DNA from: Pseudofabraea citricarpa | Taxonomy: Eukaryota > Ascomycota > Leotiomycetes > Helotiales > Dermateaceae | DNA: 64,000 nt | Assembly (NCBI GenBank): GCA_029641185.1 | Contig: JAPWGK010000005.1 | Coordinates: 310,001-374,000 of the forward strand | Direction: 5' to 3' | In this document: piece after piece, positions 1 to 64,000 of the stretch | Numbering within the stretch: position 1 is the stretch's first letter | How the letters are laid out: each line of letters starts with the position of its first letter | The notes under the pieces: generated by a model | Seen by the model: only the letters and a program-made list of their open reading frames with translations | What the model was told of the DNA's origin: nothing | The model's database searches: none | Program-made: the position numbers and the translations under genes

Positions 1-3000
1 TGACGTTTTTATGCCAGTGCAAGAGAACCGATTTGAAGCCATTTTTTCCACCCTCATGTTCAATCAGAGCCTTTGGCTTAAACTCATCTGTGACTGATGC
101 CGCAAAGCCTGGAAGATCTGCATTTGTGCCCCAAGCTTCTTTCTCATAAACAGCCTTGTCCGTATGCCAGCGAGCGAGGTCTGTAAGAGCCAGCTTCAAA
201 AATCTGCCCAGATTTTCAGCTTCCCTCACAGTACATGTGAATATCAAAGAGCGGAGACGATTGGCCTTGAAAAGCTGAGTATAAACAGAAAGTGTGCGGA
301 AGTTGTATGTATTGTTGTCATGCAGAAATCGTAACATTCTGAAGCAGAAGTCGGCATCTGTAGGGGACAGCAAGAGGCGTGGAATTAGGCATCGCTCTAG
401 GAATGCATCGCTGACGGCCTCCGCCCTCGATGAAGTTGCAAACCAAGTTGCTTTGTGCTTAAGCAAGCGGGCTTTGGTTTGTTTGTACATTCCAACCTGC
501 TTGCCGTACTCTCCAAGGATATTTTGTCTTGTCGCCATTAAATCCTTTTTAGTCTCTTCTTTACGTGCCATACCTGCCCGAGTCATATCACTACGGTCTT
601 TCTGAACCTCTGTCTCTTCCTTTAGTAGGCGAGCTATCTCTGCTTCATAGCTGGCACTAGGAATGGACAAGTCTCCCAAAGTTGATAACCAAAAGGTAAC
701 GTAATATCGAGGGCTCATTGTTGCCCAAGATCCTTCTGGCAAGGCAGCTTCTACCGCATTGATTACTGGTTCAAGTACGTCTTGGTATAGATCAGAAGAC
801 GTCGGAGAGTCGGCAATGGTAATAGCCTGCGGAGAACCGTCGTCTTTCACAACTGCCATTTCAACATCCTCTGCTGCTACTTCAGAATCCTTGTTTGGTG
901 CCGTAGTTGGGTCTGATTCTGAAAGACCTGGGTCCATCGCGACGTCGCCATCTCCATCGATATCTTTAACGACAGGGTCAACTGGGGCCGGTGAAGATTT
1001 GGAAGTACCGTTTGATAAAGCCGGGCTGATTTTGGCTACACGAAATGCAAGACTAGCACGGCCAATCAGGAATGCAAGAGCTGGGTCCAGACCAAAATCG
1101 GTAATGAGCTCAGCGATACCAGGTACGTGTTTATCAAACTCTTCAACTGTGAAATTGCTTCGCAAGAAGTCGAGATACTGGAAGAGTATCAACTGCGCAT
1201 CGTCGATCATAGTTGCAAGTAGCTTGATATGTGCTTCGTCGTCAGAAATAGCATAGATTGCAGATTGCCGGTGTTGTGCAATAGAAAGTAGTAGTGGCCC
1301 AGCTAACTTGGTTTCGGATAATGCTTTGACAAGCCTCTTGGCAGTCTTTTCAGATTCATAACGCTTGTCTTGAAGGTTGATAAGAGTTTGACGTCGCAGA
1401 AGCTCACCGCCAGTCATTGCGGCGATTTGCGCATCATTAAAGTCCGTGTCTGGTACAACACCAGCCATCTGAGAGATAAGTTCTTTCAAAATAACCAAAT
1501 CCGTTGAATTTCCGCGATATAGTTGGTCGTTGACATATTGGATGATTGGCGATATGTTCATAATTGAGTATCGTTTGAAAACTTTCCCAGAAAACCTCGA
1601 CAAGGCCAGTAACCATCGACTGGGAAGAAGGGCAAATTCAGAGTTGTTGCGATTTCTGTCCTTGCCACCGAGAGAACTCATGAGAGACCACACAAGAACA
1701 TCGTAACCAAGGTCAGTGAAGTACTTTGCACACTCCACAACAACTTCCGTAAGATTCGTATATGCTTCAATCTGGCTGAGTGCAACACCGTAGACTATAC
1801 CTGGAGAGGCATATGCAGTCTTTGCTAGACTTCGAGCCATGGCTGTAAGATTTGTCTTGCTGATCCGCTTCATAGTCGCTAAAGTTTCAAGGCGCGTACG
1901 TGCAAACGCAACTTTCATAGGTGGGAGTCTCGAAATCTGTCCTTCGAACCATTCCGCGTAAATCGAATATCGAATAGATACTGGATAGAATCGCAGCATG
2001 TCGTATATTTCGTTGACCACGCTTGTATTTGATTTTGTCAAGCTGAGCGCTGGCACTAAAAGTCTCTTAAGAAGATCTTCCCATCTTGCGAGGTTGCTAG
2101 GTGTGTGGTCTTCAGACAAACTCTGTGCTCCAATTCTGGCGAGTCTTGAAAGTAAGAATGGATCTCGCCCAATATTCACGCCACAGAAATTGAGCAGTGT
2201 CCCACAGAGAGTGAAAACATCATCCACATTTTGGCAAACAGGAATATTGTCGGCCCACTCGTCCCAGTAGAATCGATAGCAGTTGCATTCGTTCGTATCC
2301 CACTTGTCTGGGAAAGGCCATCGTAATTGTTTCCGTATAGGTAATCGAGACGTGCGTACATGACCTTTTGGAACGCCACTTTGGTCGTAGTCTGTAGCCA
2401 GTTTTGTAGAGCATTCAGAATCCTGACAATGAGACGGACGGCTGTTTTCGTAAACTTCCTTGATGGAATGATTCAGGACTCGATTCAAGAGCTCGTAAAC
2501 ATCAGGATATGCTTCTGGAATCCAAGGAAAGCGGCCTAGGATAAACAGCGCTTCGGGGATTGCACCTATCGTAAGAAGGCACATCAGAAGTTGGACTTTC
2601 TGGTCTGCAGGCTCTTCAAGCTTTTCTTCGTCCTCGATTTCTGCTGCCTTTACAGGAGTTTCTGGTTTGGCTCCAGGTACCTCCCGCACGCGTGATCCTG
2701 GTGGTGGCATATCATCCGCCAGTGCACCAGCCATCATCAAAGCATTTGCAGCTCCACCTCCAGGACGATTAAGTCTCTCTTTCTCGTCTAATTCCTTTCT
2801 CTTCGCCTCTCTCACAGCCGGCATATCTTCGTCCAACGGCCAGAGATGCGCGTAGAGATCTTTCAAAGAAATGAACCCGACCTTGATCAACAACGCTGTC
2901 AAGTAGATCAAGTTTGATGGGAGAACATCATCCTTGTCTCGAGATATTGAAGTATAGAACCGCAGCTTAAATCCAAGTAGTTGAGCAGCAATTCGATTTC

Positions 3001-4384
3001 CTGAGGGAGGTAATGTTCCAGTGTCTTCGATCCATTGATGATCAGCATCAAGCTTTGTATCTTTGCCTTTGCCGTTCAGGAGGCGCAATTTGGTTTGTTC
3101 GTCAATTATTTGTCTACCGCCTAGCTCAAAGAAAGCATCCAAGCCAATCTCACGAGCTCGATCCCAGAATTTTACATCTCGTTCATGTCGTTGTTGTCTT
3201 GACACCTCCTCATCTTCTTCTGTGGGAAGCCAGCCTTGAGACGTAGGTAGAGCCCACTTCGGAAGCCCTGCACATCTGGCCGCAGCAGCACTATCGGTCT
3301 CTCCGTTTCTAGGCCACCATGAGCTTACTCTTAACAGCTTGATGAAGAATCGGTAATGTTTGATGAGAACTGCTGCGAACACATCGAGAGTGATATCAAG
3401 TACTCTTCCTACATCCAGATCGAATGTGCCTATTAAACCCTTGACTTTCTCGAATGCGTCCTCCACAACTTCGGCAGAAGGTGGTTCGCTGCCACTGATT
3501 GAGAAAAGCTCTGTTACTAATTTCGCGTATCCTTCTGTCTCTTCCCGGAGTAAGTTGTAGTTGGCTTGCTTATAAAGAAGATTGGTGGCCTGTCTAATCC
3601 CCACACGAATAAAGGTGTCGCGCGTAAGTCCTAAACTTTGGAGCACCTGGGCATCCAGTTTCTGTCGCATAATCAGTGGGGATATCTGAGTCGCAGCTGT
3701 GAAGTTTCGCAGATCATTGCTAGACGGCCCATCCTCCGCATCAACCACCATGGAAAGAGTGTCCAAGAAGAGGGTCTTAGAGTCGAAAGAGGTCGAGGAT
3801 TCATCTGTCGAGGAAGTATCCGGTCCAAGAATCTCCTTCACACATGCTCCCCCATCTGCAGCATTGATTCGTCCATCTAGAGCTGCGCGTAACAATTCTT
3901 GGAAGATAAAGGAAAGCTCTACTAGATCTTCAGCCTCTCTGGCCTGTACACCCAAGTCCACAACTTCTTTGCTGCCACCTTTGTCCCAAGCAGAAGCCCT
4001 ATCATCAGAGATATATTCGTAGTCGAATGGAGCTGGATCAAGTCGTATAGCAGGACTAGATGTATCAGCCATTGTGCTCACTGCGGTAGGTGTTTGTGTT
4101 GCGCTCGCAGGAACGGAGGGGGAGATCGGTCCTGGTGTTGGAGTTGCTCTAGCGGAAATCCTAAGATTGTTTGGGTTGACACCGTGGTTCGAATCGCGGC
4201 GCCCATCAGGTCTGCGTCCACCTCGCGCGCCCGCACCCCCACGACTCGATCTTCTGTTGTCTCGCATGTCAAATTGTGTGTCGTGCTGACCCAAATTAGA
4301 GTTGCCTGGCCGATGCGGCGATGGCCTGCTTTCTCCAGCGTCCACAGATGATCTTTCGTTCCTCTTCCGCTTTCCCGGGGCCAT
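1..4384 (-). CDS. THO2: THO complex subunit 2 (THO2/THOC2), partial, runs off the left edge
   Basis: Large subunit of the THO/TREX complex, which couples transcription elongation to mRNP assembly and export in the nucleus. One open frame runs from ATG 4384 to the window edge, about 1,461 codons without an intron; fungal THO2 proteins are considerably longer, so the C-terminal part lies outside. The N-terminus is basic and disordered (MAPGKRKRNER), followed by a Gly/Arg-rich stretch; an in-frame ATG at 4072 (MADTSS) is a less likely start because the upstream residues look like the usual basic THO2 head. Helical-repeat THO2 signatures follow, including the block near the left edge with RWHTDKAVYEKEAWG, characteristic of the THOC2 family. 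The upstream neighbour RTC5 is on the same strand with 549 bp between. Family assignment is from remembered similarity; the frame is seen directly. Confidence 0.87.
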   Translation of the reverse strand, partial: MAPGKRKRNERSSVDAGESRPSPHRPGNSNLGQHDTQFDMRDNRRSSRGGAGARGGRRPDGRRDSNHGVNPNNLRISARATPTPGPISPSVPASATQTPTAVSTMADTSSPAIRLDPAPFDYEYISDDRASAWDKGGSKEVVDLGVQAREAEDLVELSFIFQELLRAALDGRINAADGGACVKEILGPDTSSTDESSTSFDSKTLFLDTLSMVVDAEDGPSSNDLRNFTAATQISPLIMRQKLDAQVLQSLGLTRDTFIRVGIRQATNLLYKQANYNLLREETEGYAKLVTELFSISGSEPPSAEVVEDAFEKVKGLIGTFDLDVGRVLDITLDVFAAVLIKHYRFFIKLLRVSSWWPRNGETDSAAAARCAGLPKWALPTSQGWLPTEEDEEVSRQQRHERDVKFWDRAREIGLDAFFELGGRQIIDEQTKLRLLNGKGKDTKLDADHQWIEDTGTLPPSGNRIAAQLLGFKLRFYTSISRDKDDVLPSNLIYLTALLIKVGFISLKDLYAHLWPLDEDMPAVREAKRKELDEKERLNRPGGGAANALMMAGALADDMPPPGSRVREVPGAKPETPVKAAEIEDEEKLEEPADQKVQLLMCLLTIGAIPEALFILGRFPWIPEAYPDVYELLNRVLNHSIKEVYENSRPSHCQDSECSTKLATDYDQSGVPKGHVRTSRLPIRKQLRWPFPDKWDTNECNCYRFYWDEWADNIPVCQNVDDVFTLCGTLLNFCGVNIGRDPFLLSRLARIGAQSLSEDHTPSNLARWEDLLKRLLVPALSLTKSNTSVVNEIYDMLRFYPVSIRYSIYAEWFEGQISRLPPMKVAFARTRLETLATMKRISKTNLTAMARSLAKTAYASPGIVYGVALSQIEAYTNLTEVVVECAKYFTDLGYDVLVWSLMSSLGGKDRNRNNSEFALLPSRWLLALSRFSGKVFKRYSIMNISPIIQYVNDQLYRGNSTDLVILKELISQMAGVVPDTDFNDAQIAAMTGGELLRRQTLINLQDKRYESEKTAKRLVKALSETKLAGPLLLSIAQHRQSAIYAISDDEAHIKLLATMIDDAQLILFQYLDFLRSNFTVEEFDKHVPGIAELITDFGLDPALAFLIGRASLAFRVAKISPALSNGTSKSSPAPVDPVVKDIDGDGDVAMDPGLSESDPTTAPNKDSEVAAEDVEMAVVKDDGSPQAITIADSPTSSDLYQDVLEPVINAVEAALPEGSWATMSPRYYVTFWLSTLGDLSIPSASYEAEIARLLKEETEVQKDRSDMTRAGMARKEETKKDLMATRQNILGEYGKQVGMYKQTKARLLKHKATWFATSSRAEAVSDAFLERCLIPRLLLSPTDADFCFRMLRFLHDNNTYNFRTLSVYTQLFKANRLRSLIFTCTVREAENLGRFLKLALTDLARWHTDKAVYEKEAWGTNADLPGFAASVTDEFKPKALIEHEGGKNGFKSVLLHWHKNV

Positions 4385-4933
4385 GGCCACCTCAATCAAC
4401 AATGACAATCAGTCTTTGTACATGTGCGCAGCTGGTCGATCTGAAGACAGCCTTTTGTGAGAGCTTTGTGGATCGGACGAAGCTACAGTTAGCAGGCGAG
4501 GAGACGGCTTCAGACGATGAGCATACTAGAATGATGGCAATCGGTTGCAGTGTGCCGCAGTCCTCAGGTCTGTGGAGGTTGACAAAGGAGAGTCCGTTCG
4601 GGAATGGTGAAGGTATGAGGTTATTCACGTTGATCGCGTACTCTTGCCCTGCGAAACCGTGCCGAATTAAGCACAAAGCTATATATTAGCGCCTTAGGCA
4701 TCAGGCGACTATAGGTACTTAGCGTTAAACAATTTCACCTGCATGGATGACGTAAGCCTTCAAATCCCAATCTGGTGAATAAACCCCCATGAGCCAAATA
4801 ATACCAATTACACAAAAAACAATGGTAGCACCTGCTTAGGTCAAAATTCACACCCAAATGCTGCGGCCCTATTCATCTACTGATTTGTCTATAATCCAGC
4901 GGCTGTAATAATTCCAAACTGCATGCTAAACCC
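4385..4933. other. intergenic, THO2 promoter / RTC5 3' region
   Basis: About 550 bp between the stop of the RTC5-like gene and the ATG of THO2. Short ORFs here are shadows or leader sequence. I see no gene, repeat or RNA. Confidence 0.6.
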
Positions 4934-6821
4934 TCACCCAGCCGATCCAAACCCCTGAATCCGTTTGCTTAATTCATCTTTACTAACACCCTTCTCTGTA
5001 GAACCAGGTGTCCATCCTTGAATGCGTCCCTGTAGAGCTCGCTCGCGCTGTTCTTCTTGGACAAGATCAGATACATGCCCTTCCAAGGCGTATACTTCCA
5101 ATCTCTCAATCTTCATCTTTGTTTCCCACTTTTCCTGTCCTTTTCCTTCGTTGTCGGTAGCTTTGACATCAAGATATCCGTTTCCATCTTGCGAAGCACT
5201 TCTCAGTATGGCAGATTTCTCCTCTAAATTAATCGTGAGTCCACTCGCGTCTTCGTTCCCGAACCTCAATATTCTACTATCGAGCATAACGAGATCCCTC
5301 GTTCGAGTTTGCGGGTTCGCAGGACGGAGGATCTCTAATCGCGGCTCGAGTTGGAAGATACCATGTGTGGTGCCGATTTTGTGTTCTCCTTGTGTATCCC
5401 ACGGACTAGACATGTAAACTGCAATTGTGACTTGGTTAGCACTGCCATCTGAAATGAGTTGCTGGCCAGTGATGAGTAGCAAGGTTTGTGCTTTCAAACT
5501 AGCAACTGCTGATTCAAGAGGTGTTGAAGCTGAAGTTGAACTGGACGAGTATATCATTCTGGGGTTGCTCTGGAGTGAAAAATGAGTCTTGGATTGCTCG
5601 AAATCATCGTTGCCTCGTATCATCCTGATGTTAGGTTGATAAGGCGGGTTAAGGAGAGATAGATATTGAGCGAGAGTGAGTGAGAGGATGGAATCTTTGG
5701 GCGAGGGTTCTGTAGCCTTGGAATCCGGTGACGTTCCTGGGACGAGAAAAGAAGTGAAAAGCAGGGTAAATTGTGAGGGAATATTAGGCTGATTTGGATC
5801 AGCTATAGTCTTGATTTCGAGAGCGGAGACTTACCAGGAAAATGCTTAACGCTTTCTTAAAACAGGGCCAGTTGATTTCCCTGCTCTCATCTGACACAAA
5901 TTGAGATATGATTGAACTTGCTAGTCGGTCTAGCAATTTATCGTCTAAGCCGATACCAGGGTGAGCTGTATTGAATGCAGCGCCCCATTCTGGCTCATCG
6001 ATTCCAATACTCAACAAGAGCTTGAGCAAATTCAGAAGATCTTCGCGGGGGATAGATCCGTATTCAAAGTCTTCCGAGATGTCTAATATCCTACTCGCGT
6101 GGGGTTTCAACTCATCGCGCGGTATGGTCATGATCGAACCATGTGATGGTTGAACAAGTGCCAAACAATCAAGCAAGTCATCTGTCTGGGACCATTCGCT
6201 TTCTTGCTCCATAACGGAATTCTTCGATGGTATAGCCAGGCTTCTATAAATACGCCATAAACCATTCAACGAGCGATCGCGTTCCAGGTTGATAGTTGCG
6301 CCGATGGCATCATCACCAAGACGTGCAGTGCCGTCAGCTGCTATGAAAGCAACGGCGCGTAGGAAGCCATCACAGTCAATCCTGTCCTGAGATTCTTGAG
6401 GAAATGGAAAGTAGCCATGAAAGAGGAAACATCTCCATAGGATCGGGATACTTCCTTCCAGTGCCGTTAGCCCGTGAAAGCGATTTCGCAAGAAATTAAG
6501 AAATTCCTTCTCGGTCCAATCTGTTTATAATCAGCCGCTATTTTTCAACAGTACAAATTACAGAGAAATACATTTTTTCTTGTCTGATGGATCGATCACC
6601 CCATGTGTGTCAAATACATATTTTACGTAATCTTTACATCCGGCATCTTTAAAAACGGCTGGTATAGGTCCCAGACCAGTAGACCCTTCATATAGATTTG
6701 AAGTCAGAGCTTCCAGAACTGAAGTTTTGGTAGCTTCGTTGAGCCATTTCTGCCTGGGACGGTCGTTCTTGTCGAGCCATATTTGTGTGACGGAAAGTGG
6801 GTTGGAAACAGTGTTTCCCAT
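4934..6821 (-). CDS. RTC5: TLDc-domain protein, restriction of telomere capping protein 5 (Rtc5) family
   Basis: Exons 6821-6572, 6520-5835 and 5788-4934; introns of 51 and 46 nt (GTATTT..CAG, GTAAGT..CAG) join in frame to give 596 residues, the usual Rtc5 length. The start MGNT carries Gly2, a probable N-myristoylation site as in fungal Rtc5. The middle part is helical; the C-terminal third is the TLDc fold (blocks around LLLITGQQL, GIFQLEPRLEIL and MKIERLEVYAL). In yeast Rtc5 sits on the vacuole and, with the TLDc protein Oxr1, promotes V-ATPase disassembly; a matching role here is inferred from family only. The exon 1/2 join (AAT|GTATTT donor) is the least certain boundary. The exon 2/3 join reproduces the family's LPNI-type segment and is well supported by phase. 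Confidence 0.85.
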
Positions 6822-7372
6822 AGTGAGGATTATTGAGGTTGGGTTGATAACTGGTGCTTGATATGAAAGGTGTTATGAATGTGAGCTGAGGTCGACGTTC
6901 ACTTGTCCCTGTTAGCGCTAAAACCTCGCCTATTTGGTCGCTTGTCCGATTCTAGCAACCAATCTCTCCCCTAGAACTATGCAGTGGGAGATGAGGTTAG
7001 ATCCTTGTCAGTAATCAAAGATTTGTATAGAATTGAGGCGGAACTGGTGTAATATCCGAGTATCAAGCGGCTCGAGATTGTCGGTTTTCATTATTTGGTG
7101 CTGCCTTACTCTGAAGCTTGAGGAAGACAATTTAGCAGTGCTTAACAGGAATGGTAAAGCATATTTGAAATTCACAACGGAATTAAGTACTATTCTTGAA
7201 ATGGTTAGAGTTTTGGCTATTTAGATTTGCGTCACTACATTCTATGAGGTATATCTTCGGTTTCTCATTCTTCTATGCCTGATACAAATAAAGCTAAATA
7301 AAAATATATACAAAGAAATCTAAGCCCCTCTCATTCGAGGACAATATGTTATAGGATTTCCCGCCTTGAAAT
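6822..7372. other. intergenic between RTC5 start and chitinase stop
   Basis: About 550 bp holding the RTC5 promoter and the 3' flank of the chitinase gene. It is AT-rich toward the chitinase stop, with AATAAA-like sequence around 7287-7300. Nothing else recognised. Confidence 0.55.
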
Positions 7373-10300
7373 TTACTTCAGATGGGCAGCTAGATCGTCC
7401 GTATATGTTCGGCAATTGTTCATAGTGTAACTGTACTTGCCCATAGCGTCAGCCCTGGCTAAAGCAATCTTTTTGATGTTTTCTTCTGTTGAGAAGATAG
7501 GGTTGATGGCCCCCTCATCAGTATACGCAGAATTAGCACCTTTATTTAACCACCAAGTTGAAGTCTTGGCAGATCGCGGTATCAAGACACACTTTTTGTC
7601 TAATGCAGGATCATTGGATGGAGCAACTGGGATGAAGTTAGTAATGATAAAGCTCAGAAGATAGAGCAACAACGATGACTTACTATCATATGGCCGTGCG
7701 ACGTAATTTCTTGTCCAAATCTCGTTTTGACCTGTAACCTTGCCGTTACAATCCTTAACGTCTTCGGTTTCTATCTTGACCGAGACGATCCCAACAACGA
7801 GCAGATAGTGCTCTGGAATAGGGACTAATCCGGTCGGTGGCCAGGCTTGCATAATCGCCCAACCATCGCCATCCTTCCATGCCTCGTTAGCCCTCTTGGC
7901 AGTCCGGACAAGAACTTTCATAGGGTCGTCGTCAACGTATTTTCTTTTGTTGGCTGCTGTAGCTGGTGGTGCCCTCTTGGCAAGTTTTGCCTTGGATTTC
8001 GTGCTACAAGACGGTGGCTTTTCACTTGTCTTCGGTGGGTTGTTGGTCTTGGCTGCAGGAATTTCTTTGGTAGGTGTTGCTGTCGGTTTGTCCATGCTCA
8101 CGGTGTGCTTCTTTCCAAATACTTTGAACTCGGCCTTACCTTCCTTCTCAATGCCTTTCACGCATCCTTGAATAATAGCTGGTGTAGCAGCAATTTCAAC
8201 TTAATAGCATGTCAGTGTGTAGTCCCCACAATAATAGAGAAACTGCTTTTCATATGCACAGGGTGACTTACTCGCATCTAAGATCTCACCGACGATTGGA
8301 ATTAGATCTTCCAATAGCTCTAATGGTAGAAGTAGAGCAGGGACTGCGACTCGACAGAATGCCTTTGCCGCTATGTCCAAAGCGACCTGCTCAGCAGCAG
8401 CTTCAGCCGCAGCCTTAGCCGCCTCCTTCGCTTTATCTGCAACTTCCTTTGCCAAAGTTGCTTTAGAAGGAGCAGGCTCATAGCCAGAACAGCAGTAACT
8501 CTGGAGTCCGCCATTGCAGGTCTGGTCGCCCTTTTTGCTGTCATGATTGTTCGTGTCCTTAACAAGTTCAGTCTCGCCATCGGCACATCCACTGGTACAT
8601 GCTAGCCCTGCACCTCGGAATCCACGCCATTGACACTTTCCAACGACAGTCGCAGATTCACAACACAGTTTGCGATACTCGCCTTTGGTACAACGATTTG
8701 CAGTGCTCAGCTGGCCTGGTTGGCCATTCATCTCGGCAATAGAATTGGTACCCACTTTGCATGGAGAATTGCAATCGCTGGTGTAGCAAGTAATACTTGC
8801 TTGTTGATCGGCAGATGCTTGCTTTGCACTGCTAAGCTGGTCCGATGAGACAACAGGAGCTGCACTGTATGAGCTTGAAGATGACTGGTCGATTTGATCC
8901 ATTGCCCAAACCATGAGCCCACCCAGGCATCGACTATTTGCAAAGTCTCGCTTCTGCTTGAATGTATCGGCATCATCATAAGACACCCACTGATTGCTAT
9001 CCCAGGTGATCCATTTGACACCGGCTTTCTGGTCATGCACGGGCTTCAGGCTCTTCGTTGAGATGATGTCGTTAATCTCCTGGAGATCAAGAATGCCCGC
9101 AGCATTGGAGCAAGGTCCAGCGTTGGCACCAGCGCTGAACTCACAAACCCCATTTGGAGTGTTACAGGAAGGGTCAACAAGAGTGAAACTTCGACCATAC
9201 CAACCTTGACCCATTACTACCTTGTCAGACTTTACTCCGGATCGCCAGATCAAATCCAACGCAAGATCAATCTCAGTGATGTTTGTATGAGGTGCAATGT
9301 AGGGACCAAGATTCTTAGAGTCTCTATCCCAAACACCATGAAGGTCGTAAGCCATGACATTGAACCAATCAACATTCTCTTCGAGACCTGCTAGATCAAA
9401 GTGCTGTAAGTACCAGTAGGATGTTGGAAGCGTAACGGTCAGTCCGTACTTTGACCCAAAAGCAGATTTCATGTCGGCTACTAGTGTCACATAATTGGCA
9501 ACATCGTCTTCGCTTCCGCCACGGTCATCAGCTCCCGGATATTCCCAGTCGAGGTCAACTCCATCAAAGCCATAAGTGCTCATGAATTTAATCAAACCAC
9601 TGATGAACTTTTGACGGTTTTCAGAGCTGCTGCTCATATCACTGAAAGCGGTTTGAGTGGCGCCAGGGTCGGTAAATGACCAACCACCAACAGAGATCCA
9701 TGTTTCCAAAGACGCTTTTTGGCTTTTCAATGCAGTGAAACGATGGTAGAGTGATGCACCATTCGCATCCATAGGAGTGATCTGGAAGGTTGTTGGATCG
9801 AAGAACGAGAAGGCGAAATTGATATGGGAGAACTGATCAACATTGAGGTCTTCGGGTGTCATGCTTTGGCATTTGCGAGTATTCGACCAAGATTCATAGT
9901 AACCGATGTTTCTCTTGGCTACACTGTTTCCTGAGCAGCTAGGTCTTGTAACATCACCACAGCCACCATATTGAGTGTCGCAAGTAGGATAAAGAGGATC
10001 ATCAGCGTTCTTCCAAGAACAGAATTCTGAAGTAGAACCACAGAATCCAAATTCAGAGCAGCAGACATTGAGAGGGCATTGTTGACTTCCAAGAGCTGCA
10101 TAAGGGCCACACTCAGCCTTTGCATCACCTAAGTATGTTAGCTTTTTATTTCAAGTCATAGTGAGTGGTGTCGAGATTTACAATTAAATTGACAGCCGGT
10201 ACCGCATGACTTATCCGAGTAGCCACAGAGATTATCACTTCCGCAACATGCACCATTGGCACATGGCGTGTCGGAATTGCAAGTACCAACTGGCAAATCT

Positions 10301-10431
10301 CGAGAGCTCAATGGAATGGTTGTGAGTCGAGGATTTAAGCTCTGACCAGAACCGTTAAGTGTTCCTGATGTCGTTGCAAGACTCAGCCAGGATAAGCTGG
10401 CCACAGCCAGAAGTAATGAAGGAAAGCGCAT
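7373..10431 (-). CDS. secreted GH18 chitinase with two CBM18 modules (subgroup C type)
   Basis: Exons 10431-10182, 10128-8272, 8199-7684 and 7626-7373 (introns 53, 72 and 57 nt) give 958 residues. The order is: signal peptide (MRFPSLLLAVASLSWLSLA); two cysteine-rich chitin-binding modules (about residues 50-83 and 85-125); and a GH18 barrel with the catalytic signature DGVDLDWEYP, proton donor about Glu279, and a conserved WAMDQID end. A Cys-rich linker and an Ala/Lys-rich helix follow, then a roughly 260-residue C-terminal domain I cannot name. It hydrolyses beta-1,4-linked N-acetylglucosamine, outside the cell or in the wall. This architecture matches fungal subgroup C (killer-toxin-like) chitinases, although no LysM is present inside the protein; LysM modules are in the divergent neighbour instead. 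The 57-nt intron is 3n and stop-free, so retention would also be in frame; the CTAAC branch and CCCAG end favour splicing. Function is well supported; the biological role (wall remodelling, fungal antagonism) is inferred. Confidence 0.93.
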
Positions 10432-11674
10432 GATATCCGATTGCCAGAAGACAATGGAGTGAGAAATATGTAAAGATTGTGAAGTGCGACGGTTTACGCA
10501 CAACGGATGAGATCAAAAAGATCTCCCAAAAATGAGTGCAGAAGGACCTCTGTGAAATGAGTGACACAGAGTTGAAGTTGTCGATGGGAAGGAGAGACAA
10601 TAACTTCTCAAGAGATATGGCCCTGGCTAAGGACTCCGAATAGCTCTCCGTCGAGAAGTGCCGCCTCCAGTGCGCCGAGGTCGTCTTCTGACCATTTCTG
10701 GGTCCATATGCTGTGCCTCATGGTTGCCTCTGTAGGATTGCAATGTGGACGGTGCTGAATGACTACCGCTGTGCCTTTTTTTCTTTCTGATTCCTTGCAG
10801 CTGAGTGCATCAGGCTATCGAGAGAAAATTCTGTCAAGAACCTTGCAGATGTGACCACGGCTGAGTGTATTGTAAGAAGCGTCGGACGATGAGGGGGATC
10901 TGGATGTATGTTAAGATTGCAATCAGCATGCTGGGTGGGGTTGTCCCTTGGGGGCGGCGAGGAGGAGGTTGAAAGAACAAGCATTGAGATAAGCATTAGG
11001 ACAAGCTCGGCCAAGTGCTCGGCGCTGCAACGATGCGGCCTGGGCCGTCGGGGACTTTACAGGCATCTACAGGCATCGGCAGGGCATTTACAGGCATTTA
11101 CAGGCATTTCGCTAAGGGAGCCTGGGGGGGCCTGACAGGGGCCATACACTGAATCTGCCGCCTCCGAGGCCAAATTGTGAACATCGAACGACACACAAGT
11201 GACACAACATTCTTACCCGCCACAATTAGCAATATTGACTCGGCCATGTGTGTATTTGAGCTTACTTCTAAGCTTATTTAGATTTGGCTCCACCCTCAAC
11301 CTGCCCTATGCAGTTTAGGAGAGAGCGGAGACATGCTCTTCATGTCAGGAAGCCGTGATGCTGAGCCGCAGAGCTGCATATATCAAATTCTGCACCGCTA
11401 CCGCTTGAATTCAACCAAGTATCTGCCGGGGATACTCCGCAGGGCTGATTGTCCCTTAGCTTTGACGGTGTCACTCTCCCTTTCCTGTCCTTCTAATACA
11501 TTCGTTCAAGGAACTTGTCAGTTGTGGCATCTGTTCGTCAGTCCAAGTCTTTGGCCTTCCTGCCAATTTTACACTTTCATTTCAAACTTCTGCAGTCACT
11601 CTTTTACTGCAAAGGTTCAATACCTTCGTTCATGAACAACTGAAGCATCTCCTCACTCTTTTGGAAACTTCAAA
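10432..11674. promoter_or_regulatory. shared divergent promoter of the chitinase and the LysM gene
   Basis: About 1.24 kb lie between the two start codons, with no gene of their own. The region contains a short tandem repeat at 11057-11107 (separate entry). Leader-like sequence rich in CT follows 11460 just before the LysM ATG. Divergent layout suggests co-regulation of the two chitin-directed genes, which is inference. Confidence 0.6.
11057..11107 (+). repeat. short tandem repeat, unit TTACAGGCAT
   Basis: Units at 11057-11066, 11067-11076 (first base C), a variant CGGCAGGGCAT at 11077-11087, then 11088-11097 and 11098-11107. The core ACAGGCAT appears four times at 10-11 bp spacing, roughly one helical turn, inside the divergent promoter. 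It could be clustered operator sites (AGGCA cores resemble sites described for cellulase repressors such as ACE1) or simply a minisatellite. Confidence 0.8.
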
Positions 11675-14421
11675 ATGTTCAGTCAAATTCTGTATTTTCT
11701 GCCCCTCCTATCTGGCGGGGTCGGCGCATTCAACCTGTATCCCACCCTCGATCAAGATAAATTAGCGACAGCTTTTGGCATCAGCGTTGGATGTTTAGAT
11801 GCACTCAACGAGACGGTCACTTGTGACCAGACATTATTCCAGATGACCAATACAGTTGATACCTATCTCTGGGAGGCTGATAATATCACAACTCTTTGTA
11901 CGACCGAATGTACGGAATCTGCACAATCGTGGTGGTCAGATGTGGAGGATGCATGCTGGAACGATACACTCTCAGCATACGGAAGGCTGATACCGGCTGC
12001 TTCTGTTGCTGAGAGATATGCTGAAGGTTTGGATATGGCTTGTCTCCAACCGAGCACAGTTATCGAGAACTTTTCTTCTTCGCCCAGTGCCGTCTCGTCC
12101 AGCTCAGAATGGTGTCTGATCGAGTCTCAGAACTGGGTTGGTTCTGATATTGTTCGTCCCGACTGCCCTGCCGTTATCGATAACTCTACCGACCCTTCAT
12201 GCTCCGATCCTACTGTTGCAAGCCCGGAGAATGAACGAATTGCGAACTTATATGATAATGATATGGTAAATTAGCCTCTCCATACTTCCGAGAATTGAAA
12301 ATACACAGATATTACCTTTGTTGCGGTGCTAATATGGACATGGTTTATAGCTTTGCAGCGACTGCTTTCTGAAGATGTTTCACTTGAGAATGTCATCTTC
12401 TTATCTCCCTGATTCCGATTATTCTGATTACCTCGCGGATCAATATCAGGATATTCTCAACGTATGCAGTGCGAGTGTTACGAATTTCACTATTCGAGCA
12501 CTACCTCTGTATGAATTTGCTCCAGGCACATATCTAGATATGCCTATTGCCACCAATGATACAAGGTGAGTGGGAAATAGTACCATTGTAATTACCATCA
12601 TATAGAAGCTAATATCTAATTCGCATCAGTACCGACAACACAACCACAGTTTGTGCGGGCCAAACGATCAGAGCAGAAGACCTCGACGATCTAGTGGATC
12701 TCGATACAACAGGATGTGATGAGATATGCAAGAAATACGGTGTCAGCACCGGCGATCTTCAGACATCAATTGGGAATTATTTCTGCACCTTTTCTCTGGA
12801 CTCATATTGTGCGCCTGCTGCATGCACCGTCTACCAAGTGGCAACGGGAGACACCTGGTGAGTTTTCCCTGCTCGCTTATTTAAACAAATAAGACTTGGC
12901 AAACTGACGGTGATACCAGCACCTCGATCGGAGAATCAGTCTCCACTACCAACTTCACCGTCACTTCTCTTCAGATCCAGACATGGAATCCCTTCATTAA
13001 TGGATTCTGCGATGATCTGACTGTAGGCGATTACATCTGCACCAGTGCACCAGGTGGATCATACGTCCCTCCTTTCGTCGCTAACACAAGCACGGATGCT
13101 GCTACGCAGGCGAGAGGAGGCGGTGATGGAACCACAGCTGCACTGGCAGGAAGCGGAAACTCGACCACATCTCCAACGGCACCCACTCAGGAGGGAATTA
13201 TCAGTACTTGCAATGCATATTACACGACGCCTGTGACAGGTAAGAAAGAAATCCGGTCCCAAATACTTTAAGAATCATCACTGACAAATTTTCAGGGGCT
13301 TCATGTGCTGCAATCGAGAACCTCTGTACGTATCACTACGATTTGTTCTCTACGAGATATCCCCAGACTAATCCCAAACAGTCCTCATAACCTTCGCCCA
13401 GCTCTACTCCTGGAACCCAGCCATCGGAAGCAACTGCGAGAGTCTCTGGGCCAGCGAAGCGTACTGCGTCGGCATCCCCGGATCCAAAACCTCCAGCACC
13501 TCCTCCACCACGAGCACGACCGTCTCTATCCCAGGCCCAACACAGAGCGGGATAATCAGCACATGTAACAAGTACTTCGTCACCCCAGCTACAGGTAAGT
13601 GCAGTCAGCCTTTGAAGCAGGCAAATCCCGTTTCGAATTACTTTACTGATGAATCTCCATTACATTAGGTGCATCCTGCTCAGCGATCGAAGACGAATAC
13701 AGTCTCACATTCGCTCAATTCTACGCCTGGAACCCAGCCGTCGGCGACGACTGCCAGAATCTCTACGCGAGCGAAGCATACTGCGTGGGCGTCTCCAGCA
13801 GCACGTCAGCAACAACCACATCAGCAACCACAAGCACATCCACAAGCACAAGCACACCAAGCAGCAGCGTGACATCGGCAGCCATCCCAGGCCCAACACA
13901 AACGGGCATCGTAAGCTCGTGCAACAAATGGGCCGTGACGCCCGCAACCGGTACGTCGTCTCTTCTCCTTCCCCTTTCTCTTTTCCTGATTCCTCGTTTC
14001 TGACCCGACCCGAACAAAAAGGCGCCTCGTGCGCGGCGCTCGAATCCGCCAACTCGATAACCTTCTCGCAGTTGTACGCCTGGAACCCGGCCGTCGGGAG
14101 CAACTGCGAGTCGCTGTGGGCAAGCGAGGCGTACTGCGTGGGCATCGAGGTGCCAGGGCCGGTGCAGGAGGGGATCACGACGAGCTGTGCCGAGTACTTT
14201 GTGACTCCTGCTTCAGGTGAGCCCTTTTCCTTTTCTGTTTTTCTTTTGTTCTTGGCCGCGACGCCCGAGTGCTGAATCAACCCAAAAATATAGGCGCCTC
14301 GTGTGCGGCGATCGAATCGCAGTTCGACATCACGTTCGCTCAGTTCTACGCGTGGAATCCGGCGGTGGGAAGTAATTGCGAGAGCTTGTGGGCGAGTGAG
14401 GCTTATTGCGTGGCGGTGTGA
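11675..14421 (+). CDS. secreted multi-LysM chitin-binding protein
   Basis: Nine exons: 11675-12265, 12351-12565, 12630-12857, 12920-13239, 13296-13325, 13382-13594, 13669-13950, 14022-14216 and 14294-14421, giving 733 residues. A signal peptide (MFSQILYFLPLLSGGVGA) is followed by a Cys-rich, N-glycosylation-rich region of about 300 residues. A first LysM contains VYQVATGDTC and WNPFINGFC. Four more, very similar LysM modules each end in the block SEAYCVG or a close variant, separated by Ser/Thr-rich linkers. LysM binds GlcNAc polymers, so the product probably binds chitin outside the cell and may protect the wall or modulate hosts and competitors. The last four modules are bounded by introns of the same phase (G|G-ASC), and one module is split by an extra intron that leaves a 30-nt micro-exon (13296-13325). 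It is divergent from the GH18/CBM18 chitinase, as seen for known LysM/subgroup-C chitinase pairs in ascomycetes. No catalytic domain is seen. The micro-exon boundaries are the least certain. Confidence 0.88.
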
Positions 14422-14853
14422 AGGTGATATCAGACACCTGTATTGCAAGTGGTCGAGGGACACGCTGTTTGGCTTAAACAGCTGAAGGCCATATTCTTTC
14501 TCTCTCTCTTTTTCTTGTATATAACTTAGCTACACACAAACCCTGTATTTCAATAATGTCATTACATCTCTAGCTCGCTTGACTGCTGTGATCATCTATC
14601 TACCGCAAATCATCTCCCTCAACCCCAAAAGTCCGCACAAGCAAATTCCTAAAAGCACCCAAAAGTCTGTACAAGTATATAAGGTATTTCTATTTCTATC
14701 AATCTAAGCCCAAGCCCAAGCGATTAACTTTCTACCAGTCTATGAATTTCAAGCAACTCCAGAGCTATCCCATCTCTACTGACATTCCAGACTCCTAACC
14801 AATTCCCCCCCGTGCAGCAAACATTACTCCCGCAGCAAGAAACTAACAACAGG
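14422..14853. other. convergent intergenic region
   Basis: About 430 bp between the stops of the LysM gene (plus) and the sterol reductase gene (minus). It contains T-rich and CT-rich 3'-UTR-like sequence (around 14495-14525); no gene seen. Confidence 0.6.
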
Positions 14854-16645
14854 CTACCATAAACCAGGAAGGATAACCCATCGGACCCTCTTACAATACT
14901 CCTCCCATCCCTTGCCATACTTCTTCGAGCACCTCTCCTCGTCGCGCCAGCAGCGATGGATAAGCAGAACCGTCATAAAGAAAGCATAAGTCCAAGGAAG
15001 CAACGCCGTAGTTCCACAAGCAGCGCACATCGAGTACGACAACAGCAAATCGCCAGCATAATTCACATGCCTGGCCATTCCCCACCAACCCGAGCAGAGC
15101 AGCATACTCCGATGCTCTTCACCATCCGTCGTCTTGTATTTGACATGGACAACCTTGGCAGGGGCACCCCAGATATCACACTTTCCCTTGGTACGGCGAG
15201 CTAGGTCTTTCTGGTGATTGACGCTGCGGAAGAGTGAATAGCCTCCAACGCCAAGGAAAAAGACTGCAAAGCCGTAGATGTTGGAGAGAACGTTCGGGTT
15301 TCGAACGAGATACTGAGTCTGGAGGGTATACATTGAAGGGAGCCATACGATAGAACCCCAAGCCAGGTAAAATCCAAAGTGGTCGTGACATATGTCAATA
15401 GTGCGCAGGTACCAGTCTTCGTTGATGAAAAAGTCAACGACGTAAATCGAATGAAGAGCAGTGGTGAGGAGAATCGAATTTGTGATGTAACCATAAATCT
15501 GGTATTGGTAGGCGATGAAGGAAAAGTCACTATATATATTAGTTCAGGCAATTACATGTTTCAATTGGTGTCCAATTCTCCACTTGGTCAAAGCCAGAAT
15601 TGATGCATGATAACTGTACGCCAAGAAGAGCTATGAGAAGAATTTCAGTTTCCGAAACCTAAGATTTGGACTCGCTTGAGCAAATAAAGATGACTGGCTA
15701 CCGTGTTTCATGGTCTGTATGTATGCAAGTTTGTCCTATAATGAATACTGCTTGTGAGGTAATGATAACAGTGATATAAAAATCAAGGTAGGCTAGGTAG
15801 CCAGGACTCAAACACACCAACTTACATCAAAGTCCATGCAATAATGCCAGGCCTGCCATTGGTGAAAAGTTTGAAATCAAAGTATTTTCCAATCCTCGGA
15901 TTCAACTCAATTCCCATGTAAAAATCATAAAGCATAGAGCCTAGACACGTTAGCGCTATTGTATTATAATCTGACCAGGAGACCTAAGCGTAAACTTACC
16001 ACTGAACTTACGATCCCCTTCATGAGTAGGATACGTATATGCTTTCCAGAAGGAAAACGCGGAAAGTAGGAAACCACAGATATTCGTGACAACAAGCAGT
16101 GACTCCCAATTCTTAGCCAGGGTTGCAGGATCCAGATATCCGTAACACGACAGAAACAGATATAAGAGATGTGTGACGATCCAGGCCGAGAGACCATTCG
16201 TGCGGTATTGTAAAAGATGGCCAGCAGGTGTAAGCTGTCCAGTGCTGAGCTTACACGGAAGTAGTTGATAAAGGAGAGTTTGGAAAGCCAGCCAAGCCGC
16301 ATATGCTATACTCGTTCGGAGGCTGAAGTTTGGCGGGAACTGTCGGACGAACTGCACAGGGCCAATGGCCAGCAGGGAGAGGTAGGATGCCGTAAGAGAG
16401 CCTCCGAAGGACGATAGACTAACCCAATAAAAAAAGACTAAACAAGGGGCAAATATCATGATGGCAGCACAAGCTAATGAGTGTAGCCATGACCCATGAT
16501 GACTTCGCCGGCCCCAGGCGGCGCTTGAATTGCGGGAAGCGGAGAACGATTCGAGTCCAGTTTGTGCTGGTCGTTTCACGGATCCATCTAGAGCATGTAC
16601 CGGGTCAATGGCGCCTCGAAGCGTAGGCAAGATGATCTCCGACAT
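14854..16645 (-). CDS. delta(7)-sterol reductase, DHCR7-like (ERG4/ERG24 family)
   Basis: Exons 16645-16000, 15940-15826 and 15529-14854 give 478 residues, close to the about 475 of DHCR7. It is a polytopic ER membrane enzyme that reduces a sterol double bond with NADPH. Family signature 1 is seen as [15 protein letters not shown] and signature 2 as [45 protein letters not shown] and the ending WVILPGLW are closer to 7-dehydrocholesterol reductases than to ERG4 or ERG24. The start is ATG 16645 ([11 protein letters not shown]); the frame stays open upstream to 16789 but without an ATG. The first intron is 59 nt, the second unusually long at 296 nt; both joins restore family-conserved sequence. 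Substrate cannot be decided from sequence: a delta-7 reductase would consume ergosterol-type delta-5,7 sterols, so it may act on a side branch. Confidence 0.86.
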
Positions 16646-17205
16646 GTCATCGAATTGAGAAGGAAGAGAAGAGAATAGGTGACGTGGGCGTAAATGGGGT
16701 TCTAGAGAGCGTGGTATGGTATGTGTAGTTGGGAGAATAATGTACAGACAGAATGGCAGCGGATGGGCCTCGTGAAAACAGGGCTGCAACCTGGTTTCAA
16801 GTGCAGGAATGATTTACAAGGAAACCACGGTCGAGCTCAGGAACCCGTCGAAGTATAATGATTATAGTGGCCTAGGCTGTCTTGGCGCACGTCCAAAGGT
16901 AAAAATAAACTCAAGTCTTGCCTGTCCAAACGTTATCATTTGTCGCACGGCTGCCGGGAGTGCAGATTCGAAATTGCAGGTGGTAAAGTATAAGTACGAT
17001 GATGTGTTCTTTTGCTGCATCTGCGTGACACTTGAACCTCTAAAAGCATACAGGAACATCGGAACCCTCTGATAAAACAACACCACCAGTATCACGAAAA
17101 TCACTGGTGATATCGCCTGCAAATAAAATGAAACACAAACAACCAAAATCATAGAACCCTTATGAGTGATTTAGACCCTCAAATAAAATAGTACGCAGAA
17201 ACTCT
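16646..17205. other. intergenic
   Basis: About 560 bp between the sterol reductase start and the small membrane ORF. Two opposite-strand ORFs cover it (87 and 96 codons) without recognisable features. I see nothing else. Confidence 0.5.
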
Positions 17206-17508
17206 TTATTTGACATCAAAGAGCTTCTGCAGAGAGCACGTCAGCAGTTGGAACTTTGAACGAGAGAGGAAAGAGACAAAATTACATACCCAGAGGAAGG
17301 CGATGGTTGAAAAAAAACCCAGAATAACGAGAAGAACGGTACCCGCCCAGACAAGGGTTATTCCAACGTAGACACATGTTTCCTTGAAGAATAGGCAATC
17401 TTGAACTGAAAAAGGGTTGCCTGGCGTGTGAGGTGAAGTTACATCTTGATTTGTGAGTGGTAGTAGTAGCCGATGGCTTGATGCTTCAACGTATGGTGGG
17501 ATGGCCAT
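17206..17508 (-). CDS. possible small single-pass membrane protein
   Basis: ATG 17508 opens a 100-codon frame. A GTATGT donor after codon 73 and a CTGCAG acceptor allow exons 17508-17290 and 17226-17206 (63-nt intron), giving 79 residues; without splicing the frame also stays open. Residues about 46-72 form a strong hydrophobic helix (VYVGITLVWAGTVLLVILG), preceded by a polar N-terminus. No family recognised. The donor and acceptor are good but the ORF is short, so this may be chance. Confidence 0.35.
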   Translation of the reverse strand: MAIPPYVEASSHRLLLPLTNQDVTSPHTPGNPFSVQDCLFFKETCVYVGITLVWAGTVLLVILGFFSTIAFLWVCNFVSFLSRSKFQLLTCSLQKLFDVK

Positions 17509-17789
17509 TATCTATGGTCTTTCGCAGAGAATGATCAATGTTTAGAGATGGAGAAGGAATACAAATGGATGGATATTCTGGTATTTTGATCTGCCTAGCT
17601 CTAGGCTAACAAGATCGGACCATTAAGCGAAGGGCCAGTTGAAATCTCGTCGATGGTATATGTATGTACATGGCAACTAACTCGACAACCCGAGTATTAT
17701 GTATTATCTCGCAATCCCAACGCCGGTTCGCCTCGCTGTCCATTGATTTGTAAAGGATCCATGTTGCCGCGCCTATCCCGTCATATCGT

Positions 17790-20700
17790 TCAAACATCCA
17801 TGTTGTCTATTCCCTTCGTCTTGAAATCCTCAAGCAATGTCTTCAGAGACTTCATTGGCACTGGCTTTGTCAAAAAGAGATTGATGCCACAAGCATAAGC
17901 TTCTTGTCGAGCTGCAGGATTTGCTGCACCACTAAGTGCTATGAGTGTCACTGGCTCAAACCCTTCCTCCTCCTCATGTGATCGGATATGTCGTGTGCTC
18001 TCTATTCCCGACATTACTGGCATCGAAATATCTAGAAGAGTATGGTAAGCAGTAGTCCAAGTTGTTATGAAAGAGAGATGTACCCATGAAAATTATATCA
18101 AACCCCCCTTTGGCTTCTTTGTAGGCATTTAGAGCCTCAAGCCCATTCATAGCAGTTCCATATTCAACTTTGAGTTTTCGCATATAAGTGACAAGGAGTT
18201 TCATATTGATCTCATTGTCCTCAACGAGTAGTACTTTCAATCCATCTGTTATATAGGGTACTGGATCAGTTTTGGATTCTTTGGCTTTTCCAGGCCCCGT
18301 TGGTGTGCTTTCCTGATGAGGGTTCTCTTTTAAAGGTAAAGGTAAAGGAGAGACCGGATTAGAAGATGAATCTGGACTTGTCAGTGCATCTAGAGATGGT
18401 GTTGAGTGCATCGTCCTTAATGGCACATGAATATTTTCCGAGTTGGCAGCCGGATTTAGCGGGCTGGAGAGTTTTGAAAATGGTTCTGTAAGATGTGTCT
18501 TTACAAATCCGCTGCGCAATGCTTTTGCAAGCTTCAGTGGGCCATATCTATGATATTCAATCAGCATGACCACATTAATTAAGGAGGACTAGAGTACTTA
18601 CGGTTGATGTAGATAAAGTACCTTGAATCCGGCACAATCGAGATCAGGTCTCGAGTACTGCAAGTCACTACACAAGACCAACGCAACGGAGCTATTGCCA
18701 ACATGGTAACCGGTCCGGGAACTTCTGAATTGCTTTATTCTCTCGGTCAACACCTCGGCATCAAACCCATCTTCAAGGAAAACTCGCAAATCGGCGGTGG
18801 ATGTGTCCCCTGGCGTATTCTGAATCTCCTTGATACCAAACCATTCTTCCAGTGTAGTTTTCATAGAAGATTTCAAGAATAATAATGCTTGAGAATCTGC
18901 TGAGAGAATGCCAGTCGGGGTCTCACTTATCTCGGGATATCGGTCAAAGCCAGTAAAGGATACCTTCAGACCTTCCGCCTTCTGCCTAACTTCTTCGACG
19001 ATTGTTTGATGTTCATCCATAGAAGCTTTTGTGGAGGCAGTCATAGGTAGCCTGCATTTAACCTCTGTACCCACACCAACTTCACTAGCAACATGTATGT
19101 CACCTCCCATGCCTGGCAGAGTTAGCTCTATGCTAGAGAGAGAATTCATGATGTTTTTCGCCTACTTTGTACAATCTGTTTGACGATAGATACACCAAGG
19201 CCCTGTGAATATGTTAGGAAAATCATGTGCCAGAGTGTAGAAGATCTTACTGTGCCAACCGCAAGAGAATCCTCCTGTGCAAAGGGTTTGTACAGTTGGT
19301 GCCTCAAAAACTCTTTTGAAATACCTTTGCCAGAATCGCTAATCTTTAGCAGTATATTTGATCGAGGTTTGCGGCCAGGAAGGGGCGATTCGTCTTTTTC
19401 AACCCTGATTTGTACCTTCACAAACCCATTGTCTGTGTACTTCAAAGCGTTGCTGAATAGATTCATAAGGATCCTTCTCCACGCACCAGCGTCGACTCCA
19501 AATGACCAGTTCGATCGATCAGCGATATCTACAATGACTGTAACAGGATTCGTTGTTCTGATAAACTCGGACCCAGGATTTCGACCAGCAGAAATTTCTC
19601 GAGCCAGCCTTCCCATATTACGGCCAGCGTAGACACTATTTACTACTTCCTCGGAAAGAACACAGATATTCTCCAGATCTTCTGCTGTCGCATCTGTGTC
19701 TGTTATTTCAGGCGAAGCTGCTTTAGACCTTCTAGCTCTGCTTTTTCTAAATCGCTTGGATTTCTGTTTCGTCTTCCTATTCACCTTCGAGAAATCAAGA
19801 ACGTGGTTTATTGTGTCAAGTAAGACCTTTCCCGAAGCGTTGATATTATTGACCATGTCTGACTGCATCTCAGTCAATTCAGTCTCTTGAAGAAACTCAA
19901 CACTGGCTAGCACGCCATGAAGTGGTGACCGAAGCTCATGAGAAATACTTGAAATAAAGTCACTCTTCATTTGAGCAGCGATTTGGGCTGCCAGACGTGA
20001 GACCTCAGCCATCACGCTGTTACCAAAAGCAGCCATGTATGTCAAGTCCTCTGTTGGGCAGAGAACTCTTATCGGGCTTGCGGACCAAACCAAGGCGCCA
20101 GAAAACCATCGTTCTTTCGATTGGTCCCATAAAGGAAACCACACAATACTACGGGCCCCTGGAACTGCAGCCAAAAGTGTTGCTGCCTCCTCCTCTTTGG
20201 GCATCCTCCTTTTTGCGCGGCTTGTTTTTAAATTAGAGCTCAGTGTAGATTGGGCTTCGGGTCCTGTCGAATTGCCACCGTCGGAATCGCTTGACCAGAA
20301 TGCACCATCTTCATCGAAGTTGAATACTTTTCCATGGGGATATCGCTTCAACAGTCGTCGCATTATATTCTCGGGGAAACTCCTCAGTGTTTCGGACGGA
20401 TAGTGTGATTTTACACTCGAGCGTGTCCGAGTGCTGTATCCAAGAATATTACATGTCTTGCCAGGAAGGTCTCGTTGGCTGGAATCCATGCCAGCATAAC
20501 GGCGGTCCTCATCTGAGCTCTCGGTGACAGACTCCGAATTTCCGTTGGTGTGGAATTCGCCTGGAGCCCTCTCGAGAGCTGCACCAACACCTCTCCGTGA
20601 CCTCCCACCAAAAGAGCCGATACTGGCATCGAAGAAAACACACCCATCGACTGCTGTTGCTTCCCGGATTAGATTACTTGCACGTGAGAAGACACTCTTC

Positions 20701-21907
20701 ACGTCAGAAGATACAAGTGCTTCTTGTAGCTTGCTAGGCTCCTCGTGGGAGGACTCATTCGGCGAGTCACCGCCTCTTGCCTCGGATTCAACAGTAGTGT
20801 TGGCGCCGGACTCAGATATTGACGCAAAGCTGGTCAGATCTTTCTCTGAGCGAGGGTCGGTCGAAGGAACAGTGCCATCTGAAGCCAACCCATTTCGGCG
20901 AGGTTTCCTCTCGAGTTCATCGATTCCTTGTACTGAGCCTGTATCTGCAGCTTCTTGGACACCAAATTCAAAGTCTGCCCGATTCTCAAGCGTCACTCCA
21001 TGCTTGGTGCCCTTTTTCAGTCTAGACTGTTGTATGTTGTGTCCGCCATTTAGCCACCAGTCTCTCAAGGATGATTTTCCTTCCACGAACAAGCCCAGTG
21101 CCTTGACCATGCTCTCAGCCCTATGCTGTTTCTGCTTTGTACGTCCGGCCTCCAGGTACTCCATCACTGTCGAAGCCAAATCCAACAAGTATTGGAGTTC
21201 ATCCTCAGTTACACCATCCCGCGGCTTATCATCTACAACTATAACCATGCCGATGGCGGTCGATTTGTGCGGAGTCCTTAGAGGTACGCAAACCAGGAAC
21301 CTAACGCTTTGATATCCGGTTACAACGCCTTTGTCCTTGTATCTTGGATCCTTGGACGCGTCGTTGATGACTATGTGAGAGGGTGCAGTTTTGGGGTCGG
21401 CAAACTGAAGCATAGCATCAGTGCCCATGCCTTCATTGTCCTCAAGCTTTCCCACGCCATGCCACAATTTGTCCTTGTTATCGTCCTCCTGTTGTAACGA
21501 TAGGGTGCGGCCGGCTTCGGCGAGTATGTATTCAACCTTTGGCGAAGCGAGACTTATGATTCCTCTTTTGGCATTCATTCGAAGAGCAGAGAGCTGAGCA
21601 AATGAAGTGAGGCATGGATCGCAGGCTGAGCGGCGCGGCCGAGAATCGCTTTCCAGCTTGGAACATTCGGAACCGGATACTGCGTTTGGCTGAAAGTATC
21701 TGAAAGGAGGACATGAGCAGGTATTCAAGTAGAGCACGGTAGAGGGCATTGTGACTGTTCCGTCGTTGCCGTTTGCCATGTGGTGGAAAGGCGTTGGTGC
21801 CGTAGCAACCACAGGCGGATTGATATGTAGGCACATAGTACATACCGATAAAGCTCTCTCTCGATGGAATTCAGATTGCTACACGTCGGTGGATTGCACT
21901 TGGACAT
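17790..21907 (-). CDS. GAF-domain hybrid histidine kinase
   Basis: Exons 21907-21846, 21699-19251, 19202-19166, 19112-18602, 18547-18084 and 18031-17790 (introns 146, 48, 53, 54 and 52 nt) give 1,254 residues. The short first exon ends IERELYR and joins YFQPNA, the family's usual head. A GAF-like sensor domain follows (residues about 40-240), then a long Ser/Glu-rich linker. The HisKA H-box is SHELRSPLHG (phospho-acceptor about His608). In the ATPase domain the N-box is NLFSNALKYT, followed by DSGKGIS and GLGVSIVKQIV. The C-terminal receiver domain has VEDNEIN, acceptor Asp about 1175 in DISMP, and the TKP lysine. It should autophosphorylate and relay through a HPt protein (Ypd1) to response regulators; the signal sensed is unknown. 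The upstream region is rich in a 5-bp repeat and a purine tract. Very similar in plan to other filamentous-ascomycete GAF kinases; I do not assign a numbered group. Confidence 0.92.
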
Positions 21908-22003
21908 GGTGCGTACTTGACGGCTGTCGCGGCCTCATGAGAAGAGCTATTTGCAGGTCATGTAATGGTTGGGGATGTCTGGAGGGCAAGGGAGTGAGTG
22001 TAT

Positions 22004-22033
22004 GATGTGATGTGATGTGATGTGATGTGATGG
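22004..22033 (+). repeat. pentanucleotide microsatellite (GATGT)n
   Basis: Six consecutive 5-bp units GATGT, the last ending GATGG, about 100 bp upstream of the histidine kinase start codon. Confidence 0.9.
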
Positions 22034-22044
22034 TGAGCACACGA

Positions 22045-22090
22045 CGAGGAGGAGGAGGAGGAGGGGGAGGGGGGGAGGAGGAGAGGGGGG
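22045..22090 (+). repeat. GA-rich purine tract
   Basis: An almost pure A/G stretch of about 46 bp. Read on the kinase's coding strand it is a pyrimidine (CT) tract, common in fungal promoters and leaders. Confidence 0.75.
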
Positions 22091-24270
22091 CCACGGGCAC
22101 GGACAAGAGGCAAAATACGAATAATAAATTCAATGGGACTTTTCAACGGGGAGAGGAGGGGCCCAGAACCAGACAGAGCTTACTGTACTCAAAGCACTAA
22201 ATTCGGGGGCAGCATCCCAGTGAGTAGCATGCTGATTGGCAGTTCCAGCGTAGATCGATCTACATTTCAGCGTCCGTGCTGCTGGCAAGCTTATTCCAGT
22301 GGATTAGTAACGATGGGGGGGAAGACGTGGTCGACAAACCAACAGGCCCAGGGATCGCAGCGCACAAACAGCCGACCTTTACGCGGATATAAAATCCAGA
22401 AAGTGGTCATCGCTGCCCCACTCGATCAGGGTCTGGTCGTTGCAGGTGCAGGTGCAGGTGGCATTTGGGATGAGACAACAGGCATTTCGGGTAGAGAGCA
22501 TGCTATTTGAGCACATCCACTACACATATCCGTGCTGAACCACCAGATCTCGAGAGTCATGTGACGTCTGCCAATCTATTCTATCTTGATTTCTCCATCA
22601 CGGCCGTCACCCCGCCACTCCAGCACCCTAGACTCCTCCGCGGCGTGCGAAAAGATTGGCTGCTTCCAAGCTATTTGATTTGGTGCAAAGAACTTGACCT
22701 TGGTTTTTTATTTCAAAACATGTGATAACTATAGACTGAATTATGGTTGCAAAACAGGTAATCATTCTTAAATAGATAATCAGAGACCGGATAAGGAGCA
22801 GATAAGCCACCATGAAGTGTATAGCACTTATAGCGCATGTAATAATCATAAAAAGGAATTATTTTATTAAATCAAACCCAGTCAACCAAGGTATCAATTC
22901 AACATTACCCAGGTAGGTACGTAATCATTATAACATCTGCCGGGGCAAAACACGACCAACAGCACCAAGTGCCGCTCAACTTCAGAATCCTGATTAAGAA
23001 AGGTGGGGTTAGCACTTGAAACGTCCCTCTCGTCAGTATAAAAGCCAAGAATACATCCCCAGCACCTCAAGCCTTTTCACGACAGCACTTGAATAGAATG
23101 ACCAAGGTTAGAATGTTTCTTTCCTGATGGAAGAATATAGTAAACTTGGAATTGTATCCCTTCGAGTGGTAACTCGCGTCATACTTCAGTTTAGCCAATC
23201 AGCGTAGCCACAACCATGAAATCAAACAATTTGAATGCTAGCAGCACACTAAAACACGTTGCTATTGCTTGAAAGGATAATCCTTCTAGTGGGACGGTTG
23301 TGATATCTTTTGGTATGATTTTGCGCAATAGCGCTGTGTTCTATCCGTGTATTTCATAGCGGTCAAAATATGAAACATCCAGCTCAAGTTAGCGAGAGAA
23401 GTATATTTGAGAGAGAGAAAAGGAGCGGGAAAGGGGACTGGCAACTAGATAACAATCTGCCTAGTAATCTCATTCGTAGTCAATGTTCCACCGAGTCTTC
23501 TGTATTGATTTGTAAAGTCCTTCGATTAACAATCTCATCTTTTGTTTCTGGCGTTGTTGCACACCCGTCAGTAAATAATATATACATCATAAATCAAACC
23601 TACTTTACCTGGCGACAAATTAATAGCAACGAGACAGACGCCAGAATGCTCTTCGTGTCTCTCTTCTGGATGAGAAACTTGATACCTAAGTCGGTGCTCA
23701 ATAACCATCGGGAAGATTTGTCAAGGATGATTTTGATGGCGACCGAAGGCTTGACTTTGACATGGCATGTGAAGCAGGATAGTATATTTAATCAGCATAA
23801 TTTAACCTGCACTTATGTCAACAAATTCATCTTGTGAAGTTCAATTTCGAGTACTTTTTTGTACTCGCTCAGTAAAGCGCGAGTGAACATTCAAGCTAAG
23901 CGAGGAGAAAGGGAAGAGTGAGAATAGAGGTTTGTGTATATTTCAAGGTCACCAATCCTTGTTTGTATCGTAAGAAGCCGAAATCTGTAGAATAAGGCTC
24001 AAAGTTGAAATTCTTCGCACAGATGTCCTGAAGGTCCTCAGTCTGAATTGACGGGTTGGAGCTTGTTGATATTGAAGATAGAGAGATCCCGATTCCCGTG
24101 CCCGTGTTTTAGCCTCGGAGTAAGCGCGCGTCATCATGTGCTCTTCCCCGCTAGTGCCTGGATAGACAGGGGTAAGCTCCAATCCAGTGTTGACAGCAAC
24201 CCAACCCACCAGACCCAACCTCACTTCACTTCACTTCACCTCACTCAAACACCAACGCGCGAGGACAAAG

Positions 24271-25356
24271 ATGGACGACCTCTCAACGTACGTAGCGGAC
24301 CGATGTTCGAAGCTGCAGCAACCCAGCTATCTGAATCTCGCTCTATCCATGTAAGCCACCCTCCCTTGCTAAGCTCCAGAAAGCTACCTGAGCTAAGCAC
24401 GAGTCGACTGCAGCTTTATCCTTCTCGGCATCTTAGTCTCCTACCTCCCACAGCACTACCGCATCATCGCCCGCGGCACGTCTGAGGGCATCTCGCCATA
24501 TTTCGTCTTGTTGGGCACGACGTCAGGGACATGCGGGTTCGCCAACATCCTCGTGTTGCCCGCTTCGAGGGCAGATGTAGCGTGCTGCAAGACGGTCAGC
24601 ACGTTTGAATGCACGGCGGGACTTTTGGGCATTGCGCAGGTGGGCGTGCAGTGGTTCTGCTTTAGTGTCATGTAAGTTGTGGATTGAGGATTGGGCTACG
24701 AAGGAGATGCTGACTTGACGAACTCTAGTCTACTCCTCTTCCTCGTCTTCTTCCCTCGAGTCCCAGATCTGCCCGTATCATCGAGTGCCAAACAACATAC
24801 ATGGCGGACCGCTGTCTCTGTTGCGATACTTTGCCTCGTCCACGGTCTCTTCGTAATCTGGGTCAGTGTCGCGCTGATCATCTCACGACCCGACCACCTC
24901 GGAACATGGGCAAACACACTGGGCATAACGGCTACAATCTTAGCAGCAATTCAATATCTACCACAGATCTGGACGACATACAGTCTAGGCCATGTTGGGA
25001 GTTTGAGTATACCCATGATGCTGATCCAAACTCCAGGGAGCTTTGTATGGGCAGCCAGTCTAGCCGCCAGATTAGGCATAGAGGGATGGAGCACCTGGGG
25101 AGTATATCTCGTGACAGGAAGTCTCCAGGGATGTTTGTTGGTTATGGGTATTTGGTTCGAGGTGAAGGCGAGAAGAACGAGACAGTTTGGTGGCGAGAAT
25201 ACTTCCACACATAACGGAACTTGTATCGTCGGTTACCTGCCGAGCCAGAACGCGAATGCTGAGACGGACGATGAGGGTGGGCCGGTTGGGGAGGATGGAT
25301 TGAGTGAGAACACGCCACTATTCAGTGGTGGACGAAAAGCTACCACGACATCTTAA
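24271..25356 (+). CDS. PQ-loop repeat membrane protein
   Basis: Exons 24271-24350, 24414-24671 and 24729-25356 (introns 63 and 57 nt) give 321 residues with about seven predicted membrane helices. Two PQ-loop motifs are visible: SYLPQHYRIIARGTSEGISP in the first half and QYLPQIWTTYSLGHVGSLSI in the second, the arrangement of cystinosin/Ypq-type transporters, which export amino acids or similar solutes from vacuole or lysosome or act at other endomembranes. The C-terminal tail is polar and acidic. The substrate is not predictable from sequence. Both intron joins complete an Ile codon in the middle of a hydrophobic helix, supporting the model. Transcribed away from the histidine kinase. Confidence 0.88.
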
Positions 25357-25843
25357 ACATAAAGCAATATAATCATTAGTAGTTCAAAACATGGCTTGCA
25401 GATTCGTTTCATTCCATAGAAGTACGCCAAACTGTAGACAAAAGAGTTTATTATGGCACTACCGAAGCAACAAATCCCGGGGAGAGAATCAAACGACTTA
25501 GTGTTGCGCTGCGCTTCAAGTTTTAGGCCGGAGAGAGCTCGAGCTTGAAAACTCGGCTCAAGAGATGATGGATTTGCATGCTTCATCTCCCCAGTAGAAA
25601 ATGGTCCCTGGCAGGAGAGTATCAAGACTTTGGTCATGAGGCAGATAAAGCATGGTATTTTCATTAAGGTTCTGTTTGACCCTATACGCCATCTATGATA
25701 ATCATTCCAGGTATATATATATATATATGTGCATCTAAATTCATAATTCAGGCGTCGCAAAACCGTCCAAAAAGCTTCAAGTATATACATCCATCGAAGA
25801 AGTCGCCAAAACAAACACTCCCGCATCGCTAAATTTCAAGTTT
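25357..25843. other. convergent intergenic region
   Basis: About 490 bp between the stops of the PQ-loop gene and the MATE gene. It includes a short (TA)n stretch at about 25712-25727. The 157-codon minus-strand ORF here has no recognisable features and is probably 3' UTR. Confidence 0.55.
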
Positions 25844-27978
25844 TCAACCAGCAGCATTTCTTCCTTGAGCGTCCTCCACAGCCTGTTGCCAATCTGCAGT
25901 GTAAATCACCCAAGCCTCGATGATTGCGACCCTGAAGAGTCTCTGTTAGTAATAATTTTACAAGGAAAGCGATTTTGAGCAAGAAAACTTACAATCCTAG
26001 CGCGATGGCGACACCGCTCCATAAACCCGAAAGTTCCCAGCCAAGACCAAAAGCAGTTCCGAAAGAGATGGGCATGGCGATAACATAATAGCAGAACAAA
26101 TTGACATAGCCGCCAATTTCTTGGAAGCCAAGTCCGCGAAGCAGCCCATTGCAGTTTGCGGTGAGGGCATCGAAGAGCTGGAAGGCTGCGCAGATAGGCA
26201 GGACTTGTGATACGAGATCAATGACGGCTGGGTCGTTTGTGAAGAGTTGAGGAATGACATTTCGAAGTGAGGATAGGAGGACCACGTTGAAAATCCCAAC
26301 GAACATTGCTACAACGAATGTCTGCTCTTGATTAGACACGAAACTCTTTTGTTCAAAGAACGGTGTTCACTTACCACTTTGGCGCTTGTCTTTGCAGCAT
26401 CGGTAAGGGTGGCTCCAATCAGATTTGCTACACGAGTTGATGCTGCAATTGAAATGGAGAAAGGGATTTGGAATGTTAGTGCTGTAACGGTACTGAGAAC
26501 ACTCTGTGCTGCCAGATGAGCCGTGGAGAAATAGCTTGCGGCTAGGGTCAAGACTTCAAAGGCCAAGTATTCAGCTTCGACCATCAAAAGACCAGGTAGG
26601 GCGAGTTTGATCATGGGACCTAGAATCTAAGTTAGACACCAACAATTTGTTTCTTACTGGTGATACACGTACCCCAGTTTTTGAATGCCTTTGTTGTCAG
26701 ACCATTCCAGCATTGACGCCCATCCACAAGGTAGACGTAAAGGAAGAGCATAAATGGCAACATATTATCAGTGATGGCTACAGCAATTGGAGCTCCGATG
26801 AAACCCCAGTTGAAATGCCATACAAAAAGCCAATTCATGAATGCATTAATTGGTGCTGCAATCAAAAGCACGTAGGTGGTTGCTGTAAAAAGACCCTGTG
26901 CTTGCACGAACCGCTTTCCGCCCTCAAACGCCGCATATCCTGGAGACCCAAGCAGTAAAATTCGCAAGTAAAGACCAGCGAGCTCCGCAGATCGCTTTTC
27001 TGGTACCATGTGCTCAAGAATTTTCTCCGCGCTCAGCCAAACTATGCCGATTGGGATCGTAAGCAGCCAGAGGAAGTAGACCATGCGTTGTAATTGGAGT
27101 CCAACTAGTTGCTTTTTCCCTGACCCGTACGCTTGAGCACATAATGTATCCAGACTCGTTGCAAGACCAGCGTAGATTGCGTATCCAGTAATATTTGCCG
27201 TCATCGAAGCTAATGACACTGCACCCAGTTCAAGCTTGCCAATATGTCCAACCGTAAAAATACTAGCAACCGTGAGCGAGTACTGTAGAACAAATGTGAT
27301 AACGAGGGGGCTCGAATATTGAACTAGTGTTTTTGTTTCTCGCTGCCAGGTTGTTTTGATTTTGCCAGCTGCAACTGCCTCCTCCCATTGTCTATTCAGT
27401 CTTTCGTGCTGTGTCCTAGCAGATTCGGGTGCGCTGTCTGGTAATAGGAGCGATGTTTCTGAGGGTTCAGTGGCAAACAATGGAGCTTCTTGATTTTCCT
27501 CGTCTCCTTCGCCTTTGGGTCGTCTTGGGCTGAAAGCCCATCGGTACATCTGACTCAATGCGCTGCGCTCCGTAGGCTGTGGATGTTTCGGTGGTGCTAA
27601 ATGATTATCTCTCAACAAACTCTCTTCTTCATGTCTCGATTGCTTTTTTTCCTTCTTGGTAAGATATGTGATATTGTCGTGTGGTGCGACTGTGCCTCGA
27701 GGTCCACCAAAGGCTACAAAACTCGGTCGTCTGTATGCGCTCTGCATTGAATGTGGGAAATCTTCAGGTCGTATCGTCGAAGCCTCCGAGGACTCTCCTT
27801 CGGAATTTGGGTCATCCTCAACTGCATCTCCGTCGTCGTCTGATGCATCTAACAGGTCCTGTTCTATGGAGGCTTGAGCGAGTGGGGAAGAGGACAGGAA
27901 AGATCTGCTGAATGGTGATCTGGAGACTGAATGGTCCCTCAGAGCAGGAGATTTGATTGGTTTGGGATTGGAAGGCAT
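25844..27978 (-). CDS. MATE-family multidrug/cation:H+ exporter
   Basis: Exons 27978-26673, 26619-26375, 26321-25993 and 25931-25844 (introns 53, 53 and 61 nt) give 655 residues. The N-terminal about 215 residues are polar, acidic and Ser-rich, likely cytosolic. Twelve membrane helices of the MATE fold follow, with the characteristic TLVQYSSPLVITFVLQYSL and, after the first intron, GPMIKLALPGLLMVEAEYLA and the GLLRGLGFQEIGGYVNL segment. Such proteins export drugs or metabolites against H+ or Na+; in fungi they are mostly vacuolar or plasma-membrane. The start is ATG 27978; the frame is open four codons further upstream but from TTG. All three joins keep frame and restore the family consensus. 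Divergent from the DUF202 gene over an 804-bp intergenic region. Confidence 0.92.
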
Positions 27979-28782
27979 GTTGTCAAGCAATTCCCAGAGA
28001 AAATTGTTTTCTTGTAAATAGGCTGTGGCTGCCTCCTACTCCCTCCGTACGTTACGGATTTGCCGATAACTAATTATGACTCCCCCACTTAACCCGCACA
28101 TGCAGAGTTTCCTCTCAATTATTTCGGTGCCGTAAATTCGACGAGCTGTAGGAAGTGAAGTATATGAAGAGAGGTGAAGCAGAGAAAATTCTGTCCGAAT
28201 GCTCTTATAGGAGAGAAGTGTGTAGAGGTTTGAGAAAGTGAGAAATTGTGAAAGAGCAATCAGAATCGCATGGACTTTCCCCACTGCAGCTTTGGCAGAC
28301 ACGCGAGATAAGGGTAGCCGCCGGATGCACGCTCTAACCGCTCTTAGAAGTTGGACCCGGCCGCCATCTGCACACTTACATAAGTTCTCCAAACTCCTGC
28401 TTCGTAGGGAACGCGAATGACAATCTGGACATCTGCTAGTGAGTCTTCTGATATCTTCTGGTCTGATCCGGTATGACTCAAAGTAGCAAACAAAAGGAAA
28501 CCTGCATCTACCTACAGTTCAGGACCTTGGTCTTCAGCTCTTGCATTTGGATCCGGTGCGAATGAGGAGAGCCTCGGCGAACAAGTTCGGACTACGGTAA
28601 GAAAATACGGTACAAGTGAGTACCGCGGAGCTGGAATAACTACTGATCCGAGCCGAGAGAGTTCGAGACGACCAGTTCGTCACGAGCTCAATTGCGAACA
28701 ATGGCTTTGATCCAGCGGAGAAGCTCGACGGGCTGTCCGACGCATCCATAACAACTGATTCTTCCAGCAGAACCACGCAAAC
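27979..28782. promoter_or_regulatory. divergent promoter region, MATE exporter / DUF202 gene
   Basis: About 800 bp between two divergently transcribed start codons. Small ORFs in it overlap on opposite strands and look random. No distinct motif stood out. Confidence 0.5.
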
Positions 28783-29442
28783 ATGGCACCGCCAGGGGAC
28801 GAAGAAGAGGGGCAACCCTCAAATAGCTATCGTCCGCTCTACAACCCTCTCCACCCCAGGCCGGTTCACGTCCCCGAGTAAGCGTCCGTCGCGGGGCCCG
28901 CTGCGACAGCACCACAGTCACTGACACCCCATTATTAGACATCAGGGCGGCTCTATCTTCTGCGTGCCTCCATTCCTGGGTCCGCTGCTTTTCGAGAACA
29001 CCGACAGCGATGCGCGCGATCATTGTGCCAATGAGCGCACCTTCCTGTCGTACCTTCGACTCAGTGTCTACATGGCCATAGTCAGTATCGCCATTGTCAT
29101 ATCATTCCATCTGAAAACGAAACCGACCAAGTTTGAATTGCGCATGGCAAAGCCGCTGGGCATCATCTTCTGGGTGTTATCGGTAGCTTGTCTAGCATTG
29201 GGGCTAGGGAATTATATCAAGACGGTTAACAAGTACAGTCGCAGGGCAGCTATTGTGCAGACCGGCTGGAAAACACAGAGTGTAAGTTGAAATTTCCAGG
29301 AAAGATATATGACGGGACCATATGTTGGATCAGTTTCGACTTTCAATACAAAGCTAACCCAAAACAGGTTCTGTCAGTAATTGCCTTCTCCATCGTGGGC
29401 GTCTGCGTTCTTTTCCTAGCGACCAATTCAAAAAGAGTCTAA
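28783..29442 (+). CDS. DUF202-family membrane protein
   Basis: Exons 28783-28877, 28939-29281 and 29368-29442 (introns 61 and 86 nt) give 170 residues. A short proline-rich head is followed by the DUF202 signature ARDHCANERTFLSYLRLSVY, then three hydrophobic helices, the last ending in a basic tail (TNSKRV). The fold resembles the membrane part of VTC-type proteins, and many fungal members localise to vacuole or plasma membrane, but the molecular function is unknown. The third exon is only 25 codons, yet supplies the final helix expected for the family. Only 191 bp separate it from the convergent glycosyltransferase gene. Confidence 0.85.
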
Positions 29443-29633
29443 TATCGAATTATAATGGGAATAATTTACTGGCGTTGAAGGATTGGAAAAGGATATTCTC
29501 GAGCACATGCAGGTTGTGATCAAGAAGCGTGTTGCTTTATGATGTGTAAATACAAGGTAAAATACAATGGGCACTTGTGCCCCCAATTCCCAGGAAGGTA
29601 TCTTACACAAAAATGTACGGTACATGAATTTAT

Positions 29634-32087
29634 TCACTCTGCTTCCTCAACCATCACAGGGACCGAGGTAGGAATATTTGCAGAGAGGGTGCTTGAAGTC
29701 GAAGTCGTAGGAGGCTCCTCAACAGGCGGTGCTGCTTCCGTTGCTGTGGTCATATCTTTATCACCATCTAAGCAGAATAGGTCACTAGCTCCAAAGCCAA
29801 ACCTTTGTTTCTGCGGCTGGCTTACATCGCAACCCCCAATCTCTTGTCTGATAATCTTGCTGTACATCAGAGCACTGGATCCAATGTCTGATGATGGAAT
29901 GGCTTCTCCATCCCAAGTTATGAGCGGCATATCTTTCACCATTGGCAAAACGCCGTTCATAATGCCTAAAAGGCTTGTAGAATATAATGGTGTCTCAGCA
30001 TGTTTGAGTGAGAGATGCTGAGCAGGGTCAGCAGTAAGAGCTCCATCTACTTCTGTGGTTGACTCGGGATGCATCTCCGGGTCTTGAGAGAATTCCTCGG
30101 GAGGCTGGTAGAGCTCGTTGTGTACGGTAGCAATTGCATCGCCTGATTCAAAATGAGGGTACTAGGAAATGGAAAGTCAGCATCAATTGTGAGAATCAAG
30201 ACCAAGAGTGAGCTCGAGCCAACTTACAAGCATCCAATAGCCACGTGCACGGACAAGCTTCAGCATATGCTCCAACCACGAAGGATATGTCTTACTGACT
30301 AGTTTTTGGTTTAGTATTGCTGCCGTGGGCGCCTTTTTCTGCGCTAAAAGCAGATGGGAAATGAAGTCGTGCAGTTCGACCCATTTCTCGCCAAAGTACA
30401 GGGCCGCATTGCTATTTGGAGCCTGCCATAAGAAAGGCGAGGGGAAATGTGATGCTTTATCATCCAGCCGATTAACAGGTGGCTTGAAAGCCAAGGAATC
30501 GTTGAGATAAGCTGACGGAAGATCAAGACTTATTCCAAAAAGAGCTGGCACAGACCCTTGCTGCACCTTTGAGTGTCTATACTCAAGTGTGGCGAATTTA
30601 AGGTAGTGAAAGTAGAGGGGTGAAAGCTCTACTTGTGGTGAGAGGACAAGCACATGAGAAGAATCTTGTCGTGCAGGCCAAAAAGTTTCCAGAAAGCGTA
30701 TTGCGCTCTCCTCTGGCTTAAGTATTTCTTGCGGAATGCGGTGGTGTAGTGAAAACTGACTTCCAGCGCCTGGAGGGCTAATTTTAGCCGGAGGCCATTT
30801 GTAATTCTCGATATAGCGAGTGGTTGATTCATCAACCTTAGGGGGTAGCTCAATGATCAAGCGTGGTGGTAGAGATGAGAAGTAATCTGCACGCTTCAAT
30901 GACTCCAGTAAGCGTACCAATGATCCAGAAGATTCCGCAGGTGCATGCACCACTATGTCGAAAGTGATTTTGTTCCATGCTGTTAAAAGTTAGTACATTT
31001 TGAAAAAGTTACAAAGAATGAAGATTCGCTCACCACTTAGAGAAGCACTGTCCAATTCTGTTATCCAAAGCAGACTTTGTTCTGTGTTCTCAGGGAGGTC
31101 GATAATGGGAAGCCCTATAGAACCTGCTCGATCTCTAATTCCTTTCAAAAAGAATGCTTCTTCTTCTCCAGATCCATCAACCTGCGCAAATGTCAGTTTC
31201 ATATCAATTGGGATGTAATTGTACCCATACCAGAACTACTTGAGGATGCATAAAATTGTGGATGTGACTTAAGGCAGCAGATGTGCTAACGGCCATTCGG
31301 AATTCTGTACTCTGGACAGAGAAATCGGGTCTGGCATCTACTTTAACGTTAGAAATTGTGTGCCATAGACATCATTGCCCGTCTATAATTACCGTGAAAG
31401 AATATGCCGCATCCATCAGCAACCCCGTTTACAGCCTTCAGTATGTCCATAGCTATCTCATCTCGCCCAAGCATAGCAAAGTGTCTTGAAAGCCTGTCAG
31501 TTCCTGCCTAATATCTTGTGTGAAAGGAAGTATAACTAACACATAACTCCTTTTCTTGATTGCCATTTCGCAAGCTATAGGGAGAACGGTCGAAACACTT
31601 TTCAGGTTCGCTGCAGCAAAGAGCTACAGGGGATTGGTTAGCCTTGTACCAAGTTGTAGTTGGAGCAACATACGACATTGTCGTTTATCTGCTCGCCGCC
31701 CTTCACCCTAGAGAGCGCATGTAATGAAGCAGCCAGCTTGTAGAATTTAATTGGACCTTCAAAGGTTTGTCCCTTGTCAACCGATTGCTCCTCGCTGGAC
31801 TTCGGTTTCGTCGCGTGGCCTGCAGGAGCAGAAGGCGGTGCTTTTGCGCCTGGATGATCATAGTGTGGGCGCACTCCTGGATGCTGGAGGTCCGTTGGCA
31901 TGTTCTTGAAGAAATAGTAGAGCACGATCAACGTGGTTGCAGCGATGAGCACCCTCTTCATGCTTCTTCGATGAGGTGTCCGCCGACTCTGCCATGTGCC
32001 AAATGGGCTCTTGTTTCCCCGTTTGTGGTCATCATCCTTCTTCCCAAGCTCTTCATCCCCGACAAATAATCGCGATCCCAGTGCCAT
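29634..32087 (-). CDS. putative type II membrane glycosyltransferase (GT2-like fungal family)
   Basis: Seven exons: 32087-31674, 31623-31541, 31493-31393, 31337-31231, 31181-31034, 30979-30228 and 30161-29634, giving 710 residues. A cytosolic basic head (MALGSRLFVGDEELGKKDDD, then an RR-rich stretch) precedes a single membrane anchor (RVLIAATTLIVLYYFF) at about residues 45-62 and a lumenal catalytic region, the layout of a Golgi or ER glycosyltransferase. The catalytic part contains glycosyltransferase-2-like blocks (DIVVHAPAESSGSLVRLLES and a later SHVLVLSPQVELSP acidic segment). The C-terminal tail is Thr/Ser/Pro-rich. I recognise this as a conserved fungal family usually labelled glycosyltransferase 2; donor and acceptor are unknown. 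The donor of intron 2 (GTTAGT) is the weakest splice site; the other boundaries are standard and in phase. Confidence 0.72.
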
Positions 32088-32927
32088 ACTGTGCTCATGC
32101 CCACACTGCTCCTCGAGAGCTTAAACCGACGGACCTGATGCCATGCGAAATGTCGAGGGTGGTGCCCCCGAGAGGATGAATCGTGGCCGAATTGATCGAA
32201 AGAAACCAGCCCTTGTGCGCAAAAACAGCAGTAGGTCTGCGGAGCTTAATTGGCGGGATATCGTGAGGAGGGTACAGAGGAGTGAGACTTGTTGCGGTTC
32301 ATCGAGCTCCTGTCCTCACGTACACTTTGGCTGCATAGCTGATCTCGGGCTTTTAGTGGCTCCCCGCATTGATGACACAGACGCCTTCTTGTTTCAACCA
32401 CACAAGTAACAGTACAGTAAACAACATTGTCAACATCACCTCTTCATCACAAGGAATTGTATGTTCAATGCTTCTGGTCAATCAAGGAATGGCCAGAAAT
32501 GGACAAGTGTCGCTGAGAACTACTCAGTTACTGTACAGCGTAGTCTTAGTGAATCGACAGCTGCAAACAAAGCAAAGCCATAGTGCTATAGGCAAGGTGG
32601 CTTGACATGAACACATATTTCTTTATATGCCGTCATAAATAAGTAGTCATCTTGATCTTGCTTGGGTTTGTGTAGATCTCTTTGATGGGAAATCCTTTGG
32701 TGTATGAGGTCTAAGCCATGCCTCTCAGACTCCCAGAAGCTTTGCGAATTTCTACCAACGTCTGCTCACTCCACTGCGTACGCCCAGGTAGGTTTTAACT
32801 CTTTCAGAATATGTTGAATCTATCGCAAGTTGAAATTCTTTATTTGTAGATTTAAATAAGTAAAAGTCATGGCCTCTGTGCTCAAGACTTAGTGTAGCTT
32901 CATCCAACTCGCAGTCCGAAAAGCTCC
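32088..32927. other. divergent intergenic region
   Basis: About 840 bp between the glycosyltransferase start and the coiled-coil ORF start. Small plus-strand ORFs here lack features. No motif recognised. Confidence 0.5.
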
Positions 32928-33947
32928 ATGTTCAGATCACATACAGCAACTACACCGTATATCTTCCCCATCGACACGCCTTATCACCAGAGAGGATTCC
33001 AACATGATTGCGGAGCCAGAATACCACCCACTCAGTACCAACGACGTACGAATTACAAGAACCAATTTGATCGGAAGCCCTTCGCCAACAACGCAAGTTA
33101 CACACACTTCTTTGACCCAGCTCTCGATATGCTACCAGATGATAGCATGCTATTCCTGTCTCCACCCCAACGAACATTCGAGGAACTTCATGCCGAAAGA
33201 TCTTACTTGTTGAAGATTTTACAAAACGAAGACATCAAATCCACCGACCTTCTTAGGCGACTCTCCGATTTGGAAGAGAGGTTGTCATATACGGAGCTTT
33301 ACAACCGCAGGAATACCCACAAGAATCTCAACTTTGTCAAAAGCCGACTTCGCCAAAGCAAGCGCCAGGAGAAGGCCATATTGGCGCGTTTAGGAGATGT
33401 GACTCTGGATATCCAGATGCAAGAGAGATGGACCCAAATCGCGAATGAACGACGCGAGCAAGAGTTGATTCTTTCTCAGCAACCAATGTTTTGTCAAAGC
33501 CCGACGCTATATGCGAACAGCATTGATCCTTCAGCCTTTCCAGGAATGTATGAGCCCCAGCAGCAGTTCGGATTTGCCTGGCCGCCACCTGTTCAGTACT
33601 ACCCCGAGACTCCAGATTTCATTTACAATCCTGCACAAGGATGGCAAACGCCTTATTATGAACCTCCATCGGGAGAAGAATCGAACTGGACAGGCTCTAT
33701 CGGCGATAGTCAGGACAACACCTTGCCAACACCTGTAGGAAGATCCCAATCCCTGACTAATATCTGGTCCGACCTGACGTGTGCAGCCACGAACACCCCC
33801 TGTTATGCAGTCCCAGTGTGGAAACGCCATAGTATTCCCAAAAACTTAGAGTCATTTACTTGGACGAGCCGGAGGAGCTCAAATGTGGACAATGTCGAGA
33901 TGGATGATGCTCGGGTCAGATTGATGGGATATCACATAGGAGTATGA
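32928..33947 (+). CDS. hypothetical protein with central coiled coil
   Basis: A single-exon frame of 339 codons. Residues about 85-180 are charged and heptad-like (FEELHAERSYLLKILQNED, then a basic segment rich in Arg/Lys/Gln), predicting a coiled coil. The flanks are rich in Pro, Tyr, Gln and Ser (many PP and YY pairs), so probably disordered. No catalytic motif, signal peptide or membrane segment. I do not recognise a family. Length, codon regularity and coiled-coil pattern favour a real gene over a chance ORF. Upstream ATGs in frame are absent, so the start is fairly safe. Confidence 0.65.
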   Translation: MFRSHTATTPYIFPIDTPYHQRGFQHDCGARIPPTQYQRRTNYKNQFDRKPFANNASYTHFFDPALDMLPDDSMLFLSPPQRTFEELHAERSYLLKILQNEDIKSTDLLRRLSDLEERLSYTELYNRRNTHKNLNFVKSRLRQSKRQEKAILARLGDVTLDIQMQERWTQIANERREQELILSQQPMFCQSPTLYANSIDPSAFPGMYEPQQQFGFAWPPPVQYYPETPDFIYNPAQGWQTPYYEPPSGEESNWTGSIGDSQDNTLPTPVGRSQSLTNIWSDLTCAATNTPCYAVPVWKRHSIPKNLESFTWTSRRSSNVDNVEMDDARVRLMGYHIGV

Positions 33948-34432
33948 ATGGGAAGGGCACTTTTGTTGTTTAGGGGCATCGTGTAGAATTGGCTGGAGTT
34001 TTGGTTGAAGTTCTGGCTAGGAATTTGTGTCTTCGTTGGCATTTTGTGATGGCGTTAGATGGGTTACGGAAAGGTTATGGAAATGGCGCCATAGGAATCA
34101 AGGCAGGCTTTTGGTACAAAGGATCAATTCAAACTCATATTTCTTTTCAGAGACAATCCTTGCAGTTCTCACTTTGCAATTTTCCAAATAATTCTGAATG
34201 GCATTTCCTAAATCACCAATCAGTAATCCTACCACTGAATTTGTTATCTATCGGCTAATCCAAAGACATATTATCTATCAGTTGTCACCTACTTTTCTCC
34301 CTGGCTATATAACCGAAGAAACAACATGACAATTATATAAACTATCACAAGATTCTCACTTGGGAATTATCATGTGTTCATTAGGCTTGTTTCAAATGAG
34401 CCGGATTTAGTCTTTATTCTCCTCCTAGGAAA
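33948..34432. other. convergent intergenic region
   Basis: About 485 bp between the stops of the coiled-coil gene and the GH76 gene, AT-rich, no gene seen. Confidence 0.55.
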
Positions 34433-36004
34433 TTATACACACATCATAAAAATGGCCCCAATTACGCCAGAAAGCACCACGGCGGTCAGAATTCCTGCTC
34501 CAACCTTTGATCCGGTTGTGATAACCGTATCGTCGACCAAAGAAGTCGATGTCGAGGTATTAACACCTGCAGTGGTGTCCCCTGGACTTGTACCACCAGT
34601 ATCAGTTGTAAGCGGCCCTTTGGTATCTGTAATCAAGTTTCCCTGTATAATTTCTAGAGCACACATTTGCTCCCCTACACCTATGTTGCCATCCCAATTT
34701 CCGTCCATAAACCACTTTTGACCGCACATACGGCCATTAGAACCCCCAGAGCATTGATTTGCCGCTGCTGTGGCAGAGGTTTCAAGTCTTTCTTTGACCG
34801 AATCGTAGAGAAAAGGAGCGACTTTGGTGGATGCAGCCATCCAACGTGCAAGGTAGGCTTTGAATGAGCGTTGATCTACCTTGCAGTTTCCCGAAAGTTC
34901 GCAAAACTCGGTCATGACTCCACCTGCAGAGGGAGTTGCGCCATCATCAGTGAAGAAGACGTTCGTTGCGTTCATGAGTGAACTAGTTCGTGATCTCCAG
35001 AGCGCCGTGGCACTGCTAGATTCGTCAATAGATGCAGACTATAAGATAAGCAATCAGCCAAAGTTATGAGCATCTATAGTTGCGATATAACCTTACATAA
35101 TTATACATATTTGCTGCTCCAAGCAAAAATACTCCAACGTTATAGGTCCACCGGTTATGATCGAAATCCGAGCAGTTTTTTGTTTCATCTGTACCATCAA
35201 AGACTTCTAGATTCTCAGTTATCATTCCTATATCTTCCATCCACTGATATGTTTTCTCAGCCCAGTCGAAGTATGTCGCATTGTTGGTGTACCTCGCAAG
35301 TCGGGCGCCGAGGTTGAAGAAACACCCGTTGGAGATTGCATTTTTATATGTGTAACCGCTATTGAAGCTGAAAATCTGCCATCGAAGACCACCACCGCAG
35401 GTAGCTGGTGGAACATCGTATTGTACCGCCTGTGTATTAAAAACAGCCTGAGCTAATGCGAGCCACTGCGGCGACGTGGATGGGGGGTTTGGAAAATTCG
35501 TCTCGGCTGCTGCCATTGCTGCGAAACCCCAGAAGCCCTGGTCATCGTTCCCCTACGAGAACCATCAGTCATAGCCTTTAAACCATTGACCTGCGAAAAC
35601 GCACTAAACTCTTGCTTTGATTTCGAGGTTTGAAGTCATTGTCTGGAGAGTTCGCTTGATGCAGCAACGCTTGCGTGATCACTTCATTGTACGATGCATC
35701 GCCTGTATAATGCCAGTAGTCAATCATAGCCCCAAACATTGCTCCTGCCTCCCACCAGTAGTATGGTGCTGGTAGATTGCCTGGAGTGTCGCCGGTCTTA
35801 TTTCCAGTGTAGAAACTCATCATGTCATATGCGATCTGTGAAGCCGCTGACTTGATGGAATCTGTAATGCCACTATACTATTAATCATCTCTCAAGTAAT
35901 TCTTGCTTGGAATAGGCAGATATACCTTTACTTGTTACATCCAGTGTAATTGCTAGGCTTGTGCTAGCTGCACCTAGTAGTGTGGTAAAGTGGAATGTTC
36001 TCAT
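34433..36004 (-). CDS. GH76 mannan endo-1,6-alpha-mannosidase (DFG5/DCW1 family), GPI-anchored
   Basis: Exons 36004-35926, 35861-35605, 35552-35097 and 35038-34433 (introns 64, 53 and 58 nt) give 465 residues. There is a signal peptide ([18 protein letters not shown]). GH76 blocks include [12 protein letters not shown], the catalytic Asp pair in [10 protein letters not shown] (about Asp115/Asp116) and CGGGLRWQI. The C-terminal region is Thr/Ser-rich and ends in a hydrophobic tail ([19 protein letters not shown]), typical of a GPI-anchor signal. DFG5/DCW1 enzymes act at the cell surface, attaching GPI glycoproteins to the wall by cleaving and transferring the mannose core. The exon 2 donor (GTGCGT) is unusual but is the only in-frame choice that reproduces the family sequence KSLGNDDQ. 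Confidence 0.9.
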
Positions 36005-38664
36005 TGTTAAAAAGTTCCTCTGTACCATATGGCAATCTAAGACAATCGTACACAGAAGGGGGGGAACAAGAAGAACAAGAAGAGTAAGTAAAATAAAACA
36101 AAAATTAATCGTTGCTATAAGCATCCTGTTAGTCCTGAAAATACGAGGCGAACATGCTTGGCTGAAACAAATTCTCAAAAGCATCAAAATACAGCAAAAT
36201 TTTATAACTGGCACACTACATACAGCACAATCTTTGTGGGATGATCTATTGCGGCGTGCAAATTGGCAACATCGTATCGCTCTTATCCCTTGAATGCTTA
36301 ATAAACTTTAAGTGGGCCTGGTGGGTGGGATCTCGAGGGGGCTATGCTCTGCGTAGCGATAGCCCTGGTTTGGAACGTTTGAATTAGCTAAAATTGGGTC
36401 TTTATAAAACCTAGAATACTCGGACAATTTTAAAGTCCATGTGCGTGATTAGTATAGCATGTGGGTACACTAACAGAAACGTTGAACCATTTGGCTGACA
36501 CGAACTGCCTTTAAGAGACAGTTTCGCTAAACATTGATTTATTCAGCAGGTCCTCCGTCAGCCGTAAAAGCACGCAAAACCGCCCTTTCATTCTCAGACT
36601 TTGAAATAGCTAGATTCTGTTAAGAAGAATACATAGTAAATACCTCCCCCTGTAAAACGAGCCGCTCAAAACTATGCAATTAGTGACCTAGGTAGGTACA
36701 GTCGGTTAAGCCAACGGTACCCCAGATGTAATATTACGTCAGAGGGCTGTACACCTAATCCTAGTGGTTAATCATAACCTTAACAAGACTGCTGATAATA
36801 AAAGAAGCCAAAACAACGAGATAAACCGCGTATCTAGTTGTCTTAAATAGCTAGGAGTTGTTGATGTTAGAGATCCATTAAGTACCTAGCAAACCAGAGA
36901 GCAGATATCATAGCTCTTAATTCGAGTTTAGAACTTCAATTTCGAATGTAACTGAGCTACTTGGTCAGGCATCTGGATCAATCTCGGGTAAAGTAACCAA
37001 AGGAACAAAACACAACACAGGGGCATTCCCCTCGCTCCTTTGTTTTGACAACGCTGGCTACCTGTTTTATCGCATGTGATGCTCATTTGCCTTTCTTTAG
37101 ATTCAGGATCATTTTCTCGACGGTACAAAAGCTTTGTAAGGAGAATCGAGCAACTTGAATTACCATTTCACCAGATTTTAATTCTTACCGAGGTGCATGC
37201 GATTTTCTTCAACAAACAAACATGTTGTATACTCGACAGAAAACGAATAAGGTTTCCTTACCTAGCCTAGAATTCTGTAACGAAGAAAAATCAATGTACC
37301 CTCATAGCTTAAGACTAAAATCCAATCGAGCACAAGCTCAGTGACTACAAACCGACCAAAATCTGTCATATCAAAGTTGGTATGTACCACCCTGCATGCG
37401 CTGGTACGCGAAAATTCTTGGAAGGCACTCCCAAGTATTTAAAGAGGCTTGTCAAATGCTTACATGACCCTCGCGAAACCTTACACAAAACCAACAACGT
37501 ATTTACTCAGCGAACTCGCAGGGTGCCTCCTCTGTCTTTATTGAAGTTGACCGCTACGGAGAATCTACAGTGGTACGGAAATGCTCTAATTTTACTGGAA
37601 AGCAGACGTTATCCAAATTTTCATCTCTGCAGTGGCAGGTTAGTCTCACTTTTCTGGGCAAACACACACCATGTTAAACCTACTCCGGTGAATAACCTGT
37701 TCAGTGAGTTTTTGGCAATGGATAATATGAAAAATTTGAAAAATTTGGCCAATGGTTCTCTATAGTAGCGGATTGACTGGCTCGATTGCAAGAGAAACCA
37801 CTCATTTTGCATTTCCAGTCGTCTGGCCTCATCACCTAAATGAGTTTTACTATTTAACAACAACTAAGTCCTACTCAATGAAATTAGTTTCAATTGAATA
37901 AGAAAAACAAAAGATTTATATGCCATACTCAGTTATAGTAAGGGTTTAATCATTCCATCCACTGCAACGAAACAACCCTTTCCAAAATAGATGCGAGGCA
38001 GACAGCACTTATGCAAGACTTGCTAGAGATATTTCACGACTCTATTTGATTATGTTACAAACTCAATACTAAGTATGTATAGGTACATACCACACCTACA
38101 GCTACAGCAGGCGATGCTAGCATTGCCAGACTGATCTATCCGCCTATAGTGTCCTAGCTTTACCACTGCCGAAATACTTTGCCTCCAAAAGTGTTTCTGC
38201 CAAAAGTTCCATGAAATTTTGAAGTAAATAGCCGGCCAAGCCGAGGAGTGCTCATGTAGAACCTTACAACTGACTTCACAACGATGCATTATCCAGGTAG
38301 ATCTTACCAAGAAATTCAAGGATCTCTTGTAGAATGAGTCGTTCTTTGGGATCTGGGGAAATCATATTGTTGAAGGGATTTTAGAGCACTACTAATTTTT
38401 ACTTTGTACTGAGTTGGAAGGTTTTGCGATAAAGAAAGTGCATTAGAATGTCAACACCCTCAAAGGTAACTGCTATTTCTATGTATTGACCCCATTAGCT
38501 TGGTCAAGCAAGTGACCAGAAGACTAGGCGACGAAACCTCTTGAATCCCATATATTGCCAAAGAAAAAAGATGGAACATGGGCGGAGAGGATATATTAGT
38601 TCTCGCGATATATTCCTTACCGATTCAGCTTTCAGTCCTATATAGGCTGAAGACATGTTTCAAA
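36005..38664. other. 2.7-kb gene-poor AT-rich region
   Basis: Between GH76 start and GH79 stop. ORFs up to 127 codons (for example 37382-37765 plus) show no recognisable features. No tRNA, repeat or terminal-repeat structure found by eye. Confidence 0.5.
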
Positions 38665-40489
38665 CTATTTTGACAACATGTCAACAAACTCCAACACAGC
38701 CGCGGTCGAGTCCTCGACTTCTACTGACACCATTCCATCTCTGATATAAGCCGTTTCTCCGACTGACACATTACTCAATTGCACAGGTTTGCCATCATCC
38801 AACTCATAATTATAGCTCCACCCATCCCAAGTGATTCCCGTAATTGCATCACTGCCATTGGCCAGTAGCCTTCTCACATCTACAACCTTAGCACCAGGTG
38901 CATCGATCTTAAAATTGTAAGTCCTTTTTGGTCGTGTAGTTGAAATGCTAGAACCATTGAACTCCCTCAAGTTGATAACAGCAACCTTCTTGATTTTCTC
39001 ATTAACATAAGCCACATAAGCTGCCTGATCAGTTCCTTCTAGCGGTAGATTAGATACTTTCACACTATTAAGTTCGTCGGTGAGATTCCCCAGGAAAGCG
39101 GCAACAGCGATGTTTCCGTAATAAGGGGCTTTGGTTCCGATGCTGGTCTTGTTTGTCGATACGGGCTGGAATGCTTGGTAGCGGTAATCAGTGCCTTGAT
39201 GCATATGCATCCTTTTGACTCCAATAGATGCTGCGTATAAACTGTAGTCAATTACCCAGAGCGCGGCACCGAAGGAATTCGAGAGCCCTGGTGTGCCTTG
39301 GTTATAAAGGGAATTCGTCTCTCCTAATACGTAAGGGATGCCGGTAAATGAGAGGTTTCTTAAGCGAGCTGCATGTGGCGTTAATGATGCTACAGTTGAA
39401 CTGTGATTTAGAAGAGAGTTTGCGAGCGAGATGCCAGGTTGTGTTGAGCTTCCAATATAGCTGTCAGACAAGTCAGTGGAAATGGCCATGCTGAATTTAC
39501 ACGAAAAAACATACTTGTGTATGGCAAGAAACTTAATGTCCTCATCTACATTCAATCCTAAAGTCTTGAACTCCACATAAGGATCCAGAATGAAAGGTGG
39601 GGCAACTAGAGAAGGTGCAAAGTATCCGATACTTGAATTTGCAAGCTTGGGACAAGCTTTTGCGATTTCGGCATTGATTGCTCGTGTTCCATTCAGCCAC
39701 TGGCTGACATACTCAACATCGTTCCATCCTGGAGGCCGTATAGCGCCCAGAGGAGTAACAGCATAGGTATCAGGTTCATTGCCGTATTCCCAAGCTATCA
39801 AGTTCCCATGACTGAGTGCTTTGCACGCAATTGGTGCCATGTCCATCAGAGATTCCCACCCTTTAGTATTGTTACCACCAAATGCTAAATTAAATCCGTG
39901 GGTGAATTTAGTGTTGGGCAGTGTGTTGTAGGACTCGAAAAAAGATGGTCCGATGTAGAGGGTGGTTGGGTAGTCGTCTGATCGTGCGGCATCATATGTC
40001 CCATTTGTGCTATAAGGTAAGCTTGCATTGTAAATTGCGTAGTCTTGAGTATTGCCACCAGTTCGGACATATGGTTTTGTTCCTGTCAAGTTACCAATGT
40101 TATTAAGAAGGTTGTCTGTAAATGTATTAGGCGACGAAGAATTGCCTGGTGTTTGTTAGCGATGTCTAAACTGCGCTGCAAAATAGTTGCGATATTCCAT
40201 GGATTCATTTTATAGTATATTCGAACACAAAGTTTTAGGTTCATAGGTAGTCTCTTCAAGTCTAAAAGCATACTTCAATACTTCAGACCCCGAGGATATT
40301 TGCTGCGTGTGACTAAGCGAGACAACTGGTCATACCTGCATAATCTGGGAGAAATGCAAATTCTATCGAGAAACTGACAAAGGCTTCGAGAGGAGCACCC
40401 GAGGAGTTTCTAGATGGAGCACTAGGGATTTGTATAGTACTTGACAGAGCAATACCGGCGAGGGCTAGCACAATAAGGGATTGAAACAT
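38665..40489 (-). CDS. secreted GH79 beta-glucuronidase/heparanase-like glycoside hydrolase
   Basis: Exons 40489-40336, 40145-39515 and 39460-38665 (introns 190 and 54 nt) give 526 residues. It has a signal peptide (MFQSLIVLALAGIALSS). The clan GH-A barrel has the acid/base Glu about 175 in AWEYGNEPDTY and the nucleophile Glu about 309 in YVLGETNSLYNQ. A beta-rich GH79 C-terminal domain follows (about residues 400-526). Fungal members remove glucuronic acid or 4-O-methylglucuronic acid from arabinogalactan or similar polymers outside the cell. The 54-nt intron is 3n and stop-free, so an unspliced product would carry an 18-residue insert after AIHK; splicing restores the family's AIHNY. Divergent from the SSADH gene. 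Confidence 0.9.
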
Positions 40490-41283
40490 CTCGGCAAGAG
40501 TGAGAAAGGATTTTACAACACTTGTGATGATTTTGAATTATGTGTTTTTTGTAAAGCAAACTATTCTGCAGCTCAGTGCTCCAGTGTCCAGTATTTATTG
40601 TCCACGCAGAGGTTCATGTGGCAGTTGAAAAACCTGGCACAAGTATCAAACTTGTTGCCGTGCAGTGTCACTACGTGATGAATTCAGATTTGCCGACGTT
40701 GCAACACTGTCTATTTAACCGTAGGGGATATGACAGCGAATAGAATTACCCCACATAATGATGATCTTGGAAACCAAACTCTCTCTGAGCGTCTTTCCCC
40801 CGCATAACTCCTCGTTTATCGTTTATAAACGAACTTTACGAATACGATTGCCGGTCTCCGCACGTGACTCAGAGCTGAAATGAGTTCGGGTTTAAGATGG
40901 CTTACAAGTCAACCATCCTCTCCCAATCTTTTGCAACTGTCTATTACACTTGGAGAAGCGGGCATTTGGTAAAAGCTTCTTGCAATTCTGAAAATCGATA
41001 TGAATTCTAGTCGAGAATCAGAAACTTCTCTGTTCGCGCCGTGCACAGGGGAATTTGTCAAAAGGCCATCTGCCGGCGTTATCAGCGCCGAAAGTGTGAC
41101 GTCGCGAGACCATAAAGGCTGCGCTCAAATCCCCCACTCCATGGAACTGCTTTTCCATTCCCTCTTCCCTCACAACCCCTCATAATTTCTTACCAATCAA
41201 TTGAGCTTCTCGAACCAATGCAGAACCGGTAACGCTACTGATACCATCATTAAATACTGAAGCCACCCTATCCGGCAAACAAG
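40490..41283. promoter_or_regulatory. divergent promoter region, GH79 / SSADH
   Basis: About 790 bp between the two start codons, no ORF worth calling. A CRE-like palindrome is listed separately. Confidence 0.5.
41097..41103 (+). promoter_or_regulatory. CRE/bZIP-like palindrome TGACGTC
   Basis: TGACGTC, a CREB/ATF-type bZIP core, lies 180 bp upstream of the SSADH ATG in the divergent promoter. Motif seen; function not tested. Confidence 0.3.
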
Positions 41284-42995
41284 ATGACCAATCTTCTCCG
41301 GTCCACAGCTTCAGCTTCACGAATACTATCACGATTTCAACGATCCAATCTACCTGCTATTTATTCACGGCAAGCTTCTACAATGTCGCATAACGTACCG
41401 AAGCTCAATGATCCCTCATTGCTCAAGACGAATGTCGCATATGTGAATGGAGAGTGGGTAAAAGCGAAGTCGGGAAAGACTTTCGAGGTAACAGGTAAAA
41501 GGCCCACTTACAAATCCGTCTTCGAAGACCACACTAACAAATGCTTTTGAACAGATCCATCTTCTGGGAAGGTAATCGGTTCTGCGCCTGAGTTCGATGC
41601 CGAAGACACAAAGCTTGCTATCGATGCAGCTGCCGCCGCCTTTCCCGAATTCAGAAAGACAACTGGACGACAACGATCGAAGCTTTTGAGGAAGTGGTAT
41701 GACCTATGCGTTGAGAATGCGGATGATATCGCGAAGCTCATTACATGGGAGAATGGAAAGCCTTTCGCGGATGCAAAGGGAGAGGTTACATATGCTGCGA
41801 ATTTCTTCGAGTGGTTCAGTGAAGAGGCACCCAGGATCTATGGTGATACTATTCCAGCTTCCGTACCTGGAAACCGTATTGTCACGATAAAGGAACCTGT
41901 TGGAGTCTGTGGGTTGATTACACCGTATGTATCTGGAGCTCGACTTACCTACCGAATTGCCAAAGCTGACAGCTCTGCAGATGGAACTTCCCCGCAGCTA
42001 TGATTACACGAAAAATCGGGCCTGCCCTTGCAGCTGGTTGCACCGTTGTGGCAAAATCCCCTGGTGAGACACCTTTCACAGCTCTTGCTCTTGCCGAGCT
42101 TGCGCACCGAGCTGGGATTCCTAAGGGGGTTGTCAACATTGTTTCTGCTCTCCAAAATACACCTGAAGTAGGCGAAGTGCTTACCACATCACCGATCGTA
42201 AAGAAGGTCTCTTTTACGGGATCGACGGGTGTTGGAAAGCTTCTCATGAAGCAATCCTCTTCAACGCTGAAGAAACTATCGTTTGAACTTGGAGGAAATG
42301 CCCCATTTATTGTCTTTGACGATGCAGATCTGGACGTTGCTGTGGCTGGAGCAGTGGCTAGCAAGTTCCGCTCTTCAGGCCAGACCTGCGTTTGTGCAAA
42401 CCGATTGTTCATTCAGTCTGGCGTTTATGATAGCTTCGCTCAGAAGTTTGCAGTAAAGGTGAATGAGTTTAAGGTTGGTGGTGGTTACACCGAAGGCGTC
42501 ACTCATGGCCCACTCATTCACGATCGTGCTATCAGCAAAGTCGATGCACATGTTCGGGATGCTGAGAAGAAGGGCGGAAAAGTCATCGCAGGAGGTCAAA
42601 AGATGCCAGAGCTAGGAGACAATTTCTTCCAGCCAACTATCATCACAGGAATGACCACCGACATGGCTTTAGCGACAGAAGAGACCTTCGGCCCCGTTGC
42701 TGGACTATTCAAGTTTGAGACGGAAGAGGAGGTAGTTAAGATTGCCAATGCCACCGAGGTTGGATTGGCAGGATATTTCTTCTCGAGAGATTTCCAAAGG
42801 ATCACTAGGGTCGCAGAGGCATTAGAGGTTGGCATGGTAGGTGTAAATACCGGCTTAATCAGTGATCCAGCCGCACCATTTGGAGGAGTAAAGGAATCAG
42901 GATTTGGAAGAGAAGGAAGCAAATATGGTATCGCCGAGTATCAAGTAACCAAGATGATCACATATGGCGGCAACGACCAGCCATTACAAAAGTAG
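41284..42995 (+). CDS. UGA2: NAD(P)+-dependent succinate-semialdehyde dehydrogenase
   Basis: Exons 41284-41494, 41555-41924 and 41981-42995 (introns 60 and 56 nt, the first with an ACTAAC branch) give 531 residues. It oxidises succinate semialdehyde to succinate, the last step of the GABA shunt. ALDH features are LITPWNFPAAMITRKIGPAL, FTGSTGVGK (cofactor loop), the general base Glu296 in FELGGNAP and the catalytic Cys330 in GQTCVCANR. The GQTCVCANR context is typical of SSADH rather than other ALDHs. The N-terminus (MTNLLRSTASASRILSRFQR) is basic and Ser-rich, a probable mitochondrial presequence; an internal MSHNVPKL could give a cytosolic form. Symbol assigned by family, not by synteny. Confidence 0.92.
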
Positions 42996-45900
42996 AATGA
43001 CGTTAGCTGCGAAAAGATAATAATTCAATCTAAAAGATATATCTAGATAATAACCTCAAAGATGTGACTGAATGCTGAACTTCAAAAGTGATGTCATCTT
43101 GAGTGTGAAAGCTTCAACTTGATTGGAGAAAAAAGTCTTGCAGACTGTCACTCACTAAAATTGTAAGACCGCTAGAAAGAATTATCCCAGGTTCGGCGAA
43201 TAATATTGCTCGATGGTGACTGGGCTTTGGTATTCTAACATAGAGAGCCTTCCATCTCGTTGTGCCGCGTCCATGTTGCCAGTTGGCTCTTTTACCCCTT
43301 TACTTCTGTCAAAAAACTCACGGTTTACTATGGAATACCGGAATTCGAAGACTAAGTATACGCTGGGAAGTGGAATCGAACAAGCATCCTTAAGGAATGC
43401 GTTAGATGCTACAGGTTATTATTGCAAGCACTCTGAGGAACTTGCTTTTGTATCGGGACAACAGTTAAAAACACCATAGCAAATGATTTGCGTAGAAACA
43501 CTCGGTCTAAGAGATGAGTGTAATCAAAAAGACTTTAATTGGGCGGAATGTCAGTCGTATTATAAAATGTTAAACATAGACGTCTCCCAAACCCGAGTTC
43601 TGTACGTCGTATGATTCTATGTCGAATTGAAAGTATTTCTAGAAGCTCTACCTCTCATTTTTATGTATAATACCCAAGCAAGCTTATAAATGGAAGGATA
43701 AATAACCCAGACCAGGTATCCAAGGAATCTATGGGGGAAACTTTCGTATTCTTTGATGTGCTACTTCAAGCAGTCAAGATTAAGCGAGGCTTTGATTTGT
43801 CTCCAAAGTGGTGCACAGCTACTTGGAGAATTGGTTCAAGGCTTTGACTTATTTGTAAGTTTCTTGAATTACAGGACAGGGCTTCATATGTTCGAAAGTA
43901 CGCTGTGAGTAGTTCTTAGGTCGTGACTTGTCAGATATGCACTTGGATTAAGAGGGTTGGTATTGTCGCTTTAGAGAATGAGGTAAAACCTAGAAATTTC
44001 CGTACGGGTTCCCGACATCAGCACAATACATGGTACTTCCGTACATCAAGTAATACTTCCATGCTAGATTTCACAGAACTTGGGAAAAGAATAGAATGCA
44101 AGTCAATGTAAAATATGAGACACTTGGAAGGGTGACATATCAAGGGCTGATTAATAAGCTGAATCTAAGACAAGTCGACCGCAAGGGCAAAGCGAAACAA
44201 AGTGGCGCGGGATCTCGAAGCTCCAAATCGCGATGTCCCAGGGGCCAGAGCAAACAAGAAAAGATCAGCCCGAAGAGAAACGTAAACAGCAATCGCAAGG
44301 GCGAAGGGTAAAGTTTAATCAAAAGGTTTTCTTAAATCCGAGCGGAGAGGCGAGGGGTTTTTCCTTTTTTTGCTTGGTCTTCTCCGGTAGCCTCGATGGA
44401 CTTTTTCTTCTTGCGAAACGTTGCATGTCGTCTTTTACGCCCAGAGGCCACTAAGACTTGAGTCACGTCTGTCGTCTTGTCGTTATTCGTCTCAAGTTGT
44501 GGGGAACATGCCGGATCACCAAGTAATATACAACTGGGCAAGAAATCACAGCTCTTGGGGATTTCTTGACTTCTTGGGACCAAGTCTTTGAGTAATCATG
44601 CGATGGAGGGAGGATTGGATGGAATTGGAATGGCTTGTCTTTTTTTGAAATCTGTACTTCGATCTGGATACTGCACCTTGAGTCTACCATTGATGTCGCT
44701 TCTTTTCACGTACCTGAGTCTCTTCTTTTCTCTGAGATCTGATTCCCGAGGTTTTGGGGGTTTTGTTTTGGGAATTATAGGGCTGACGGGGAATTCAATC
44801 CTTATGGGTCCTCATCAAGAGAGAGGGGTATGTGAAACTCAATTTCCCTCTCGCTCGCCCTTCTCCTTTTCAGGAGACTACGCCCACCTCTCTCGTCTTG
44901 AAGAGTTTTGTCGCACATCTCACTTTGTGCCCAGAGGACCTAAGGCAATGTTTAAATCCATCCGAACAAATCCTTTTGTTTCCCATCTCTGTGGGTATTT
45001 TTGGAAGGAAGAGGCGTGCGGATTGTTGCCAAGCCAGTCGGTGATCCCGCTTCCCCCGTTTGAGAAAGTGGGACATATCGTCGTCACCCAACTTCACTAC
45101 TTTGCGAATGCCGAAGGCCGCGTCCACGTCTATCTAAAAGAGAAAGAGAGAAGGAAATGACGGGCTATTCTTGTATTCACTAGCTCTCTTCTGGAATCTT
45201 TGTTGCTCGTCTTCAATTCCGCCGAGACCTGCTGGATTGCACTTTGGGACTCCTCTTGCGCCTTACTTGAGAGAATAAGGATTCGAGGATTTCTTATCTC
45301 CCGGTCGAGGTTCCAGATCGCCCGCTTATTCTTGCTTGCTTGCTACCAGCTGGGAATCGAGACAGTACTAGTGGTACTTGCTATTGAGTGATGGTATACT
45401 TTTTAATGGCTTCACACAACAAAAAGAGTTTAGATTATCATAAACCATCTTAAACCGGCCACTCCTGTCGGCTGAATGCCGCTCTAACTTAGAGTATTGA
45501 ATAAGAATGCTTACAAAAGCAGCTATCAACCAATATTCTGTCTCTTTGAGAGACGGCTTACAATAAGGTTGAAACTAGACTTGGTTGATTGTCTGCAAGA
45601 AACAATTCTCACGAGAATGGAAATTCATCAAAGACCAATGCCCTCACATCATAGTTTAGAAGAGAGAACAGGCGGGAGAACGGGAGTTCAGAGGCACCGT
45701 GAGAATTACCAGGCGAAGAGCTCGTCGTCTACCAAAGTGTACTAGTTTTCAGAATCGTGTTCAATCAGTCTTGAGAATTGAGCTTGGATGTGTTTTCTCG
45801 TCGGAAGAACAATTCGAGGCAAACCTAGACAGCAAGCTTTGTGTTAACCGGGCCACTGGCATCTAGACACAGGAGTTCTGCCACACCAGACGCCTGAAAG

Positions 45901-47725
45901 GCAGGTCCAAGCTGCTTGCATTCATACTGTACTTGTCCGAGCCGGGCATCGAGCTCTTTGTTGCAGATCTGAGAAAAAGCCCAGCAAACTAAAGGATACT
46001 TTAAGCCGTTTAAGCAATTTGAATTTTCTGTCTCTTGCATGCTAGTAAGGTGGGCGCATCGACCAAGCCAGTCTACGACGGCACTCCACTTTGCCGAGTC
46101 GACGAAGAATACCCAGAGCAAAAAAAAATCGCCTCAAGGATTTAGAACCCCTGGTTTATCTTGGACTGTTCAGCCCTCTTCAACCATGACGACACTTCGT
46201 TGCACGTCTCATTTCTTGCCCAGGCGTGCTAAGAACCCATCTAGTAAAATCTCTTTCCCTGAGTCTCCTTTGATCGGTCAAATCATACTTTGATGGGCGG
46301 TGCCTGTACGGTATTTGTCTGCCGGCGCCGAAAAGAGGAAAGAAGACGGCAAATGCCTGAGATACCGACCGCCCTTGGAGCGACAGACTTATTTCGCTGA
46401 CCCCCTAAAGGAAGATAATTGAGATACTTATGACCTAATATTTATAACTCATTCATTAATGGTTCTTTTTTTCTCAAAGAATGTATAGAAGTTACCTCAT
46501 GATCTTTTCACTAATTGTTTCTGTAAAAGATGGCTAGCCCTAGAATTTTTTTCATTATGAAGTATACATAAATGTTCTTCAACTCTTTCTTATGTTTAAT
46601 ACCCTCCTCAAAAGCAATTAAGATAACCTCTTCAGGGGGTAGTAGAATAAGTTCATCACTTGGGTCTATCACGTATGTGCCGGGGGGGATAAAATGTACA
46701 AGCTAGAAGTAGAAAATCGCCGCCACATGCCGAAAACCCACCCAACCATGTATTTTTCATCAAGACGAGTGGTTTTGTCGCACGTCTGAACTTACGCCGA
46801 GAGATTCTCAGGAGCCGTTCGAGCCGTTCCAGCAATTGGGGTTCAAGTATTCGCTCATAGACTTTGGTGGTGGTCAACCGCTCCCGACGGACTCCTCGGG
46901 TACCCTTTTTCGGGATAGTGCTCAATTCTCAAACCCCAACATGACATTTCAGACCCTCTAGCCTTTAACCTCTAACATCTGCTTCTGTTGCATATCTGAT
47001 TGTCTTGGAAGCAGCCTCTTTGGATCATTTTAGCTGCTTATTTCTCTTGGGTAAGTCTGGGCTCTCTTGTAAACTTCAGTCGCAAAAGTCTGTGTATGCC
47101 CCACTTGTAAGAATTGCGACGCGATTGCCTCTCATATCCTTCAACTACTATTAGGTGACCGTGTTGCGTGAATTCTTATTTCGGGCTATTTTGCTGGAAC
47201 GTATTGTCAAATTGGAGTAGCCTGTATCGGCCATGAGGATAATACGACCCTATTTTATAGTGAGGACGAGCAGTCTCACAGCATCGTTCTACTTTATGCC
47301 TGCAAAGATAATAGACGATTAATTTTGATAGTTTCACAAGATAAAAGGTTGCTTCAAGGCCCGTTTTCATTCTTGAAGAGGATGTCTAAGATAGCAGAGA
47401 TCAGATGTTCAATTTGGAGGAGTAGTTGTCTAGATCTGTTGGTGAAAATAATCCTTCCTAGTCATTTGAAGCTATATAACAGAGTGTTTAAGGGCTAACG
47501 ATTGAAGTGACTGATACAAAACAAGACTTATTCAAAATATGTATCTGGCCTTCGTTATACCAGGGAAGATATATTATTAGTATACTATTTATATTTCCCA
47601 AAAACAGCTCCGCCATTGAGCTCTAGATAAATGAATACAAGATAAGAGATGTCCTATCACTCAGAAATCCTAGCCATTGGAGACGCCTTTGGTCTCATAC
47701 CATACCGTAAGGTTTCAAACTAGTC
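42996..47725. other. 4.7-kb gene-poor region
   Basis: Between SSADH and the alpha/beta hydrolase. It contains several overlapping ORFs of up to 190 codons (44588-45160 plus) with no recognisable domain, and one mildly protein-like Cys-containing ORF listed separately. No transposase, reverse transcriptase or terminal repeats recognised. Possibly eroded repeats, but I cannot show this. Confidence 0.45.
45825..46121 (-). CDS. uncharacterised small Cys-containing ORF
   Basis: A 98-codon frame, with an internal ATG 51 nt before the midpoint at about 46041. It has six or seven scattered cysteines and a segment (KYPLVCWAFSQICNKELDAR) that looks more protein-like than its surroundings. There is no signal peptide at either ATG and no family recognised. 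Weak; could be a remnant or chance. Confidence 0.18.
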   Translation of the reverse strand: MLWVFFVDSAKWSAVVDWLGRCAHLTSMQETENSNCLNGLKYPLVCWAFSQICNKELDARLGQVQYECKQLGPAFQASGVAELLCLDASGPVNTKLAV

Positions 47726-48697
47726 TTAATCGGTCTCTTTTACCAAATGGCCATAAACCCATTTGATCTCCTCGACAATCAAATCTGGCTCAAGCAGCTG
47801 AACATTGTGTCCACTCTTCAATGTATCTCGAAAATTATGCACGCTTGAAATGGCCATTATCTCCTTGGCACGTAAGGTAGAAGTCTCTCGCCAGAATTTT
47901 ATAGCCTCTCGAAATTCCTCGCGGTCCTTCTCAGATCCATTGCCCGCTTTAACACCAGCTTCATACAGCCGTTGAAAATCACGGGCTGTATTTGCATGGA
48001 TAACACTGACAGGGCGGTTTCCCAAAGCTTGGTTTTCAAGCTGCTTCTTTGCGGCCAGAACTCGAGGGTCTCCTTTCGCACCTGCCTCCTCAGCTGATTG
48101 AGTGATTGCAGCTGAAGGTTTTCCTTGCGCATCCAACACGGCTTGGAATTCTTCCTCTGACAGCACAGTATCTTCTTTGATACCTGTAATCTCATAGTAG
48201 TTTACACCAGCCATCATTCTTTCGAACGATGGAGAGGGAAAGTCCTCGTGGTTTAAAAAAGTATTCTCCTGATTCCCATCCACGAAAACCATTCCTACAA
48301 TATCATTGAGTCGTAAATGTAAAAACTCTCTAGAAGTAATGCCACCTCGTGAGTGACACAATATGACATACGGTGGCTTAATGTCTGCCTTTTTAAGTAA
48401 TGTGTCGAGATCGGTGGCTATAGAAACAGCGCTGATAGCGTCTGGAGCATCAGGTGAGCTTTCGCTCTTCCCTAGTCCTGACCGATCATACCATAGGAAT
48501 CGTGCGAAAGGTTGAACAAGTCGTCGTACGGCTACCCATTCATCGATAGTACTCCCAAGACCTTGCATCAACACGACAATTGGTTCACCTTCTCGTCGAT
48601 CTGGGCCTGAGACCGCCATGTAGAGACTGTGATTGCCTATTGAAACAAGACCTGATTTCTGGCCTATATCCCAATCTTGACCAGAATCTTGAGCCAT
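47726..48697 (-). CDS. alpha/beta hydrolase
   Basis: A single-exon gene of 323 codons. The fold is visible from IVVLMQGLGSTIDEWVAVRR (HG-like oxyanion region, here QG), the WYDRSGLGKS loop and the nucleophile elbow CHSRGG (Ser116; the usual G-x-S-x-G begins with Cys). A C-terminal SGHNVQ supplies the probable catalytic His. There is no signal peptide, so probably cytosolic. The substrate cannot be predicted; similar proteins include esterases, epoxide hydrolases and haloperoxidase-like enzymes. It stands alone in a gene-poor stretch, with a protein-like fragment just upstream on the same strand. Confidence 0.85.
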   Translation of the reverse strand: MAQDSGQDWDIGQKSGLVSIGNHSLYMAVSGPDRREGEPIVVLMQGLGSTIDEWVAVRRLVQPFARFLWYDRSGLGKSESSPDAPDAISAVSIATDLDTLLKKADIKPPYVILCHSRGGITSREFLHLRLNDIVGMVFVDGNQENTFLNHEDFPSPSFERMMAGVNYYEITGIKEDTVLSEEEFQAVLDAQGKPSAAITQSAEEAGAKGDPRVLAAKKQLENQALGNRPVSVIHANTARDFQRLYEAGVKAGNGSEKDREEFREAIKFWRETSTLRAKEIMAISSVHNFRDTLKSGHNVQLLEPDLIVEEIKWVYGHLVKETD

Positions 48698-48730
48698 CTT
48701 GATTGTGTATTGGCAATATTACCTGAATCA

Positions 48731-49040
48731 TCAATGGATCGAGATTTGGGCACTTTCTCCCACTTTTGTGCTCCGATGTTGACATTCGGTTATAGTATGT
48801 ACCCATGCCTCAGGAACATGCCACTTGTTTTGGAAAATAGCAACATCGACGAAGTTGTCTCGATCGAAGGGGCTTTCTTTAGTCAATGTCTGAACTGCAA
48901 AGTCGCAACACTCACTGTAATTGTGGTTGGCTACTTCAGCAGAAGGATAGTTATCGTAGATAATTGGGCTTGCATAAAACATCAGATTCTCAATCGTATC
49001 ACTATGCTTTTGTAGATGAATCTGGCCGTGGTAAGCGAAT
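48731..49040 (-). pseudogene. protein-like fragment of unknown family
   Basis: An open frame of about 100 codons ends 33 bp upstream of the alpha/beta hydrolase ATG. It has a stop just upstream of IQFAYHGQIH, and an internal ATG at 48982. The sequence has ordinary amino-acid balance and reads like a folded protein (for example NFVDVAIFQNKWHVPEAW), but there is no recognised family, and no start or splice acceptor convinced me. It may be the last exon of a gene whose other exons are lost, or a leader of the hydrolase transcript. Kept as a possible gene remnant. Confidence 0.25.
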
Positions 49041-50016
49041 TGAATTTAGATGGACGGGATGGGCCGCCCTTTGTATGAACTCTACTTCAAGCCTCTAAGT
49101 TGTAATATAAGCGGTGATATCAGATACCTTCAGCATATGCACAAGATAGTATCATTCAACCGCACATCTTCTAGGAACCCACAAATAATACTGTATTTTA
49201 AGATTTCATGAAGCAGCTCCTTCCTTCGTGTAGTATTTACCTAAAATAGAGGTCACTCCTTGTTATACACAATGTCTTTTTTCATCGCATAAGGAGGAAA
49301 ATACGTGTTGTGATAGTAGCGTGTGTTCGTACATTTGCGGCTGTAGTTACTTGATATTACTTTAATCGAAGAACTTCACGCTAGGCTGGAAGCTATCATA
49401 AAATGGAACTGGTATAGTTTGAGTCGTGAGAAAGTTCGAACAATTCTCAAAAGCGATTCGTTACTTTCTTGATATTCGTCGAGAAAGGACTACTGCACAT
49501 GTCATGAAGAATGGAACTGAAAATTCTTTCCTACTCACACCAGTTCCAACAACCACTGCGTACAGTTTCTCTAAGGTCTGCAGACTCAAAAGAGCTAAAG
49601 CATGGTAGAAATCATCAAGTATAGTAGAGAATTCGTTGTTTCATATCATGAAAATTTGACCCCACAATTGGCTTTAAAAGTCTCCGAGTAGGATAAATCG
49701 GCATATAATTAGACCGACTTAGCTTTCATATTTAAACGGAACATAAACGATACCGTTCCGAGCTTTCGAACATGAATTTGTCAGTTGCCAAGAAATACTC
49801 AGATAATGCAAGTGCAAGCTTGGTTGATCATTTGCCTTTTATATAATGCTTATGAATCACTTGCTGTTAATATATTAGTATAAATAGCTTAAGTTCAAGC
49901 CATCCCATAGAACTGAACTTTGTTTTGCCTGCAGTTGTTGGTTACCTCCTTTGACCCAGTTATCAACCAAGAATTTTCATTACTACCCTATTTACAAGGT
50001 CTTCGCTAAACTCAAA
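49041..50016. other. intergenic, AT-rich
   Basis: About 1 kb upstream of the MDR oxidoreductase gene. No ORF above 60 codons with features; nothing recognised. Confidence 0.5.
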
Positions 50017-51193
50017 ATGAAAGAAGCCATCAATCATGTTGGACCAAAAGTCAAAATCAGGGAATCTCCCATCCCAGAACCGAACGATGACCAAGTTCTC
50101 ATCAAAGTCATCGTCTCAGGAACAAACCCCAAGGATTGGAAGGCTCCAGAATTTGCCGCAACAATAACTGAAGGTCCAATATTTGAGCTCCTTAAAGGTA
50201 TTAAGTCTGGAATAAATCAAGGTGATGATATCGCTGGTATAGTAGAAAAGGTCGGGGCCAATGTTGTTGAGTTTAAGGTAAGAATAACGTGTTGGAGCGG
50301 CTTTTGAGAACAAATGAACGCTAATATGGCAAAGCCTGGGGATCGAGTGGCTGCTTTTCATGAGATGGTAACACCCAATGGTTCATACGCTGAATATGCT
50401 ATTGCTTGGGGTTATACTACTTTCCATCTTCCGTCCCAGACATCCTTTGAAGGTTCGTTCAAGCACCAAGTTTTATCAAAAATGTCGCTAAGTCATAATA
50501 GAAGCAGCAACAATCCCCTTGGCTGCTCTCACAGCAGTCGTGGGATTATATCGCCAACTGGCCTTGCCATATCCGTGGATGCCAGCCACATCCTCAATCC
50601 CACTCGTAGTCTACGGAGCAAGTGCTGCAGTCGGGGCCTTCGCAATTAAGCTTGCCCAAAACAGTAATATCCACCCTATTATTGCTATCGCAGGCAAAGG
50701 GTCTCAATTCGTGGAAACTATCATCGATCGCAGTAAAGGCGATACCATCATTGACTACCGTGACACTGCGGAGAGTATCACTAAGAAAATCCAAGAAGCC
50801 GTGATTTCAAGCGGCAACAAAGAAGTCAAGCATGCAATCGACGCTGCAATTGTACCAGAAAGTGCAAAGATCCTAAGTACGGCAGTAGCTCCCGGTGGAT
50901 ATATAACTTTTGCACTGCCAAATGAGTTTGAGGTCTCACCTGCGATTAAGTCGATTACTTCCGTAGGCACCACTCATAATCAACAGGGCTTTGGTGATGC
51001 AAGGGAGTTGGGGTATATTTTCTGCAGGTACTTCACTCGTGCTCTTCAGCAGGGCACATTTTCTGGTCATCCGTTCGAGGTGAGGGAAGGGGGTTTGGAG
51101 GGTGTAGAACAAGCGCTTAAGGATTTGAAGGATGGAAAAGCGAGTGCAACGAAGTATGTTATTCGAATTGCAGATACCCCTGGATTAAACTAG
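50017..51193 (+). CDS. zinc-independent medium-chain dehydrogenase/reductase (quinone oxidoreductase / enoyl reductase type)
   Basis: Exons 50017-50277, 50335-50452 and 50502-51193 (introns 57 and 49 nt) give 356 residues. The start is ATG 50017 (MKEAINHVGPKVKIRESP); the frame is open further up but without family similarity. The N-terminal GroES-like domain includes VIVSGTNPKDWK and GDDIAGIVEKVGANV. The Rossmann domain includes VVYGASAAVGAFAIKLAQ, an NADP-type glycine motif in which the usual G-x-G-x-x-G reads GASAAVG. Catalytic zinc ligands are lacking, as in toxD-like and trans-acting enoyl reductases. It likely reduces a carbon-carbon double bond with NADPH; the substrate is unknown. The second acceptor (GGCAAAG) is unusual, but both joins are in frame and match the family. 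Confidence 0.87.
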
Positions 51194-52039
51194 GTTGCTA
51201 TTATATATCCTTCAATATCAATCGGGTTCTATATGCTGCCATCGTGCAACATTCTATTTCTACTTAATAAGGGAACGAGCTTTTACTGTAACCATCAATT
51301 TTCATATAGAATCACTTCTGATGTACCCATCTTGATATAAATTGTTTTTTTTTTTTCGGCTTCTACCAAATGCCCTTTTCCAGCTGTTGACGTAGTCACT
51401 CTACTAACCATGAACTCGCCGATTATAAGAAAGACGACACAAGGCGTACTTCTCAAAGTAATATGTCTATCTCCTGATTTACCCGTGGTAGCTCGCAGGT
51501 CCATATATCCCAAAATGTATATAGTCAGCCCTATTCCTACTCTCACAGAAGCAGATTATATACGTGTTCCTGCACGGCTATTATAATAATATCCAGCTCA
51601 TTCGGCTTTGACTCGACTATGTCATTCAGCTCCCTTTGCCTGTGCGGTTTGATTGACTTCCTTACTGGCATGGCAATAGTTTGTGCAGGGTCAATAAATG
51701 CCTTGATAGTAGGGTAGACTTTTCGGATTCGATTTTTTTGTAAAGTCTGGTCTTGAGCTATTGCACAAACACAGATAATATATATCGCTGCATGCTAGCG
51801 TTAAAGAGGCGCAAAGTATACTCGCCGTTGCCAGGATATTGATATCAAGGTGAGATAAAGTGCCGGGTATCGAGATTTTCTTGGCATCGCTGTTATTCGT
51901 TCGCTTCTAGAACTCATGTTGGCAATTCTTTTAAACTCTCGAAGATTGATGGGACATCCGTTTCTCGTGAAATTAAGCTCCACCAAAGGAAGATATGTAT
52001 TATGATAATCGTATACTTTCAACAAACAGTCAGAACATG
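51194..52039. other. AT-rich intergenic region
   Basis: About 850 bp between the MDR gene and the tRNA gene. Small minus-strand ORFs without features. Contains a T-run at about 51345-51357. No gene seen. Confidence 0.5.
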
Positions 52040-52197
52040 GTCGGGTGGTGTAGTTGGTTATCACATCTCGTTAACAGTTTGAACTGTTTCCGCTTCTTCA
52101 TTGAGCTACCGAGAAGGGTAAGTTTGGTCTCTGAGGATACAATTGAATCACGCTAACAGCAATGGGCAGTCCTGGGATCGAACCCCAGCTTGATCAC
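52040..52197 (+). tRNA. tRNA-Val (anticodon AAC) with a canonical intron plus a spliceosomal-type intron
   Basis: The acceptor stem GGTCGGG (52040-52046) pairs with CTTGATC (52190-52196) using G-U pairs; the discriminator is A. The D-arm is TGGTGTAGTTGGTTATCACA. The anticodon stem TCTCG/CGAGA (52067-52071 / 52111-52115) is perfect, with loop TTAACA + C and anticodon AAC at 52074-52076. The first insert, 52078-52109 (32 nt), is in the standard tRNA-intron position after base 37; AACAGTT of the loop/intron pairs with AACTGTT in the intron. The second insert, 52119-52170 (52 nt), starts GTAAGT, has CTAAC at 52153-52157 and ends CAG. Removing both leaves the variable loop AGGTC and T-stem CTGGG/CCCAG, 74 nt in all. 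The T-loop reads ATCGAAC (A at position 54, rare outside initiator tRNAs). No run of four T occurs inside. A TTTTT terminator follows at 52203. Confidence 0.85.
52119..52170 (+). other. spliceosomal-like intron in the variable loop of tRNA-Val
   Basis: 52 nt with a GTAAGT 5' end, a GCTAAC branch-like site at 52152-52157 and a CAG 3' end. It matches the length and signals of protein-gene introns in this window (46-64 nt). Its exact excision is needed to rebuild a standard AGGTC variable loop. Confidence 0.7.
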
Positions 52198-52202
52198 TGA
52201 AT

Positions 52203-52207
52203 TTTTG
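52203..52207 (+). terminator. RNA polymerase III terminator of tRNA-Val
   Basis: Run of five T starting 6 nt after the last tRNA base. Confidence 0.75.
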
Positions 52208-53260
52208 CCATTTTGGGCTTTTTTTGAGGTTCAAACCCGTGTTAATATCCATGAAATAACAGCACAAGTGTGAAAATATTCTTTGCTTTTTCGGCTGACG
52301 CTCGGCTAAAATCGCTGAAACTATTATCCGATTAAGCGCACTTTTCTCGGTTACCAATAGCGGGGCCGAACCGCGATTATTCCGGCAGTTCTTCGTTAAG
52401 GCAGGTGCGTTGATACCAATAACTCCGGTTTCGCTAATCATCTTCTAACTCTTGCTCTCTCTTGTCAAACACTTTGTCTTTTATCGACTGGCACTCGTAT
52501 CATCAACTGGCTGCATATCCAGTCTATAGCCGCCAAGATGGAAGCCCTGAAATAAGAACGCCCTGCTCTCCTTCGTCTGATTATCAGTTCCTTCTGACTA
52601 CTAGCAAATTCGGTGTCAACAAAAACAGTTAGCAATCCAGTTATTATCTTACTATACTATCTATAGCTTCTTGCTAATGTTGATATAACAGTCTATCTGA
52701 TTTCTACTCGTTGCCCTGCGACCGGCTCTTTAGCTTCCAACTTTTATACCTACATAAGGGTCTAGATGGCATCCACAGGTGATAAACATCTAGATGAAAT
52801 CATCAGGTATGATTGAGGATTATTAATAGACATGAGGATAATCATTACCACCAGTTCTTTCCCACCGACCTCCTCCGATCCAGACTCTGATGTACGGTTA
52901 TATCCAGAGTATTGGCCTGTACCAGACCCCAAACAAGTGTCAGACGATACGGAAATAATCCTGACTCGCCAGGATGCAATGATATTGCTGATAATACAGA
53001 TTCTTCAGCATATCCTGCAGTCATTTATAGATGGGCGTCTATATATGGCTGCTCCTCGAGCACGGCAGATCCGCAACTCATGTCAGTCTCGCTATACCTA
53101 ATATTGCAAGTTGAATACTCAAACGGAAAAGTGGCCAGTCTTGAGGTGGAGGACCAGACAGTGCTTCTCCGTGAGTTTGACAAGCACTACTTGTTAAGTA
53201 GTATAACGAGGAAGGCGCACTAGAACCACTGCCTGTATTTACGCCGTTTCCGCAGACACA

Positions 53261-53321
53261 GAAGCCTTCTGTTCTTCAACCACCCAGACAATCAAATCAT
53301 CCAGCCTATCCAGACCTTCCT
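53261..53321 (+). repeat. degenerate direct repeat, copy A
   Basis: About 60 bp resembling 53658-53717, sharing the core CCACCCAGACAAT; similarity extends weakly about 30 bp upstream. Many differences are C/T or G/A, as RIP would leave. Confidence 0.6.
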
Positions 53322-53657
53322 ATACTAGCGATTGATGCCATGCATAGGCTCTGAGTCTACGGGATAACGGTATTCGCTTGAAAGTATCGATATTTAGCCT
53401 TTCTTCAGTTTATTCATTTTCTGTATCTGCGCACGAAATTACCTCCTCGCACGATAACTACGGCACGGACGAATACCTAAGATGATAAGTTACAGGAGGA
53501 ACAGGTTTAGAAGTCAGATGGAAAGCTTGAAATAGCCTTATTTTGGAGGCGTATATAGGAATCACTTTTGATTAGGGAAGATACGTGGGTGAGCGTAACG
53601 CATGGGAAGCCACGCTAGAGACACCTCTTGTATTTAAGCTACTTTCCTCCGTAAAAG

Positions 53658-53717
53658 GAGCTTCTTTTCTTCAGCCACCCAGACAATAAATTCATATAAC
53701 CTATTCAAGCCTTCTTT
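53658..53717 (+). repeat. degenerate direct repeat, copy B
   Basis: Partner of 53261-53321, about 400 bp downstream in the same orientation; the more T/A-rich copy. Confidence 0.6.
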
Positions 53718-54787
53718 CAATAAATTATTATAGTGACAATCCCACAAAAGAGCTAGCAATGAAATACTTTAGAATAGGATTTGAGATGTCTACAAGTGGT
53801 ATTAAGCGAAGCCAAAGCTGGGCTAATATACTCAGAATTCTAAGGGACGAAGCAAAACTGTACCCCCTGGAAACCATAACTATGATATAGCCTTCTATTC
53901 CCCTAGACTGTTTATATAACTTTATTAAGCTGGTTTTTTTCTTCTTTTTTTCTATAGCTTTCGGCTTTATATTCTCTACACTTAAACTTCTAAGTATAAC
54001 CTGTCTAGCCCTAATATATGTTTTATCATATTTAGGCCGAAAACTTAGACCTATCCCTGCCTAAGGACATGGAGCTTAAGATCTCTTGTTTTTCTATCAC
54101 ATCCTAACTTTAAAACAGAATATACAGAAAATCCTTTAACTATTGACTGTAATAATAATAATAGGGTAGTAGCCACTTGCTGTAGACTACCCTAATATTA
54201 ACATAGAACCATGTAGAGCTCTGTCTGAGGCACTGGTTACACGAAATGCTAGTGTTTCGCCGTTAGCTCCCGACTCAATTACTTGAGTCTCCAGACAATA
54301 ATTGTGCTTGTTATCGCATTCATCGAGTCTTTCCTTAACACGACGAATTAGCAGGACCTCCAAGTCATACTAGTAGATAAAGGCTTGTGTTGGATTCTTG
54401 AAAGTTGACTCGATTGCAGAATTAAGTAGGTCTAGAGGGTTGTATATCTACAGGTAAAAGTGGGTCTAATATGGTAGCTTGAAACTAGTGAAACTAGTAG
54501 TAAAACCTGACTCCTAAAGTCTGATAGCTTGCTAGCCCGTGTCTATTCATAGACCTCAGATCTCTGCCTAGAATTATACCAATCTCCACTAAAACCATCT
54601 GGAGTAACAGCTTGCTATATTGGCAATCCGTCATAACATTAAACTTCTTTTCATGTTAGTACTAGCGCTCCTAGAATAAAAATACCCAAACGTTGTCCAA
54701 CGCATTTTTGACACTTTTTGCACTCATTTTAGCATTCTCTTTTTCAGCCGAAGCGATACCCACTTAGGACATTACAGAAAATTCAAA

Positions 54788-56740
54788 AGATACCATGTTT
54801 ACTATGAATTCTCTGCATCGCAGCATCAATCAGAGTTTGATCAGTATTTCAAAAACAGCCATCGCTTAATCTCATTAAGTGCATATGGTCAGGTCTGCCA
54901 CCCCAAACCTCCTATACCGCTATCTGAGTCTGACTACAAGGTCTTTCTTGGTATTCAATCCATGAAACATGTCAAGCTGCTTACCAGTCTGTCTCCAACA
55001 CGTACATCAAGGATGGATTTGTCTCAACCATTACCTCAGTGACTGGTTCAATCCCCAACTCCAAATTTGCTGGTATAATAGTATAAAAAGCCTTGGAGAA
55101 TCAGTATCAGAAATGTAGCCTAGCTAATATAATATGGTTGAGACTATGACAGCTCAACCTAATCGCTATATCTTGGAATCTTTCCCCCAATATGGAACCC
55201 CTACGGATCAGCGCTTTTGTGGACTCTAGCACGCCAATAATCAATGCTGCAAGTACACGACAATTTTTAATTAATAATATACGGAATACTAGTACTTGTG
55301 ATAGCCAGACTTCGAAGCCATTCTGGCAACCTTCTTACTTTACTGTCCCCGAAAGTCATATAATTGCATCCGAGTTCGCTGATACGGATATGGGGTTCTA
55401 GTGCTCGAGACGTAGACTCACTTGTCAAGAGCTGAGAAGTGTAAATGCTGCGCATTTTATGGAAGGCAAATATAAAATCTATTTCAAAGAGGTGGATTAA
55501 GCAAGAATGCTAATTATGCAGCAATCTGGGAAGGGTATGATATGCCTATATCACGAATACATCAAGCTACTAGCAAGGTTTCAGGGTTTATAAACAATAC
55601 CATAACTGAGTCTGAAGCAGATATGTTAGTGAAGCCTTTTATGTAAGATAATTGAGTGCGTCAAGCCCAACTCTCTTTCAGTACCGATGGGACTGTGTAA
55701 GTGTTTAAAATAAATTTGGTTTATTGAGGTAATTAGGATGATATAGACTTGTACAAAGAGCTTGTTCTCGGAGTGAAAGTACGAGACATACCACCACCAA
55801 GATTGATGTCTCTCTACTTGCCGGTATCAGCAACATATTCCTTGATGCAACCATCCAAAGTCTTTACGACTCTAGCAAATTATAACCCCCTACTCGAGTG
55901 TACAGCATCCTTGTAATGGATGCTACGATTCAACAGCTTCTTAATCAACTCGGAGGCTACGATGACATAATCCCTCTATACTTTGATCCTGCTTACAATA
56001 AGCGGACGATAGCAGTTGAACAAGGCACTAATGGTTTTCCTGCCACACCCCAACACATTGTGGATTACATGCTCAAGTAGACTTTTTAACACGACCCAAA
56101 CGCAATATATGCCTACAGTAATTATGGATATATCCTGCTTAACTATGTTGTTAATCGTGTAACTGGCATGCAGTATTATTCGTACCATTCATCTTAAATC
56201 CTCCAGCCAGGTAAATATGATGTCCAAGCATGGCTTAATTTGCCAGCAGCACACGCAAGCGATCCAGTTACACAAGAATCAATCTATACAGGATAGCATT
56301 CAGGAGAACCACTATCATCCCCTTCCCCACTCCCCCCAAAAAAGTATTGTGGCGACCTTCGGCGGAGATAGTATGTTCAAGGACTCTACTTTTAGTACCG
56401 CTTTATTAGCTGCTTCTGCAAAACACTTGAACGTCTTATCTGTTCCCATGGCATATAGTCCGACAGCGCATAGTTTTTCAATGCTTTTACTGATCTTAAC
56501 TTTAGCTGTTTGGAGAAAAGGAGGCAGAGCCGTCGGGTACGCAAGGAAAGGTAGTACACCTAGTGCAGAAAGATGGGCAGAAAGCGACTTCAACGGTCTA
56601 GATTGGTCTGTCATCATCAATACCAGAGGTACTGGCGGCAATCTTCAAACTTCCATCACCACACTAATATTTTCTTCGCAGATTAGCCAGCAGAGGCATT
56701 TAGAATATTAACGTCGGCAACGATTCCGCAACTGCCGCGC
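54788..56740 (+). pseudogene. RIP-degraded relic of a secreted serine hydrolase (polyglycine-hydrolase-like, beta-lactamase fold)
   Basis: Fragments in all three plus frames follow the family order. From 54788 comes a repeat-type N-terminal domain (YHVYYEFSASQHQSEFDQYF, HRLISLSAYGQ, then TSVTGSIPNSKFAG). More such units follow (QYGTPTDQRF; NANYAAIWEG near 55510). From about 55,800 comes the beta-lactamase-type region (QQLLNQLGGYDD, a YSNYGY motif near 56120, and GGRAVGYARKGSTP and FNGLDWSVIINTRG toward 56,630). Several stops sit where a CAG, CAA or TGG codon is expected, that is CpA-to-TpA changes on one strand or the other, the RIP pattern. The SxxK-type motif region reads GISNIF, so the expected Lys is also missing. 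Active relatives are secreted by plant-associated fungi and cleave glycine-rich linkers of plant chitinases; this copy cannot make a working protein. Limits are approximate. Confidence 0.78.
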
Positions 56741-58600
56741 GATAATCCCACCTTCTGAGCTGAGGAAGACCAACCATAGCGTTCTTCTTGCTCCTCGCCA
56801 TGGATTCAATCGCGGTTTTTATGTTGGGAAGGCATGATTTGCCGATGTGTGTCTGAAGTTTTGTTGCAGATCGATCGGCAAAAATTACTACAGCTGGGAT
56901 CACGTACGAGTAAAACGTCGTGCTCGCTTAGAAGGTCAATTTTAACCGTCGGCAGTAACTGCCATGCTGGAATCCTCAACACTGAAATTTCTTCCAAATC
57001 TCGTGCAAATCTGCTATTGTACTACTCCTATTAAGTACTCTTCTGCCTCTTTTCAACTGGGATTCTCTTCTGAATGTGGCATGTTGTTTCTTAGAAAGCA
57101 GTTGAGGGGGAAAATGCGGTGCAAATTACCTCACTTCTACGGCACACGAAAATGAACTTTAAATAAGTCAACAAACGGAGTTGTAGAAGGCAAATTGTAA
57201 TTATTAGCGGCTAGCAATTTTATCGCCCTGGTAACGGCATTGAGGATAACTGCGGCTTCTCCGAGGCTTTCAACTGCATGCAAAAAGCTCATTTCGCTTT
57301 GCTTAAATTACAGCAAAGTATAACTTTATATTAACTTTGTATCTCAAGTTCTCCTTCAAACTAATAGTAAGACGTAATCTCTTAAGAAGTTCTGGTAATC
57401 AAGTATCATTCTTAATAATAACTCGGTTTTATATAGCTAGGAATTTCGCTTCGGGTATAATATACGGAAAAGTAAACGTATATACCTGATAGGAGTATAT
57501 TCTCTCTTATAAAAACTCAGGGCTATAATGTTTTACCTGTAAAAAGAAAAGGGAAAAAAAATCGTTAAGCATTACACTGGCTTTATTAGTAGAAAAGAGA
57601 AAAGCCAAAAAGATTCCTACCTTAAAACCCTTCGTTCCAACCCCCTTCCCCAACCGCACGCCGCCCACCCAAAAAACAAAATGGCAAAACTTTACGACCA
57701 CTTGTTTAGGTGGTGAGTATAGAAAACCCGCCCAGCGCCTCCGAAGAAACGGCAGTTTTTTGAGTCGGAAACCTATTCGGATAGGGACGCGTGAGCATTA
57801 CTTTTTACACTTGTTAGAATCTGATCCTGCTCTTGACTTGATTTGACGCAAACCACTCGACCATAGAGTGGAAAGCCTTTCTTGTTTGTTAGCGACCTTT
57901 CGCTAGTTTGGAATATAAAGCTCGGGGGTGAATTGAGGAGCGCGCACTCCGAGTTTGTCCCACAACTTCACCTTCACACCTTCTTGAATTATCTAAACGG
58001 ATTGTATTCGTGATACTTGACTATTCTTTTCTATGAAAACCTATTCTTCTTTACTTTGTAAGTGTTGATACACTCGTATTACCTTATAGTGTGTGGTTAT
58101 CGAGGTTGATTACTTGTAACTCTACGTATATAATAACAGGTATTCACGAATTTATAGTAATATGATTATTATATCTAGAGGAGGATCGTAAGGATCCGTA
58201 AGATTATATTAGAGTGGTTATTCACCTATACCAGTCACCTGATATATTAATAACAAGTTAGAATTTGGTTCGACTTCGCTCGCTTACTTCCGCACTTTCG
58301 CGAACTTTAGGAGTTGAGATCTCTTGCTTAACTACCTGAAAAGATACTCATGTAATATGGCTTGTGTTTTCAAGTAGTACTCATTAGATTATGCTTTACT
58401 TACTTTATATTATGGTAAGTAGTCAGCAAAAGAAACTCCACTTACATCTCTCTACAAAATCACATGAAGACCCCTCGCTTAACTTACCTTTCTCGATGAA
58501 TTTTCCAACACAACTAAGCAGAACCTCAGTCGTATAGAAATTTCCAACGCCCGATGGGATTTCAATATCGCGATCTTCAAGATCCAAGGTTCAACAATAC
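56741..58600. other. AT-rich gene-free region
   Basis: About 1.9 kb after the relic. No ORF with features. A TATAAA-like box at about 57914 and a CT-rich stretch after it could be a promoter, with a short ATG frame at 58034 running into a GTAAGT, but no following exon could be supported. Confidence 0.45.
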
Positions 58601-59585
58601 ACAATAGAGTCCAACCTCCTTCATCCGCCATGAAGCACAACCACAAGAAAGCCAAGCCAACTCGCTATAGAATTATCAAAATAGCCGCAGCAGCCATCAC
58701 GAAACCGGAGCCAGGAACTCTGCATGCCACCTACATAAACCAACCAGACTCTCGGGTTCAGAGAAAACACGCCAGCATCACAATCCGTTTCAAGCCCAAA
58801 CCCGGGCGTCTCCAAATGACATCACCCTGCCTCGTCCGCAGCAGCATTTAGGATCCCAACGGCAGAAGTGACCTGATGGCAACGCACCCAGGCGGCACAG
58901 GAGAGAAAAAGAAAGCAGCGACCAAAGGGGACAGAAAGGCCTGTACTGCCGAGAAAGCCGAGCGCGAAGAGACACATCACATAAGACGAGAAAAAGCAAA
59001 CCTCACAAGAATCCCAAGAATAGAGTATCAGGTGTACCCGACGCGGCGGTTCAGCCTTCCAGCTCTTTGGGCCCCAATGGAGGCGCCCAACCTCCCAACC
59101 CCCCACGCGTAAACGAGGGGAGAAAAAGAAAAAGGGCGTGAGATGTCGTCCTATTACAGGAAAACAAAAAGCAAGAGGGCTCGTATAGGTGAAGATTGTA
59201 CATCGCATACTAATCATAGGTCCTGAGTAGCACAAACCCCCCAGGAAGAACTCACATCATCATACGATTCCACCGCGACCGACATGAAAAAGAATATTAT
59301 TCCAGCGAGATCCCGCTCGTTACATCTCTCTGCATTAGCCTCGTTTTGACTTTGCTCGCCCGTCGCCCCCTTCTTCACATCCATCACATCATCACTTGAG
59401 GCCCGAGGACCACTGATGACCACTCAAACCAGCAACATGGCCTCGGATTCCGGAAGCTCCATCCACACGACCCGAGCCGCGCCGTATCAATATATCACAC
59501 CTTCAGCTTTCCTTTTGGTTCTCGAACCTCGATGGAAAAGGGCGACGGCGACGATCATGCATGCATGTCACATATCAGATCACCC

Positions 59586-59632
59586 CACCACCACCACCAC
59601 CACCACCACCACCGTCACCACCATCACCACCA
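59586..59632 (+). repeat. CAC/CCA trinucleotide repeat, slightly interrupted
   Basis: About 47 bp of CCA units with interruptions (GTC, ATC). Confidence 0.85.
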
Positions 59633-60048
59633 GCGGCTGACCGTGACCCAGCGCACAGTTACACTTTCCACCTACTTTCCCTCCCCATGCACTGGAAGGA
59701 TGTAGGGCGTACCAGCTTCCCATCCATACTGGTAAATCAATCCCAGACGTGAGAGAAAGAAACTCCTCAGAAAGGAAACCCCTTGTTACGAACTTCAACC
59801 TCGGCCGAACGAGGAAGAAAGCCTAACGCCAACGGTATACCACCATACCACAGACTACCTAGGTAACTGACGAATACTCCCCGCTTCTACTCCCACTTCC
59901 CCGCCAGAAAGAGGGAAAGAGCCCTTCTCACGAACTTGAACCTCGGCCGAAATCCTCCCTTCAAGGAAGAACATACACAGCACCATACTAATCGATCCTG
60001 AGGAATAAGAGAACATGCCAATTGTGACACGGCATCCACAACCCCAAC

Positions 60049-60080
60049 CACATTCACATTCACATTCACATCCACATCCA
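60049..60080 (+). repeat. hexanucleotide repeat (CACATT)n grading to (CACATC)n
   Basis: About five 6-bp units. Confidence 0.8.
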
Positions 60081-60394
60081 CCTCCAACCCACAGATAAGA
60101 ATTAGATTTGCACTACATGGCACTACATGCTGACTAGTTAGGACCGTACCCGTCCCCGTCCCCGTACCGTACACCCACCACCAGCCGCCTCAAGTCGTTT
60201 CGAGCCGTACCGTGGCTAGTGCGCCGAGCCCGAGCAGGATAAGGATGCAAGGGAGGACTTTCCTCTTTGCAACCATCCATCCGCAGTGTAGCGAGTAAGC
60301 GAGCGAGCGAGCCAGCAAGCAAGCCAGCAGCGTTCTACAAGAGTAACGTAGCGGGGGCCTCGACATGGGAGGGGAAGAAAAGAAAAAGAAGAAG

Positions 60395-60414
60395 AAAAAA
60401 AAAAAAAAAAAAAA
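60395..60414 (+). repeat. poly-A run of 20
   Basis: Twenty consecutive A after an AAG-rich stretch; could also be a retro-insertion tail but no element precedes it. Confidence 0.85.
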
Positions 60415-61092
60415 GGACGTCGGAGAGCAAGGTTCCCGGATCTCAACAAAACGATTGTTTACTATTGACAATAGAAACAATGGAGCGGGCAGAAAAGAGA
60501 CGAAGACCCCACAAGACGCGCCCGCACCCACCCTCCAATCAATAATCAAGGGCCGGGAGTCCCTGAAAATCCTCATCCCTCCCCTAAACCTAGACCCAGA
60601 CCCAGACCTGGACCTGGCCCCCGGCTCCCGAAACTCTAAAAGCACAATTCCAATCCAACCAAAACCAAACCAACACCAGACACCAAACAAAAGAAAAAAC
60701 CTTGTTGGTTAACCGCGCGTCTCTTCTCTCTCTGTCGCTCTCGCTCGCTCGGCAAGGATCGATCGATCGTTTCGGGAAGGGAGGAAGGGAAGGCCGCCTC
60801 GGGAGTCGGGAACAAGGAGAATCAATAAGAGAGCACGACGGAACTCTGTTTTGTCCTGGCCTGGCTCTCTTCGGAGGACGTGTCCGCAAAGGGAAGCGAT
60901 GTGGACATGACATGCTGCAATGACATGCAATGCCATGCTGCACAATAATGTACATGTACTCGTTGACGTGGACCGTGGACGGGAAGGAAGGAAGGCCGGT
61001 TTATTATGCACTCCTACAGCGAACAGCACACAGCACAGGACAAGCAGCCTATTAGACGCGTATGCCCCGGCCGGTCCGCGGTAAAGCAGAGT

Positions 61093-61150
61093 AACGCAAC
61101 GCAACGCAACGCAGAGCGAGGCAAAAGTCAAAGTCAAAGTCAAAGTAAAA
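61093..61150 (+). repeat. (ACGCA)n followed by (GTCAAA)n
   Basis: Four pentamers around 61093-61113, then four hexamers at about 61126-61149. Confidence 0.75.
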
Positions 61151-61240
61151 GCAGAGCAAAGTCAAAACAGTTAAGAAAAGTCTAAAGTTAAGGTTCGCAT
61201 TTAACCTTAACTGCTGCTGCTTGACAGTACGTACGTGCGG

Positions 61241-61266
61241 TACTGTACTGTACTGTACTGTACTGT
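61241..61266 (+). repeat. pentanucleotide repeat (TACTG)n
   Basis: Five consecutive 5-bp units. Confidence 0.9.
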
Positions 61267-61630
61267 ACACGTACCTGTCCGGGTACCTACCTTACGCGGC
61301 ATAACGCAGCATATCGCCTCACGTCCACCCGTCGCTTCTGTCAGGATAATTAATTCGTTTCAACCCTCCCCCCCTAAAAAAGAAAAACGTTAAATCATAA
61401 AACAAAAAAGGGTGCAGCATCCGAGTTCCAGCCCGTCCGGATTTGGTTATGGGATTGGACGTGTAGGGGCAAGTCAACGTCGACGATGAATGTAACATTA
61501 GAAGAACAAATAAAAAAAACTCAAAAAGAGGGCTGACGAGAAGGGATGGCGTGGCCCCTCTCTTTCCTCTTCCCTCGCCCATCCCATGCGTATATTACAT
61601 GCGCTTATGATCGACGGGATGCATCGAAGC

Positions 61631-61660
61631 CTGCCCTGCCCTGCCCTGCCCTGCCCTGCC
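61631..61660 (+). repeat. pentanucleotide repeat (CTGCC)n
   Basis: Six perfect 5-bp units. Confidence 0.95.
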
Positions 61661-63718
61661 ACGGAGACGTTAATGATGATAACGAGGAGGGGAAGATCAG
61701 TTAACCCTTAGAGAAAACTCGCGCGAGTTACTTACTTAGCATGAGTGAGTGTCACGGAGTGGGCATCTTGGGCATGCCCAACAGCAGCGCACGCTCGGAT
61801 TTCCGAGCCAACTCTTCAAGGAGCCAGCACCATCAAGATGGGTTAGAGGGCAACACGCAGCTGTCATCCAAAGACGGCCAGTACTAGCTACAGTCTACAG
61901 ATGACAATACGCTCAGGCCAGCGAACTTGACTGGACCCGACTCTGACCCAAGAAAGGTGAGGCATTAACGGAAAAGTCGCAATCTCCCATGCCATGGTAT
62001 GCCATCGATCCCATTCCAATGAATGACAGCCAGGGGGGAAACAAAAGACCAACCCAAAAGAGGCCTAAAAATCAAAAAAACAAGAGAAAAAAGACCTCCA
62101 TCCCAACGAAAAGGATCCCCACAAGAGAATTGAATGATGCGTAATGCAAGAAAGAAAACCCTCCCCAAACCCCCAAGGGCCCAAGGTGGTCCACACGTCC
62201 CGTCCCGTTGCACCCGTTGCGTTGGGACCAACCTCTTTCTTTCGCAACCAAAAAAAAAAAAAATACATCAGAGGAGGAGAATGCACGAAACGAAAAAAAA
62301 TCCATGGGTGAAAAGTACCAAAGAGTATTGAAAAAAATGGAAATGCACGCAGCCCTATATGATCAGCCGTTATTGCATCGTTACATGTACTGTATCTGCA
62401 GAAGACAACGGGGCGCAGAAGTCGCAGACGTGCGGCGTGCTGAACCGAGATCTCGACTTGCGTCCGGACGGACCCTGATTTCGTTAATCCTGGTGCTTTT
62501 CCCTCCGAAGCGACCCTTGCTCTGCTTCTGTGATACAACCAATCGGCCACGATGAGAAGTCAAATCAAAACCAAAGCAGATAAAAACATGATTCGTTATC
62601 GCAATCATGAACCTTTTGCGCACTTGCGCAAGGCTGTTGGCTATTCTGTAGTTGGGAGATAAGTCATTAACATTTCCCGACAAGAGGGTAAGCTTAGTAG
62701 TTAGCGAGAGACGAAACGGTACCGACAAAGCCAGGAGACGAAACAAAACGTCAGTTCAGGAAATGATTAAATATTAAGGTAGTTAGGTAGATAGATCAGA
62801 TTCTGCTTCAGCATCCGATAGCCATTTCTATACGAATCCCTACTGGGTTCGTGCTATTCTTCACGACCACTACAAATTGGTATCCCCCCAAAAAAAAAGA
62901 ACTCATCCGTCCCCAACACCTAACCGTACCAGCCAGCCTAAGAATAGTCGAACGATAATCAAAACCTAGCTGATCATAAAATCATACAGCCTCCCAGAAA
63001 GAAAGAAAAGAAAGAGAAACGAAGTAGGACAAAGGAGACCACAGTTGGATGTGGAAGTACATCTCGCGTGAGCGCACATGTCTATGTGAACGTTGTATAT
63101 GATGTTCGATAAGCTCAAAGATAGATAATCAGAAAGAGGAAATAAACCAGAAAAAGAATATGCTACACGCCGGGGGTATTATGCACACAACCAAGAAATG
63201 CAGACTCATATGGAACGCCAGCCCCCAAGCCACCAGGCCTGTTACTCAAATAAATGCAACCATCTAGAAAAGAAATAAAGCAACCGGAAAAGGCATAGCG
63301 CCGGTGAGAATCGAAGCAGAGAAGGAAATGCAAATAAGTTCACGATAGGAAATCCAATGTGTAGATCGTGGCAATGGTCGAGGCTGAGCGTTGCTTGGAC
63401 TTCTCGGACGGGTGATGGTGTGAAGGAAGAAGGGTAGCGCGAAGAGAGAAGAGGGAAGAGGTTGCAGCTGAGGATGGCCAGAGCCGTCTTGATGAAACCT
63501 CCTGTCGCTGATTCTGGTTTGGTTTTGATTGAAAGGCGTCGTCAATGATGTATGATGTTGTGCATGGAAGAATGATGGCGCATGTGAGGGAATACGAGAG
63601 ATGAGCTGGGGGTGGAGAATGCACTAGTCAGATTGGGCCGCATGACCAATCGTTTGCGCCTAGGATCTCCAGGACACCCTCAACTTGGGGCCCCTCGCCA
63701 ATCAGCGCGTCAGGCGCC

Positions 63719-64000
63719 TCACGACTGGTGAGTCTGGTGACTGTCTTGTTGACTCGACAAACTTCCTATATTCCTGTTTTCGTCCGCGGAGCCGGATGGA
63801 TCCGAAATGCTGCGATGATTTGATGTTTGATAGTTGAGAGCGTGGGATCCGGATGAAGTGCCGGCGGCAGTCGCGGAGCCATTATCAAGATAAGAGGACA
63901 TGTCCCAGGATGCTCTCGCGCTCTGGGCCCCGTAGTGATGATATTGTGGTTGCGTATTGGCCATGTGATGCTGACCTCCTTGCCAGTGGCTGGTCGATTC
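63719..64000 (-). CDS. C-terminal end of an unidentified protein, partial, runs off the right edge
   Basis: An open minus-strand frame enters from the right edge and stops with TGA at 63719-63721, about 93 codons. It is low-complexity: rich in Ser, His, Gln, Asn and Gly (for example HHMANTQPQYHHYGAQ and a later SSQQDSHQTHQS), as in disordered tails of fungal transcription factors or RNA-binding proteins. The internal ATG at 63964 is probably not the start because the frame continues upstream with similar composition. The family cannot be named from this part. Confidence 0.6.
   Translation of the reverse strand, partial: ESTSHWQGGQHHMANTQPQYHHYGAQSARASWDMSSYLDNGSATAAGTSSGSHALNYQTSNHRSISDPSGSADENRNIGSLSSQQDSHQTHQS

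Follow-up and report, generated by a model that had tools for sequence, protein, structure and literature searches.

A tRNA-Val(AAC) gene of the ascomycete Pseudofabraea citricarpa is interrupted twice, by an ordinary intron in the anticodon loop and by an insert in the variable loop that carries the signals of an mRNA intron. In textbooks, tRNA introns are removed by a protein endonuclease and a ligase, and the question raised by this locus is whether the spliceosome also takes part in the making of a tRNA. The gene lies in a 64,000-nt stretch of assembly GCA_029641185.1 (contig JAPWGK010000005.1, positions 310,001 to 374,000; C39:310001-374000 in our contig numbering), referred to below as the window, and the genome searched comprises 43,985,132 bases in 43 contigs. 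Here, we describe an analysis of this gene, of its paralogues, and of other small RNA genes in the genome. We present evidence that the 52-nt insert is very probably a true U2-type (spliceosomal) intron, within a tRNA gene that Pol III transcribes, and that the mRNA splicing machinery probably helps to make tRNAs in this fungus.

According to one paper, frequent interruption by an intron has so far been known among small structured RNAs for U3 and U6 alone, and the introns of fungal U3 snoRNA lie almost only in one 5' stem-loop (PMC5832005). Short insertions in the D or T arm of eukaryotic tRNAs are treated, in a 2014 review, as mostly pseudogenes, with algae and nucleomorphs as the exceptions; the tRNA introns of Cyanidioschyzon merolae are attributed there to the endonuclease and BHB, and the splicing mode in nucleomorphs is called unknown (PMC4090602). 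The main text of the latter contains no word beginning with "spliceosom", and among the openly licensed papers listed by our literature searches, none describes tRNA genes with spliceosomal introns in its title or the start of its abstract.

The Rfam tRNA model RF00005 recognized the gene in a 501-base stretch at 30.0 bits (gathering score 29, E 2.5e-4), and its alignment contains both an anticodon-loop insert and a large variable-loop insert. Over the whole window no RF00005 match was listed at the gathering score, and ARAGORN with bacterial settings found no tRNA there. The original prediction had placed the start of the tRNA-Val gene at 52040 and the variable-loop insert at 52119-52170; the gene and the 52-nt length of the insert are confirmed, but both coordinates shift one base to the left, whereas the 32-nt anticodon-loop intron lies exactly where it had been drawn. 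In our own numbering of tRNA positions the insert falls between 46 and 47. As had been foreseen, its removal leaves the variable loop AGGTC, and removal of both inserts leaves a 74-nt tRNA whose stems are complete when aligned to the model and to the paralogues. In its minimum-energy fold this 74-mer forms all four hairpins (acceptor, D, anticodon and T), with other pairs at their edges. By its sequence the gene possesses an A box, a B box, an upstream element and a T-run terminator; the predicted absence of TTTT from the insert and presence of TTTTT after the gene both held (Table 1). Between 51200 and 53600 there are five ORFs of 83-103 aa; no plus-strand ORF traverses the tRNA gene, and two minus-strand ORFs overlap its two ends. 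Neighbouring genes of the window at 8201-10150, 38665-40155 and 26632-28035, all on the minus strand, include one for a GH18 chitinase that has a chitin-binding domain, one for a protein with a GH79 C-terminal domain and one for a MatE transporter. The window also contains a histidine-kinase frame of 910 aa, with 70% identity to a Phlyctema vagabunda protein and 62% to one of Coleophoma crateriformis; most other named matches are from Leotiomycetes, which places the source in the Helotiales.

Table 1. Features of the interrupted tRNA-Val(AAC) locus, in positions of the window.
Feature	Position	Strand	Support or remark
Upstream CAACAAACAG element, of a kind common to many tRNA genes here; probable Pol III start region	52020..52029	+	
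tRNA-Val(AAC) gene, three exons, two introns of different kinds, 158 nt	52039..52196	+	RF00005; paralogues L002, L003, L145
Exon 1: acceptor 5' strand, D arm, anticodon stem 5' strand and loop	52039..52077	+	
A-box-like TGGTGTAGTTGG within exon 1	52046-52057	+	
Ordinary intron of the 37/38 (tRNA-endonuclease) type, 32 nt	52078..52109	+	Position and length alike in L002
Exon 2: anticodon stem 3' strand, AGG of variable loop	52110..52117	+	
Predicted mRNA-type intron in variable loop, 52 nt	52118..52169	+	GTAAGT..CTAAC..CAG; missing from L002, L003 and both L145 genes
Predicted 5' splice site GTAAGT	52118..52123	+	
Predicted branch site CTAAC; A at 52156, 13 nt before intron end	52153..52157	+	
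Predicted 3' splice site CAG	52167..52169	+	
Exon 3: variable-loop TC, T arm (A54), acceptor 3' strand, discriminator A	52170..52196	+	
B-box-like GGATCGAACCC within exon 3	52175-52185	+	
TTTTT, probable Pol III terminator	52202..52206	+	

The variable-loop insert has the marks of a U2-type intron: a GTRNGT-like 5' site, a YTNAY branch site, a terminal AG, and an intron-like length. The three signals singled out by the original prediction are all in place, including the second A of CTAAC 13 nt before the end. Its size, which had been equated with that of the mRNA introns around it, is similar to that of 15 introns predicted de novo in the window, which are 46-83 nt long (median 58); seven of the 15 begin with GTAAGT, in a set that is small, derived from reading frames, and chosen with a score that favours consensus sites.

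A survey for intact Val(AAC) genes, which had been recommended as a check, uncovered four without the insert (L002, L003 and two in L145), so that the window gene is the single insert-bearing copy among the five found. The closest comparison is L002 (C12:503106-503211), which in the genome search is 95% identical over query positions 1-79, with the match resuming at position 131. Its 39-nt first exon is identical to that of the window gene, its 32-nt anticodon intron differs by reading at four positions, and the sequence that directly follows this intron, CGAGAAGG-TCCTGGG, is an empty site without the 52-nt insert. By reading, the mature tRNAs differ at two of 74 positions, both compatible with the fold. 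The A54 of the T loop had been taken as a warning of decay; this is not supported, as A54 is also present in L002 and L003 (both L145 genes have T54) and so little of the mature sequence differs from L002.

Other tRNA genes were sought throughout the genome with RF00005, with B-box patterns and with short stretches. RF00005 gave 62 matches, with 63 of 1716 candidates scored; C36, a tRNA-rich contig of 55.9 kb and by our reading mitochondrial, accounts for 15 of the matches. Most of the intron-bearing genes came from a B-box pattern that demands TTTT within 40 nt and so overlooks any gene whose intron follows the B box; an Ala(CGC) gene (L144) was met by chance, outside this systematic pattern. 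A script parsed 83 distinct nuclear tRNA genes, identical duplicates counting as one and a few parses, among them those of L082 and of the odd-loop genes, being doubtful. Four Thr(AGT) genes fell outside the script because of a T-stem mismatch, and Ala(CGC) because it is spread over two sequence pieces; with these the count comes to 88 genes. Pattern matches judged unlike a tRNA were set aside from the start; L046, L052, L053, L110, L139, L140, L141 and L146 were left out after inspection as not being tRNAs, and L048, the L057 group, L078, L120 and L121 were likewise left uncounted. An anticodon-loop insert is present in 60 of the 83 parsed genes, the window gene included; four of these 60 are odd-loop genes. 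The odd-loop genes L025, L099, L103 and L106 are tRNA-like at 37-58 bits and have anticodon loops of at least 8 nt, for example TTTAACAA and TTTGATAA. L082 (C16:221700-222000) parses like a tRNA-Ile(AAT) with a 123-nt anticodon-loop insert that lacks GT-AG ends, possibly a mis-parse.

This survey revealed 14 mRNA-type inserts at 10 tRNA positions in 12 of the 88 genes. The eleven nuclear genes other than the window gene comprise four Thr(AGT), two Pro(TGG), two Glu(TTC), and one each of Pro(CGG), Thr(CGT) and Ala(CGC), and their 13 inserts, together with the 37/38 introns that some of these genes also have and with three introns in U6, strengthen the earlier suggestion that the window tRNA may need both the endonuclease and the spliceosome. 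In our assignment of tRNA positions, the inserts lie at 4/5 in Pro(TGG) L084 and L117, at 7/8 in Pro(CGG) L113, at 19/20 in Thr(AGT) L077, at 23/24 in Thr(AGT) L124, L127 and L128, at 33/34 in Thr(CGT) L133, at 49/50 in Glu(TTC) L134, at both 20a/21 and 49/50 in Glu(TTC) L138, and at both 15/16 and 67/68 in Ala(CGC) L144/L147. At nine of the ten positions they are clear of the A and B boxes, the exception being Ala 15/16 in the A-box region. An intron of the 37/38 type is also present in the insert-bearing Val, Pro, Thr(CGT) and Glu genes, and by reading in Ala(CGC), where ARAGORN shows the stretch in question as a long variable arm; the Thr(AGT) genes have none. Among paralogues the inserts occur in one of five Val(AAC), two of four Pro(TGG), and two of three Glu(TTC) genes, with empty sites shown for Val and Pro(TGG). 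The insert-bearing genes sit on seven contigs (C10, C12, C23, C28, C34, C39 and C43), and with 14 different inserts on seven contigs we reject assembly error as a general cause.

GT-AG boundaries can be placed in all 14 inserts so as to restore a tRNA. ARAGORN, run with an anticodon-loop intron of up to 200 nt (11 genes), reported five of the 12 unspliced genes and none with the right anticodon; after removal of the GT-AG inserts it found all 12, 11 of them with the expected isotype. The spliced window gene was typed Ser(act), like L002, which has no such insert. At least one standard tRNA finder thus mis-types genes of this kind, ARAGORN reading all four unspliced Thr(AGT) genes as Val or Ile. 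For Ala(CGC) it reported nothing unspliced and Ala(cgc) when spliced. G3:U70 is the usual Ala identity pair, and in the spliced Ala(CGC) it is formed across two exons, with one acceptor mismatch, U6-U67. Unspliced, L124, L127 and L128 matched the Rfam model at about 43 bits, L133 at 48.4 and L134 at 30.8; L084 and L117 gave partial matches of about 32 bits, L113 scored 23.1, under the cut-off, and L077, L138 and L144 gave no Rfam tRNA match at E<=1 or stricter.

The 14 inserts are 50-66 nt long (median 53), begin with GTAAGT (11), GTACGT (2) or GTAAGC (1), and end in CAG (10), AAG (3) or TAG (1); a YTAAY motif lies 8-25 nt before the end in 13 of the 14, the exception being the Ala 15/16 insert. 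Among 3,000,000 composition-preserving shuffles of 15 inserts (12 tRNA, 3 U6), 11 contained the combined 5' site, branch site and 3' site pattern, which was written after the inserts had been seen. The share of GTAAGT does not differ significantly between tRNA inserts and predicted mRNA introns (11/14 versus 7/15, p 0.13). YTAAY is present in 16 of 17 tRNA and U6 introns versus 5 of 15 mRNA introns (p 0.0005), an excess that is a lead only, the mRNA set being small and predicted.

The U6 gene bears the same kind of insert. Its single strong match, C2:955536-955687, reached 33.2 bits against an Rfam gathering score of 44, probably because of its inserts, and the next match 18.6 bits. With the sequence just upstream included (L044, about 1444-1710), it contains three introns of 55, 50 and 52 nt that share the signals of the tRNA inserts, their boundaries being set by eye. 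All 40 of the 5S rRNA matches listed are 119-120 nt long and uninterrupted, in a search that scored 47 of 1980 candidates and so favours intact copies; nothing thus indicates that such inserts extend to every Pol III gene.

These observations suggest the following pathway. A single precursor would be transcribed, starting at the CAACAAA element and ending at the T5 run. From it the spliceosome would cut out 52118-52169 in lariat form, while 52078-52109 would be removed by the tRNA-splicing endonuclease and ligase, the product being a normal 74-nt tRNA-Val. U6 and no fewer than 11 further nuclear tRNA genes, every Thr(AGT) gene found among them, would share this arrangement. We infer Pol III transcription, spliceosomal excision and use of the mature tRNA alike from the sequence; the spliceosome is the only known machine that appears to fit the inserts.

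Spliceosomal splicing is normally coupled to Pol II, and the intron-bearing tRNA genes might be transcribed by that polymerase, alone or within longer noncoding RNAs, then capped, spliced and trimmed to tRNAs. Introns 5' of the A box, which shift it 50-66 nt further from the transcript start, are indeed awkward for Pol III. We nevertheless consider transcription by Pol II an unlikely, though live, alternative, and the promoters speak against it. Of the 88 genes, 58 were listed for comparison. In 55 of these no intron precedes the A box, and 41 of the 55 have an upstream element of CAACAAA/CAAACA type, chosen by eye, that starts no more than 40 nt before exon 1; the corresponding share for 40-nt stretches drawn at random from the window is 5.5%. 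All three Pro genes with an intron before the A box have this element, 7-32 nt before exon 1, and one of the three introns contains a match as well, close to exon 2. Neither of the insert-free Pro(TGG) genes has such an element within 40 nt. The placement in the Pro genes fits a single transcript starting before exon 1. The genes end in T-runs, a weak argument because T-runs were partly a search criterion, and TTTT occurs in none of 17 introns (14 tRNA, 3 U6) versus 3 of 15 predicted mRNA introns, a difference that is not significant (p 0.09). Finally, U6 is a Pol III transcript, and it is known to have introns (PMC5832005).

The inserts might also derive from a currently active mobile element of the introner type that inserts into tRNA genes. 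The patchy distribution among paralogues and the two Thr(AGT) sites, 19/20 and 23/24, are compatible with such an origin and point to repeated gain or sliding. We judge it very unlikely, however, and the introner suggested earlier found no backing when the genome was searched for further copies, as had been advised. A 91-base query matched only itself at E<=10, and the first 19 bases of the insert, with up to three mismatches, occurred at 10 places versus 13 for a reversed control, only the window copy having fewer than three; in such searches absence of a match does not prove rarity, as the tool warns. The insert cores lack strong mutual similarity, the best of 136 pairs among the 17 introns reaching z 3.1, and by reading the filled and empty sites of the window gene overlap by only one base, so that neither a target-site duplication beyond that base nor terminal repeats are evident.

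Still less probable, in our judgement, is that the window gene and perhaps others are tRNA pseudogenes whose insertions only look like introns. With five Val(AAC) genes found, the window copy could be silent, and insertions in the D or T arms of eukaryotic tRNA genes, which mostly affect one of many synonymous copies, are taken as pseudogenes in the 2014 review (PMC4090602). Yet the window gene has lost no stems, promoter boxes or conserved bases, all 14 inserts have GT-AG boundaries that restore a tRNA, and every Thr(AGT) gene found has a D-arm GT-AG intron. With up to three mismatches allowed, a 30-nt pattern taken from the 3' half of Thr(AGT) occurs at exactly four places, all without mismatch, and its reversed control at none. 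A looser pattern, with up to 30 extra nt at the anticodon loop, occurs at 20 places versus 50 for its control; these comprise the same four genes, other tRNAs, Ala(CGC) and apparent chance matches. No further Thr(AGT) gene was seen among the 20 strings, with the surrounding sequence inspected at four of the 20 places; a Thr(AGT) gene whose T-loop differs or whose insert is longer would go undetected by both patterns.

The four Thr(AGT) genes are identical in their 72-nt mature sequence and one flanking base (73/73 in all six pairs) and share, by reading, one T-stem mismatch. The introns at their common site are identical at only 35/56, 37/56 and 39/55 positions (62-71%; 60 shuffled intron pairs averaged 0.35, with a maximum of 0.45). 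Identical exons flanking a diverged intron indicate selection on the mature tRNA. In eukaryotes the codon ACC is normally read by an A34 (inosine) tRNA-Thr, that is, by Thr(AGT) alone. That all four copies found of the normally sole ACC decoder bear the intron argues against pseudogenes and for spliceosomal removal. One weak tRNA-like gene, L106 (37.3 bits), parses with the anticodon GGT and could in principle read ACC; it was not counted as an ACC reader because it is weak and belongs to the group with odd anticodon loops.

The least probable of these readings assigns the inserts to the tRNA-splicing endonuclease, as non-canonical introns of the kind proposed for red algae; red-algal and nucleomorph tRNAs do have introns in the D, T and anticodon arms (PMC4090602). 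A four-pair central BHB helix was found in none of 15 inserts (the 12 tRNA inserts other than those of Ala, and 3 of U6), with slides allowed, in a simple geometric test. The GT..YTAAY..AG signals recur in the U6 introns, and the tRNA-splicing endonuclease is not known to need them. Furthermore, the window insert lies in the variable loop, away from 37/38, where the 52078-52109 intron does sit. Group I and group II introns are ruled out by the lengths of the inserts.

If the inserts are spliceosomal introns, as we favour, the spliceosome of this lineage is likely to be an obligatory tRNA-maturation enzyme, removing introns from the acceptor, D, anticodon, variable and T arms of tRNA precursors made by Pol III. 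The expected sole ACC reader, Thr(AGT), and U6 would then both depend on the spliceosome, and translation and splicing would therefore be mutually dependent. Some tRNAs would need both splicing systems on one molecule, and the spliceosome would be able to act on Pol III transcripts that are very short, fold strongly and lack both the cap and the Pol II tail. Such genes would offer natural tests of the coexistence of an intron with an internal promoter, and the presence and absence of introns among paralogues, together with the two Thr sites, would make intron gains and losses countable free of any reading-frame constraint.

Spliceosomal introns exist in the nuclear rRNA genes, transcribed by Pol I, of lichens and some other fungi. 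The inserts resemble these in being mRNA-type introns in an RNA not made by Pol II, but here the host is a tRNA rather than an rRNA. They share with the U6 introns of fission yeast and other fungi the short GT-AG form, the YTAAY motif and a small Pol III RNA gene as host; unlike those, they interrupt tRNAs of several isotypes, with an internal A/B-box promoter, a cloverleaf, and 37/38 introns alongside. Fungal U3 snoRNA is likewise a small structured RNA with spliceosomal introns; it is not a tRNA, however, and here the introns are spread over ten tRNA positions. From the canonical 37/38 introns, one of which the window gene also has, they differ in position, signals and presumed enzyme. In their D-arm, T-arm and other non-37/38 positions they recall the tRNA introns of C. 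merolae, nucleomorphs and archaea, which sometimes number two or three per gene (PMC4090602); the C. merolae introns are attributed to the endonuclease and BHB motifs, whereas those described here have GT-AG and branch-site signals.

Several further loci drew attention during the survey. Four tRNA-like genes, three in tandem at L057 (C7:82140-82681) and one at L078 (C11:111318-111363), have a D-like arm, a T arm, an acceptor stem and a GTCTTCGGA hairpin, and in place of a recognisable anticodon arm have stretches that vary in sequence and length; neither locus gave an Rfam match at the gathering score. L120 (C23:2266040-2266290) and L121 (C23:2280800-2281050) are related to each other, both containing CCAACTTACCCAGCG and a tRNA-like T arm; they likewise had no Rfam match at the gathering score and are perhaps an undescribed Pol III RNA. 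Finally, a four-gene tRNA-Arg block occurs twice in opposite orientation, at C12:2600-3950 and C12:113945-115290, as an inverted duplication.
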